This document shows, piece by piece, positions 1-64,000 of a stretch of 64,000 bases of DNA. The notes beneath the pieces are model-generated. The model searched no databases and had not been told where the DNA came from. It was given only the letters and a program-made list of their open reading frames with translations. A program made the position numbers and the translations under genes. Source of the stretch: Physcia stellaris (Eukaryota; Ascomycota; Lecanoromycetes; Caliciales; Physciaceae); assembly GCA_018902385.1 (NCBI GenBank), contig JABSSW010000037.1:124001-188000 (forward strand), in the 5' to 3' direction. Numbering within the stretch: the first letter of the stretch is position 1; each line of letters begins with the position of its first letter.

Positions 1-3000
1 TGAAAAATCTGATTCGTTGACGACGATTTGAAATATTGAAATCAACGTTTTGAACGATTTTGAATTTGTTGTCGAAAAATAAATACGATAAAAATCGTTT
101 ATCACGTCGCGAACATTATCGAATTTTTCGTTATCGACATAATATCACGTTCGATCATGAAATCAATTCGATCAATTGACACGATATTGAAAACGATTGT
201 AATGATATCGAAATTTTAAAATATCGTTCATTTTTCATTCGAAATTCTCGTTGACTATGACGAAATCGAAAAATTCATTGATTTGATTTTCGAGAAAATC
301 ACGAAAATCTTTGCGAAAAAATCAACAATGAAACACATCGTAAATTCGCATGATTTCTGACAATTCGAATCGATAAAAATTGTTTTTACGTTTTAATATT
401 TTGTACGAATTTAGTTTTTTGTCATCAAACTTGTCAAATGATTTGATCGTTTTGATATTTCGTCGATTCAAAAAAACGAAATTTTTTTCGATGTATTTCA
501 CGATTTTTCGATGTTTGTTGATTTGAATTGTTATACGTTTTTGAATCATTTTTGCATGATTTCGTACGTAATTGAAAATATTTTGTATCGTGTCGATGAT
601 ATTTTTTGTTTTGACGATCAAAAATCGCTTTTTCGTTGTAATATACGAAATAAAATTCAACGAAAAATTCATGCGAAAATGAAATTTTTTATTGATAAAA
701 AATGATGATAATTTTGTTGTTGCAAATATCGCGTTGTTGTTTGCAAATTCGATCATGAACAATCAAACATTTCAATCGTTTTGCATGTAATTGCAATATT
801 GTCGCAATTGTTTTCGATATTTTGATTGATTTTCTCGATTTGCTCATCGATTTTGAATGAAAAACGATGAAAAATTTACATTTAATGTCGAAAATTTTGC
901 AAAATGTTTGTCAAACGAATGATATGAATTAAAATTCTCGATTTGACGTTATAAAAAAAAAATAACTCATACGTGCGAAACACGTAATTGATAAATATTT
1001 TGATCGTGATTTTCGCATTTGTATTTTCATCGTCGACGATGCAAAACACGTAATGACGTTTTTTATTAAATTTGTCGATTATCGTGCAAATGACGTTGTA
1101 ATCGTGAACGTCGAACAATTCGATGATAAAATTCATAAATATGTCGATTTAACATTGCAAAAAAATGATCAAAAAGTAAATAAATCATTTTTTCGATTTC
1201 GAAAAATTTTAATACGTTGACATTCATAACAATTGCGTACGTATCGACGAACGAATTTGCGCATGTTGAATCAATAATAATCGCGACGTATAAAATTTTT
1301 CATACGATTGAAATTTGAATGTTTCGAAATCGAAAATTCGTGAATTTTTTTGAAAAAATCAACGAATAAAAAAACGTCGACAAACATTCATAATCGATCA
1401 TTTCGATATAAAACATCGTTTTTTTCATTGCAATTTCGTAAATCGATTTCGTTCATTGAAATAAAATTTTGTTCGATAATTTTACGATACGTCGTGCAAT
1501 CATCGTCAATTTTATTGACGATTAAAACTCGTTCGTAAATAGATTCGTCAAATTTTATCGCGTGAATTTCGAATCGTTTTGAAATGAACAATATTTGTTT
1601 TCGATATTGATGTCGTTTATCAATTTCGTTTTTGAATCGAAAATCAAACATACAAATCAAAACATTTGTTTTAACGTTTTGAATTTCGAATTGAAATTGA
1701 ATGACAATGTTGAATTTCGAAAAATTTTTTTCAACGTGTTTGACGAAAAATGAATTTCTTTGACGTCATGAAAATTTTCAGTTTTTGTGATCGATGAAAA
1801 TTTTGATCGATTTTTCGATGTTTTCGAATTCAAAACGTCAATGCTTTAAACAACGAATAATGATTAATAATTTTTTGTCATAAATTTCGTAATTGCATTC
1901 GATTGAAATCATGTTGCGATTGTAAAAAACAACGAAATGCAACATTTTTTCGTCGTCGTATTGAAATAATATTTTTGCATTGACGTAATCAAAAAAATCG
2001 ATTTTCAAAATGATTTGTTTGATTCGATCGTAATGTCGTAATATAAAAATTTCAGTCATCGTTTTTTTGAAAAAATTGAAAATTTTTTCGATTTTTTCAA
2101 TTCATTCGAAATTCACAAACTTTTTGATCATTCGAATGAAAATTCGAATTTTTTTGAAAAATCACGAATGAATCGTTTGTAAAAGTTGACGAAATTCACG
2201 AAAATTTGTATTTTTTTCAAATTCGTAAAACGTTTTCAATTGACAATGATTTTTATTTTTTTCGAATTCATGCGAAAATCATTTATCGATAATATGACGT
2301 TCAAAAATGTCATTTTTTTTGAAAAATTCGCATTTTTCAATATTCATTTGTAATTCGATTTTTTTGAGTTTTTTCAATATTTTACGAACGTGAACGATGT
2401 GCTTTTTTTTGAATTTGTTGTAAATGAAAATATCATTTAAATAAATTTGACAAAAATCGTTCAAAAAATTGAACAGCAAATCGTTCATGTAATGTTGTCA
2501 ATTCGCGAATTCGTTGATCAATTCGAAAAATAATATTCGATATTTGTAAGATTTCATAAAAATAACGAAAATGATGAATTTTTCATTTTTTTCATTCATT
2601 CGAAGTTTGTTGAAAATCGATATAATATTCAGCTTAATCAAATATTTGCAATTTTGCATTTTGATTAAAATTTTTTCGATCAAAAAAATGAAATATCGAT
2701 TGCGTTTCGTGATGTGATTAAATCGTCGATAATTCACACACAAACGCAATTGATCGTTTGATTTGATTGCAAATAAAACGAACGAAACGTATGCAATTTG
2801 ATTGAATACGATAAAATTTTTTTGAAAATTATTTTTCAAATATTTTTTGAATTTTTGAAATTTGAATTCGAACAGAAAATATATTTTGTTTCGAAACAAT
2901 GAATTGTTATCGTTTAGAAATTCGATTTTGTGATCGTAAAATCGATGCGATGACAATTCAATTGTTTTTTAAAATCGAATATCTTTGACAAATGTTTGAA

Positions 3001-5780
3001 ATATTTGAGTATTTTTTCATTATGCCGCTATGCGTTCAAAAATCGATTTGATTTGTTCGTGTTTTAAAATTTTTTTGATCATGACACAATTTTCAACGAT
3101 TCAAAATTTGTTCGCAATGTTTTGAACGCGAAATCGATTTGATTGATCGTAATGAAAAAACATTGTATTTTTTGTTTTTTTTTTGAAATCGACGAATAAA
3201 TAAAAGAAAATCGCATCAATCATCGCGATATTCATTGAATCGTTTGAATTCAATTTCGATGATGAAAAAATTTCGAATTGTTGTTTTTTGATTTTTCAAC
3301 GTTTATTGCGTTGTCTTTTCAAATTTCTTTTTTTGATAAATGTCGTTTTCGTAATTGTTGTGATATCGATTTTTGAATCATTTGATTCGATAATTGACGA
3401 TTCGTCATCGTCATCGACGTTCGAGTGAATTAAACATTCGAAACATTTCGAATCGAATACATTTGATTCATTTTCAATTGTAAAAAACAGAAATTTGATT
3501 TTGAAACGAAACAAAATGATATATCGAAATTTTATTATCGTTATATGTTTCGAATCGTTCTTTTGCGATAATAGAATATCACGACGTCAATTAAATACAT
3601 TTCATCGACGATTTGATCGAGAAATTTTCAAACGTCGAATTTGAACAATTTGATTGAATATATTGTCATGATGATTGCATTTAAACGATTTGAAAATCAA
3701 TTTATCGTAAATTATGTTCAATATGATTTCATGTTTGTTCATTCACGATTTTTCTAAAATTATCGAATGATTATTCAAATCGATGATTAACAAAAAAACG
3801 ATCAATTCGAAATGCAATTTTATCGTTAATTTAAAATATATGACATGAATTATTGATAAAATTTGACGATCGTCGAATTCAATCAATGATTTCGATTTCA
3901 ATAAAAATACGAATTTCATGTTCAACATGTTGCATACAAATTGCGCGATTTTTTTATCAATGAATATATAATCAATTGCATCAATGTTTATTAAAGTTTT
4001 TAATTTATGTTTATTATCGTTGAATGATAACGTACAATTAATGATTAAAAATCGTTTGATGAAAAAATCAAACAAATCATCGTTGTGAATAAAAAAAAAA
4101 TTTAAACATTCATCAATCGCGTTTTTGATGTGAATTGTTAATTTTTCGAATCAAAATCATTTGATTCGACGATTAAATTCATGTACGATATTTGCATTTT
4201 GTGTCAATGACGTTTTTAATGTTTGTAATCGTTCGAACATTTTTTTTCAAACGTGATTCAATTCGTTACATGTAAAACATTTGTTCGTGACGATCAATTT
4301 GTCGATCATCGAGTCACGAATTTTGATTTCAACGTTGAAATGAAAATGAATTGTAAATTTCACGAAAAAAATCGAAATAACAAATTTCGTAAAAACATCG
4401 AAATCGAGACGACAAAAATTGATTTGAATTGAAACAATTCAAAACGTTGTTGACGTGTCGCGATTTTTTTTTTTTCGAAAATTCGATTGTCGATTGTATA
4501 TTTGTTGCAAAATGATTCGAATTTCATCGAACGTGATGAATTCACGTGAATATACATTTATCGTTTTTTTCAAATTTCAAAAATTTTGTTCATCAATTTT
4601 TCGATTTTGATGATTTTGTTATAATCAATTGAATTGTTAAAACGAAAAAAAAAATGAAATAGAAAAATTGAAAATTTTGAATGTTTATGATCAATGTTCG
4701 AAATTGATTACGCATATTGCGTTTGAAATCAAAATTTTCGTAAATAATGTTCAAAAATTTTAACATCATATGTCAAATTTTGAAATGATTCATATCAATA
4801 TCACGAATCGATTGTATATGATCATCGACATCATTTTCAATTCAATCAATCACAATAATGATTGCGATCATGTTCGTGTCGTAATGATCAACGTTGATTG
4901 TCATTTTATCGTGTATTTTTGTTTTTCAAACACGTCAAATGAATTTTATTTCATCGATAAATTTAAAAAATTTGAATGTGCTTTGAAACGTCGTTTGTTT
5001 TTTTGAAAAAATTAATTACGTTGATTTCATCGTCGTTTTTTTTATCGTCGACGTTCGAGTTTCGTGCACGATCGCGAATTTTGATCAACAAAACGTCATG
5101 ATTTTTTTTCAAAAAAATGTAATTTTTTGTTTGATCAAAAATAAATCACGTTGTTTTTCGTATTCGTTTTTCAAAACATTCAATTTTCGACGAATTTTAT
5201 TTAATTCGACATTCGTATTGATCAGCTCGTCACGATCGACGTTGACAATATTGTACAAATTTTGATATTGAATCAAAACGTTCAAATAATTGTCACGATC
5301 GATGCGTAATCGATCAAATTTTTTAAAAAATCGACGATTTTATGATTGATTCATCATTTCAATTGATCGATGATGACGATATTCAAAAAATGAATGATTT
5401 TTTCATTTTTCATTTTTATGAAATCGATCGTTGATACAAATCGACGACGTTTGAATTGATCAACGAAATTTTCGTCAAAAAAATTGTCGTTAATTTTATG
5501 CAACATACGATTCACGTTGACGCGTAACGTTTTGAAACGTTGTTTCATCGAAATAAAAAATTCGAAAAAATTGTTTCGTGATGATTTCGAATCATAACTG
5601 AAAATGAAAAATTGAAAATGATAAAAAAAAAAAAAATTAATCGAATCAGTTTTCGTTTTTTATCGTCGAAAATTTCGTCGTTGTTTCGTCAAAAAAATTT
5701 TCAAATCATTTGTTTGATCAACAGAATTTTTCGTCGTTTGTTTCGTCAAAAAAATTTGATCGATTTGAGATTTTATTTTT
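1..5780 (-). mobile_element. Ty3/gypsy LTR retrotransposon fossil, internal region
   Basis: Minus-strand fragments keep the order of a Ty3/gypsy element. From high to low coordinate they are gag-like (about 5.6-4.4 kb), a CCHC zinc-knuckle trace near 4.27 kb, aspartic protease (about 4.1-3.7 kb), reverse transcriptase (about 3.0-2.3 kb), RNase H (about 2.06-1.84 kb), the linker before integrase (about 1.66-1.39 kb), integrase core (about 1.14-0.88 kb) and the integrase C-terminal part (about 0.76-0.32 kb). The protease-RT-RNaseH-integrase order is what separates Ty3/gypsy from Ty1/copia. The copy is thoroughly broken, with many tens of disruptions, and is AT-rich throughout. The left end runs off the window, so the 3' LTR is not seen. 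It looks old, or intensely mutated soon after arrival. Confidence 0.85.
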
Positions 5781-6040
5781 GAACGTTCGCGTATCTCGAC
5801 GAGCGATAAAAATGAAAATTTATTGTAATATCATGAGTCGTGCTTGAATAAACGTATTATTGACTAACTAGACGAAGACAATAAATCTGCAAAAACAAGT
5901 AAATACAAAATGATGAAATTGCAAACAAAATGCGAACGTCAAATTTCAAATCACGCTAATTTCGTCAAAAAATTAGAACATAACTCGATTTAAACATATT
6001 TGTTTAATCATTTATCATATCAACTATTTATCTGCCAAAT
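5781..6040. other. Less-mutated AT-rich island between two fossils
   Basis: This stretch breaks the pattern of its flanks. CT, AG and TA dinucleotides are normal here (for example around 5830-5900 and 6000-6040), whereas both flanks almost lack CT and AG. It could be the 5' LTR of the gypsy element on its right side or host spacer sequence. No coding sequence is seen and no matching LTR copy lies in the window to decide. Confidence 0.4.
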
Positions 6041-8215
6041 CTATCTGTCAGGCATGTTCGTAACATGCATGAAATTGATGATGTAATCGAAATATTTGTA
6101 TTGTACACTTTTGACGCGCGAGTAATTTATCAAAACATGAATTCGAACAATCAAAAGTTTTTCGACGATCGTGAATTTCGATAAAAATCGCAATACAACG
6201 TTCGAATTCATAAAATTTTGTACAAAAAACGTTTTCACATTTTTTTTTTGATATTTTTGATACATCGATCGCATCGAATTTTTTTTTTTTTAAATTTGAA
6301 TTTGACGATGAAACGTTTTTCGTTGCAAATATCGCAAATTTGACGTTTAATGTTTTTCAAATTTGCGTGAAATTCACGAATCAAATTTCAATCAATTTTG
6401 AAAACGATAATTTTTTTCAAAAATTTATTGTCGACACGTTGTTGAAAAATTTTTCAAAACAAATTATCAATTTCATCAATTATTCGAACATCATTTTTTT
6501 TCGTGAATTCGTGTGCAAAACAATTGATTTTGTCGATCATGTTTTGTACAAAAATTTCGTGATGTTTTTTCACATATCATTGTAATTTAACATCGTCATC
6601 GTGATCGCAATAATAACAAAAAAATTCGTCGTCAAAAAATCGACACGAAATTCGAACGAAACGACACAATTCGTAACGTTTGTAACGTGATTTTTTTGTT
6701 CGTTTGCGACGTTTGAAAAAAATTAAAAACGTGAAAACAAAATGATTCAAAAAAGCAAATGTAAAAAAACGACGCAATTCGAAAAAAATCGAAAAAAATA
6801 AATAAATGATGAATTATTGATTTGAATTCGTCGTTGTGTTTATCGTTCGTGACGCGTTATTTGTTTTTGACGACGTCGTGTAATTTTTTTTTCGAAAAAT
6901 TTTTTGATCACGAAATATTTTATTGATTGATTCGATTGATTTTGTTTTGTTGCGAAAATGATTTGATTTTTTTTGGAATTGTTTTGTTTTGAATTTTTTG
7001 ACATACGTTTTTTTATTGATTTTTCGAAATGTGAAAAACGAATCAACGTTGATTGCGTTATTGACGATATTAATAACAAAATCAATCAAATCGTTCAAAA
7101 ATTTGCGTTTAACGCGAATTTTTGCAAACGTATTCGTATTAACATGTTTCGAAACAAATATATTGTCAAAAAATGAAAAATTACAATGTGAAAAAAAATG
7201 TAATAAAAATTGAAAAACAAATTTCACGAAACGCGTAATTTTAACAACAAAATTTTAAAAAACATTTTTGAAAAAATCATTTTGAATTATTTTCGATAAT
7301 CGCAAACACGTCAATCATAAAAATCGCGAAAAAATTTCACGATTCACGATATCGTACGTTTTGATATTTAAAAATCGAAATGCAAATAAAACGTAAAAAT
7401 CAAAATGAAAAAAATCGAAACAAACGTGAATTGAAAACAATACGTGTAAAATTAAAACATTTATTAGAAAAAAAAATCAAACAAAAAAAATCGTTTAATA
7501 AAATTTTCGAATAAATTTGTTTAACGCAAAATACATTATTGAACGCAACAAATTCAACAATACATTCGACATATTGTGTCATTGTTGACATCGTACGTTT
7601 AAACAATCAAATTTTGATCGAATATACAAATAAAAAAATTCAATTTTAAAACAAACAAAAAAAAAAAAATTCGAAAAAAAAAAATCGAAATGAAAATTCA
7701 ATAAAATTGTAAAATTAAAAAAATTTCAATTGAAACGAATAATTTCAAAAAAAATTTTTTTGAAACGATGCACATTATCAATGAAAATTTAAATAAAAAA
7801 AAATAAATCAATAAACAATTGATTTTTTTCGAACGAATGATATTTGAAACAATCGATTAAAACAAAATGAAAAATATAAAAATAACAATTTTTTCAAATT
7901 ATGAAAAAAAGAAAAAAAAAATGTACGATCGAAATCAAAAACGTGAAATTCAAATGTTGATCAAAAAATTTCATCAACATCACAACATGAAATCGAAAAC
8001 GTTCAACGAAAAAAAAATAATAACAATTTTGAAAAATCGTGAACATGACGAATTTCATTTCATTGTTTTAAAACAATTGATTATTCGAAAAAAACGATTG
8101 CAAAACATTGAAATTCAACAATTGACAAAATTAAAATTGAAAATAATTAGTTTATTGTTTGAAAAAATTAATTTTCGTATTGAATCGTTTACATGATTGA
8201 ACAGAAAGTGATTAA
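6041..8215 (-). mobile_element. Helitron-like (DUF6570/helicase-N) remnant, mutated
   Basis: A minus-strand fragment at 6274-6041 matches the conserved start of fungal Helitron replicases, the DUF6570-type block: an acidic/aromatic lead, a leucine-x-x-valine-glutamate-glutamate-like segment, then an alanine-arginine-valine-histidine-like segment and a glutamine-tyrosine-lysine-tyrosine box. Upstream on the same strand (7227-6577) are R/K/Q-rich fragments such as those preceding this domain in Helitrons. The Rep and helicase parts that should follow at lower coordinates are missing, so the element is truncated near 6.0 kb where the next segment begins. The 7.2-8.2 kb part is almost pure A/T with CpG and CpA. 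No intact reading frame remains. The family call rests on one block. Confidence 0.5.
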
Positions 8216-8299
8216 TCAGAATTTTGTGTCGACATTTTGCAACAGAATTCAATTCATGAAGTCGTTGCGCTGAGCAAATAGATCGTTTTAGTTCTAGAG

Positions 8300-8462
8300 T
8301 AATCGTAGTCACCTGGAAGTGGGTCACACCCAGTAATGGGTCACGGGTTAGGGTTACCTGCTTAAAAGCCAGAACCTAACCCTGGCGGATATCTATTTTT
8401 GCCGGTAACCCTAACCCGTGACCCATTACTGGGTGTGACCCACTTCCAGGTGACTACGATTA
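8300..8462. repeat. 163-bp perfect hairpin: MITE-like inverted repeat
   Basis: Positions 8300-8358 are the exact reverse complement of 8404-8462 (59 of 59 bases by eye), around a 45-bp spacer. The outermost dinucleotide of each arm is TA, so the element may be a 161-bp MITE with a TA target duplication, as made by Tc1/mariner/pogo transposases. Each arm holds one TTAGGG next to a GTGACCC-like box. It has normal GC content even though it abuts the AT-rich block; RIP-type processes usually ignore such short repeats. No coding capacity. Confidence 0.85.
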
Positions 8463-8980
8463 ATCCTTTCTGTACAGTAGGAAGGCAGTCGAGAGCCCCT
8501 CGTGCCCGTGCAGACGTGGCAGACAAACGGTCAAACACGTGCTCTTCGAGTGCAGCAAGTTGAAGGAGCTTCGGAGGGGGCTATGGACCGACGAGGTCCG
8601 AAAAGCGAAATGGGGGGAGTTGAAATTGGCGGACGTGCTGACCAACCCGGTCAGTTTGAAGAAGGCGGCGAAGTTAATAGAGGAATCCGGGCTCATTGGC
8701 TATTTAAGAGCCCCATTCGAGGACGACGAGGAATAGCGGATGCGGAGGAAGTGCACTGGAATGGAAAGTTTCAAACAGAAAGGGAGTTAGAGGAGGCCAT
8801 GGGGGTAATGGTGCTTGAAGTGGCCTGCTCGAACAGAAAAACAAAACACCAAGGGGTAAATTAGTTTGTATAGAGCCAAGAACCTCCTAGAGGTGATTGG
8901 CTCGGTTAGTTTTTAGCCGCATAACGGACCCCAGACGGGGTCGGTTCGAGTGCTTAATGAATTAATCAATCAATCAATCA
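8463..8980 (+). mobile_element. 3' end of a Tad1-type LINE, 5'-truncated
   Basis: From about 8480 to 8736 one plus frame encodes the C-terminal tail of a fungal non-LTR retrotransposon ORF2. It has a Cys-Pro-Cys followed by His-Val-Leu-Phe-Glu-Cys zinc knuckle and then a basic helical tail ending in an acidic Glu-Asp-Asp-Glu-Glu and a stop at 8734-8736. A 3' UTR follows with the typical 'ACGGACCCCAGACGGGGTCGG' style of text, ending in a short tandem repeat (AATC units, about 8955-8980) as LINE tails often do. No reverse transcriptase remains: the copy is cut at the hairpin on its left. Its base composition is not AT-mutated, unlike the elements next door. Confidence 0.75.
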
Positions 8981-9785
8981 AGCGCAACGGCGGCCGGCAC
9001 TCTTAAGAAATGATAAGGTAAGATATCTCCAAGACTTAGCAAAGCTGGGTTTGCAAGGTCACCGTCGTCACAAATAATACGCTATGAAAGGCTGATCGAG
9101 AAGGGCTTCTCATGCCTACTATCTAGAGCGGTGGACAATACAGAAGAGATTTTCCTCAGCCTCCAGACCGATCCACGAAGGACAGCATATTAAGGATGGA
9201 CATATCACAAGGTCTCTCCTAGTGCGAATGCCCATCGAGGCTTGTATGTCTGTATATCGAGACGTCTGGTGTATGATCCGGCCAGCGTGCACCGCCTATG
9301 CAAGAAGCACCTACCAAAGGCTCTGATGGGCGGTATTCGTACCAAATGCCGATTAACTGATAACTCCTCCCTACCTACGTGGTCAGGCAATGGAATTGAC
9401 ATATGTTTGAATCAATCTCCCTAGGTAGAACCTAGTGAGCGGGAAAAGATTCTCCAGAATCAAGAAGAATGGGGTCTGAACACTCCCCAAAGCGGGTGCG
9501 TCTCGTCTCCCCTGCATAGGCACACCTGTCAAGTAAACCGAAGAACTGGAAAGCTTGTCTTATGTGGTCAATTAGAAATATCGATCAAGTCCCATCACAG
9601 CGTTTCATTTGCTCTCCTTTGCATCAAGTCTCGGATAATGCACACTTTGTTGTTCCTTGTATGTCTTTCTGCATGTTGATACGATCTTTCTAGCTTCCAA
9701 GATCAGGTAATACCAGACGCTCCAGAATCATGTACGCCACCTCAAATCGTCCACAATCTCGGGTTCTTCTATAGCACAATCCATC
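8981..9785. other. Non-coding stretch upstream of the HET gene
   Basis: No supported gene. Short open frames near 9205-9424 lack similarity I recognise. It probably contains the promoter and leader of the HET gene that starts at 9786. Confidence 0.6.
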
Positions 9786-11846
9786 ATGGATCCCGACATA
9801 CTTCTTATGCCACCATGTCCTTCGCTCCTGGAAAAGGTTATTAGCGTTTCTCCAGAACAGAGCAACATCCCATGTCGCGCCGTTACTGAGTCAAACAAAG
9901 ATCATCTATTCAAAGATGTAATAGCAAGGTCAAGGACGAACTCACAGGGTCCGAGCACCGAAATCGTGTTGCAGAGGCTGCAGGAGCTAGACCCATGGCT
10001 GTCTCAGCGATTCAAGCTGAAGACGAGTGACCGTGTGGACGCTCCGCTGCGGCTTCTCAGTGAATGTATCCATCACGATGGTAACGGAGACCCTCAATAC
10101 TTCAGCTCCTATATAGCTCTGAGCTATTGCTGGCACTCCAGTGCATGGGAGCCAATCACGGGCTATAATGCTCATGTAGATCCACGGTTCCCAGGCTGGC
10201 AGTGGCCTATATCGGAAAAAATGTTCCGAGCGTTACTTGACGAACGACAATCTACGAGCGAGGGAATCTGGATCGATGCAATAAGTATCATCCAGACTGA
10301 CGAACTGGAGAAAGCTGAGGCTATTGAGGCTATGAACGTCATTTACAAAAGTGCTAGGCTCGTAGTTATCGTTCTTGAAGACATCGAGATATCAAGCTAC
10401 GAAGAAGACGTCCTTCGTCAATGCGAGGCTGAGGGAGAGTGGTCGTCGAATTTCCGCGGTGCCTCGGATCAACCGCTGCTGGATGACCATATGCGGCCCC
10501 TTGCAGCAACACTGATCCGAATACTTTCTGCCAGGTGGTTTGGAAGGGCCTTTTGCTCGCAGGAAATGCAATTGGCGAAGGAAAGCGTGTTTCTCGTGCC
10601 TGGACAAACTCAGGTTGTAAGGATCCCGCAATCAACTCTAGAATGGATGCACTATGTGACGATCGACTATGTTCAGAGTCACGAAGACCTCTTCGATAGG
10701 ATGTCGGAAGTAGCGATGAGCTATGACCTACTCACCCGTGTTAATGGTCACGCTTACGGATACAATCCTCAGAACACACTGAGCCTACCTTACCTTTCTA
10801 TGTTCAGGGACTTACTACTACTTGGGTGTTCGGAACTGCGGGATAAATTGTCTATCGCTATCAACGTTTTCTCATGGGGAATATCGTACAACGGAAGAGT
10901 TGAAAACATAGGTCAATGCCGCTGGATACTTGCAATGTTGGCACTCGCTGCTGGAGATGCTACCGTTCTCTGTTGTCAAGGCGACTTCATCCCCTTCGAG
11001 AAAGGCTCTTCCATCACATCTGGCCTGCAGTGGCCTGGCGATGATGAATCCATTTCATTGATGCCAGAGATTCAACCGAGACTGCTATTTGACTCTCGCT
11101 CCATTGCAGATCATGATGGTAAACTCTGTCTTGACCTCTATCTGCTCAACTCCAAAAGCCTCTACCGTCCCACAGCCGAATCCTCTGCAGCAGCCACAAA
11201 CTTTGTTAAATGTTTACTATTGGAGTATGCCGAGCCCCTCAAAGGGCTGAATCCGATCTGGCGTGGCTTGGAGGATGATTTTTGGAATAGAGACTTCCTT
11301 GATCATCTTTCGTCTTGTCTGGACATTCTAGCATGCTCGCTTGACTGTGGAATACATTGGATTTTTAATGCTATGGCCCGGTCGTCGACATTGAAATATC
11401 TACCAAGTGAATGGAAGACACTGGAATGCAGCTGGGAAGTTATCTGCACCAACCTGTTTTCTGGTAATGATATGCGTATTATGAAAGAACTTGGCGTCCA
11501 AAACTTTATGGACAGCTTCCTGAAGTATCTTACCTTCCTCTTCAGTAGGACACTCGAAGACTTCGGAGGGACCAACGTTGCAAGACTTGCAATAGGGCCA
11601 TCGGCGAAAGGTGGCATTACGCCTTTCCATGATGATCATGAAGTCGTGCTTGCTATTCCTGCTGCTCTAGCAGATTCAGAGTTTTGCACGATAAGACGAT
11701 TGTGGTATCTCAAACCTGTCGGGCCTAGGCAAGATGGTGTGTGGCAGATCGTGAGGAAGGAGATCTTATTCGGTGCTCCTTCAATCACAGCTGACGGGGA
11801 GCACATCCAGCACATGAAATCCCAGCGACTCGTTAAAACAAAGTAG
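9786..11846 (+). CDS. HET-domain (heterokaryon incompatibility) protein
   Basis: A single 686-residue exon starting at ATG 9786. Residues about 108-260 form a HET domain. 'YIALSYCWH' (109-117) is the first conserved block, and 'IWIDAISIIQ' (161-170) followed by Glu-Lys-Ala and 'MNVIYKSARLVVIVL' is the second, where most members read W-I-D-A-I-C-I-N-Q, so the usual Cys and Asn are changed to Ser and Ile. The remaining 400 residues are the variable C-terminal part of this family. HET proteins act in non-self recognition and can trigger cell death after hyphal fusion; most family members have no known partner. Its place beside the transposon-rich block fits the usual accessory location. The frame is intact, so it may be functional. 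Confidence 0.88.
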   Translation: MDPDILLMPPCPSLLEKVISVSPEQSNIPCRAVTESNKDHLFKDVIARSRTNSQGPSTEIVLQRLQELDPWLSQRFKLKTSDRVDAPLRLLSECIHHDGNGDPQYFSSYIALSYCWHSSAWEPITGYNAHVDPRFPGWQWPISEKMFRALLDERQSTSEGIWIDAISIIQTDELEKAEAIEAMNVIYKSARLVVIVLEDIEISSYEEDVLRQCEAEGEWSSNFRGASDQPLLDDHMRPLAATLIRILSARWFGRAFCSQEMQLAKESVFLVPGQTQVVRIPQSTLEWMHYVTIDYVQSHEDLFDRMSEVAMSYDLLTRVNGHAYGYNPQNTLSLPYLSMFRDLLLLGCSELRDKLSIAINVFSWGISYNGRVENIGQCRWILAMLALAAGDATVLCCQGDFIPFEKGSSITSGLQWPGDDESISLMPEIQPRLLFDSRSIADHDGKLCLDLYLLNSKSLYRPTAESSAAATNFVKCLLLEYAEPLKGLNPIWRGLEDDFWNRDFLDHLSSCLDILACSLDCGIHWIFNAMARSSTLKYLPSEWKTLECSWEVICTNLFSGNDMRIMKELGVQNFMDSFLKYLTFLFSRTLEDFGGTNVARLAIGPSAKGGITPFHDDHEVVLAIPAALADSEFCTIRRLWYLKPVGPRQDGVWQIVRKEILFGAPSITADGEHIQHMKSQRLVKTK

Positions 11847-12311
11847 ATGGCGGACACTTCCCGTAGCCATTCGACGGCATGGCACGAAGCGTCAAAATTT
11901 CCTGAGGCGTACAGCCAGCTAAGCAGACGATTACTCGATCTCGGATGAAACGAGGTGGAAACACTCATTTGCCCGTAGACGGGTGAATGCTTTTTTTTTT
12001 TTCAAAAAAGAAGAACTATGTTAGATTCTCGCCACCATTGAACTATGCCAGGCTGTGGTATACTCTTAACTTTCACGCACATGCCGAACTTGGTTATAGA
12101 ACGACCCATATGATTTGGACATCAAGATGCGGAAGAATTATAATCGCTTTCACTAGCGGCAGCGTTTGTACAGGATAGGTCAATGATCACAATTTTTATT
12201 TCGAGCGTGCGCTTAGGAAAGTCTTTAATGGAACTGTTCGTAGTAGCAAATGCTACACTAGCAAACAACAAGCAGCTGGGACACAGACTCGGCTTAGACG
12301 ACTTTGGAGTA
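11847..12311. other. Convergent intergenic spacer
   Basis: Lies between the 3' ends of the HET gene (plus) and TRM8 (minus). It contains a T-run at about 11992-12001 and no supported gene. Confidence 0.6.
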
Positions 12312-13288
<977 letters not shown>

Positions 13289-13575
13289 GTTTTGTAGAGG
13301 ATGGGATAATCGGACAGAGGAGGATAATGAGCCAGTGCGGGCCCGCTACTACGGCTCTATTGGATTTCTACAGATGGTTGAACTTCCAGAGCTCCCTCGC
13401 TCTTTACAGTTCCTTAGCTCCGCGCCTCCACCCGTTAGCTTACCATAATTTAAGCGACCCCTTATCGATAACATTGACGTAGAGCGTACTCTACTTACGT
13501 GTACTCGTAAAGCTCCGCGAGCTGTTCACGCTCAGGATCTCAGTATTCGCCGCGCTCCCCATCATCACCCCCAAA
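13289..13575. promoter_or_regulatory. Shared divergent promoter of TRM8 and VPS25
   Basis: Only 287 bp separate the two start codons, so both promoters must lie here. The VPS25 side ends in a good start context (CAAAATGTC at 13572-13580). I see no strong TATA box. Confidence 0.6.
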
Positions 13576-14277
13576 ATGTCATCCAGACCCACCTCCACCA
13601 TATCCACAACCTCCTCATCGACCCAAATCCCACCCACCACCCGCCCCACCCCATCCACCCCAACCGCGCGCCCCCTCCCAACCCCATCCTCCCCCCAACC
13701 TTCTCCTTCCCGCGCGCCTACTCCTTCCCCGCCTTCTACACCCTCCAACCAACCCTCCTAACGCGCCAAACCCAATTCCGCAAATGGTCCGCCCTAATCC
13801 TCTCCTACTGCCGCCACCACCGCCTTTACCGCCTCTCCCTCATCGACGCCGCCGACACGCCCCTGTTCCACAACCGAGGTCTCAGGAAGCGGTTACGGCT
13901 CGAGGATGTGAGGGAGGTGATGGGTTGGATGGCTGGGGAGGAGGGGGGGAGGAGGGTGGAGTGGATCGGGGGCGGCGGTGTGGGTGTGGTGGCGGAAGCC
14001 GGAGGAGTGGGCTGATGTTATCGGGGGTGGGTTGAGGAGATGGGGCTGAAGGGGGTTGTGTTGACGCTTTATGAACTTACGAGTGGGGCGGGGAGTCAGG
14101 GGCAAGGTGAGTTTATACCTTTTCGATGAGTGGGTACGGGGACTGATTCTGGGTTGTGTGGTAGAGTTTCATGGTATGGATCCTGAGGTCTTGCAGCGCT
14201 CGCTTAATGTGCTGGTTAAGAGGGGGAAGGCACAGGTTTTTGGTGGGGAAGATCAGCAGGGCGTTAAATTCTTTTGA
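13576..14277 (+). CDS. VPS25: ESCRT-II subunit VPS25, with frame breaks at homopolymers
   Basis: VPS25 is the small ESCRT-II subunit that recruits VPS20 during endosomal sorting. Its conserved blocks are all present: 'FPAFYTLQPTLLTRQ', 'LILSYCRHHRLYRL', 'WWRKPEEWADVI', 'GVVLTLYELTSG', 'EFHGMDPEVLQRSL' and the terminal 'GVKFF'. Exons are 13576-14106 and 14165-14277 (58-nt intron). They do not sit in one frame. One C too few at the C6 run 13691-13696, one G too many at the G5 run 13968-13972 and one G too few at the G5 run 14023-14027 would give 214 residues. The gene is essential for endosomal sorting in most fungi and the sequence is otherwise well conserved, so I read these as sequence errors, not decay. 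The first break is the least certain, because the N-terminus is low-complexity. Confidence 0.85.
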
Positions 14278-14536
14278 CGGGTCCCAACTACGGACTTCGT
14301 CGCTTCCTCCTGGCTCATTTCGCAAAGAACGAGATGTACGACAAATTTGCTGGGCCACAGAACCGATAGCCAACCCAACACCTATGGAGCCCTCCTAGAT
14401 TCACTGCAAGGCAGGAAGAACTCCGCCAAATTTTCTCCTCCTCGTCCGCCGATGAGCTAGATCCCAAACGCCGGAGATATGCAACAAGTCATAAGGACGT
14501 TATCCACGCGGTGAGTAACATCATCCTCCATCAGGT

Positions 14537-17271
14537 TCAATCCTTTTGCTCATAGTCAGGAGACCATCGAATCGCTTGCGTTATCGCCAAGTTCAAGACC
14601 CAGTCATTGTTTACAATCCGAGGGGTCCTGCCCTTGCTCTGCGCCATTTGTCGGAATTTCGGCCATAGCTTCTTTTCTTCCGGAGAAGTACCGCTCACGA
14701 GGTACAAGTAGTCCGGGGTGGACTGTGAGTCGTCGTCTTCCCGCTTGCCACCAAGAGGTGTCACAAGCGCCACGGAAGTTGCACGAGCTTTGTAAAGTTG
14801 GCAAATGCCTCCATTTTCGGTGATGATGTCCCTGTAGGAATCAAAGCCACCTCGAATTCCATCCGTGCAGTAAATGGTCCAGCCGCGCAGCAAACGACAT
14901 TTATTGACTTTGGCCCGCGCCATGGATTGAGCGAGGTTATAACCCCGTATCTTGTCATCGTTGTTCTCCTGCAGGAGGAAGTCTTCAGGATCCAGCTTCG
15001 CATTCTGGGCGAGACACTGGTCTATGTAGTCCAAGGTCAAGACCGTCGGAGCATGAGCCAACGACGCAACGAATTTGGGCGTTCGGACAATCCTCGGTAC
15101 TGCGATATGGGTGCACTTAAGCCCTTTGTCAATTATCCGAATGCCAAGGTCCTTCAAATGTGCCTAGAACCTGTCAATGAGGAACAAAATTACTATAAAC
15201 ATCTTGCTCACCCGCTCCCTAGATTCTTTCGCTGTATCATCTACCCAACGTTTGTCGCCCGTGATCAAGAGTTGTATCGCTGGTGCTTCTTTTGTCTTTG
15301 CTTTCTTCACCGGTCGTCCAGGTTCTTCAACTTCGCTGCTGTTCTCATCGTCCTTTGATATGGACCGCTTTCTATTGTTGTCGGAAACCTTGTGATCAGA
15401 TGATTTACGCCCACCGTGTGTGACTCCACCAACGCGCTTCATCTCCTTCTCGTAGAGCTGAATATCTGGGGCCATTTCGTGAAGCCTGGCTGCAGCTTTC
15501 TGCTTGGCTCCTCGACTGCCAGTCGTTGACGGAGTATCATTCTCCTTTTCATTATTCGTGTAGCGTGACGATGCTGGTGTTCGCAAAGGTGTTACGTTAG
15601 ACGGTTTTCTGATTGCTTTAGTAGCCTTCGGTGTCGGCTCATCCGAATGGATCGGCACGGGCTCTGGAGCTCTACCAGAGCTCCGAGGATGTGCTGCGCT
15701 GCTATTGGGAACTGGAACTTTAAAGTTGGCATTTTGATCCTTGACTTTCATTGCCCGAACACCAGCCTCCACCCCGCTGGAGTCATCATCCACGCCTTCC
15801 GGGAAATATTTCTTGATTGCTTGCCGATCAATCTCAGTCTGACCAACAACTTCACCTAGATTGGTGCGTTGGGGGAAATGAGTGTAGCGGGGGTTGGCAA
15901 TACTTTGTATCTGCCACTTCGCATAACTTTCCTCGAGCCACAGATGGTTTACTATGTTGATATTCCATTCTTTTGCAGCGTCACACTTCTCGCTATGCAA
16001 GTGTGCTGTAATAAGATGCGTATTTTCCTCTTTCATAGTCTTGGTAAACTCGCCACCAGCGGCTCTCGCAAGGTTTTCCAGGTAAACTCGTGCTTCACCA
16101 TTGTAATTGGAAAGACTTATTCGGAAGTCATTGAAGCCGGGAAGTCCCTTCTTCGCAATAGGGTAGTGCAGTAGTCGGCGCGTCGGAGACGTCCAGGTGT
16201 TATGAGAAAAAAGATGGTAGAGCCAGGCCAAATTACCAACGTCCTGACCTGCCCCGGAAGCAATGCGGAAATCACGGGTTTCTCGATATTGGCAAATGAG
16301 AGTATCAGAATTGTAGACACTTCCGGTGATGTCTCCTCCGCCGCCTTTGATTAGTCCTTCGATAGTCCCCCGAAGATGGCTACCGATTGCAAGGTCAGAT
16401 GAGAGCATCACAGTTTTATTTTTGAAGACCGTAAGCTCCCGTTGAGGAGTACGAGGCGAATCGAGAGAAGGGGGTACCGCGGAGGAGCTTCCGTACAAGT
16501 CTGGCCTCGCAGCGTCCGGAATGCGGTCTTCTGGCTTCCTGAGAAGTATTTCGGGATTAGGTAAACAATATGGCGCCTCGTCGATTCGCTTTCCAAGTCT
16601 CAAGCAATCATCAAACCTAGATTAAGTAAGCGCAAAACTTGTATGGGACAATCTTAGAGACATACCAATGTGGCAGAACAATCTTGCATTTGATGTTCTT
16701 TGCAATTGCGACTTTACACTTTTCCGGATCTAATGTCAAGGCCACAATGTGTGTGACCAATCTTGTAACTCCGCCCGAGTATAGTCCACCAACAGCGAGC
16801 ACACCTCCGATGATGGCATCCGAGTCGCCTGGAGGTAAGTCCGCACAACATACTACCAATCCCGAGAAGAACATCTTGGGATCAGGGCTGTGTTGTCGGG
16901 GATTGGCAATCTTATTCTTGTTTATTGATGCGATCACCCAGTCAGGCTTCACGACCGATAACAGCCTCTCTTGGGTAATGTGGTACTCGGGAAAATCCGA
17001 GGTAGTGGATATTATGTGGGTAACCTGGTCGAGAGCCAGCGGATTGTTCGGGCTGGATCTCTCGATTTCTTCGGCGCCATTGTCCTTCAGAATCTTTGAG
17101 ATCTGGGACACCAAAGGTCAGCTTGCTATTCAGCACGAGCATTTTGAAGGCGGAAACCTTTTCGGCATCCTCTACACCCCATTTATCGCCAATGACATGC
17201 TGGAACAGGACTTGATCGAAGATGGCTTTTGGGCGCTCAGCACCCACAGGCGCAGGCTGTGCGTTGTTCAT
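14537..17271 (-). CDS. RTT107: Multi-BRCT DNA-damage scaffold, RTT107/Brc1 type
   Basis: Four exons (17271-17158, 17102-16666, 16616-15212, 15163-14537) join to 860 residues. BRCT repeats are recognisable in the N-terminal half ('HIISTTSDFPEY', a 'WVIASI' block, a 'LVTHIVAL' block, 'LPHWFDDCL') and in the middle ('LITAHLHSEKCDAAKEW', 'NHLWLEESYAKW'). A low-complexity serine/proline/lysine linker follows (about residues 450-610), then a C-terminal BRCT pair ('THIAVPRIVRTPKF', 'LDYIDQCLAQN', 'NNDWVLNLAI'). In yeast this family binds phosphorylated H2A and the SLX4 scaffold at stalled forks. The architecture, N-terminal BRCT array plus C-terminal pair, fits RTT107 best. An MCB-like box lies upstream. 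Its 3' end faces VPS25, 259 bp away. Confidence 0.82.
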
Positions 17272-17393
17272 GGTTAAAATACGACTGGTCACGGATTTGA
17301 CATAATCAACAAGCATACGGAGCAATTTGCATATTTATATGCTGGCTGATGGCAGAAATTCAAGCAAACACAAGCGTTAGTGTCAGCGAAGTA

Positions 17394-17399
17394 ACGCGT
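17394..17399. promoter_or_regulatory. MCB box (ACGCGT) upstream of the BRCT gene
   Basis: ACGCGT lies about 125 bp before the start codon of the minus-strand RTT107-type gene, with a second GACGCG nearby (about 17407-17412). MCB boxes drive G1/S transcription through MBF in fungi, which suits a replication-stress scaffold. A CACGTG E-box follows at 17456-17461, closer to the divergent hydrolase gene. Function is inferred from the motif only. Confidence 0.45.
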
Positions 17400-17915
17400 T
17401 GACTTCGACGCGACCTACTTTATTTTTGACCTTAAAAAGCCATGTCACGTGATGAAGCGCATCAACCGAGGCTTCCTCGCTTCGTCGCAAAATTACTCCG
17501 GTAAAAGCCCCCGTCATCCCGTCAACGGTGTAGTGAGAAACCAAAGGCCATGAATTAAGAATGAACTTCGATTGCTGTGAATGGATCTCATTCTCTTTCC
17601 TTGCTGTCGGTTACATACCCTTTCACTCACCCCCAGATCCTTCCACAGGATAATTAATCCTGGAACTCTCTTACATGTTTGACGCAATGCCCATGCAATT
17701 TAGTTCTATCGAAGCAGCGTACAGCCATCTCAATGTCTGATATCTTTGTTATCAACTTCACTTAACTACTCACTATTTCCTTGCGTCGACGTTCTGTATG
17801 ATATGAAACTATCTCCTGGTTGAGGGAAGTATTGCGACAATTCACCTGACCGTCTCCTTAAGCCTGATCGATCTGTTGTAATTCCCCTGTATTATCATTT
17901 CTCTGTTTGACAATC

Positions 17916-19408
17916 ATGTCGTCGAAGTACTTTTCTTTCAAGGTTCATATCATACCTGGTCAGTACATACGCGAATATCCGGGGGCCACTCTTGATAGCC
18001 AAGAGGATGTTCTGAAATTGCACATAAAACAATACACGCCTTTAGAGCATATGGAAAGCCAGCAGAAGGCCGTGACGATTATCGGGGGTCACGCGAACGG
18101 ATTTCCTAAAGTAAGTCTTCTTCAGCGAGATATGTCTTATCAGTATCTTATGATTACAGGAACTGTACGAGCCACTCTGGGATGAATTGTATCTCCAAGC
18201 TAAGGCTTCTGGCGTCTCAATTAAGAGTATCTGGATGGCAGATGTTGCCCACCAAGGACGTAGCTACATCCTGAATGAGGACAAGCTCGGTAGTGATCGT
18301 GAGTTTTCTGCACTGGTGGCGCTGGACAAAGGCATCTTGTTAACGAATGCTTTCCGGCATAGCTTCGTGGAACGATCCTCCAAGAGACCTGCTTTGTATG
18401 ATCAACCACTTCCGAAACGAAATGCCACGACCTATTGTAGGCATTGGGCATAGCATGGGAGGCAGTATCCTGTGCGATAGCCCCACCCGTACTCTGATCG
18501 CTATAGCCCAGTCTGACTGAAGATAGTATCAATCTCTCCATCATGCACCCGCGTCTTCTAACGACTTTGGTCTTGGTCGATCCAGTATTCCAACTCACCC
18601 CTCTCGCAGCTGGATCACAAGGCAGTTCCAATTACGCTCAGCTATCCGCCTTTCGCCACGACCTATGGCCATCACGTTCAGCAGCCGCCAAGTCTTTCGA
18701 GAAGAGTCCTTTCTACAGAATCTGGGACCCGCGTGTCCTGGCGCTGTGGAACGAGTTTGCACTTCGGGAGCTCCCCACGGCCATTTACCCGGATATCCCC
18801 ACCAGTCAACCTGGGATCAACGGATCACAGACCCGATCAGCCAGTACAACAGAGAAGCCTGTAACGCTTACGACGCCGAAACATCAGGAGGTTTTCATGT
18901 TCGGTCGACCCAACTTCCCCACACCAGGCCAACCAACCCTGAACCGTACCACTCACCCTGATCTCGACCCATCTCTTTCCGCAAACGATCAATACCCCTT
19001 CTATCGCCCCGAAGCTGCGTCCACGTTCCGTCTCGTACCCAGACTCCGTCCCGGTGCGCTTTACATCTTCGGTGGCGCATCCGAAGTCTCGCCACCCGAG
19101 TTCCGCAAGGACAAGCTCGAAACTACCGGCATCGGCGTAGGCGGCAGTGGAGGTGTTAAAGAGGGCAGAGTCAAGAGCGTGACGTTGAAGGGCATCGGGC
19201 ATCTCATTCCCATGATTGTGCCGAAGACGTGTGCCGAAAAAGCAATGGAATGGCTGAAGCCGGAATTGCAGATGTGGGAGGAGGAAGAGGATAGGTGGAC
19301 GGAGATGTGGAAGGGTACCGGCAAGAGGGAGAGGCGGGTCCTAAGTGAGGAGTACAAAAGATGCTCGGCGGAGACCCGAAAGGGAAAACGACGATGGAGA
19401 AGCTGTGA
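17916..19408 (+). CDS. Alpha/beta hydrolase, LPX1/toxin-biosynthesis (AKT2-like) family
   Basis: Exons are 17916-18110, 18160-18298, 18363-18471 and 18527 onward. The protein shows 'VTIIGGHANGFPKELYEPLW' (oxyanion side), 'SIWMADVAHQG', the nucleophile elbow 'GHSMGG', 'LTTLVLVDPVFQ' and a late His in 'LKGIGHLIPM', that is, a full Ser-Asp-His hydrolase fold. The family includes peroxisomal LPX1-type lipases and AKT2-like host-toxin enzymes. The last exon stays open to 19586, but the tail typical of the family ('MLGGDPKGKTTMEKL') is in the next frame and stops at 19406-19408. One extra A in the A4 run at 19356-19359 would join it and give 441 residues. The end in -EKL is not a convincing peroxisomal signal. 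The third intron uses an unusual GTGCGA donor. Substrate unknown. Confidence 0.82.
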
Positions 19409-19586
19409 GCGGGCTGGACTTCTGTGCTATTTTACTGTATGGTTGATACCGGGAACTGGATATGTGAAATTCTCTGAAACATATTATGCTTGTAGATACG
19501 ATATGCTTTTCTCCCCTCTGACGAAACTTTCATGGAAGATGGTGTGCGAATCTTCCAAATTGATCCTTGCACAAGAAAGATTGTAG

Positions 19587-20834
19587 CTTAGAGAAGCTAT
19601 TCAACCCATGTCCTCGCGACTAGTGATCTCTCCGCACATCTATACAAACAATATCACCTAAGCATACAGCATGACTTAAGGAAATGTGACGAAGCTCCAT
19701 TCTCACAGTCCCCCTCCACTAAAAGCACCCTCTCCCCCACCGCGCGCACCACACCCAACTAAACTCATCACCCCTTCCCAAAGCACAACAAAAAAAGCCA
19801 GCATCCTCCCCAAAATCCAAAAGCCCTCCCTCCAAGCCAAACCAAGACACGAACGCCCCAAAAAACCTACACCGCTCATCCACCTCCCCAGAAAGCCCAA
19901 ATCCAGCAGCTCCTTCCCCATCGCAAATTTTCTCAATCGTCTCCGATCATAGAAAGAGAGCGTCCGGGATTCCACCCAGTTACGGTTCTTGAGCCAGGGA
20001 TTGCGGTTGTAGTGGATGGAAAGCATGGAGGATAAGGAGATGGGCTGTCAATTATCTTGTGCGCTGATTGGGAGCTGATGACGATGAAGGGTAAGGATAG
20101 GGAAATGTGGTTTGGATATTGGGTAATGGGGAGTGGGGAATGCAGCATGGGAGTGGTTCCATAAAGACGTTCACTAGGGTATGAGAAGAGTAAGGAGACG
20201 GTGGTGGTGAATGGGGGCTTTGAGTGGGAGATGTGCCTTTTGAGAAATGATGGGAGTGGCAGGGCGATGTTGATGGAATGGAAAAAAGCAGGAAGTGGTC
20301 TGTTGTTGAGAGGGCGGACAGGGTAAGTATTAGGCCTGTGAGAGATTGAGACGGTTGGTGCTCGAGTGCTTGAGTGTGTATCCAGCGCGGGAAATTTGGC
20401 GCACATTGTATAGACTTTGATGAAGTACGCTCAACTGTCGATCCCGGCTCGGGTTCGCAACACACGGGCTCACTCCAAGGAAACTAGGAGATGCATTAGC
20501 AGGTTATGAGTTGATCATTAACAGACCAAGGGAGTTCCTGAAAGGAGGCATAAGGTAGTGGAGACACGTAAACCAGTGCTGTGCCTCAAATAGCCATGGT
20601 TGTTAGCCTTGAGGCGGACAAAGAGCACAGGATAAGCTCAGTTGCTTGCATTCTGTATAAATCTACCCAGAGCCCCTCATCTATGATGCCTTCCAGCGGC
20701 AGGGAAAGGAGATCGCTTGAGAGTAGGGTAACGACGGTATCGAAGCCCCAGTCAATTTGGTGAAGCTGTGCAGGCTCCTCTCAAACCGCCCGATACCTCG
20801 GAGATGCAGTCGTGACATGTTACGCAGTCCAGGG
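19587..20834. other. Skewed non-coding stretch with one weak ORF
   Basis: The plus strand is C/A-rich from about 19700 to 19930 and G-rich from about 20020 to 20360. A minus-strand ATG frame of 107 codons (20026-19703) starts with a basic, aromatic segment and ends in glycine repeats. I do not recognise it and would give it about 20 percent chance of being an exon. Nothing else is supported. Confidence 0.4.
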
Positions 20835-21345
20835 TCAGCCCTTCGAGGCACTACTACTCTCTTTTGATGGATCTTGTTCAGATGGTTCTCCCTGCTCATC
20901 GTCGCCCGTGGGCGTCTCGGCATCATCGGCAGCGTTCTTCCCTCTCATAACCTTTATCCTACTCTTGCGATGGCAATGGTATAATCTCCACTTCACCACC
21001 GGCCTCGTCAAATCGCCCCATCCTAGCTGCAGGGGCTCCAACTCCTTCAGCACTGTGTCGATTGCATCTTCCTTGTTACTTTTGCTGAGCTGGTTCCACG
21101 TGGTCTCGGGGGCCAAGCTGACTTGTTTGGTCTCGTAAAGGTATTTGACAGTATGCTAGTGCCGCCAACTTTAGCCGGCTGTCTGGTAAGAGCTGCCTAA
21201 ACTAGGTTGAAATGGCAGGGAAGACAGGCAGAAAAGCGAGCCATACCTCGAAAGCGGACCAGTCGAGGTTCGCTTGTTTAGGGTCTTTTGGTGGCAGACG
21301 ATCGCGGATGTGCCGAGATGGAGCATTGACGGAGATAGCTTCCAT
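20835..21345 (-). CDS. Small conserved-looking unknown protein, two exons
   Basis: Exon 1 (21345-21247) and exon 2 (21155-20835) are joined by a 91-nt intron (GTATGG donor, CACTAG acceptor) to give 139 residues; an in-frame ATG at 21405 would give 159. The N-terminal part has 'IRDRLPPKDPKQANLDWSAF', the middle is a helical, acidic/basic segment rich in Trp and Leu, and the last 35 residues are low-complexity Glu/Ser/Asp. There is no signal peptide and no membrane segment. I do not recognise the family. The clean splice junction and the change from ordered to charged tail argue for a real gene. It lies head-to-tail behind the prolyl-tRNA synthetase gene on the same strand. Confidence 0.6.
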
Positions 21346-21589
21346 TGTTGGGTGTGGCGGGAGGATGACTAGATTAGGTTCTAGGTGAGAAACGAGTGGA
21401 AGCAAAAATCTCCGAGTGATTTTGGATCTTGTCCCCTCGTGCGCGGCGTGATGGTGTGCAGGGACGAGATGAGACTAATGTATGTGATGGTGTGAAAGTG
21501 GCGTTCGACATGGGTACAGTCAGCCAACCTCATAGCCTGGTGGTCATGCGCCATGACCCCTGTATTGATCCTTCGCTGATCTTAGACCC

Positions 21590-23851
21590 TTAGAGCTGTC
21601 GCAGCAGCTCTCTAACTTTGACTCCGAGACCTTCTATGTGGACGTCGTCCGTGATGCCTAATCTGCGGCATTGTATTTCGCAGATTCTCTCTTTGCCGAA
21701 GCGTTTCCCTAAAATGACAATGACAGGGTATCCAATCATATCTGCGTCTTTCAGCTTCCAGGAGATGGTTTGCTTTCGGTCGTCGACTATCAAATCTGGT
21801 GGTTGTTCCGAGATTGCACCCGTTCTCGTTAAGATTTCTGTGCCTGTATTACTCAAACGATTGCAGACACGAGAGACCTGATCCGCGTGTTCCTCGTTCG
21901 ACACGATGACGACTTCGAATGGAGCCATGACTCGAGGCCAATTGAGTCCTTTCGAGTCAGCGAGGGTGTCGGCAACAGCGGCAATCATGCGCGATATGCC
22001 AATGCCATGGCAGCCCATCTCCAAGGGTCTTTTCTTCAATGGCTGAGATTTCTCATCAGCCCCTAGCAGTAGTGTCTTATCTGTTGTGCGCGGTGAGCAA
22101 CTAGTTGGTGGGCTTGAGTGGTCGCTATTAGTTGTAGCCTCTAGAATTGATTGCTGGGGTGATGGCACGATGTATGCATTTAAAGGCTTGCTGTACCGGG
22201 TACCCAAATGGAAAGTATGGCCTAATTCAACTGCTTTCGTCTTCTGGACAGCTCCTTCAAAGCATTTTGGGCATGGATCGCCAGCTGCTATTTTGACAAT
22301 GGCAGCAGGAGTATCTGCCAATGTGATCTGTATATTGTCGCTAGGCTTCGGCATGTATCTTTTAGGCCCCTTTGATTGTTGATCAGTCTGGTAGTAACGC
22401 TGAATATCTTTTTCAGAAACTCGATGATCAACGATTCGATGCAGAAATCTTACTGCGGCTTCTGGAAAGACGCCTTTCTTGAAATTATTGCCCTTACTGA
22501 ATTGCTTGAAAGTCTCCAAAGGTCTTTCAACGCTTAAGTCAAGGCCAGGAACTAGTCTCTTTATTGAATTGGTGCAGGCTTCTGTTTCTCTCCAATGACT
22601 CATGGTTCCCGATAGATTTGTGACCCTCATGACCCGGGGGACAATGGCTTCGACTAAGGTGCTCCGGTCGGCAGTCACGCCATACCATATTTTGCAATTC
22701 AATAAAAAGTCGTCTCCATCACCAGGAGGTTCTTTATCATGGTCTAGGTGTGTTTCAGCTGCACCTTGCGCAAGAGGGAGCCCATCCCGAGAGCCTTTTT
22801 CCATAAGATTTCCCTGCGACTGCGTTCTGGCATCCCCTGCGTCTTCTGCTAATTCTTCATTGATGAGGTAATCACATTTACTACAGCTAAGAACAACGTC
22901 TTCCCCTTTGGCACTAGGAAAATGGAACTCATGACTGATTTCACCGCCGATGTCGCCAGAATGCGCTTCGGCTACCAGATAGGATATCTTGAGCTCGTTG
23001 AAAAAGGCTTTGTAGGCTTCCTTAACCTCGTCATAGGTCAAGAGAGCTTCCTTTTCACTGGCGTCGAAAGTGTAAAGATCTTTCATCAGAAACTCCCGTG
23101 TTCGTAGCAGCCCTTGTCGTGGGCGCAGTTCATCTCGGTACTTGCGAGCTGTATTACTAGAAATTAGCTACGACAAGGCTAGAAGAAAATTTGACAACGA
23201 ACATATTTGATATAGCCTTAGTGGCAACTGTCTATAGGACTTTATAGTGTTTCCGACAAGATATGTTATCTCTTCTTCATGTGTCGGCGAAAGGAGGTAT
23301 TTAGTGCCCCGTCGATCTTCAATGCGGAAAAGCTACGGGCGATGAGTGATCGATACAACGTCGCAAGAAAAGTCAACGTTACCTCCGAGCTACCGCCATC
23401 CAATCTACCAGATTTTCTCCATAAGTCTTCGGAAGAGAATGTTGACAATGCTACTTTTGAAGCACCTGCAGTTGCCTTAGTAAGATCTAGCGACAGGTGC
23501 AGGTATTTTGAGTACCAAGTGTGGTCATGTGTTTGTCTATGAGACGCTCAAGCTTTTCTTGAACCCTCAATCCTAATGGCAGAAGCTGGAAAAGGCCCGA
23601 ATGTGCCTTGATATTTTTTAGCTGGCTCACTTGTCAAATTGTCTCCTAAAAATTATTCACCTTTCGAATGAAGCCTGCCTTGACTAGCAAGGAGTTTGAG
23701 TCATCTAATTTTCCATTACTTAATCTTTTGGTACAACGAAATCTGGCGCCGAGGTCTTCTTACCGTCTTCGGCATCGGCAATCCCACCAGTGGGCGCCCA
23801 GAATTTGGACAGACATTGTGGATGGATTCGCTTCATAATTGACTTAGTCAT
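21590..23851 (-). CDS. Prolyl-tRNA synthetase, mitochondrial/bacterial type
   Basis: Class II synthetase charging tRNA-Pro, most likely in mitochondria (AIM10/PARS2 type). Five exons are visible: 23851-23661, 23606-23516, 23465-23383, 23332-23203 and 23148-21590. Motifs include '[19 protein letters not shown]', the motif-2 region '[14 protein letters not shown]' followed by '[20 protein letters not shown]', the motif-3 region '[20 protein letters not shown]', and a C-terminal anticodon-binding domain. Exon 1 contains one frame break: '[16 protein letters not shown]' and '[13 protein letters not shown]' are in different frames, joined if the A4 run of the coding strand (plus 23726-23729) had one more base. 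With it the five exons total exactly 685 codons. I take this as a sequence error. A predicted presequence is weak ('[12 protein letters not shown]'). Confidence 0.9.
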
Positions 23852-24524
23852 TGACAGCTTGACGATATGCCGACATAGCTTACGTCCAAATCCGAATCAT
23901 CCCTAGACTCAGAAGAAAAGTTCTGTTGGGCTGGAGCAAAGCTCCCGCCAAATGTGATACTCTTATGACTTGGATGCCACTTCTGATGATGAAAGGGTCG
24001 TGGACGCGAGAAAATTGATCTCCTAGGAGGACGCGCCAGGACCATTGCCTGGAAAGTAGCCACAACTTTGATCGACCAAAAAAGATTGTTCTTTCTCAAA
24101 GATAGTGCATTGCGTTCAGAAGACTGCAGGAATAGACGGAGCCATATTGGCGCATCGAGAAGTCCCTTTCGCATCAAAACATGGAGATGTGATATTATTT
24201 TCCAGGAGCATGGGCTCGGATAAAGGTTGTGCCGGGCCTGAAGGGCCTCGGCCGTTGCTATGCAAAGCTGCCCGAAATCAACAAATCTTTTTGCAGTCTG
24301 ATAGAAATTATTAATATTGGGATGACCAACGACATGAAGCTCACTGCGTTCTGGACATGTACAAGTCGACCTGCTCATCGATAAAAATTCCTAGAATCGT
24401 GGTAGCCTACTTTTATCTCTCAACATCACTGTGCAGTCCAGGCTAAAATTTCCAACAAACATCACTTTCTCCTACTCCGGTAGTGGAATCCATTCCTCTA
24501 GCTCCACCTGTAGAGCCCAACGGA
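23852..24524. other. Divergent promoter region with a 176-codon open frame
   Basis: Holds the upstream regions of the synthetase (minus) and the GPI-type protein (plus). A minus-strand ATG frame (24378-23848) ends in a TGA that overlaps the synthetase ATG. It has a biased Ser/Arg/His/Phe composition and no family I know. It may be leader sequence or chance. Confidence 0.4.
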
Positions 24525-25295
24525 ATGCGCAAAGGCACAGTTCTACTCCTGGTAGCGATATATAAGACTGTTTCGGCCGAACATTCTCCGTTCTACGCAC
24601 CTTATCCTGGAGGAGCCTCGAGATCATACAACGGCTTTGTACTTGACCTCTTCAGGCGAGATGGCAACTGCGGATCTGGAGTATCATGTTCAACAATGGG
24701 TGACCAAGCATCTTGCTGCAGATCGGAGACTCGATGTGCAGTGGATATGGCAGGCCATGTGGCGTGCTGCCCTAATAACGCCCAATGCACTGGTACCATT
24801 GGAGGAGCAGCCCTAGCAACAGCGACAAACGTAGTCAGCTCGCCGGCAAACTCTGCAGCTTCCGCGACAGTAACTGGTAGCAGTGGAAGCATTGTCCCTA
24901 ATGCGTACTTTCCCTTTCCGTACCTACCCACAACTTACCCGAACGCGGCCGTCTGCTCGTCATCTTTCTCTAGCTGTGAAACGGAGTTTTCTCGGTGTAC
25001 AAGTCAACTGGTAGCTGGCGATAATGGCCTTACTATCTCCGGCATCGGTCCTGGGATCACGAGAGAGGCTGCACTACCATCAACATCGGCAGCCTCAATA
25101 TGCTCAAGTCTTAGCGCGGAGGCATGTTATCATCTGCAATTGACGAACTGCCCTATGTATGGGACGGCTGCAGGCAGTGGAGGGGGTACGTTTGAAGCTG
25201 CCGAAGGAGCTGCTCCAACGCACTTTGCTGGCATGTATGGGGTTGGGATGGGTGTCGGAGTGGCTGTTGGTATTGCGAGGCAGCTCGTAATGTGA
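24525..25295 (+). CDS. Secreted Cys-rich, probably GPI-anchored surface protein
   Basis: The frame is open from 24483, but the first ATG is at 24525, giving 256 residues. It starts with a hydrophobic signal peptide ('MRKGTVLLLVAIYKTVSA'). Next come a compact Cys-rich block (CGSGVSC, SCC, RC, ACCPNNAQC; about residues 45-90), a Ser/Ala/Thr-rich stretch, a second Cys block (CSSSFSSCETEFSRC), and finally a glycine-rich region and a hydrophobic C-terminal tail (about the last 25 residues) as needed for GPI attachment. Proteins of this layout are common in ascomycete cell walls; their function is not known. Single exon. Confidence 0.72.
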   Translation: MRKGTVLLLVAIYKTVSAEHSPFYAPYPGGASRSYNGFVLDLFRRDGNCGSGVSCSTMGDQASCCRSETRCAVDMAGHVACCPNNAQCTGTIGGAALATATNVVSSPANSAASATVTGSSGSIVPNAYFPFPYLPTTYPNAAVCSSSFSSCETEFSRCTSQLVAGDNGLTISGIGPGITREAALPSTSAASICSSLSAEACYHLQLTNCPMYGTAAGSGGGTFEAAEGAAPTHFAGMYGVGMGVGVAVGIARQLVM

Positions 25296-26302
25296 GATTG
25301 AACATCGTGGGATTTGGAGTATTCGGCATACTGGAAGAGGTTGGCTGTTCCAGGGTTTGGGAGAAGTCTTGGTACTAGCTGGTGTTCACTGATCGTACGG
25401 GGTGTCACTGTTTCAGGACTTGTAAGTAACGCATGAATGGAGGACAACGACTCATTGAACCAGTGCGATTGTAAAATGGAAAATTAGAGGGTATCGACAA
25501 TATTAATGCCATGGGATTAACATGGAGAAGTTGGAGACGAATTCCTTCAGTGACTTGGCCCCCTCGGCCCCACCTTTTTGATAAGATCCGCCAATCGCGA
25601 TAAGATAAAAAGGCGGGCAGCTGCAGGAAGTAAGAAAACTCCCCGACTCACCCCCACCGATTTTCTACAGGATGATACCTACCAAGACTTCAAAAGATCA
25701 ATAAAAGATTTGACTGTTGGGTAGTGTTTTAGATGCGATAATTTGCTCTTTCGTCTCCTTAAAATTTGCACGAAAATCGCGGGCGTTGCTGGGTCCGTTG
25801 CTGGGCTGGTCGATCATTGCCAAGACCTGTAAACATTCACCTCATCAGAGTTCGAGGTCCTTCAGAAGACCACCACCGCTGTTGTATCTAAAGTTGAATG
25901 ACTGCTGCCGACATCCTAGAGAACTAGCATCATAATCTCGAAATTGCATCCGTGTCGCACAATCCTAATTTGACTTGGTGAAGTCTGAGTGGTTGTCAGT
26001 TTCGGTTAAGCGGTGGCTGGCCGAGAGAGGTGGTTGGGGTGGATCGAATTTGGGGATTACAGAAACCTAAGCTTGCGTTCAAGACCTTTCCCACTCCAAA
26101 CCTCCCATCATCACTCTCCCTCATCCATACATTCATTTACATCTTTCTGACTTTCGTCGCAATAGCAGTTCCGTACTCGGTACTTTCACCCCGACTTTGC
26201 ACGGAAGCCTGCGGCAATATTAACGAGGTGGAAAGAAACCTCGTCCAGCAGTCTCCTTCGGGAGTAGAGGCACATTCCTGATTCTTTCTCACATTCCCAA
26301 CC
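25296..26302. other. Intergenic region with pyrimidine-rich leader
   Basis: No supported gene. The last 200 bases before 26303 are CT-rich with CA repeats, as in many fungal 5' leaders. Confidence 0.55.
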
Positions 26303-27494
26303 ATGCGACTTTCACCGCCACCAACTCTTCTTTCCCTTCTCGCAGTCATCCTTTCATCAACGCACACAACTCAAGCGACGCCATTCCATAGAGGGAATTC
26401 ACTACCCGACAGCACTCTCGTCGAGCGACAAGGCGGGTATGCATGTGGTTACGGCTCACTCACATGTGATACGCCCGCTGCTTGCTATACAGATGCCAAT
26501 GGGCAAGCGCAATGTTCCACCAGCGGCACCAGCGGAGGCACCCAGCAGAACAATGCCAATAACGGACAATGGCAATTGTATACTACGACATACACCACCA
26601 ACGAGTTAACCACCATAACATCGACATATAGTCTCCAAGCATCGCCGACCGTCCAAGTAGCTACAGGAGGGGCATGCGATACATCTATGGGTGAAACTCC
26701 TTGCGGCCAGACATCTAATGGCGGGAAATTATGTTGCGCAAGTGGGCAGCAATGTCTATATCAAGGCCAGTGCGGAGCCTCAGGTGCAGGTGCTGGCGAT
26801 GTGAGCAGTGCCTACCTTTTCTCGGCCACTGCTACTGGAACAGCATTCATCCGGCCGACCAGTGCGACTACCCAAACAGTGACTTCGACAGGGTCGGCAA
26901 CGACAACCGTCGCATTCGAAACCCCGTCACCCACAGGCACTTCTGGAGCGACAGCGGCTGGCATGCAGTCAACGACAACCAACAATGGCTTGAGCGGAGG
27001 TGCAATCGCGGGTATTGTGATCGGCACCCTTCTGGCCATATTCTTCCTTCTACTCCTTTGTGGCTGTCTCTGCTTCAAGGGTATACTCGACTCATTCCTT
27101 GCGCTGTTTGGTCTGGGTCCCAAACGACGGCGAAGAGAATCCACTTACATCGAAGAGCGTCACTCGCACCATACATCCGGCGCTGGTGGCGGAGGGCGTA
27201 CTTGGTTTGGGACACGCCCAGCTCGACCTATACGCGAAAAGAGAAGCAGCGGCGTTGGTGGATTTACAGCCGTGGCTACAGGATTGACTACGTTGGCAGT
27301 GCTCCTCGGCCTGAAGAGGAAGATGGATAAGAGAGATAAAAATAGCTATTCAAGTGGAAGCATTTCATACGACTACAGTGACTACACTAGCGCAAGTGAG
27401 TATCCCGATGACTCAAGCTGCTTGATTCAGTGCTAACATTACCTCAGGCAGCGAGTCATCAGATCGAAGAACACGAAGAAGCTCAAGGAGATGA
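26303..27494 (+). CDS. Single-pass Ser/Thr-rich membrane protein, sensor-like
   Basis: Exons 26303-27395 and 27448-27494 (52-nt intron) encode 379 residues. The layout is a signal peptide (about 1-26); a small Cys-rich head (YACGYGSLTC, ACYT, QC); a Thr-rich segment; a second Cys cluster (CDTSMGETPC, LCCASGQQCLYQGQC); a long Ser/Thr-rich stalk; a transmembrane helix ('GGAIAGIVIGTLLAIFFLLL' region, about residues 232-256); and a cytoplasmic tail beginning with Cys and KRRRR, ending in Ser/Tyr repeats and an Arg/Ser tail supplied by exon 2. The architecture recalls WSC/Mid2-type wall sensors, but the Cys pattern is not WSC. It lies 1 kb from another Cys-rich surface protein. Function unproven. 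Confidence 0.78.
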
Positions 27495-28231
27495 TAAATT
27501 CTTGCGAAAAGGAAAAGGGTACATAGGATAGACTGTCTATGCATTTAGCGGGTTTAGGGATTTCACTATGGATCGGTAATATACCAACGACACTTCAATT
27601 GTATGGCCGAGCGGAAAGGTGAAGCTTAGGGGAGTGAAGAGGATTGATTAAGGGGCCTTCGAGTACTTACGTAGCTTGCTGCAGTTGTACAGCTCTCAGT
27701 CATATGAATCGAGAAGATTCGGCAATGTATAAGATTTAACATGTTACGATTAACTTGATGCTCTTAAGATGTTGTTGCACCTTTCAAATGTTGTCGTGGG
27801 CAGACAGACCGTTGTTACCGATCTATGGGGCATATATGTGAGCCCTGTAGAAGGTCTAGCGGTGTTTGATATTGCAGCAGGATTTCATCAATGCCATGAA
27901 CACAAATTGTGAGTACAGCCATATCGAGATGATTCTAGTATTCCCATATGTACGAATCAATGCGTTTAGCAACACTGTGCCTCAAGAGGATTTGGATCTT
28001 CAGAATGCCAATCAGGGGTCATTACCCATTGCTAATAAGGCTGTGAAAATACTATACAGCTATTAGCCGGTTCTCGACATCGCTCCTTGACACTCAAGCC
28101 TTGCAATTGTTATTGCCCGTGAGTGAGGGAAGGCAGCAATCCAGGCTCCTTCGTATTTCGCAATTTCGACTCACGTGGCGAAGCGCCTGTGGTGTCAAAC
28201 CACGATCCTCAAAGGCGTCCGACCACGATTC
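27495..28231. other. Convergent intergenic region
   Basis: Lies between the 3' ends of the membrane protein and the dehalogenase-like gene. No supported gene or RNA. Confidence 0.55.
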
Positions 28232-28939
28232 TCAAAGGTGTTTGATGACTTCCACAAGATCAGTCATGTCCTCCAAGAAGAAGTCGTGCTCCTCCCTGAC
28301 AACCGCCATATCTTCATTAAGATCGTCAGTCCACCTATGGATATACACAGTCCTCATCCCAGCCTTCTTCGCGCCTCGAGTGTCATATGCATGCGCAGCG
28401 ACCATGACGGTTTCCTCCGGTTTCACATCGACCAGCTCCAGTGCCTTGCGATAGCTTTCTGGAGCAGGCTTGTATACCCCCAGCAGCTCGCTCGAGAACA
28501 ACATGTTGAATTTCAAACCCGACGATTTGCACAGATCGAGCTGCAATCGAGTGGTACCGTTTCCGAAGACGAATACCTCGTACCCCATGGCTTTCAGCTG
28601 CTCAATGGCTAGAGGGACGTCTGGCCAGGCTGGCATCGAGTGCCACGCCTTTACACACTGTTGCTTCGTGCGGTCGTCGAACAAGCTTTTGTGCTGCGGG
28701 TGTTTCTCGAGCAGAGCGTCCAGCGTCTTGCGAAGCGTGATGTCGATGTTCTCCGGAGGCTCATTGGCGGCGAGGCGGGCGGTGTTGGCGTCGAAGTAGT
28801 CGTGCCGCCATTCCAGAGCGAGCTCTGCTCTCTTGCTTTTGGGGATAGATTGGGGTAAGGCGTTGGTTGCTCCAAGATGCCAATTCAGGCAAGTACCCAT
28901 GAAATCGAAGAACACGGCTTTGATTTTTGTGTTTACCAT
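28232..28939 (-). CDS. Haloacid dehalogenase-like hydrolase (type II)
   Basis: Single exon, 235 residues from the ATG at 28939; the frame is open a little further upstream but without ATG. HAD motifs are in order: nucleophile 'VFFDFMGTCLNWH' (Asp12), motif II in 'VFVFGNGTT', motif III Lys in 'LLGVYKPAPESY', and motif IV in 'VMVAAHAYDTRGAKKAG'. The cap region and length match the (S)-2-haloacid dehalogenase group, where motif I usually reads D-x-F/Y-G-T; here Met replaces the aromatic residue. The usual 'LSNG' of motif II reads 'FGNG', with the Ser position changed. Fungal members may act on phosphoesters or haloacids; the substrate cannot be told from sequence. Confidence 0.88.
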   Translation of the reverse strand: MVNTKIKAVFFDFMGTCLNWHLGATNALPQSIPKSKRAELALEWRHDYFDANTARLAANEPPENIDITLRKTLDALLEKHPQHKSLFDDRTKQQCVKAWHSMPAWPDVPLAIEQLKAMGYEVFVFGNGTTRLQLDLCKSSGLKFNMLFSSELLGVYKPAPESYRKALELVDVKPEETVMVAAHAYDTRGAKKAGMRTVYIHRWTDDLNEDMAVVREEHDFFLEDMTDLVEVIKHL

Positions 28940-29998
28940 GTTGAGCTGTATAGGGGTCAAATAGTTGTGGTATATTTGACAAGATAGATGTCGGCTCTGG
29001 CTGGTTCGTCATTCTCATTGTGCGGGGCATTATATATTCAACTGATACCTAGTGTTTCGCTGACAAATGGGGAAGGCGGGATCAAGAGTTGAGAAGTCGT
29101 TCAGTCATGGCGATCGCACCTTACATGTATGCAGTGGTGATTACCCTAGCCTATGCGAACCTTTACTAATTGGTTCTGTTCTCGGATCGGATCAGATAAG
29201 ATAAACCTACATATACGAGAAGATTACTCGTACCCCTCGTAGTACCACTCTCCCACACCAATCTCCATAGCGAGTCTCTTTCCCTGTTTGAGCACGATTC
29301 GATGCATGGGGTAGATATTTTCTCATTACACTCGTTAGAGGGTTAACAAGATGAGGGGATCACCTTCCACAATAGCCCGGTCCGTTCCCGAGTACGTGGC
29401 ACAGAAACTAATTCAGCCTTCAATACACATGTACACAAGTCTCTCCATCATCGAAGACTATATCCTTAGTAGCACAGTTTTACGATGCTGGACAAGTGTA
29501 AATGAAACTTGGGTTGTGAGACACCTCTGATGTCTAAGAAAGATAGCTCTCGTGCCACGCCACGACTTGGGACGAAGTCAGAGATTGATGTCTTCTTCGT
29601 GTCATTTTACTGTCATTCTCATCTTTATTCATGCCAGAAAAGACTCCTCCCTTCTCATAATGGACGTTATTGGTGACGATGCATGCAAGGCAGAATCGCC
29701 CCACACCAGACTATGGGATGATATTGAATAGTCTTCGGGGAATAGGAGTACAACCCTTGGTACTTGTGGGTTCCTTGTGGTCCCCTAACTCCATGCACAC
29801 AAGAGTCTGGAGAATGCGGGCTGGAAAACGACTTGATAGCAAATTTTAAACTTCTGCAGAGCATGCGATTAGTACTCCATTGTCTTCAGACTAATTCAAA
29901 GCAAGCAACCACCATCTCTTCATTAACCCTCCCTCACATCCTTTTCAACCACAATCCGCCAGCTCGTTACCGTAACAACCGAACAGACACCGTCCAAA
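28940..29998. other. Intergenic region without supported gene
   Basis: Average composition with no recognisable coding exon, tRNA or repeat. It contains the promoter of the dehalogenase-like gene at its left end. Confidence 0.55.
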
Positions 29999-30462
29999 TT
30001 ACAGATCGCCCCTCAACTTCATCTGCTGCATCTTCCTATACGTCTCTTGCCAATATCCGCTCTCCGGCTTCGCAAACTCATGGAACAGCTCCGTGGTAAT
30101 ATTATTCGCATCCATACCACGCGCCGCATATTCCCTAATGCGGGCTTCCATGGCCGGGTTCCATTGAGATGCTCTAGGCCCTATATACAGTCATATCAGC
30201 ATCGCCATCTCGTCCATAGGCCACTCGCAGACCACCGGGTATAGAGCAAAGGAGAAGGCGGGGGTTACTCACCAATGTTCAACATCATCAGCTCAGCCTT
30301 GACTTCTCCGCCGAATTGAGGAGCACCGAACTCATGGAAGAGCTCATTGGCGATGTCGCCGTCGGTCAGGCCTCGGGAATGTAGCTCGCGGAGACGCTGG
30401 AGCATTGCGCGCGTCCAGTTCGTGCGGCCTGTCATGGAGGACATCCAGTTTTCGCGGGGCAT
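29999..30462 (-). CDS. Small protein of two tandem HTH-like repeats
   Basis: Exons 30462-30273 and 30180-29999 (92-nt intron, GTGAGT...ATAG) give 123 residues. Each exon carries one copy of the same motif: 'WTRAMLQRLRELHSRGL' then 'IANELFHEFGAP' in exon 1, and 'WNPAMEARIREYAARGM' then 'ITTELFHEFAKP' in exon 2. The shared pattern is W-x2-AM-x2-R-x-RE-x3-RG, about nine residues, I-x2-ELFHEF. A Trp followed by short helices and a turn recalls Myb/SANT or GcrA-type helix-turn-helix units, but this is only resemblance. No signal peptide or membrane segment. The 3' end is fixed by the TAA at 30001-29999. Not a family I can name. Confidence 0.7.
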
Positions 30463-33003
30463 TGTCGGTGTAGGAGCGTTGAAGCTGTTTGATTGATGCT
30501 TTAGAGATCAATTATGGTTGTTTGATTTGGAATGACTTTAGGCAAGCTGTTCGGGGAATCTTGCTAATGGGAGAATGATCTGAGAACTACTGAAGGGAGT
30601 GTAGAATATAAGGAAGGAATGGTTGATGAGGTTCAAAGAACCGCTTGAGAAGCTCGAACTTTGGTAATGTTCTGGTCCCATCACTTAACACAATATATGT
30701 ACAGGGTCGTGATGACAACAAAAGTTATGAGCAAGCACACATCACTCTTGACAATATTCGCAGTCAGAATCTCCTTGACTATTCGGGATACCCGAGCCCA
30801 AACGCTGGGAAGCAGGAGTGTCATAATTGTGTTATGCCCTTCCGCCACAATGTCGACAATCAATTCGGCTAGGCAGAAGGCGTTACAGGCCATTACATCA
30901 GACCAGACCTGCCTGTAGTAGATAACACAAGTCTTCATTGAGAAGTAGGAAGTAACGTGGTGTCCGTAAAGAACATAGTGAGCAATAAGTCCAGTACAGC
31001 CCCATGAGAGTTAGGCTGATCACTACAAACGTAAGTTCCGGTACTTACAGGAGTGTAGAGTGATTCAGACTCTAGCAAGTCTGAACGCTCTCGCTTGTGA
31101 TGTCGAGGAAGAGCTAAAAACAACTTTTTACATGATGATAAGGTTCGTCGACCCGTGAACCTGAATTTAGATTCCAGTTCTTATGTATGGCTCATAGGTA
31201 TGCTTGAAGAGTTGGTTTCCTGACCCCTTGGCGAGCTAACAGCCCTCCAAATTTCTTCACTGGCGGAACCATTAAATACCACAAGCCAGGATGCAAATTC
31301 TTTCATTGGCCCCTCTCATCTTCTACTGACCAGCAATTCATTGGACAAAAGGAGACAATGCTAAATTCCTTATCTGGCTTTGAACACGTAATGTGAAGCC
31401 TTTAAAGGAAAAAAATGCTTTCCACTTAGCGTCTAATCAGAGTCACCCGACTTTGGATGTTCATAACGTGAATTTGTATGAACGAAGCTCTGCAATCGAC
31501 GTTCTTCTCAAGTCGAGTTATCGTTTGTTCGTCTTTCTATTTTTCAATGGAATTCTACATGAGCTCATCTGCTTTCCGGTTATCGGCTAAAGAGCCAATC
31601 ATGGTAAATTTTGCCTCACAGTCACAGTCGTCTTACTTTGAGGGAGGGGGCGGGAGATGCGGCGGCGGGCTTTGGAGGAGCGGCGGCGGCATCGTGACTA
31701 TGGCGACAATCTCAACTCAACGTTCTCTCGTCATGGGAATAAGTGTAATGTGGAAGAGAGGAGGAGCGTCATACTTTGGGGTGGTGATTCCTGCTGTAGA
31801 CATCCATCAGCTTCGAATTTTCATCTCAATTATTTTCTAAAATGTGTAGATCCTTCTCTACAGTGTATAGCAAACAGCACACATCTCGTCTCGCTTTCGA
31901 TCCCTTCATCACTCAGCTTCAACGACGACCATACTCCCCCCCTCGTGTTTAAGGTGTTATTCGTGCTTTGACATTCAGACGCGTATATCTGACACAGTTG
32001 AGCGCGTGCTGAAACTCTCCATTACGGAGTATAACTCGTAAACGCTGGCATAGAGGAAGAGAGATGGGGGGGAGTATTGAGTTTGCAGTGGAGTTCAATA
32101 ATTGAGTCTCGAAGTCAGGATGAGGTTTCAATATGTGTAGTCAACGGGTATTCGTTGAGCGAGCCAGCTTACAAAAACCGTGAAATGACCCAATTCTGGC
32201 CGTCAAGCTCCTCCGCCCGTCTCTGGAATGAAGTTATGCTCATGTGCTAATCATTCCTCTGGGGGTGCATCGGCTAACCTCCTAGTACAGTAAGGCGCAT
32301 GGGAGTGACGCAGCTAGTCATACACCAGACGAAAGGCGGTTAGATACCAAAAGGGGCTTTCGGGACATGTAGGGGGGGGGGGTTTGCCCGAGGGTAAATT
32401 GGATTTCGGAATCATAAGTAGGATCGATTTCATGGGAAATGACGCTCTCATTCTCGGAATCTGACTGGATCAACGTCCCAAAGTTATAGACGAATGACTT
32501 GATCTGAGTGAGACACAACAAAATCGCGGGGGAGCGGGGCTCCTGTGCAAAATGCAGAACGCCAAGCCTTCGGAACCGTCCTTCCCAAGTGTTTTTATTT
32601 ATTGTTTGTCGTCCTGGTTTCATGGATGGACAGACAGTAATCGGGAATTGCAATCGCCAATGTTATACCCAAAATCAGAACCCATACCTCTGATTCTACT
32701 GACCCTTTCTTTCCCTTGTTTGAGTTTCAATAATATATGCTTTACCGGCATTTTTCGGAGTCAACGCAAGGAGTCTTTTTACTATGAATACCTAGCTACT
32801 CCTTATCTTTCCTTCAGTGGAGCCATAGCAGACTTTGCTTGATCTTCATCATACTCGTGGCACTTTGTGTTGAGTCAACACGACCGCAAAGGCGTGTCTC
32901 ACCAAATCTTTGAGAGCCCCATGCATTTGAAAACGACTTGACCAAACACCGAACCAACTACCTTGTCATCGGTAACGGTACATTGAAGTCCTTCTCAGAA
33001 ATC
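30463..33003. other. 2.5-kb region without supported gene
   Basis: Contains only short frames with no recognisable product. Local oddities are a GC-rich patch with GGCGGC repeats (about 31640-31690) and a G-run of about 11 bases near 32372-32382, both possible trouble spots for assembly. The right end contains the promoter of the F-box gene. Confidence 0.5.
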
Positions 33004-34901
33004 ATGGCTACTGGGGATATTACACATCTGCTTATGCCCATGTTCGGGGGCAGTAAGGATGAGTACGGCAAGGATGTCGTTCCTCCTGATCCTTTGCTAT
33101 TTGACCGTGTGAACGAAGGGAGGCTTCCATTATCGAGATCGGCTCTTTTCAAACTGCCACTGGAGATTTTGGGAATGGTACTGCAGGTAGGTCTTTTCGG
33201 AGCAATGATTTCCTTACTTATCCAAAATTGCTCTGGAGCCGTTAGACATCGAGAGACATCCTACAACTCAACGGCTTACCATATCCTGGCAATGCTGACT
33301 GCGGACTTTTGCAACAGTATTTGCCAACATCGTCACTACCTACCCTTGCATTGGTCAGCCCCGACTGCAGACAATTGGCCCGCTCTCGTCAGTTTTGCAG
33401 CGTTCAATTCGATTACAGTAATTCTACCCTGGGGATTATTCGTCAACTCCTTCAGGAAGGGCGAGAACGCGCAGCAAACGGTGGTTCCACACTAACCCCA
33501 TCTCTTGGAGCCTGTATTCGAAGAGTGCAAATAGCAACCAATTCCTCATTCATCGTGCGGCGACATAATATTGCTCTAGACGAGAAATTCATGGCGCTGG
33601 AGCCTGACACAAGGCAGAGGATGCTAGACGATGCGTCAGCAATATTCTACGATTTGTACATGCCCGCTATCGAGACCGTCATTGCTTCAAAAGCCGTCTT
33701 GCCGCATCTGGAACTACTTGATAGTGAGGATATTTCCCTTTTTCCGCCTTCCTTCTTCAACGGCCTCGCCTGTTCAACGATTCGTCACCTAAAGCTCTTT
33801 CGTACGGGCATTAGGAACGACTTTGAATTACAATCAAGTCAATGGCCACTTCAGACGCTCCATCTCGAGGTGGTGGCGAGCCTAGATCTTCGCTCCATGA
33901 CTACTACGTCACGACTGTGCATCAGCATTTTGAGAGCCTGTTCATCAACCCTCCGATCTCTGACGTGGGAATCGATGGATGAGACTCGCTTTTCATTCGG
34001 CACAGCTGTTCCACGCTTTGACAAATTGTTGCATGCCAGATTTGAGGGGTGTCTCCTAGTTGATTCGACAGTCTTGAAAGCGCTGATTCGAGATGGCCTC
34101 GAGACCCTGGCATTACATATAGATGATCGCTCTACTGCTGACTTTTTCAAAAGTCGTGGTACAGTTCCTTCATTGAAAACATTGGTTGTCCCTTTTCTCA
34201 AGGAGCTTGAGTCTTTGGACTTTGTAATGGCCAACCCTCAGCTTTCAAAATTCAATGTGTCCTACGACGGCGCAGCCAATCTAATTGAGAGCCAGTTACT
34301 GCCAAATCTCTCCAAATCATTTTCTAATCTTACATCTTTGGGTCTGGTATGGTCCGAGAATTCAATCTCAGAGACGGCGCTTCGACACATCAGCTCGCTC
34401 TCAACGCTTCAACAACTGCACTTAAGTGCTGGCCACCGTTTTGGATGGAGGCACGACTGGTTGATTGATCACATACTGATGCGAAAACATCTTTCCAGGC
34501 TACAAGGGCTCCACAAACTCGCTTTCAGTCGTGACACTTACGTGAGAGATGCGCAGCTGGCTCAGGTTCACGCTGGGCAACACCACTTTGAAGTCGAACA
34601 CTACTATGAGCTCAAATTGCTTCCTGACGACGTGAAGAATGACAACCTTGAAACTGTTTATGACGATTCTGGTGACTACGATAAAGCCGCGGGAGATAGA
34701 CTCTGGGAAGAATGGCACAGAGATTGCGTGCTAGAGGAGGCACAAGAGTATAAGAATATATTGCCTCGGCTGACGTGGCTTTATTTCGGACAAATCCAAA
34801 TGCACGTTCCACATGGTCAAGCATCGGTTGAGCCTCTCCACCCAGAAAGGGATGACAGCTTGATGATCTTGCTAACCACGTTTGGAATGGGTGAAGATTG
34901 A
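33004..34901 (+). CDS. F-box-like protein with variable C-terminal repeats
   Basis: Exon 1 33004-33186 and exon 2 33318-34901 (131-nt intron) give 588 residues. The intron interrupts the F-box: 'LFKLPLEILGMVLQ' in exon 1 joins 'YLPTSSLPTLALVSPDCRQLARSRQF' in exon 2, the usual L-P-x-E-I-L...L...L-x-L-x-S-x-x-C pattern. The rest contains irregular leucine-rich segments ('IRHLKLFRTGI', 'LQTLHLEV', 'STLRSLTWES', 'FSNLTSLGLVWS', 'LSTLQQLHLSAGHRFG') typical of fungal F-box/LRR-like proteins. These serve as substrate receptors for SCF ubiquitin ligases; the target is unknown. An in-frame ATG also exists further upstream at about 32.94 kb, but 33004 gives the normal short lead before the F-box. Confidence 0.82.
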
Positions 34902-37590
34902 GTTAAATTGAATCGAAGCGCAAAAAGACATGACAATAAAGTATTCCCAGCGCGTGTCCAAAGCTAAAGACCACACTGAAAGAAATGGAGAGCAACAAAT
35001 GTGAGCATACCTAAGCTTTTGAAATATGAGGTTCATTGGTTGGCTGGCGGATCTAACCACTATGTATGAGGCTTCTCCCACGCACCATTTTTGCACAGTA
35101 GCATTGGATATCAAAATCTTTATGCATACCGAAACCCTGAACGTCACCCGTGATAAAGTTCGAGCTGTATTTCCACATACACCGATAGAACCTCTCACGA
35201 AAGAAAAGATCGCTATGCACGCATTCGTCGTCGATCTGTATCAAAAGCATAAAAGCTAGGCTAGAGGACCGAAACAGTTTATGTATACTGTGTTTCCACA
35301 TCGTGCCGCCGTCTAAGTACAGAGAAGCCTCACAAGGGCAGCCTTCATGCGTTCTAGATGAGTAAGCACATTCCGAAAGATGTGCTATCGAAAGCTCTGC
35401 CATCTCAGTTGGCCAAATACTGATGGCGCCGACAAGCGTTTTCAAGTCCTGATTCGTCATCGACTCACCGCAGCGGGCCCAGCCTTTTCCGAAAGCCAAC
35501 TTAGGGTCAAGGGTATTCACACTACGGTAACATCGCCACTCGATGAGACAAGTTCATGGTATAAGAAGTGGAATGGCGTTGCGGACTGGGTTGACTGTGA
35601 AGTTGGTCACATGGCCGAGGCTTCAAATGATGGCAATACGTCTTTTGGGTATCTCCATATCCTATCGGATAACATCTCACATCCGTACCCTTACAACTTG
35701 TCCAACGAGCGTCTCGACATAGTTGTTCAGACCAGGAATAAGCTATTGAATAAGCTTCAAGGGGTCATTGAGTCTTTCCTCGAACGCTAGGAACGCTGCC
35801 TTCACCCGTAATTGTCCAGAATTTAGTCAGTCTCAGAGCCCTTAGAAATGCGCTGGCGTCAAGCGTCACAGACATTGGTCGACTAGCCTGCCAATACAGC
35901 TCAACATGGGATATATGAATGGCGGCCCCACCAAGCCGTTCATACTTCTCAGCACTCGGCAAACAGCATTAGAAAGGTCGCAATTCTGTAAAACCATCTC
36001 CTGCATATTCCATCTTCCTTTAGTTGAATACCTTGTCCGGACTGGGTAGACACCAACCGATCAAGAACAAGCTTAATCTACCTCGTCATCACGAACATAT
36101 CCACTCCTTGCTCAAGCTCCAGCACAACTCTGACTTATATTCTTATTCAGAGACAATTCCTTCGGACCCAATGCTGAAATTTTGAACAATGCAGTGATCT
36201 TTGATTCTCTCGGATGCCCTTTGTGAGGGCGGCAATCTGTGCGTATCTCCGTCCCAGCGACTGAAAACTGGGGCGGCGGTGCTGAAACTGCACACAAGAC
36301 CATATACGACCTGTATCACCGTCCATAGGTGCTTCTGTATCCGCAACTTTCATGTGGAGACCAGACTTATCCTCTTCGACCGGTATGCTCCAAATGCGCC
36401 CAGTCCACTGATTTCACCAATTATTTTGTGGCTTCCGAGTCCAGGCTCAACTGATAGTAATATTTGGGGGCATGGGCGTCTTTCACACTTCAACCTCTGC
36501 TTACCACAATGTCAATACCTAAGCCCTTCCGATCAGTATCGGTACCTTCTTGCTCTGTAGTGCTCAAGTCGATATGTCGTTGGAGAAAAGAGATGAACTC
36601 TAATACCGGCAGATTGATATCCATGAGGCTACAGACTCCACGAGAACAAGGATTCCACAAGATGAGGAGCTTTACAAACTTGGAAATATCGATGAACCTG
36701 ACGGCTTGAACGATCTCACCAGTCCAACATCAACAATGAGATAGCGAGATATCTGGAATGGGAAAGTTCGCGAGATAACGCATTCCATGATATACGAAAA
36801 GGTGCAATGTAAAGGTGAAAAGATTGTTTCCACTCAACTAGCTTAGACTACCTTCCTAAGACGTATTTTATATACTGCAACTGAAGCCACAAATGATCCA
36901 GTCATACATCAAACCAAAACCCCCTCGCTTCCAGTACGTTTCAACTAGGAGACTTTGACCACCCTACTCGTACCAAAGAGCGCAGATACGCCGCTGGTTC
37001 TTTTGCCATAACTAGGCTTCAAATCCCCCTCAAAGACATTGTTACCTGTCTCCTTCTTCAAAGTCTTATTACACGTGACAAAGAGCGGTGATTGGATATT
37101 ACAATTCCCTCAATTTTTTTCGGAAGAACGAGTCTTGACGTTGCTTAAAACACTGCTTAAGATAAGACCTGCTCTAGGATGTTTGATTGTCATTGGCGTC
37201 GTTCAGTAGCTCGTGAGCTTGGTGTGTTGGATCGGTTGCCGTGAGATCGCATGAGATAACGCATTGACTAGAAGAGACTGTAGAGTGCTGGTTTAACGAG
37301 GAATGGTGATCCGAGCTAGTTATTATTGCTGGAAGCCGACCTGATGGAGAGGCAGCCAATTGACGAGAGAAACATATCGCATGGAACCGTGATATGGCCC
37401 TGACAACCCCTAAATAGGAAGATGTGGGAACCCCTTCAAAACAGGTAGATACTAAACCATAGTATTGCGTGCGCTCTAAGATGCCAAATACAAAAACGAG
37501 CAGAACCCACAAAGTGATACAAAGACTAAGTATCAAAGTCTCAAGGCTTCTCATCCAGCCCGCCCTGACCCTATCCTCCCAGCTCAATGA
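34902..37590. other. 2.7-kb region, mostly non-coding
   Basis: Apart from the possible F-box remnant at 35.8-36.0 kb I see no supported gene. Several 60-140 codon open frames occur on both strands (for example 35380-35790 plus), with no recognisable domain. Confidence 0.45.
35765..36010 (-). pseudogene. Possible decayed F-box/LRR-type gene fragment
   Basis: Two overlapping minus-strand frames show leucine-repeat text of the fungal F-box type: 'EMVLQNCDLSNAVCRVLRSM' at about 36000-35940 and 'ISHVELYWQASRPM' then 'LDASAFLRALRLTKFW' at about 35910-35810. They are in different frames with no splice sites between them that I can find, so a frameshifted remnant is likely. Other fragments on the same strand (35520-35053) could belong to it. 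It may be a broken relative of the intact F-box gene just to the left. Weak call. Confidence 0.3.
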
Positions 37591-40500
37591 TCAATCCCTT
37601 TTGGCAAAATACCCTCCCTCAGACTTCACAGCCCTCTCTTGCGGAGTGGTCGCCAGACTTCCGGGACTACGGCTCTCCCCACTCCCAGCCGGGCTTCTGG
37701 CCTGTCCGTTCATGCCTCCCTTGCTGAAGCTGTATCGCTTCCAGCCCCTATCTTGCTGCGGCTTTGGTGTTTTCAGCCGTACGTTGTCTTCATTGTCAGA
37801 GATGCTAGGACTATGGCTTGTCGATGAAGAAGGCGCAAGATCGATCTTCGCGAGCGCATCGCGTAGGGTATCACCTGATGTATCCAGGGCCATCAGGAAC
37901 CTTGCAAGCTCTTTACACAGCTCCCAGTCCGAAGCCTCTTTAGCCCGTTGCAACAGGCGCATGCATTGCCGAGAACTGGACTCCAGATCTTCGAAAGTGT
38001 GGAGTACGAGTAGGTAGCCGCCTGCAGTTTTGAGGAGGTTCTTCTCCAGTGAAGCTTCGAAAAGCTCCTGTGCTGGGGGAAGGTGGGCGAAGAGGGTCTG
38101 CCAGGAGCGGACTTCAGTCTTGCGGGTGCATTGGACCAGAATGTCGAGATAGTCGGGGAATGAGGAGAGAAAGGATAGTACAGAAGGAAGTAGAGCGTCT
38201 TCTGATGATGGTGAAGAATCAACCTCGTCGTCAAGAACAGTGTGAAGGAGGATCTCTAAGGCATGGGAAAAATAAGGAAGCTGTTGATATCGGTGAGAGA
38301 GACTGGAGGCGGCCGCAGAGTCGAAGGAGGTGAGGTACCGGCGGAGGATCTGAGGAAGGAAAAGCTGCGTTCTTATAGAGAGTCGGAAGAAGGCAAACTG
38401 AACATCCCGCCGCTGGACAAGGTCTGCGTCAATTCCGAGGAGAACTCCTCTTGCGAGAGCGATCGATGAAGGATAGAAGTCTGTGGAAATGGAAATAGGC
38501 GGCGGCAGGTCTCTATCGTTTTCAGTCAAAGCACATTTAAGAAGGTCTTCGACATCCGGCCAGCATTGGACATCGGTCCCATCAAAGTACCATAACGAGT
38601 CCCTTAGACCTCTATCGGTTTGCAGGGTGTGAATATCTTCTTCGTTAGGGGTTTGGGGAGGCGACTGTGATGGTGTACCACTTGATGATATCTGATCACG
38701 CATCAAATCAAAGTACTCGACATTGCTAGCAATGACCCGCATGTCGTACTTCAAGGCACCCTCGTCATTAGTCGAGGGCTGTAAGAGAACAAGTTTGGCG
38801 TCGACCAGGAAGATGACAGAAGCTTCGGCAACATCTTGAGAAGGATCACCATCACCTACTTCCATCAGTCTCAATAGCGGCACAGCTTTCGACAAACTTA
38901 CGTATTTGATGGTCAGGGAGAATCCAACCCACAGCCCGGACTCGCGCAGGGGCTCGAACAATACCATGAAGTGCAATCTGCCCTACCTGCACAAGGCTCA
39001 CGCTCGCTCCATTTGTGTTTACAACATAATGGTAGAGTACATTCTCATAGGTATACACGAGCAGTGAGTCTTGCCCTGCTAGGGCAATGACAACCGCAGG
39101 TGAGGGAAGCCTTTCCGTGTACATCAGAGAAGATGCGTCGAGGCCACGCTCTCTCGAGTACAGACGTAACTAAAGAAAAGGTCAGATACGGACCCTTTGA
39201 TAACTTAGAAGCTGAGGGCTTGCCTCATGATACTCGTCAGTCTCAGCAGCAGCGATCAAGATGTGCTGGTACCAACACATACCACCACGGACTATGAAGG
39301 CATTTTCGGCGGAGATATCCTCAAAAGTCTTCCACCTTCCACTGCCGATACTGTAATGAGCGAGTCCACGCCGGCCAGCCACAGCCAAGTACCGTCCATC
39401 TTGTGATATCACAGCACTGCGAATAGGTCGTTGCGTGGCAAGATAGCTTGGCGGTATTTGGACATGGTGCCAAAGAGATGTATCACCAGAGATTGTCGTC
39501 GAGAGAGGCAGATCATATCCTCTATAAATCCGTAGTCCCGATTCAGTCAATAGAACAGTCCGAGATATGTTAGCAGCGCAGAAGCATCCAGTAACTGCGC
39601 TTTTGGCCATCTCCAGCAACCAGAGACGGTCGTCGTTTGGGCTTGAAAGAAGTATATTCATCCCTCCATGAAGCCAGACTCCCTCTGATAAGGCGCTTAG
39701 CCAGCCCTCTTCATTGATGTCTGATATTTGACGGTCAGCGGCGAAGCTGCTCGCTCCAGGTTTCCCGTAGACGCTCCAGATAGCCCAGCCTTTTTCAAAG
39801 CTAGCAAAAAGACAATACCCATCGGGTGAGTAGGCAAGACTAGTGATAACGCCGGTAGTTGCCAGTGAACCAGGAGCCATTAGTACGTGTGAGAGCGGGA
39901 TGTTTCCCACATAATCCCGCGCTGTATACACTCGAACCTCACCGTTCGCGCACCCAATGGCAAGTAGTGAGAATCGTGCGTTGATCGCGGCTTTTGTCGC
40001 CCAATGAGCCTGAACAACCGGTTTGTGGAATCCATACCCTTGGAAGAGCCTCCTAGGACCGTCAGAATCCTTCGGTGTGCCTACGAGGCGCTGAACAGCA
40101 TAAGCCGAACCATCGCCAGAGATCCAAACCGCAAGACTCATTGCCCTGTCGTAAACCATATCTTTGATATTCGACTTCTTCTGCATCCATGCTGTTCGAC
40201 TCAGCAATTCCGTTGTTGTCTGGTTGCCTGTCCCGTCTGGGGCCCATTTAATACACTGAACAGCAGCTGGCTTCTCTGTCGCAACTACTAGCTCTTCATC
40301 GAGGGCCAGAGCTTTGCCAATACCAGCATCAATCTTTATCACCATCCGAAATCTTAAAATGACCTCCCGTACCCCTTTCTGCTCTTCCTCGATAGCGGAT
40401 CGGTCTGCGGTACTCTGCCGGCGACTCTGCCCTGCTTCGTGCAGCTGCTGGTAGATCCGATTCTGTGGATCTGTAGAGATCGAGTAGGTAACGAGGAATC

Positions 40501-40872
40501 CATTGAGGGTTTGAACAACCGCGATACTGGAGTCCGGCTTTAGTAGAATAGCCACGTTGGGTCCATACTGCTTAAGGGATTGCGCGGAGCGCGTGACAGT
40601 CGCAAGCACTAATACTGGCTATGCATCAGTCAGAACCTATCAAATTGCCTCTGCTCTTGACCTACAGATGTTTGCCAAATCAGCAGAGTCGTGGACGTGA
40701 TCGTAGCGAAAAATTGACCATTGCGCGAGACCCGGAGGCCGAGGACGGCGGCGGCTTCTTTCGCTTTTGCTTGTTCCTCTTCATCTTCAATGTTGTCTGA
40801 TGATCTCGAAGACTTTTTTCTCCTGCCTTTGGTTGCGGCGTAGACTCGTGGAGCGCCTAATGGCCAGTACAT
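37591..40872 (-). CDS. RIC1: RIC1, subunit of the RIC1-RGP1 guanine-nucleotide exchange factor
   Basis: RIC1 with RGP1 activates Ypt6/Rab6 at the Golgi for endosome-to-Golgi return. Four exons, 40872-40666, 40618-39224, 39169-38902 and 38858-37591, sum to 1045 residues with the frame kept. The protein starts 'MYWPLGAPRVYAA', as RIC1 orthologues do. WD40-like propeller segments follow ('VLGLRVSRNGQFFATITSTTLLIWQ', 'ITSLAYSPDGYCLFASFEKGWAIWS'), then 'IRSAVISQDGRYLAVAGRRGLAHYS', and a C-terminal helical RIC1 domain ('VEDLLKCAL' to 'WELCKELARFLMALD') with a Ser/Pro-rich tail. The second intron is best read as GC-AG. The third intron is only 43 nt. It is one of the surest calls in the window. Confidence 0.93.
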
Positions 40873-41223
40873 TGCTCACTTGAAGAGGTGGGCAGGGAAC
40901 CAAAAGCCCGAATCCGGGTGATCATCGAGATGGAGTCTCATTCCTCATCAAATTCGAGCGACGTCAAGAGATTGCGGCCGAAGCCTTGACAGTGATTTCA
41001 TGTCGCGCTTAAATTGTCGATCAGCGGTCACTCCACGTATGCACGCACGGTCATCCATCAGCATGAGTAGTTGGGGCAAATTCAGGGGACGGAACGACGT
41101 GAAGCCTTTAGTCCCGCCTTGCGACTTCCACTTTTGCGGACAACATCAACAACAGCCCATTCGGGACTGAAGGAGTCACGAGCTAAATGGACTAACTGGG
41201 AATCTGTGTTAAGAGCTAAAGAC

Positions 41224-41874
41224 TCAGTCTATGGTCAGTTTCCACAGCCCATCGCCCAGGTAATGCCCTGAGTCTATTACGGCCCCTTTGTTCTTCTCCT
41301 TGATCTCCTTAGTCCCCATCTTCAGCTGTCCGACTAGACATGCCTCTTCCTTGCCCTCGGCTTCTATTACAACCACCTCCCCTTCTTGCAACTCAGCGTC
41401 TGCATCAGGTAGACGACCACCTTTTGAGGTGAGTCCCGGAGCCATCAGTGTCGCGCCTGAAAGAACAAAGCGTATAGCGCCACGGTCAATTCCTATCCTA
41501 GAGAAACATGTGGGAAAGGCATGTACGACGCGAAGATGAGGAATGATTGGGTCATCCATATGCTGCCAGAACAGAGGCTCATTGTCAAGAGCGTAGAGCG
41601 AGACTCGGTCGGGACTTGCACGATCGATCAGCGGGAAAGCTAAGACAAAGGAGAAAGTGGGTAGGTCTCACAGCTTCAGCAAGTCCAGCTGTGACTTCTT
41701 GGGTATAATCTCATCGATATGTGGAGCCAGTAAAGGATAAGTCTCAGCGACCTTGGTGCGGATTGCTCGTTGGGCTGAGGACTTGACCTTCGACTTCGCT
41801 CCTGCGGATATGCTGTACGTTGGTCAACGATGTCATTACGGAAAGCAGGTAGGTGCTAACTCCTTCTTGAACAT
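41224..41874 (-). CDS. TMA20: Translation machinery-associated protein 20 (MCT-1 family, PUA domain)
   Basis: Exons 41874-41861, 41812-41672 and 41614-41224 give 181 residues; the first exon holds only 14 coding bases (M-F-K-K and part of Asp). The N-terminal domain reads 'AKSKVKSSAQRAIRTK' to 'IDEIIPKKSQLDLLKL', followed by 'LYALDNEPLFWQHMDDPIIP'. The PUA domain spans about residues 95-175 ('GAIRFVLSGATLMAPGLTS' to 'GHYLGDGLWKL'). With TMA22 (DENR) it removes deacylated tRNA and recycles 40S subunits after termination. Length and motifs match yeast Tma20. Introns of 48 and 57 nt. Confidence 0.93.
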
Positions 41875-43638
41875 GTCGCCGTAGGTGATATCTTTTTTCA
41901 CGATCCTAAGTATGTCCTGCAATTGCTACAATAGCCGAGGTGAGGGGTCGAACGATTTCTTGAAGTAAGTACATGTACTGTGTCTGCATATTTTCCAAAC
42001 TTGGGTTTTCAATTTCCTTTTCTTTCAATCTCCCAATTTTATCGCAGATCGCGTAAAGGTAGAACTGTCAGGGTCGCAGTGGTGCTCCTGGAAAAATTAC
42101 GAAGCTGGGTTGAATTTCAATCCCATGCACTGGTGTAATACTTCGGTTTAAGGGAGGCCCGGAATCGTCCCTAGAGGAGCGTTCCGATGCCGGGGACCCA
42201 TCACCGCGAAATCTGAAGTGCCACCCTCACCAGCGCATAGGATACGTCAGGACATGTCTTGCTATCCACAATCTCAGGCATGTTGACCATGGTGAGCCCT
42301 GGAACGCTTTCCTCGATCCAAGTGGCATGAGAGCAAGCCAGGCAGTTGCAATAGTCGATAGGCAAACAGCCTTTCGGTACTCTTCGAGTCTGGAGGTTAC
42401 ATTTATTGCAAAGCTCACTGGCACAAGAAATGGCAGTATCTCTGGTATCAAAAAGGCCCAGAACTCAGCTACGAGGAACGAAGCATCAGAGATCTATCTT
42501 CGGCCAATTCCAGTCCATGCCATTCGCCCGAATCATATAGGGTTCCTTTGACGTTCTTGTGCCAAATAGAGTACGATAATCCCCGTCGTTCGTGGGCGAG
42601 GATCTCATACTATGATACTAGCTACTAGCAAAACAACTCATAGCAAAGACCTACATCTAGGTACCTACCATCGCCCCTAAACAAACTGACAACAAAACAA
42701 CATCCACCGTGTTCTAAGCGCCGAACTCTCAGTGCTGCAGCCTGCGGTTGCTTTTAGGTTTGATTTCGTGCATGTTTTTACGGAGGTTTTTTTTCTCATC
42801 GGAAAATCGGGGATTTTCTGACGTGCAGTGTCGATCTGCTGCACCACCATCTGTCGGATGTCGATCTGTATTTGCGATTCGGGGATCGAGATTTGGGGTT
42901 GCGATGTTTGTGGACCTGGGTTGAGATGGAGATGGGTACTAGCGATGCAGAGAAGTAGAGTCGCAGCAAAAGACAATAACGTTAAAGGAGACAAAATACG
43001 GCAATTAAGCTCTGAGATCAGAAAACCCTCGTCTGAAAACTTCCTAAGAATGTCTTTTTTTGGGAATTTCAGTGGAAAGTGAATAGACTCTAATGCTTTC
43101 TATGGTAGACAGCCCAGATATCAACGCCGAAGAACCAAACGCCTCGGCTTGCCGCTGGTGTTGCCTGATGCTTAACCTGGGTATACCCATATCGTAACAC
43201 ATGAACAGTCCGTTGACGGCAGGCTCTGCTCTAATGAAATACTCTCGGTAGATGGGGTGAGCTCGCCATCGACCGATATCTAATGATCGTGTGAAGTCCG
43301 CGTGGATGGAATCAGCTGCTCTGCCGTCCGCAGTCGAAGTGATGATGTAAACTTCGACAGTTGCAGACTTCGGTGCACGAACAACTTGAGCTCAAGCTGA
43401 AAGGAGAACTTCGAGGCCTTGGTGGTGAACAAGAGGAAGTTCGCCGCTGAACATCCGCAAAAGTTCTTATTTTATGGGCGAGTGATCAACCTGGTCTTCC
43501 CTCGGTAGTAATGTCATCTCCCGTAACTGCTGGCACCGAATAAACCACGATCAACCGTCGGTGGACCAGCAGTAATGAAGTCTTTCAAAGACTATAGTAG
43601 TCAGCCAAAAGATGTGTCTCTTCTGTTGCCGCAGAGGA
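41875..43638. other. 1.8-kb region without supported gene
   Basis: Contains the TMA20 promoter on the left. A minus-strand frame near 42994-42677 looks like a signal peptide plus tail but has no ATG. No other feature is seen. Confidence 0.5.
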
Positions 43639-44682
43639 TCAAAAGTCAACCTTCTTCCGTCTCTTGGAAGCACTTCCTCGTCGGCTGTGCTCCTCAGAAG
43701 AGTAGCCGTCCCCACCCCCGGCCATGTCATCAGCGTCGTCCACGAAGCCTTCGGCATAGCCCTCAAAACTATCGTCGTTGTACCGTCGCTTTTTGCCAGC
43801 CCGCTTGGGTCTCGTATCATCGGACTCTGCAGCTGCCGTGATTCGATTTCCATTTACTTGGCCATTCGTCTGTGTGCCCGCTTTTCCTTTCTTTTCAACA
43901 GGGCCGCCCACAGGCTTGCTCCTCTCAAAGCCAAATATCTCCTCCCACTTGTGGTTTTCCGGCACAGGGCCAGGCCTCATGTGCATCGCTTTCTCTAGTT
44001 TTGCTAGGGTTCCCGCGGGAAGTCCATTCCTCACGTCCTTGCCGTGTACTCTCTGGTTATAGTACTCTTCTTCCGGCCACATGACTATCTCCATCAATCG
44101 GTTCCCCTCCTTTGCAGTGTATCGCTCGTTCTTCCCCGAGAGGCCCAGTGGCTTCAGAAGACCTTCGTATGATTTCCGAAGCTTATTGATCTTCTCCCCA
44201 GTCACAGGGTCAACCCTAGCGACACTTGCGACAAGCGGCTGGAGGCCGTACAGGGAAAGCAAGTCCTGCGTGTAGCGAAGTTTGAATGGGCTTGGAGCTA
44301 CCCAAAAGCTTCAGGTCAACGTCAAGGTCTGCAAGAACAAGCCTTTTGAAATTACCCGGCTGAGGGGTGTCTTACCAGTCTGCTCCTGGTTTGTGACACG
44401 CTCATCACCCTTCTCTGGCTGCTCGAGCACAGGCGCAGGGATCGGGGCGCGAACGTTTGTTTGCTCTGCGCTTTGGTCTGGCTGTTCGCCGTTGCTCTCC
44501 TGAGTGCGTTTGATGGGATTCACGTCTATGGACGTCTCCATATTGTTCGGCTCCTTGTCGCTATCAGGTTTTCGATTGCCAGAACCGATCTCCATGATTT
44601 GACTGAATGGCAAGCTTGAAACGTGCCCATGTTGCGGATTGAAGGAGGTATGAGTGATGGTGTCGGTGAAGGTAGTGTTCAT
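43639..44682 (-). CDS. MED19: Mediator subunit 19 (ROX3)
   Basis: Exons 44682-44376 and 44297-43639 (78-nt intron) give 321 residues. The ROX3/MED19 core is clear: 'SPFKLRYTQDLLSLYGLQPL' at the splice junction, 'VARVDPVTGEKINKLRKSYE', 'LSGKNERYT', and 'LMEIVMWPEEEYYNQRVHGK'. The tail is rich in Lys/Arg/Ser/Asp with 'KRAGKKRRYNDDSFEGYAEGF', typical of the fungal family. The N-terminus is disordered. The frame is open further upstream without another ATG, so 44682 is the best start. It is a head-module-bound component of the RNA polymerase II mediator in the nucleus. Confidence 0.92.
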
Positions 44683-45360
44683 AGAACGTGAAGCGGTGGG
44701 GCTGGTCGAGTGAAGGGCGAGAAGTGAATCAAATAATGAGCTTGAAGACGTTTCTGAAGCGGGCGGATGTGGCCTAGCGCGAACGCTAAAGGACGATGAT
44801 GCCAAAGGAAGAAACTAGGGTTGACAACCCTATATCTGTGCGACCGAAGCAGGCCACCAATGATTACATACCTTAGGTATGGCTCCTGCATCTTTATCTA
44901 TCTCCTCCCCATTCCGAGGGTCTGTGTCTTTCAAGTGCGTCGATGAGCTAGCAGTTGAGGACCTAGCCAAGGAAAGACATACGAGGTGGCATGTGAAGCG
45001 ATTGCCCAATGCCCACTCTTTATCCCTTTATCCAAAGGGGTCTTTTCCACGCTTCCCCAAAGCAGCCAATGAGCATACGTCAATCCACCTCGTGGAGCAC
45101 GCGACACCCCCAGAAAAAACGCACTCCCTCCCACCGAACATGATGGCAGCGACTGTTGAACTTGGTGGGGTTATCGTGCTTGACCCTTCGGATGTCCTTT
45201 CTCTTCTCGTCACTTCTCCTCCCCTCCACCCTCGATGCTCTTGGGGAAGATGGCGACATGAGGACCTTAGAAGAGCTCATCTCTCACTCGACCTCTGCAT
45301 GACTCTTCGTTGAAGGTACTCATTCTCGTGCAGCATACCCTAGGCAATATCAACCTCGCC
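44683..45360. other. Divergent promoter of MED19 and the bHLH gene, with a 144-codon ORF
   Basis: A plus-strand ATG frame (44879-45313) ends 47 bases before the bHLH start. It resembles no family I know and may be a long upstream ORF in the bHLH leader or chance. Confidence 0.4.
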
Positions 45361-46445
45361 ATGCCGCGTGCGAAGCTCCCACCCACCCCGGCCTCCTCAC
45401 TCGACATCCAAGCCAAGGACGTCCCTCAACCTTCCGCGAAAGAAGGCTCGTTCACGTTACCTCCACCCGCCATGGCTTCTGCCGCTGCCGTTATACGGCC
45501 ACAGCAGATACTTCCTGCTATTGCAAAGCCGGCCTTTGAATTGCCTCCACCTCCAACACGCCCCCGGAGGATCATACAGATGGAGCCAGCCGTTCAGCAG
45601 AAAGACCAGTCTCACGCCTTGACAACACAAGCAAACCTTCCTAAACGGACCAACAGTAAAAAGGGTGGAGCATCAGTGGTGAGCAACACTACCGGCAAGA
45701 AGCAACCTAGCTCCACGAGTGCGGCGGGAAAGAAGATGGCACGGAAGACTGCGCACAGCGTCATCGAGCGCCGTCGTAGATCGAAGATGAACGAAGAGTT
45801 TGCGGTCTTGAAAGATATGATACCTGCTTGCAAGGATCAGGAGATGCACAAGTTGGCTATCCTCTCTGTATGTAGATGTTCAAATCAAGTGCCTACCTCG
45901 CCTTGGACAGCCGCTGACATTGAAACTAGGCCAGCATCGACTACCTTCGTTATCTCGAACAATGTATAACAGATCTCAAAGCAGCAAATACGTCCATGGT
46001 GCAGCCATCTCCTCCACGCCTCAACACCGCCGTCTCCAGCTATCAAGATGAAGATGAAGACGAGATGGACGAGGACCAGTACCGTGGCCAGGACCAGGAA
46101 ATGGAGGACACCCCTACTAAACCCGCTCACGAAATCATTGATTACATTAGCCCGCATTCGCTAGCTGCCTCTCCACCTCTGTCAGCTCGGCACACCTCTT
46201 CATCAAACCCGTCCTCGGTGACAACCCTCCCATCTCCCGCCTTTGGGCCCATGGGGTCATACTCTGGATACTCCCATTCCGCATCCACTTCGCCCACCAT
46301 CCTGCCCAGCATTGCCCACGATGCTGATCATGAAGCGACAGCCGCCTTGCTAATGCTGAACAAGGATCGCCGCAATGGGGCGACGATAAGTACGAGTACA
46401 AGTGGAAGGAGCATGAGTGTCAAGGACTTGCTGAGTCCAGCATGA
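45361..46445 (+). CDS. bHLH transcription factor
   Basis: Exons 45361-45867 and 45930-46445 (62-nt intron) give 340 residues. The bHLH domain spans about residues 128-185. The basic region 'KTAHSVIERRRRSKMNEEF' carries the His-Glu-Arg contacts for E-box (CANNTG) recognition, helix 1 is 'FAVLKDMIPAC', the loop 'KDQEMHKLAIL', and helix 2 'ASIDYLRYLEQCITDLKAAN'. The intron falls inside helix 2. The N-terminus is Pro-rich, and the region after the domain is acidic then Ser/Pro-rich, ending in 'SMSVKDLLSPA'. It is similar in style to fungal Pho4/Sre-unrelated class B bHLH proteins; I cannot assign a named orthologue. Nuclear DNA-binding role is firm, target genes unknown. Confidence 0.9.
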
Positions 46446-46765
46446 TTATGTCTTATATAATGCCGGCGGTGTTTGGGACCAGTGGCTGGTTAAATGACTG
46501 TATGATAGAAAGGGTTCATGATCTCATAAGCCTGGTGTTCGGCGTCAAAAAGTCCTCCGATGAAGGCAATATTGCAGCCATAAAACCTACTTCAGCCTTT
46601 GGATTGCTCTCGAGTGTTTATTGCATCTCTTGTGTGCATTGCCTGAGAAGATATATCTACAGCTAATTGCCACTGTGGGTCAAAAGGTAGGAAAACGAAG
46701 CAGCTCCCTCCGTCTCCGTAGGTACTTCTATTTCCGAAGAGCGAATCCAACATAACGGAGGGAGC
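46446..46765. other. Convergent spacer between bHLH and PARP-like genes
   Basis: 320 bp with both 3' ends; nothing else seen. Confidence 0.6.
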
Positions 46766-48406
46766 TCAAGGCCGACCCTCCGCCTTCCTCCTCTCCTTCT
46801 TTTCCTTCGCCCTCCTCATCTTCTCCGCCCACTGAACCTTATAAACCAAACTCCTCGCCTTTCTCGCCTCGGTATACTCATCCCCCTCCCCACCCACCAC
46901 CTCCTCAACGCCCCCATCGTCCCGCCACTCCCAGAACCCTTCCCCCTGCCCCTCCCCTCCAGCCACCCGGACCTCCTCAACCCTCTCCCTCTGAAACTCG
47001 CCATAATCCTCCTCATCCTCGCTCACCTCGCCCACCTCCTCAACCACCAACGCAGCCCCACAAGCAGGCCCAAACCCAAACCCCAAATACTTCGCCGCCC
47101 TCGCGCCCCTCGCCTCCTTCGCGCGCTGCCTATCCCCCGGACTCAGCACCTGGGCGCTCAGCCTCGGATGCGTGTTCCGCGCCCGCTGCCGCTGGACCCA
47201 GGTCCACGGATTCGCCGGCAGCGCCGCGAAGTAGTCCCCGTGGTGCGCGCCCCAGTCGAGGTGGATGACGTAGCAGGGCAAGATGTGCGCTCTGTGGAAG
47301 ACGATGTATTCCATGCCGCTGAGGCCGACGTGCGAGGTCGCGCCCTCGAGGGGCCGGTCGCGGGCGCGGAGATTGTCGAGGCCGGAGACGCGCGCCGCGA
47401 CGCCCATGTGCGTGGCGCACACGAGGAGTTTCAGGCCGTCGTAGAGGCTGGGGAGGGTTCGTGATGCGGCGTTGGAGCTGTAGGAGAGGGCGAAGTGCGC
47501 GGAGGGGGAGGAGTAGATGCCGCGGCCGTAGGTGCTGCCGCAGCGGATGGCGTTCGGGGTGTTGTCGAGGGGGTTGAGGTCGCCGGGGAGGAGGAAGCCG
47601 TTGCGGACTATGGAGGGGATGACGTGTCGCTGGGTGCCGTGGAAGGTGAGGTGCGGGGTGAGGAGGTGGTTGATCATATCTTTCTTGGTGTCGAGGCGGG
47701 AGCGCTGCTCGATGGGGATGTTTTTGCGGAGGTGCGCTGAGGAGAAGGAGGAGAGTTGGGCGCGGATCTGGTGCGTTTGGGAGTTGAACTCGCGGGTCAG
47801 GTCGCGGCGGATTACTTTTTCGATGTGCAGGACTTTGAACTCGGAGGGAACGAGAGCGCAGATTTGCTCGGGGGTTTTGCCTAGGATTTCGAGGATCGAA
47901 TCCACAGTTCCTGCATCGTGATCAAGGGTCTTTGGATCTGATGATAGGAGCGAAGGTGGAAGCCCTTTGGAGTTCCGCCAGTACTTTTCATCCGCTCTGA
48001 AATCCTTCAAACGTGAAATGGTGGCAGTGATAAGGTGGAGTGCAGTCATTGGAAAATCGGCAGATTCCAAGTTGTCACACTCGGCTCGGTTTCTCCATTC
48101 GTCTGCTAGACTTGGCTTTTCATCGTCAAAAACGATCTGTCGCAGCTCCTCTCTGAGGCCATCAATAACAGCTCGAGGTAGGGTATTGTTGGTTGTCTCG
48201 AAGGTGAGAGGCTTGACCGGATAATGATTCCCGGTGACGATCTCCAAAACTAACTCTGGATATCTGAGGGTAAATCCCTGATGTAGCTCATCACTGTAGC
48301 GTTGCTTTTCGGGAAGTATTGTCTGGTCTACCAGGGCATCGATTTCCTTTGCACGAACAAAGTGAAGCTCAACAAGGTCTTCGTCGGACCAAACCTCTGA
48401 TACCAT
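46766..48406 (-). CDS. RWD domain fused to PARP-type ADP-ribosyltransferase fold
   Basis: Single exon of 546 residues from the ATG at 48406; the frame is open upstream but without ATG. Residues about 5-100 look like an RWD domain (Glu-rich start, then 'HYPVKPLTF' as the YPxxxP signature, then 'AVIDGLREELRQI'). Residues about 245-390 carry a PARP catalytic signature: 'LTFHGTQRHVIPSIVRNGF' with His256, 'STYGRGIYSSPSAHFALSYS' with Tyr298, and 'GMEYIVFHRAHILPCYVIHL' with Glu366, that is, a full H-Y-E triad. The C-terminal 110 residues are acidic then basic and low-complexity. Ubiquitin-conjugating-fold plus PARP fusions are known in fungi; an RWD version would bind substrates or adaptors instead of ubiquitin. 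Activity is inferred. Confidence 0.82.
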   Translation of the reverse strand: MVSEVWSDEDLVELHFVRAKEIDALVDQTILPEKQRYSDELHQGFTLRYPELVLEIVTGNHYPVKPLTFETTNNTLPRAVIDGLREELRQIVFDDEKPSLADEWRNRAECDNLESADFPMTALHLITATISRLKDFRADEKYWRNSKGLPPSLLSSDPKTLDHDAGTVDSILEILGKTPEQICALVPSEFKVLHIEKVIRRDLTREFNSQTHQIRAQLSSFSSAHLRKNIPIEQRSRLDTKKDMINHLLTPHLTFHGTQRHVIPSIVRNGFLLPGDLNPLDNTPNAIRCGSTYGRGIYSSPSAHFALSYSSNAASRTLPSLYDGLKLLVCATHMGVAARVSGLDNLRARDRPLEGATSHVGLSGMEYIVFHRAHILPCYVIHLDWGAHHGDYFAALPANPWTWVQRQRARNTHPRLSAQVLSPGDRQRAKEARGARAAKYLGFGFGPACGAALVVEEVGEVSEDEEDYGEFQRERVEEVRVAGGEGQGEGFWEWRDDGGVEEVVGGEGDEYTEARKARSLVYKVQWAEKMRRAKEKKERRKAEGRP

Positions 48407-49218
48407 GATCGCACCGAGTAGAATAAACGTTGTGATGGTGTCTTGTTCAAATAGCCTACACCATCTGAGGACAAGCGGACCCTCGCTTATAAAAATGGGG
48501 CTGATGACTGGAAAGGATGGACTTTCAGAGGGATGAGATTTGGGATCAAAGACTTCAGTCGGTAAAGGAGAGAGTAAAGAAGAAATCGGAATTACTGTGG
48601 ACAGACAGAAATGACTTCCGTAGCAAAACAGACATGAGTGGAAGGCATGAGTCACAAGCGGAAGCGTGCGGCCGGAACATTTGGCAAGGCTAAAAGTGGT
48701 GAACGGCTGTTTGAAAAAGTCATATCTAGTGACAAAGCGAATGTGCTCGAGAGCTCAGAGGCTTATCATTCCAATGACTGAGCTGCAATCTGTGCTGTAG
48801 AAATCGATCGTAGATTGGGCGTTGCCCATATTTGCCGACGACCGAACCTAATTGATTTGAAGATTTCTTCTCAGGATTGCACGGAATCTTGCACAGATTC
48901 GGATAAGTTTGAGGATTATACGTCTTTCTTGCTTGTTTTGAACAATTCTGACAAAAGAATACCTGATATAATAGTCAGTTCTAGCGGGTTTAGATCTGCA
49001 AGGATGGAGCATAATCCGGGGTCAATAACGTGATGTGGGGTAGCGTATGGTCACGAGACAACCCCGCATCGTTTCTCCCTCCTGTTGACCCACCTTCGAG
49101 TCGTACCTGATCCTCTTGAACCATTGCTCGTAGCTTGATCATCTAGCAACACACTTCGTCAAGACTTGAACACAAAACAAGCAAAGCATCCCACCGGACC
49201 AGCAACACTCGACTCAAC
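48407..49218. other. Divergent promoter region
   Basis: Upstream of the PARP-like gene (minus) and the DUF6699-like gene (plus). No supported gene. The bases just before 49219 form a CA-rich leader. Confidence 0.55.
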
Positions 49219-50009
49219 ATGTCTTCCGAAGCCATAGACACCACCTCTGACCTCAGCAAGGTCGACTCGGCCATCTCTGGTCTGTCTTCTTCTCCTACTG
49301 CTGAAAAGAAAATGGGTCATCGAAGGACCAGCTCAAGTGCCTCTGGGGTCTTCAATGTCGCCGACTTAGGTAAGCCCTTGAACCCGACTGAGCCGACATG
49401 CTTTCTCCAAAGAGTCACAAGTCCGTTGGGTGGAGAGCACATGAGGCTAATAGAAGAATAGAAAAAGAAGGAAAAGAACTCGAGATAGCAAAGGAGACTC
49501 AAAAACTCAATTGGTACATTCAATTGCCCCTTTCCTACGATGATGTGGTGTCGACATGTATTTGAAGAACGAGTGACACTCACAGAGCTGGACAGCAGTA
49601 CTAAAAAGTATACAGGAGACTCAATACGTCACCGTCTTCGATAGAAGATCCGGCAGTACTCAAGAAGTTCCTTACCACCCCTCCGGTCAAGAAGATTGAT
49701 CTGCATTTCCCGCTTGGGCTTGAAGTCACTGCAAGGAATCTGAAGGGAGTAACGATCAAGGACGCTTTGGACGCTATCCACAAGCAATTCAAGAAGAAGG
49801 TATGGTTGACGTTGTCAGAACAACCCTCGATCCGTGGCTGACGAATGGACGACGTCTAGGCCGACGACGAGCTTGAGCTACCTGTACTGGCAGGTTTCGA
49901 GTGGGATAAGGAGGAGTCGTGGACCAGGCTGATTGTACATCAAAAGAAGGAAGGTGCTCCGTCCGGTGGAAAGAAGAAGAACAAGAAAAACAAGGACGAC
50001 GATGAGTAG
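49219..50009 (+). CDS. DUF6699-like small protein
   Basis: Four exons, 49219-49369, 49462-49513, 49616-49799 and 49860-50009, sum to 178 residues in frame. The N-terminus is Ser/Thr-rich ('HRRTSSSASGVFNVADLEKE'). The core reads 'LKKFLTTPPVKKIDLHFPLG', then 'LKGVTIKDALDAIHKQFKKK' and 'FEWDKEESWTRLIVHQKKEG', the pattern of the fungal DUF6699 domain (hydrophobic PP-x3-hydrophobic strand, then a VT-x2-D-x-L-x-x-I-H helix). The C-terminus is Lys-rich. Function unknown; members are common in ascomycete and basidiomycete genomes. Exon 2 is only 52 nt. The family name is from memory of the pattern and is the less certain part. Confidence 0.78.
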
Positions 50010-50832
50010 GTCCATTCTCGAGCACCGACCAAGTTTTCAGCCGAGTGAAGAAGGGTTATCATTGTAACAATACAGGCTGCAAAGACTTAGCCGGGGTTTC
50101 AAGTCACAAGACAGAAAGACATGGCAATTGTCGTTTGCTTAAGTGGTAGATAGCATCCACAATCTACTCACCCAGACTCCTTACCTTGATGTGAAAAGAG
50201 TATTGTAGGTGACTGTGTGATTGTTGAGAAGTAAGCGCGAATGCTTATACTACAAGTGGCGTTAATGGTAAGAAGCATAGAGGCGAAGTTTGGGATGAAA
50301 ATGCTTTGACAATGATGGCACTCGGAGAAAACAGAAATATGAAAATTTGAGTGGGAGGACTTGCCCCAGAAAGGGAAAGTGCAATTTATCGATGTCTTGA
50401 CTGTTAAGCATGTGAAGATGACGCTTGAGACGGTATTCAACGATCACCTGCAATCTTGAGTAAGCGCAACAGATCGCACGGGTAGGCAAATCTGAGCAGG
50501 TGTTCTATTTTGGAAAAAGCTGCTCTGGGTAATAATGTGGACGGATAGGTTCAAGATTGTTGAGCAAGATATGGGCTCGTCGCGAGGCTCTGCGTGAGCG
50601 CCAGTCTCTTCCAGTCAAGGTATCCTAATTCTAGCCCTATGTGGAGGTTAACACCGTAACATACTCTGTCCGAGAGTACTGCACCTTTCACTTGATCCGT
50701 CATCGGCATTACAGAAGAACCTTTGGACGGGGAAAGACCAACGTGAAAGCTGACTTTAGAGTAAACCAGGCAGCCCTACTAGCGCTATTCTCGATCGAAA
50801 GATTAAGATCAGACAACGAAGATCATCCGAAC
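50010..50832. other. Intergenic region upstream of the FAD oxidoreductase
   Basis: The oxidoreductase frame is open back to 50641 but has no in-frame ATG before 50833, so 50641-50832 is read as leader. Nothing else is supported. Confidence 0.5.
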
Positions 50833-52248
50833 ATGGAAGACCGTGCATCGATTAGACCTGGCCTTCCATGGTCCAATCCCACTGTGTCGTACTGGCAAGA
50901 CCCTCCTGCACCAATATCCAACCATCGCACCTCACCTGAGCTTCCAAACGAGACCGACGTCGTGATCGTAGGGTCCGGTATCACTGGCTCAACGATAGCC
51001 AACGAAATCCTTTCACAAGAACCGCCGCCTTCCGTGATCATGTTGGAAGCTCGTACAGCTTGCTCCGGTGCCACGGGGCGTAATGGTGGGCATACAAAGC
51101 ATGCATCATACCGGTCGTTCCTGGATAATATGCACGTACACGGTAAAGAGGAAGCAGCTCGTATCGCAAGGTTCGAGTATAGATGCATGAAAGCCGTTCA
51201 TTCATTTGCACGAGATAATAACATCAAGTGTGACAGCTGGGAAGGTGATACGGTCGATGTGATCTACGATGAAGGCCAATGGAAACGGGCAAAGACTGCA
51301 GTGGGGGAGATGAAGAGAGTCCTTGGGAAGGATGATCCAGCTGCAGAGTACACTTTCTGGGGCGCAGATGAAGCGGCCAACAAGTTTTTGGCGAAGGGCT
51401 CACTTGGCGCCTTGTCTTATGAAGCCGGAAGTTTGAGCGCTTATAAATTCGTGATAGGCGTACTCAATCTCGCTCTCAGCAAAGGGTTGAACCTTCAGAC
51501 GGCAACGCCGGCTGTTAAGATCGCAAAGAACGACACAATAGGTAGTTGGACTGTGGAGACGCCGAGGGGAAGCATCAAGACAAAAAAGCTCATTCTCGCT
51601 ACAAATGGCTATTCTGCGCATCTGTGTCCGGTGTTGCAAGGTATCATTGTCCCCTTGAGAGGTCACATGACAGCTCAACGGCAAGGTTCAGCTATGCCAG
51701 CAGGCGGGTTATCAACTACCTATTCCTTCATCTACAACGACGGATACGAATACATGATTCAACGACCGCAAGGCTCGAAGTTCGAAGGTGATATCATGAT
51801 AGGTGGCGGTTCTACTATGTTACCTGATGCGGGTCTTTGTGAGTTCGGCACGACCGACGACACAATAACGGATCCTGTGGTGATCGACTATCTCAAAGAT
51901 TGTACAGCCAGATACTTCGGCCAGTATTGGGGAGGAGATCACCCTGACGGGCGAATCCGCAAAGCTTGGACCGGGATCATGGGATATTCCGCTGACGGCT
52001 TCCCGCTCGTTGGTGAGCTACCTGATGAGAAGAACTTGTACATCGCCGCTTCCTTCCAAGGCTTAGGTATGGTCTTGTCTTTCCTCACAGCAAAGGCTCT
52101 CGTCTCAATGATAAATGGATGGGACGATGAAAATGTGGACATATTCCCAAAGGCATTCCAAATTTCAAGAGAGCGGCTGGCCCACAAATTTCGTGGTCGG
52201 CTTCATACGAAGGCACCAATGGACTTGGAGGTCAAGAGCCAATCGTGA
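50833..52248 (+). CDS. FAD-dependent oxidoreductase (D-amino-acid oxidase fold)
   Basis: Single exon of 471 residues from ATG 50833. The dinucleotide-binding fold is at residues 42-60 ('TDVVIVGSGITGSTIANEIL', GxGxxG). The second flavin signature 'ACSGATGRNGGHTKH' is at about 76-90. A C-terminal FAD block 'RIRKAWTGIMGYSADGFPLVGEL' is followed by 'LYIAASFQGLGMVLSFLTAKALV'. No signal peptide. This group oxidises amines or amino acids; the substrate is not shown. It is convergent with an amino-acid permease gene, which makes amino-acid or amine catabolism attractive but unproved. Codon use is normal and the frame intact. Confidence 0.9.
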   Translation: MEDRASIRPGLPWSNPTVSYWQDPPAPISNHRTSPELPNETDVVIVGSGITGSTIANEILSQEPPPSVIMLEARTACSGATGRNGGHTKHASYRSFLDNMHVHGKEEAARIARFEYRCMKAVHSFARDNNIKCDSWEGDTVDVIYDEGQWKRAKTAVGEMKRVLGKDDPAAEYTFWGADEAANKFLAKGSLGALSYEAGSLSAYKFVIGVLNLALSKGLNLQTATPAVKIAKNDTIGSWTVETPRGSIKTKKLILATNGYSAHLCPVLQGIIVPLRGHMTAQRQGSAMPAGGLSTTYSFIYNDGYEYMIQRPQGSKFEGDIMIGGGSTMLPDAGLCEFGTTDDTITDPVVIDYLKDCTARYFGQYWGGDHPDGRIRKAWTGIMGYSADGFPLVGELPDEKNLYIAASFQGLGMVLSFLTAKALVSMINGWDDENVDIFPKAFQISRERLAHKFRGRLHTKAPMDLEVKSQS

Positions 52249-53322
52249 GGCGTCGGCTTCTTCTCGTATATGTGATACATCCCAATCGGTCCAAAGCCAT
52301 CTACAGTTAAATCGTCAAAAAGAAGGCCGCAAAACCATTATACAGGATGCAATGCTTTATCTTCGGTAGGAACTTGCTCTATGATCCATCCCCTTGTCCT
52401 TGCCGATTCATCCAGATGCTCTCTTGAAGAATTTGCGCTGCATGCAGTACAAATGACTGTCTGTGAACAGGCCAATGCCTGCACCAATCAGGGTTCTCGG
52501 AGGAATAATCTACACTACCAGATCCTGTAATCCGTAAGCAACAGGTGAACACCAACCAGCGCACTTAGCCAACGAAAACAAAGGAAAATAACCATCGGGT
52601 AGTTCAGATCGAAAGCGGGCAGGGTTGTTGCTACTCAGCTTTTATTTGCCTTACGATATCATGTCTACTTTCGAAAGTCGAGTGTTCCCTTAGATGGCAA
52701 CAGTTCTGGGCAAAAGTCGAGCTTCAGACGTGGTGCATCGAAACAGTCTCAGGAAGTCACCAGGTGAAAGATGTCACATACAGGGAGTGGTAAGAACTTT
52801 TTGACAAATCGAGAATTAGTCATTGAGCGAAATGCGACTGGACGTAAACGGAAAATGGGTTCCCCATTGGTCTTTTATGGCACTTCAAAGGGTGGTCGAA
52901 CCAAATGCTGCACGGATGAGTCGTCCTACTTATGCGAGCTCTAAGCAGCCTTCCAGAAACTTTCACCGAGCGTGGTGATTGGTGGTGTCTGAGATTCGAA
53001 TTGTCTATGAGTTCGGGTACATTGAGCTATGTTATAGGAGAGTTTGCTCTTCGTGACGACAAGCATTCATATTAAACGAACCCGATTTCCGACTAGTCCA
53101 ATAACCCAGATACACGCTCACTATGACGTGGCTATCTCGTTCGCTGCCGTGCATGAGTGCGCTCGGGGAACTTGCCATGGTAACCCCCTTAGATCCTCCT
53201 CGTTAATACTACGTGAGTCACGAGGGGAGTGACTCTTTTAGCTAACGAGTTTTCCTAGGTACCTCGTTGCCTTGTTTCTGTATCACTGTCAGCTTCACTA
53301 AGAGTCAAGAAATCGTCGATAC
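52249..53322. other. Convergent intergenic region
   Basis: 1.07 kb between the oxidoreductase and permease 3' ends. No supported gene, RNA or repeat. Confidence 0.55.
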
Positions 53323-55637
53323 CTACCTTGGAGGAACTTCCACGTAATCCCGTGTATAGGCTTCTATTTCTTCAAGGTCTTTTCGAAGATCAACTTCTTC
53401 AGCCTTTAGCCATTTCGTCCGCTTCAGAAACTTCCAGCCGATGAAGAGTACGGGAAAAACTCCAATCATTGTATATGAAAAAAGGAAAGTAGGAACATCC
53501 CATTTGCCTGGGAGAAATACTGGGTAGCCATTGACGAAGGCCATGATAAAGCATCCAGTGAAGGCATACCATGCAACATACGGCTGACCCCATCCTTTGA
53601 AGGGCAGTGAGTCGCGAGATATTCCTTGTGCTTGACAGGCTTTCATGAACCGCACAAAAGTGAAAGTCATGACACAGAAGTTGATCAGCTGCGAAGCGGT
53701 GATCTAGCGAGCTTTAGCATATTCAGACACCTGAACTGGCTCAGAAAACATTTACCAAACTGACAAACCACTCCAAAACGTCCGCTGAACCACTACTTAC
53801 TTGCAAAAAGCTAAGTAGGCTGATGGCAAGCACCAGAATCACGCAGTAGATAGGGACTCCGTTCTTCGTACATCTTGTGAAGATTCTCGGTGCCTTACCC
53901 TCCAAGGCCAATCCAAAGAGGCTCCGACTCGCGCAGTAGACGTAACTGTTACCAGCGCTGAAAGCAGCTCCAAGGACCATGGCATTTACAATATCCGGTA
54001 AAACCTGAATCTTTAGCCTGTTCATGGAAACCACATACGGACTTGCTGCCGCACCGGGCGCATCGTTATCGAAGGCGTCATTCAGTTCCTGATCATTGTA
54101 AGGAACGTTTATTCCTACACACAGACTTCCCAAGACGAAAAAGGCCATTAGTCGTCCGAAGACTTGCTTAAACGCTCTTGGCATCACAACTCGTGGATTC
54201 TCCGCCTCCCCAGCCGCCATGCTCACATAGTCGGGTCCCGCGACCGTGAAGCTAGCCTGGATGAGACACTGGAGGAAACCAAGGAAGCGACCCAAAGCCC
54301 CAGTTTTGTACAGCTCAGCGAAAGCGCCAGGATCGCGCCAATATCGGAAGCCAAATCGGTCGTGTTGTGGGTTCCCACCAAGCATACTAATGAAGGTGAA
54401 GATTATGAGGCCAACAATAAGGATGACTTTGCCAATTGCGAGCCAAAATTCGGATTCACCGTACCACTTAACCGCGAAGACATTGATTAGTCTAATCATT
54501 AAGTGTCAGCTTCTCGTGTCAATCGTTTTCGGGCTCTACATGAGATTGGTAGGTCAATGAAAGGTCATTCTACCCGTATAGGACGATTATAATCGCGATA
54601 ATGGCTCCCGTCGGGACGATATCACTCCAGAAATGGATAATCAGATTGCAAGCGACGATCTCGAACGGGACCAGGAATGCTTCGAAGACAAAGAAGTTGT
54701 ATCCGGCAGCAACACCGAAGGCGTCATCAACGTAGCGACCTGCTAAGCGGATAAATGGAGACGATATCGGCAAATACGTAACGATCTCAGCCATGCCTGT
54801 AACGCCTCGTTAAAGTCGAAGCCCAAAGCATACTTATCTTTGCGAGGGTACATTATGGCGACCGCGGTTTGATCGGACTTGAAGCAGGTTTCCGATGCAA
54901 ACGGCTGCTTCGAGATCGTACGTCCGCTTTACGATCTCACATCTTCATGGATATCGGGACAAACTGTAGAGGAAATGGCGTACATACAGACAGTCACGGC
55001 CAATATGAACGTGCACCTAAAGCCCACGACAGATTAAATTCGACACTACATGTATGGAAGTCACGAAAGAAAGACTCTCTTGACTATTCGATTCCCATTA
55101 CCCACAGCCTCTGGGTTTTCTCTCGACAGTTCATTGTTTCCGCTACTGTCTAAATGAATGGAGAAGAAAGGAAGGCTTACCATATAGTGAAAGCAAGGAA
55201 CAGTGACCCCGGTCCACCCTATTGAGTTGTGGGCTACTATCCTGCTCATTATACAGAAGCACTCACCTGAGTCAAGCCCCTACCTAAGGATCCAGTCAGC
55301 ATGACTATTTCAAGGCATTTCTGAGGACGTGATTCACCAATCTGTACAAAAAGTGCTGTGCCAATAGTCCTACACGAAAGGCATTAGCCTGTTCAGCGCT
55401 GTCTCTGTACGCAGAACTGCTTTCATACCCTCCAATACCAATCAATTGTATATGTCTCGGCTTCAGCTTGCGGTGCGTATCGTCGTAGACGGGCTTAAGG
55501 GAATCCTCGCTGGAGGAATACGGTATTGCCTGTTCGGCCCTGCTGACCCCGTACGTCTCGTCCTTTGCGGATTTTTCACTGCGGGCGATGCTACCCCGCT
55601 GGTGAGCATCTTTCATATCGAAGGCTGTCGAAGCCAT
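53323..55637 (-). CDS. Amino-acid permease, YAT family
   Basis: Eight exons join in frame to 554 residues: 55637-55429, 55369-55338, 55283-55267, 55218-55181, 55016-54988, 54796-54574, 54491-53756 and 53703-53323. The small exons encode the first membrane segments: 'IGIGGTIGTALFVQIG', 'RGLTQGGPGSLFLAFTIW', then 'MAEIVTYLPISSPFIRLAGRYVD'. Further on come 'LINVFAVKWYGESEFWLAIGKV', 'FTVAGPDYVSMAAGEAENPR', 'YVYCASRSLFGLALEGKAPR' and a soluble C-terminal tail. About 12 transmembrane helices are expected. The family imports amino acids with protons at the plasma membrane; 'GPDYVSMAAGEAENP' is typical of the fungal DIP5/proline permease branch. Exon 3 is only 17 nt. Confidence 0.92.
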
Positions 55638-56200
55638 GTTGTGAGCTTCTCAGACGATGTTTAACAAGCAGGAATAAAGTGAGGAAAACGAAGAGCAAGA
55701 TTTCGAAAGTCTTAAGTCACGCACGGTCACATCCCTCCAAGGCTTCTCTACATGAGGCAGGGCCAATCGTGAAAGGAGAAGGTCCATGAATTTCGGACGA
55801 ACGCTCTTGGAATTTCTTGACTTTCTTGGAACCCCACAGTTGAGAGCTTGGCCTGTTACGGTCTAGCGATGCTTAGCCTGTGAGTGAGTGAGTGTGGAGT
55901 AGTCCGCTTCAAGATCATTCCCTCTACATGACGGGACTCTTCTTCAGTCCGCAATCACGGTGATGAGGAGTCGGTGCGGAGATACAAGTCAGGGAGCATG
56001 TGAAAGACATGACGGTAGGCGGGAGTTCTATCCATCCAACCTTCGATTTACATATCCAAGATCTGTTCCGCTACAGTATACTAGGACACCGGCCACACTG
56101 GGCAATCCTTGAGATATCTTTAGCTTTGCGTCTTCGCCAGGCTGGGCGTCTCCTCTTCATTTCAATTTTAGCCTACTTGTGAAGCATTCTCGATCTACTT
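55638..56200. other. Promoter region of the permease
   Basis: 563 bp between the permease start and the haloperoxidase stop. No supported gene. Confidence 0.55.
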
Positions 56201-57473
56201 CTAGGATGTATTGATTGCCAATCCAGCCGAGTCAGAAGTTTTCTCGTACCTCGCGACCAAAGGCTCGACATCAGTACCGTTATGATCCCAGGGAGGGAAT
56301 GGGCGACTTATTTGATATCCAATATGGTGTGTCATCCGATCATTCAGCTCTGTGGCTTCAACAGCATAATACGGCAGCTCGCGCCTTTGGTAAGCGTCTG
56401 GAAGATCGTCTTTCAAGTAGAACTGCTTGACATCCTCGACGTAGAGGGTTTGTATTCCATGCTTGCCGTTGCGGCCGAGTATTCCAACGAGGTTCGTGTA
56501 TTGGGCCCTGCAGCATGTAAGTCCAACAACTCCACGCAAAGGAGTGTTCGGGTGTCCTACAAAGCGCATGTAGCATCTTGGTTACCAAATTGCCAACGGG
56601 GACTCTCTGCGCGGCTTTGATTGTGGCGGAGATGGTGAGCCTCGGCGAGATCCTCAAGTGAAAAGGTCTCGCCGTCCTTGCTGAAGCTTAGCAGCTGATG
56701 GAAGAGAGTCATGTTGATATTTAAATTATCGCCGATACCAAAATCAAGACGTGTTGGTGCCGCAGGACAATTGACGGCATGCTGAACATTGGCATCCTGG
56801 CAATCAAGGTTAGCCCAAATAGATGAATCAACGAGCTGCTGCGACAGACCATGAACTGATCGAGGTCAAGAGTGGCAGCACCGGGATGAAGGGAGAATGT
56901 TGGTATAAGCACTAACATGATCTATAGACTCTGTTAGGGGACGGCATACTCAACAAAGGTCCTAGGTATTACATTGTCATCTCCGAAGTTGAATACATCC
57001 CGCATGCCCTGGGCTATCTCCTCATACTTGACCTTCCGTCCGGTTCTGGGGATGAAGCCTCTATTGGCCAAAGTATTTACCGCCGGACATGCTAATATTG
57101 AAGATGTCAAAGTCAGTATATTTCAATTTCGGCTAAGCTTTCAATCGCAAGACACGCTTCGGTGCAGACCAGAGAAAAGAGAGAGACAAAAATTGCTCCG
57201 GAAAGGCTTACATGCACGTTTGTACGTCCCGTTCATTTCATTATTATGATGTTGCTCATAGTAGTGTCGTTTTGCATCGAATATGAGCGGCCTCTTCCCT
57301 GGAAATATGTGGCTAGGCGTCGGAACATACAGGCGATTATGGCCTTTGTCACCTGCCCAGGGTGGAAGGGTAGCAAAACCACTTTGCGTTGCTGGCCAAC
57401 CAATTACCCATTCACATAATGAAAGTAGGGTAAAGAGGCAGGAGAACAAGCGCAAAGACAACGTCATCATCAT
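56201..57473 (-). CDS. Secreted heme-thiolate haloperoxidase (chloroperoxidase/UPO family)
   Basis: Five exons (57473-57212, 57091-56973, 56921-56850, 56796-56561, about 56507-56201) give 331 residues. A clear signal peptide comes first ('MMMTLSLRLFSCLFTLLSLC'). The proximal heme ligand is Cys89 in 'SCPAVNTLANRGFIPRTGR', the hallmark of this family. 'YEEIAQGMRDVFNFGDDN', 'LDLDQF', 'LNINMTLFHQLLSFSKDGETFSLEDLAEA' and 'LVGILGRNGKHGI' follow in the expected order. The catalytic Glu motif (E-H/G-D between 'LDLDQ' and 'GDN') is not visible with my splice choice. It is head-to-head with the Mn-lipoxygenase. The enzyme would use a peroxide to halogenate or oxygenate organic substrates outside the cell. 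Confidence 0.85.
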
Positions 57474-58852
57474 GATGAATAGGGAAAATCGATTGGAAAA
57501 AGAGACGATAGAAGAAACTGGAGATGATAGAAGAATCTAGAGATGAGCTTCGAATAGAATGGATCGAAATGGCCAAAAATTTCTCTTCTTAAAGAATGCG
57601 CATTCGAAGGATCTGTCCACGCCACAGCAGATTTGACTGTAAGTGACTGCTGACCCGTATGACAGACATGACTCTTCTCGGCCGACAACGTCTGCTAATG
57701 ATAGACACGTTAAAACAATTCGGACGGCTTTCTCTGGTTACGAACGCATTCTAGATCTTACAAGGTCTTACTAAAGGTTACAAGGCGGTGCAGTTCTTTA
57801 CCTGAGAAAAAACAGTGACGCGGAAATTACAGCTTATGGTTGTACAAAGCCACACTGAATAACGCGCTGTCGCATTCAGAAAAAGCCGTACACTCGGCCC
57901 TTGATGTCGTACAAGACAAGCCCTCGAAGTTCATGCTCTAAGAAGAATTGAATGGCTGATTAGACGTCGGAAGCTCTTCCAGAGTTCCATCAACATCATC
58001 AGCACCACCATGCACTAAATAGATTCAAGCGCTCCTCCGGCCGAAAGCTGTCGCCTTTGCAGCCAGCACGCGTGCTTGGCGTTTCAGATTAATATAATGC
58101 GCTTGAGGGCGACCTGTTTTCCTCCCAACGATCTAAGCGGCGACTGTCTGCAAGAAGCCAGGAACTCATCAGACAGGCCTGGGATTCGGTACGCAAGGGG
58201 GCTGTTTTGCTCGGCGCATTCCGTCGGACGAACCCCGACTTGGGTTAGAGCAGCAACTCAGAATAATTGGTTCTCCACGTCAGGCAACACCAGGTAACAT
58301 ACTCGGTGAATGTAGACTCTGCGAACACTTGGGCCATGACTACGGTGTGGCGACTCTTGCAGCATAGAAGCACTTCGCCAGGCATAGCGGATATTGTTCC
58401 AGCTTCCAGCATGGTCGGGAATGCAATGCTCACTGCCTTCACGCGGTCTAAATCTCCTTCGCTGCTTCACAACGTCTTGATCGCGATTTGGCTCCGCTGA
58501 GCTGAGATGCAGCACGTCAGCAGCCTTGTCTCCTTATGTTGCGATTCTCTTCTTACTGGAGCTCTTCTCTGAAGTCAGCAGCCACGCCTGGATCGAATTC
58601 TTAAGTGCTGAGTGTGTCTGGTTCATTCGATTGATCTGGCCTGTATGTTGATCCGAAGATGCATGTGGAGCTGCCTGCCCTATGAAGTAAGTCTCCTGAC
58701 GTGTTTGCGTCTGATTACTGTTGAGGAACCCGATGCCGACTTGAGACTTCAAGTCCTATAAGACTCCGAGATAGTTGTTCTTCCTTCCCTTCCTCCATCC
58801 CTTCATCCATCATTTGAGCCGGCCAAATATACCTAACTGTTCCGCCAGCACC
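57474..58852. promoter_or_regulatory. Bidirectional promoter of haloperoxidase and Mn-lipoxygenase
   Basis: 1.38 kb between two divergent genes for secreted oxidative enzymes. No supported gene inside. A CT-rich leader with a Kozak-like CACCATG precedes the lipoxygenase. Shared control is plausible but not shown. Confidence 0.5.
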
Positions 58853-60748
58853 ATGTTAGTGTACCACTTATTCGGATTGTCTATTCCAGTCAGCATTGTT
58901 CTTGGGTTGGCTCCTTCATCTCCGTCCTCCATCTTTTCCGATTCTGGGTATTTTCTACCGCAGTTCGACCCAAATCCGACTCAGCGCGTTCAGGAAGTGG
59001 CATTCAACCATGCCGGCTTCTTGTACGGTCCACCACTTATAGGGAATTCATCGTATTTCCCTGCTGGGAAGATTGGAGCCCAGCGAGTTGCTGCAGACGT
59101 GGTTGCATTCAGGCAAAATGCGGCCTTCATAACGGAAGCTATCGAGGAGGAAAGGGGCGCCGTTGAGGCAAGAATTATCCAGGTAGCGAGTAATCCATCA
59201 CAGATCGTTTTCACCAAAATAACTCTGAGCAGGCCGGCGGGTTCAAAGATCTTTCAAGCTACGAGCTGCTTTATACAGACGCGTGGAAAAAGTCCAACCC
59301 TATCGGTACTGCTCCTGGATATTTTTCCAATTACACCCAGGATTTACACTTTTCGATGGAGCGACTGTCGATAAACCCATTTTCGACCCACCGCCTCCAT
59401 CCAGAGGACACATTGCCTTTCACACTCGACGACGCCACTGTCAGCAAAATTGCAGGTGCAACCCTTGGCAGCTTACAAAAATCAGGTCGGCTCTTCCTTG
59501 CAAGTCATTCCTACCAAGCTCGATACAGGCTGCAGCCTGGCCGCTTCGCGGCAGCGTGTGATGCCTACTTTTACCTACATCCTAAGACCAACGACTTCTT
59601 GCCGCTCGCCATCAAGACAAACGTGGGGAGTAATTTGACTTACACCCCCCTTGACGGCGAGAATGACTGGCTGTTTGCGAAGATGATGTTCAACAGCAAT
59701 GACTTCCTACACGGGCAGATCTTCCACTTGGCAAACTCACATGCTGTGGCTGAGATCGTCTACCTCGCAGCTCTGCGCACATTAAGTGTTCGCCATCCTG
59801 TGCGGGCTTTCCTGGATCGAAGTAAGTCCAACCCCTGTACCAGATATATTGACCACTGACGTTGAGTGCTTTCTAGTAATGTATCAATCTTACGCCGTTA
59901 GGGTAATTGGCAACCTTACACTTTTCAATCCTGGAGGCTTCTTCGACCAGACTGCCGCTGTGGATCAAACCGCAGTATTGGACTTTGTTGACCAGTTTTA
60001 CCCTACGGTCGCTGGGCGCTTCCGCGGCAACTACTTCCGAGAGTCGCTGGTAAGCCGTGGCATGCTCGACTGCTCGTACGGTCCCAAGTTGAAACACTTG
60101 CCATTCTACGAGGATGCAAGTACCATTATGGCCTCCCTGCGTCGCTTCATCTCAACTTTCGTGGATACGTACTACAGTAAAGCATCTTTCTTGAGTGGCG
60201 ACAAAGAAGTACAAAGTTGGATCTCCGAAGCCAACACCGAAGCTCAAGTCCTCGATTTCCCACCAGCGCCACTGAAGGATAGGAATACCCTCATCGACAT
60301 CTTAACGCAAATGGCCTACCTCACCGGGGTCAACCACCACCTTCTAAACAGCAACGCGCCTAGCTACATCACCGGGCTGCTGCCGTTCCACCCTTCCGCA
60401 TTCTTCAAACCTCTGCCTACTAGCAAGGGGGTTCAGGATATCACTCCTTACCTCGCCGATCTCGAGCACGCTATGTATCAGGTCACGCTTCAATTGCGGT
60501 TCCAGCGCCCCCAGCTACCGGCTGAGCACCGTGAGCTCGTGGACATGTTCTCGGAGGGTGCATTCAATAATGGGACGTCGCTGCCCCCGAAACTGATGAT
60601 TGCTGCGAGAAGATTCAGGAGCGACATGGTGAAGATTGGAGAGCAGATTGATAGAAAGAGTTTTGATAAGAACGGCCTTTCCCAGGGAATGCCGTTCGTT
60701 TGGAAGTTGCTGGATCCGAGGAAGATTCCTTATTTCTTAAGCGTTTGA
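58853..60748 (+). CDS. Secreted manganese lipoxygenase
   Basis: Three exons, 58853-59182, 59233-59821 and 59877-60748, give 596 residues. A signal peptide is present ('[20 protein letters not shown]'). The lipoxygenase core includes '[33 protein letters not shown]', here read in pieces, with metal ligands His275 and His280. The second pair lies in '[11 protein letters not shown]', His460 and Asn464. The last residue is Val596, the carboxylate ligand typical of the Mn group instead of Ile. Spacing and length (about 600) match secreted Mn-LOX of Gaeumannomyces and Magnaporthe. It converts linoleic and linolenic acid to hydroperoxides. Introns are 50 and 55 nt. It is divergent from the haloperoxidase. 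Confidence 0.95.
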
Positions 60749-61291
60749 GGAGGGCGCCATAGTGAGCGGGACCTGAGGATCTGTGGATCTGTGGATCTTG
60801 TGACGCTGCACGGGTTGAGTCAAGCTACTATTTGCTCTTAAAAGTCCAGCGTAGGAACCAGGTTGGCCGACTTCGGAATCATGAGCAGGATTGAGTCGAT
60901 GGAAATTGCATGTTTTATTTTGAAGTTTTGATCTCACAGTCAAGTTTCCCGAGTCGGATATCAGTATTTCCGATAGATCTTTGTCAACTATTTATAGCAA
61001 GTTAAAAATCTGGGAGTCGAACAAAGTCAAATTTTGTCAAAAAACAGAAATGAGAATCAAGAATCAGGTAGGTCAGTTTGGGGATCATGAGCAGATTGAT
61101 TTCCTGATCTGAGCTTGCATGAAATCGAGACTCAAGATTGTGATAGTGCCAAGAGAAAACCCGCCAAGCATTCACAGCGTTCCGAACTCAAGCAATCCCA
61201 ATCCCCAAGCTCTCTCCCAAACCCATCACCCTGAATACCAAAACCGCAGCCTACATCACTCCAACCCCATCCCCCAACCCTCCTCCCAGCA
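60749..61291. other. Spacer with a diverged direct repeat
   Basis: A 'GGATCTGT' triplet repeat lies at about 60776-60800. A roughly 55-bp segment near 60857-60912 resembles one near 61064-61118 (both contain an 'ATCATGAGCAG' core and end in 'TTGCATG'). No gene. Confidence 0.45.
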
Positions 61292-62145
61292 ATGGCCACC
61301 AAACCCACCACCCAACCCCAAACAAGTAACCCATCCCCCCCTCCATCCCCCCTCCCCTCCCTCCCCATCAATCAAACCACAAAAGCTAACCCCCCAACCC
61401 CTTAGTCGACCTCTCATCCCTGCCCCTAACCCAACTCACGAACCTCAAGAACCAGCTCACGCAAGACCTGCAGCATCTCACGACTTCCTTCCAGCAGCTG
61501 CGCGCCGCGCAGACCAAGTTTCGGGATTGTATCAGTAGTGTGAGGGAGGGGGTGGAGAGGAGTGGGGAAGGTGGGTTTTGTTTTTTGGTGTTTTTTTGGG
61601 AGGGGGTGGGGGACGTTGGGATCGGTAGTGGAGGGAGGGGTTTGAGTCGAAGGGGAATTCTGCGAGGGACGGAGGGAGTGGATGGAACAAGCACCAAAGG
61701 TCCAAGAAACGAAGTCTTCGGATTTTGGCAACAGCACTTGCCACCGCCAATCCAAGCGTGCTACCCAAAAGAGACGGATGTCATCATCAATCTGGAGCTC
61801 CTACCAATCTTCCCAAATCCAGCGCTAACAACCCCCCCTCTGCATCTAGGCAAAGCCCTCCTCGTCCCCCTGACCCCCTCCCTCTACGTCCCCGGCACCC
61901 TCGCCTCGACAGAGACCGTGCTCGTGGATGTCGGAACGGGGTTCTACGTCGAGAAGGTCTGTCTCGCCCCCTTCTCCTCATTTCCCTTCCCCACACCACC
62001 ATACGCTAACCCCAGAAACCAGACACCACCCGCAGCGCGCCAGTTCTACGTCTCGAAAGTCGAGGAACTGGGCAAGAACCTCGGGGAGCTGGAAGCGATC
62101 GTGCAGCAGAAGAACGGGAATTTGAGGGTCGTTGAGGATGGTTAG
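61292..62145 (+). CDS. GIM5: Prefoldin subunit 5
   Basis: Exons 61292-61325, 61406-61570, 61850-61956 and 62023-62145 give about 142 residues. The prefoldin alpha pattern is clear: the first coiled coil 'LPLTQLTNLKNQLTQDLQHL' to 'AAQTKFRDCISSVRE', the beta hairpin 'ALLVPLTPSLYVPGTLA' to 'VLVDVGTGFYVEK', then the second coiled coil 'QFYVSKVEELGKNLGELEAI'. Prefoldin passes nascent actin and tubulin to the CCT chaperonin. The end is uncertain: translation stops in the exon at 62143-62145 ('VVEDG'), but a further intron to an exon near 62.2-62.3 kb is possible. Intron 2 is 279 nt, long for this window, and strongly G/T-rich at its start. Confidence 0.88.
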
Positions 62146-63707
62146 TTCTCCCCCTCCGCCCCCACCTCCCTTCCTCTTTTCCCTTTTTCGTGGTTTTTTG
62201 GTAAGGGGCTGGTTTGCTTGTTGCTGCTTTTATAGGGAGCGGCCATTTCTTTGGTTTTGGTGCGGTCGATTCGGTTACAGGTGGGCGGGTGCGGTGATCT
62301 TCGTTTGCTGATTCAGGTTTGGCGATTCAGTTTTACGGGAGAAAGTCATCAGCGAGCAGAGTGCTGGGGGGAATGGGGAGGGAAAGGCTGTGGGGGCTGC
62401 GACTGGATAGGAATGGTGCGTGTACCCGAGTTCCTTGCCTTTTCCCTTGGTCTGAGGCTGGGGCAAGTTGTTGTCTGCAGACGACAAGTCTGCTCTGTGA
62501 GGGTTTTGTCTGCAGACGAAATGTATGCTTCCTCGCAGCAAACTCGCCGATCTCCTGAATTGCATTCGTGAGGTTCTGGAGAAAGAGGTTGGCCATGAGG
62601 GATAGCTGCTGGTCAATGGCCTCTACAGAGACGTCGAGATGTTCTAGTGTGTCTCGTCTATTGTGAATAATGATCTGTACGTATCCTCATCCCAGCTCGC
62701 TACAAAATACACACTTACTCGAGAATCCCTAGCTAGCTAGCTTAGCAACATCGAAAATTCACTTGAATGGCTAGAGAAATGCTCCCAGCTGGCAGGCATC
62801 TAAGAATTCCCTCCAGGCTTCTAATCCGAAAAGTTACGTTGCTTTGCTGGTGATCAATGGGCCCATTGGGTTGACTTGTCACTATCCACCAATCAAGAGA
62901 ATCGATCTGATCTGGAAAGGAACAAACACCTTTCTGGTAGCTTTGAAATACATAAGAATTGGTAGTAAGTTGGGTGTATTTCACCTCTTTCATAATTACA
63001 GACGTAGTAAGAGCCACTTATTGGACGCGAACATCTACTCGCCATAGCCGAAACTTAAAGTAGAGTCATATAAAACCAGCTAAAGCGCGGGAACGAGGAA
63101 GCTTAAAGTTACCAACAACACCGTTTTTGTACCACTCATTTTCGTCTACCGTGTGTAATTCTATGGCCTGGTATGGTGCACAGGTTCTTTGAGGTATCTT
63201 CAACAGGCTTTACCCTCTGAGTACTATCAAGATGTATCCCCGTTATTGGAACGAAGCATTAGACTGGTACTCACTACCTTACTCATGTCAACCCATCCCA
63301 GTCACGGGAAGCCGTCTCTTCGATCAGATCAGGATTTAAATTAGCCTACATCATGGCGTCATTTCATCTAAGCCATTGGTATACTGCTACAGTTTCTTAG
63401 AATGAGTGAGTATTACACATACCATCGGTGAATATCCTGCCTCAGCGGCGCTTAAAGACTGGAAAAGCCGAGCATTGGATATCCTGTTCCTAAAGGAGGG
63501 AGGCCAGCTTCACATGGAATCTTCGGTTAAGCTTCACCTTCAAACCTTTGAGAGCCGTTTCACCTCGTCCTTACGCATCTTATCTCTACGAAGCAACAAT
63601 ACCCACTCCCCAGCCTAGAGTTCGACTCCTGCTCTCAGAGCTAACTTACCTACTCCCTCAAACCTATCGAGCTCTTCACAGTTTCACCATCCTTACTTAA
63701 ATTAACA
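62146..63707. other. Mostly non-coding region, possible minus-strand exon
   Basis: On the minus strand about 62680-62520 an open frame gives a coiled-coil-like stretch ('LEHLDVSVEAIDQQLSLMAN' then 'FLQNLTNAIQEIGEFAARK'). It looks like a small helical complex subunit, but I cannot find a full gene structure. A short repeated 'TTGTCTGCAGACGA' occurs twice near 62468-62525. Nothing else is supported. Confidence 0.4.
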
Positions 63708-64000
63708 ATGCCTATCCGTGAGAAAGAGAACGCCAAGATTTGGCAGCTGGACGCCAGCAACAAGCAATCGACGAAACAGACTGATGATGAGTCGGACGAT
63801 AACCTCGAAAACGGTACTGCGGGCCTTTCCACAGCTTTGTTGAACAATCGTTTCGCCGCAATTGCTGCTACTCCCACAAAGCCCAAAATCGGTGATCGAC
63901 CACCGAACAGAACCCCCAAACCGAAACCAAGAACCCCTGGAAGAACTGTTCTCCCATCTCCTAAAGCACAATTACTCCCTGTTCGTACGCGACCAACACC
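63708..64000 (+). CDS. Unknown protein, N-terminal part, cut by window edge
   Basis: An ATG at 63708 opens a frame of 97 codons that is still open at the right edge. It begins 'MPIREKENAKIWQLDASNKQ', then an acidic Asp/Ser/Glu stretch, then a Pro/Lys/Arg-rich segment ('RPPNRTPKPKPRTPGRTVL'). This low-complexity, basic and Pro-rich N-terminus is typical of disordered leaders of nuclear or cytoskeletal proteins. Family cannot be told from this part. The start context (AACAATGCC) is good. Confidence 0.65.
   Translation, partial: MPIREKENAKIWQLDASNKQSTKQTDDESDDNLENGTAGLSTALLNNRFAAIAATPTKPKIGDRPPNRTPKPKPRTPGRTVLPSPKAQLLPVRTRPT

Follow-up and report, generated by a model that had tools for sequence, protein, structure and literature searches.

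RIP in filamentous ascomycetes was reportedly surveyed by Clutterbuck in 2011; its target preference has been treated as near-constant, and detection tools are built upon that. In Neurospora crassa, which has RID and DIM-2, C:G is converted to T:A in repeats on both strands in the order CpA>CpT>CpG>CpC, as given in PMC5496416, and one alignment study of the Neurospora Tad1 family had CpT changes exceeding CpA (PMC2621366). The order given for Trichoderma reesei, where C-to-T change in repeats has been demonstrated by crosses, also puts CpC last (PMC5496416), and, according to a survey of 1,239 species, a preference for CpA is common to them (PMC12543289). CpT signatures are described in Botrytis, Sclerotinia, and Magnaporthe, and CpA together with CpT in Anisogramma, all with RID-class genes; likewise, CpT/ApG is named the dominant form in RIP-capable control genomes that carry such genes (PMC7882544).

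In Microbotryum and rusts (Masc2), transposons show C-to-T change with a strong context, which is CpG (PMC4352252; the word CpC is absent from its text). The sole CpC-rich figure in the literature consulted concerns inter-nuclear hypermutation in Rhizoctonia solani AG8, where C/T SNPs are most closely spaced at CpC (214 bp, against 422 for CpA, 370 for CpG, and 491 for CpT; Table 2 of PMC4014442). However, this is a basidiomycete process described there as CpG-biased, affecting genes and repeats alike and changing CpG and CpA as well. Among Lecanoromycetes, Cladonia rangiformis has RIP with sharp edges between transposable elements and gene space and a few unmutated retrotransposon copies (PMC12542154). 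Full-text searches of open-licence literature, followed by consultation of a subset of the papers listed, yielded no report of CpC-first RIP.

The window analysed here is a stretch of 64,000 nucleotides from the lichen fungus Physcia stellaris. Its first 8.2 kb are the right-hand end of a more extensive AT-rich block (C37:110.49–132.2 kb) that continues leftward beyond the window to about C37:110,490. The original prediction, based on hand counts, held that C before a pyrimidine is missing from this block, that TpA is low, and that CpA and CpG survive. Its counts hold (CA 12, CG 16, CT 5, CC 0, GG 0, TA 9, AT 29 in 241–480; CG 14, CA 6, CT 0, CC 0 in 6661–6840), and over 1–8215 the effect is stronger than claimed. 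There, raw counts of CC 2, GG 2, CT 38, AG 44, CA 456, CG 515, TA 422, and AT 1109 give both-strand observed/expected ratios (O/E) of 0.01 for CC, 0.10 for CT, 1.28 for CA, 3.75 for CG, and 0.37 for TA. In the remainder of the window, O/E is 0.98 for CC and 1.07 for CT. The longest run free of CC and GG measures 10,385 bp in the wider AT-rich block but 94 bp where the window is unmutated, the median spacing there being 6. In classical RIP, TpA/ApT rises to at least 0.89 (the cut-off in PMC2621366), whereas the block has 0.38, with (CpA+TpG)/(ApC+GpT) at 1.39. GC is about 26% here, against a peak of about 16% for the transposable elements of Cladonia rangiformis (PMC12542154).

Table 1. Features of the mutated block (window coordinates)
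Feature	Position	Strand	Evidence
AT-rich block, both strands near-saturated for C-to-T change at CpC and CpT	1..8202	.	GC 0.26
Tf2-1-like SH3 piece, weak	322..762	-	Pfam PF24626, E 3.6e-5, under the curated cut-off
Mutated Ty3/gypsy RNase H piece	1838..2059	-	Pfam PF17919, E 2.7e-12; PF17917, E 1.6e-7; same family as unmutated L047/L048
Mutated Ty3/gypsy reverse transcriptase	2279..2956	-	Pfam PF00078, E 2.5e-7, for 2279–2488; 2498–2956 by alignment to L047
Second repeat, unrelated to gypsy	6301..8199	- (relative to L054, L055)	aligns to L054 and L055
Edge of mutated block	8200..8207	.	second-repeat homology stops at ~8199; earliest surviving CT/AG are 8203 and 8207

Two unrelated elements with the same spectrum lie in the block, as had been proposed (Table 1). 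The first spans at least about 0.3 to 3 kb of the window and contains gypsy-type reverse transcriptase (RT) and RNase H, recognised by Pfam and by alignment to unmutated copies, the gypsy assignment itself having been made by eye from protein. Its RT stretch at 2498–2956 gave no credible match in a Pfam search and was placed by aligning the window copy (L005) with unmutated L047; the SH3 piece probably belongs to the same element. The second repeat is an unclassified element that aligns at 90% to a less mutated copy, L054 (C78), and from 6509 onward to a GC-normal relative, L055 (C2:1300873-1302890). The boundary of the mutated block falls within a few bases of the edge of this repeat, in line with the sharp stop anticipated near 8.2 kb.

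The mutation spectrum was read from 30 mutated gypsy copies, the window copy among them, compared with the unmutated copy L047. Similarity to a mutated query guided the choice of these copies, and the sample leans toward heavily mutated ones. In the pooled comparison, C-to-T change affected 13023/13701 CpC (95%) and 11509/12817 CpT (90%), as well as 1969/13354 CpA (15%) and 1006/13059 CpG (8%). Overall, 51.7% of reference C became T and 52.3% of reference G became A, all remaining change types amounting to 0.3–3.2% per reference base. Four less mutated copies resolve the order: pooled, they changed at 649/738 CpC (88%) and 539/928 CpT (58%; Fisher p 3e-43 for CpC vs CpT), and at 29/854 CpA (3%) and 16/803 CpG (2%). 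The latter two rates do not differ from those in the unmutated pair L047/L048 (CpA 13/387, CpG 7/393), i.e., they are background, and the target order is CpC > CpT >> CpA ~ CpG. A C-to-T process directed at CpY thus stands when judged against unmutated relatives from the same genome. The prediction needs refinement in two respects: CpC precedes CpT, and sparing is incomplete, as the most mutated copies are also altered at CpA and, less, at CpG (up to 30% and 12%, in L015).

An outgroup-free count of majority-base contexts at polymorphic columns (CpT 161, CpA 143, CpG 63, CpC 7) was replaced by the above comparison because it is blind to CpC, which has already been lost from nearly all copies. 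This count also showed that CpA and CpG sites differ among heavily mutated copies.

In the intermediate copies, the context is set by the 3' base: TCA changed at 6/314 and TCG at 5/310 sites, against 161/179 for ACC. Both strands were mutated in each of eight copies checked, a top–bottom difference at CpT reaching Fisher p < 0.05 in two of them (L050, 0.02; L020, 0.009). C-to-T hypermutation of retroelements is typical of APOBEC/AID-like enzymes, and such a deaminase, with single-stranded DNA or reverse-transcription intermediates as its substrate, could have produced this kind of change, but both the 3' context and the mutation of both strands make it very improbable. A search for the APOBEC_N family gave no match, but none in the controls either, and does not show absence.

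Ultraviolet light produces C-to-T changes at pyrimidine pairs, and a C following a pyrimidine is also affected. Damage of this type in a sun-exposed lichen would fit the CpY context, and the thallus source, given as a park bench (PMC7513301), fits exposure. It is contradicted by the sparing of TCA and TCG. Both this explanation and slow deamination of methylated C, which together we regard as extremely unlikely, are opposed by the normal composition of the adjoining unique DNA and by an edge only a few bases wide; CpG is in marked excess in the block and so has not decayed.

In the second family, the spectrum is that of the gypsy family. Relative to L055, the window copy is changed at 172/178 CpC, 206/215 CpT, 29/226 CpA, and 12/200 CpG, and the less mutated L054 at 164/183, 135/216, 14/228, and 11/201, respectively. 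Assembly artefact, i.e., base-calling errors at modified cytosines, was also considered: the assembly is described as built from Nanopore reads plus about 30x Illumina (PMC7513301), and repeats are hard to polish. However, this assembly also contains gypsy copies that are unmutated or only partly mutated, and RT frames that have lost Gly and Pro also occur in protein sets from ena, jgi, and ncbi, for which sequencing platforms are not given; an artefact is thus scarcely credible. Deaminase editing, UV light, decay of methylated CpG, and an assembly artefact are all disfavoured on these grounds.

Among those foreign RT frames, Gly and Pro were absent from 68 and numbered at most three in 102 of the 120 matches listed of 212 (an unmutated 264-aa segment holds 11 Gly and 21 Pro); the query itself lacked both residues, so that these figures demonstrate existence, not frequency.

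Elsewhere in the genome, AT-rich loci were picked by similarity to the gypsy element of the window and are not a random sample. Their spectrum is that of the block: of 415 AT-rich 500-bp windows, 390 lack any CC or GG, and in the DNA examined CpA was not depleted and TpA/ApT remained far under 0.9. Under the classical cut-offs (TpA/ApT >= 0.89; (CpA+TpG)/(ApC+GpT) <= 1.03), none of the 415 passes the first, 12 pass the second, and none passes both, so the expectation that standard indices would miss the block was borne out; both are passed by 9/134 normal-GC windows. Every mutated stretch whose copies were sought in these homology-selected loci proved to be a repeat, and the tested edge is a repeat end. 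Internal stops in 150 scored RT matches (from 527 candidates) comprise TGA 250, TAA 33, and TAG 3. The TGA excess is as expected if TGG becomes TGA and CAA and CAG are spared; the 33 TAA stops are unexplained by the CpY rule. Two RT matches are depleted of CC but little of CT (CC O/E 0.43 and CT 0.86 in L057; 0.32 and 1.00 in L058), and L060, from a set of nine additional RT stretches, is close to normal (CC O/E 0.84). A 5.8S search hit one place in the genome, which says nothing about rDNA mutation.

The suggested check for RID and DIM-2 type genes found both, plus an extra divergent RID-class gene; the three C5-DNA-methyltransferase genes, RID-A, RID-B, and DIM-2-like, have long open frames. 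RID-B, on contig C6, with splice sites placed within this analysis, has a C5-methyltransferase domain with what we take to be the catalytic PCQ Cys, the motif VI Glu, and QxRxR. Its Heterodermia homologue P0001 matches Pfam PF00145 (E 6e-44), and the AlphaFold2 model of P0001 (pLDDT 85.6) matches MET1, DNMT1, DIM-2, ZMET2, and HaeIII. The loop after PCQ reads DFEDKQ in RID-B, whereas other RID-class proteins keep D and N. In a comparison covering the position table plus 10 of 13 loop sequences, all five core RID-B proteins have F in place of D, and four have K and one has I in place of N; among 118 other RID-class domains, 99% carry the D and 100% the N. If these two residues define the Masc1/RID family, RID-B would, on our reading, lack a family trait. 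In the tree, RID-B pairs with Heterodermia (support 0.92) within a clade of eight (support 1.0, stem 0.40); its deeper placement, a grouping with Eurotiomycetes, is weak (support 0.775).

RID-B is the best candidate and could plausibly be the enzyme. It is possible, if somewhat doubtful, that the same RIP-class process relies instead on RID-A or the DIM-2-like enzyme with altered specificity, RID-B doing another job. Both genes could set the target, and even in the model either enzyme may determine the context: DIM-2 appears in a table with all CpN contexts, CpT being preferred, and methyltransferase activity in vitro is reportedly lacking for purified RID (PMC13297926). However, RID-A keeps the standard loop SPPCQFFSDAHTVMGKDDDMN and groups with RIDs from other lichen fungi, and the literature consulted describes no CpC-first order for RID or DIM-2.

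The genome defence of Physcia stellaris thus probably belongs to the RIP class, but its target preference is inverted. As in classical RIP, repeats, here of several families, carry C:G-to-T:A changes on both strands and a RID-class gene is present; CpA preference and values passing both index cut-offs are lacking. CpC, last in Neurospora and Trichoderma, comes first in Physcia, and CpG, the target in Microbotryum and rusts, is preserved better than any other context. As in Botrytis, Sclerotinia, Magnaporthe, and Anisogramma, CpT is among the main targets, but CpA is given as main or second target in those fungi (PMC4352252; PMC10998396) and remains at background in the Physcia intermediates. 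Mechanistically, duplicated DNA would be recognised, homology between copies being the presumed trigger, and a RID-class enzyme would convert C to T on both strands, CpC first, CpT second, and CpA and CpG hardly at all. This might take place around mating. The genome retains two unmutated gypsy copies, 96% identical across 1,801 bp, although the sequenced culture is described as derived from ascospores (PMC7513301). Under strict Neurospora-type RIP both should have been mutated; thus, the process may be inefficient, recent copies may escape it, or it may no longer be running.

Tentatively, a RID-B subfamily with a changed catalytic loop may perform CpC-first repeat-induced mutation in more fungi, where it has been overlooked. 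Such a form would go unseen because standard indices seek CpA loss and TpA gain; with the preference reversed, the usual tests read mutated Physcia transposons as untouched, and genome-wide surveys can score a heavily mutated genome as RIP-free. Stops that are mostly TGA, in mutated frames short of Gly and Pro, offer a simple screen, and RIPCAL includes the index (CpC+GpG)/(TpC+GpA) (PMC2621366). A natural reversal, a series of copies from unmutated to saturated within a single genome, and a candidate enzyme whose loop is specific to its clade make the target base of RIP directly testable.

Repeats of the lichen-forming lecanoromycete P. stellaris carry a real, strong and ordered hypermutation directed at CpY. 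The AT-rich block (GC 0.26) retains 2 CC, 2 GG, 38 CT and 44 AG dinucleotides alongside 456 CA and 515 CG, and the signature spans its entire length. The hand counts behind the original prediction, i.e., C-to-T change at CpY with CpG and CpA spared, were borne out, a recount of the first stretch giving 16 CG and 5 CT (about 15 and about 6 by hand). The rest of the window has a GC content of 0.495 and normal dinucleotide ratios; its longest run free of CC and GG is 94 bp, versus 10,385 bp in the wider block. Leftward, the block continues beyond the window to C37:110.49 kb. At its right edge, homology to L055, a GC-normal relative of the second repeat on contig C2, stops at about position 8199, and retained CT and AG reappear from 8203.

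Features of the window, the mutated block and the methyltransferase genes
Feature	Location	Strand	Description
AT-rich block	window 1-8215		right end of larger block C37:110.49-132.2 kb
Ty3/gypsy element pieces	in block	minus	RNase H, reverse transcriptase, weak SH3 match
Second repeat	window 6301-8199		unrelated to the gypsy element; alignment to L054, L055
Inverted repeat, 70 nt	window 8297-8465		adjoins block; arms 94% complementary, 29 nt apart; CCCTAACCC and GGGTTAGGG stretches; CC and GG retained
GC-normal stretch	window 8480-8985		near block; AATC repeat at end; by eye resembles LINE 3' end
629-aa frame	window 46766-48655	minus	PARP catalytic domain match (PF00644, E 4.8e-7)
L038	G000:C37:119501-123000		22-41 retained CT/AG per 500 bp, flanked by 0-8; CC almost absent
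RID-A	C5		RID with long N-terminus; methyltransferase domain 100% match to G7Y79_00005g016670
RID-B	C6		divergent RID-class gene; 513 aa (splicing assigned here)
DIM-2-like gene	C3		open frame of 1,118 aa

A 1.8-kb gypsy query returned at least 40 copies at 89–100% identity (best 40 of 384 candidate places scored), as well as two short reverse matches at 69% identity. Two relatives, L047 and L048, are unmutated; across the 1,801-bp query they share 96% identity. CC and GG are wholly absent from the 1.8-kb core of 29 of 30 mutated copies, the window's own copy having one, and CT plus AG range from 0 to 81. Scored against L047, these 30 copies have 95.1% of CpC, 89.8% of CpT, 14.7% of CpA and 7.7% of CpG converted; C-to-T equals G-to-A, and each remaining change type amounts to 0.3–3.2% per base. 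L031 and L034, two of the seven copies with the fewest other changes, give 97% for CpC, 86–88% for CpT, 7–8% for CpA and 3.3% for CpG.

The order of targets is clearest in four intermediates picked among the closest matches to L047 (38 mutated among the best 40 of 229 candidates). Pooled conversions are 649/738 at CpC, 539/928 at CpT, 29/854 at CpA and 16/803 at CpG, corresponding to -ln(1-f) values of 2.12, 0.87, 0.04 and 0.02. Change at CpA and CpG equals the L047/L048 divergence (13/387 and 7/393; Fisher p = 1.0), i.e., background, as predicted from sequence. The 5' neighbour of C has little effect (ACC 161/179, TCC 202/230, TCA 6/314, TCG 5/310). In the most mutated copies, CpA and CpG both exceed background (30% and 12% in L015); hence the CpY preference is strong, not absolute. 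The second repeat repeats the pattern: relative to L055, the window copy has changed at 172/178 CpC, 206/215 CpT, 29/226 CpA and 12/200 CpG, and the less mutated copy L054 (C78) at 164/183, 135/216, 14/228 and 11/201, respectively.

Mutation is uneven in places. In the intermediate L050, 15 of 24 retained CC/GG are gathered within about 270 bp (positions 152-423), as though mutation had passed over a single tract. The CT/AG-rich stretch L038 is perhaps a later insertion that underwent fewer mutation rounds. Four GC-normal elements with long open frames persist unmutated in this genome: L047 and L048 of the window's gypsy family, and L046 and L049, which by eye look like a further gypsy and a non-LTR-like reverse transcriptase (RT).

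Among 150 scored RT matches (of 527 candidates), ten lack internal stops; the others contain 250 TGA, 33 TAA and 3 TAG. Since GG becomes GA while CpA is spared, TGG-to-TGA is the expected stop; the 33 TAA are not explained by a CpY rule sparing CpA. Nine further RT stretches were outliers or drawn from other matches: CC observed/expected is at most 0.32 in seven (zero CC in five), 0.43 in L057 and near normal (0.84) in L060. In L057 and L058 much of CC is gone, CT being still near normal.

Gly, Pro and Trp are all missing from a mutated 264-aa RT frame, versus 11, 21 and 0 in the unmutated segment. Searched against 5.8 billion proteins, this frame gave 212 matches. Among the 120 listed (ena, jgi, ncbi, lgn), Gly and Pro are absent from 68 and number at most three in 102; as the query itself lacks both, these counts show that such frames exist, not how frequent they are. 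Trp occurs in 36 of the 68, which suggests a gene caller reading TGA as Trp. The jgi and ncbi frames nearly devoid of Gly and Pro (P0232-P0351; about 40% identity), some of them on contigs of 300–745 kb, may represent other hosts with the same signature.

Standard RIP indices miss these blocks, as predicted. At loci chosen by homology, not as a random genome sample, 390 of 415 AT-rich 500-bp windows (GC < 0.36) have no CC/GG and 409 have at most two. TpA/ApT reaches 0.89 in none, (CpA+TpG)/(ApC+GpT) is at most 1.03 in 12, and none passes both cut-offs, which nine of 134 normal-GC windows do. The assembly searched comprises 147 contigs (43.97 Mb); the genome paper, based on a culture raised from ascospores, gives 184 scaffolds, 46.57 Mb and 43.32% GC, and its main text contains neither "RIP" nor "point mutation" (PMC7513301). 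Given a GC of about 0.26 within such blocks and 0.495 elsewhere, they would, on the published value, occupy roughly a quarter of the assembly.

CpC, the most converted context here, followed by CpT, is by contrast last in the RIP orders reported for Neurospora and Trichoderma (PMC5496416). Ten fungal genomes show CpA, CpT and CpG signatures, the word CpC being absent from the paper (PMC4352252). CpT-dominant alignments are described for Neurospora Tad1 (PMC2621366) and RIP-capable control genomes (PMC7882544), and CpA with double mutations for Monilinia (PMC8959702); a survey from 2025 covering 1,239 species concludes that CpA preference is common to RIP-like defences (PMC12543289). Full-text search of open-licence literature returned no report of CpC-first RIP. 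The sole CpC-rich figure found there concerns Rhizoctonia solani AG8, a basidiomycete, for which a table of SNP spacing gives 214 bp at CpC, 370 at CpG, 422 at CpA and 491 at CpT; the authors call the mutation CpG-biased, genes and repeats being affected alike (PMC4014442).

RID and DIM-2 type genes, including a divergent form, are present, the assembly containing three C5-methyltransferase genes (RID-A, RID-B, DIM-2-like). In a FastTree phylogeny of 127 domains from 215 sequences (88 were left out as short or without the start motif), RID-B falls in an eight-member clade (support 1.0, stem 0.40) together with proteins from Heterodermia and metagenomes. The two groups formed by the RIDs of other lichen fungi lie elsewhere in the tree, and the position of RID-B at deeper nodes is weak (0.775). 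The loop after PCQ conserves a D in 99% and an N in 100% of 118 other RID-class domains; in RID-B it reads DFEDKQ, and HMMER aligns the FED of this loop opposite FED of M.HhaI. For the homologue in Heterodermia, structure prediction gave a confident model (pLDDT 85.6) with MET1, DNMT1, DIM-2 and ZMET2 as best matches. On this evidence RID-B is no more than a candidate for the enzyme that sets the target.

Because the CpA preference of classical RIP is absent from the P. stellaris repeats, the process is classed as a new RIP variant. It resembles RIP in effect and is best read as RIP with an inverted target preference.
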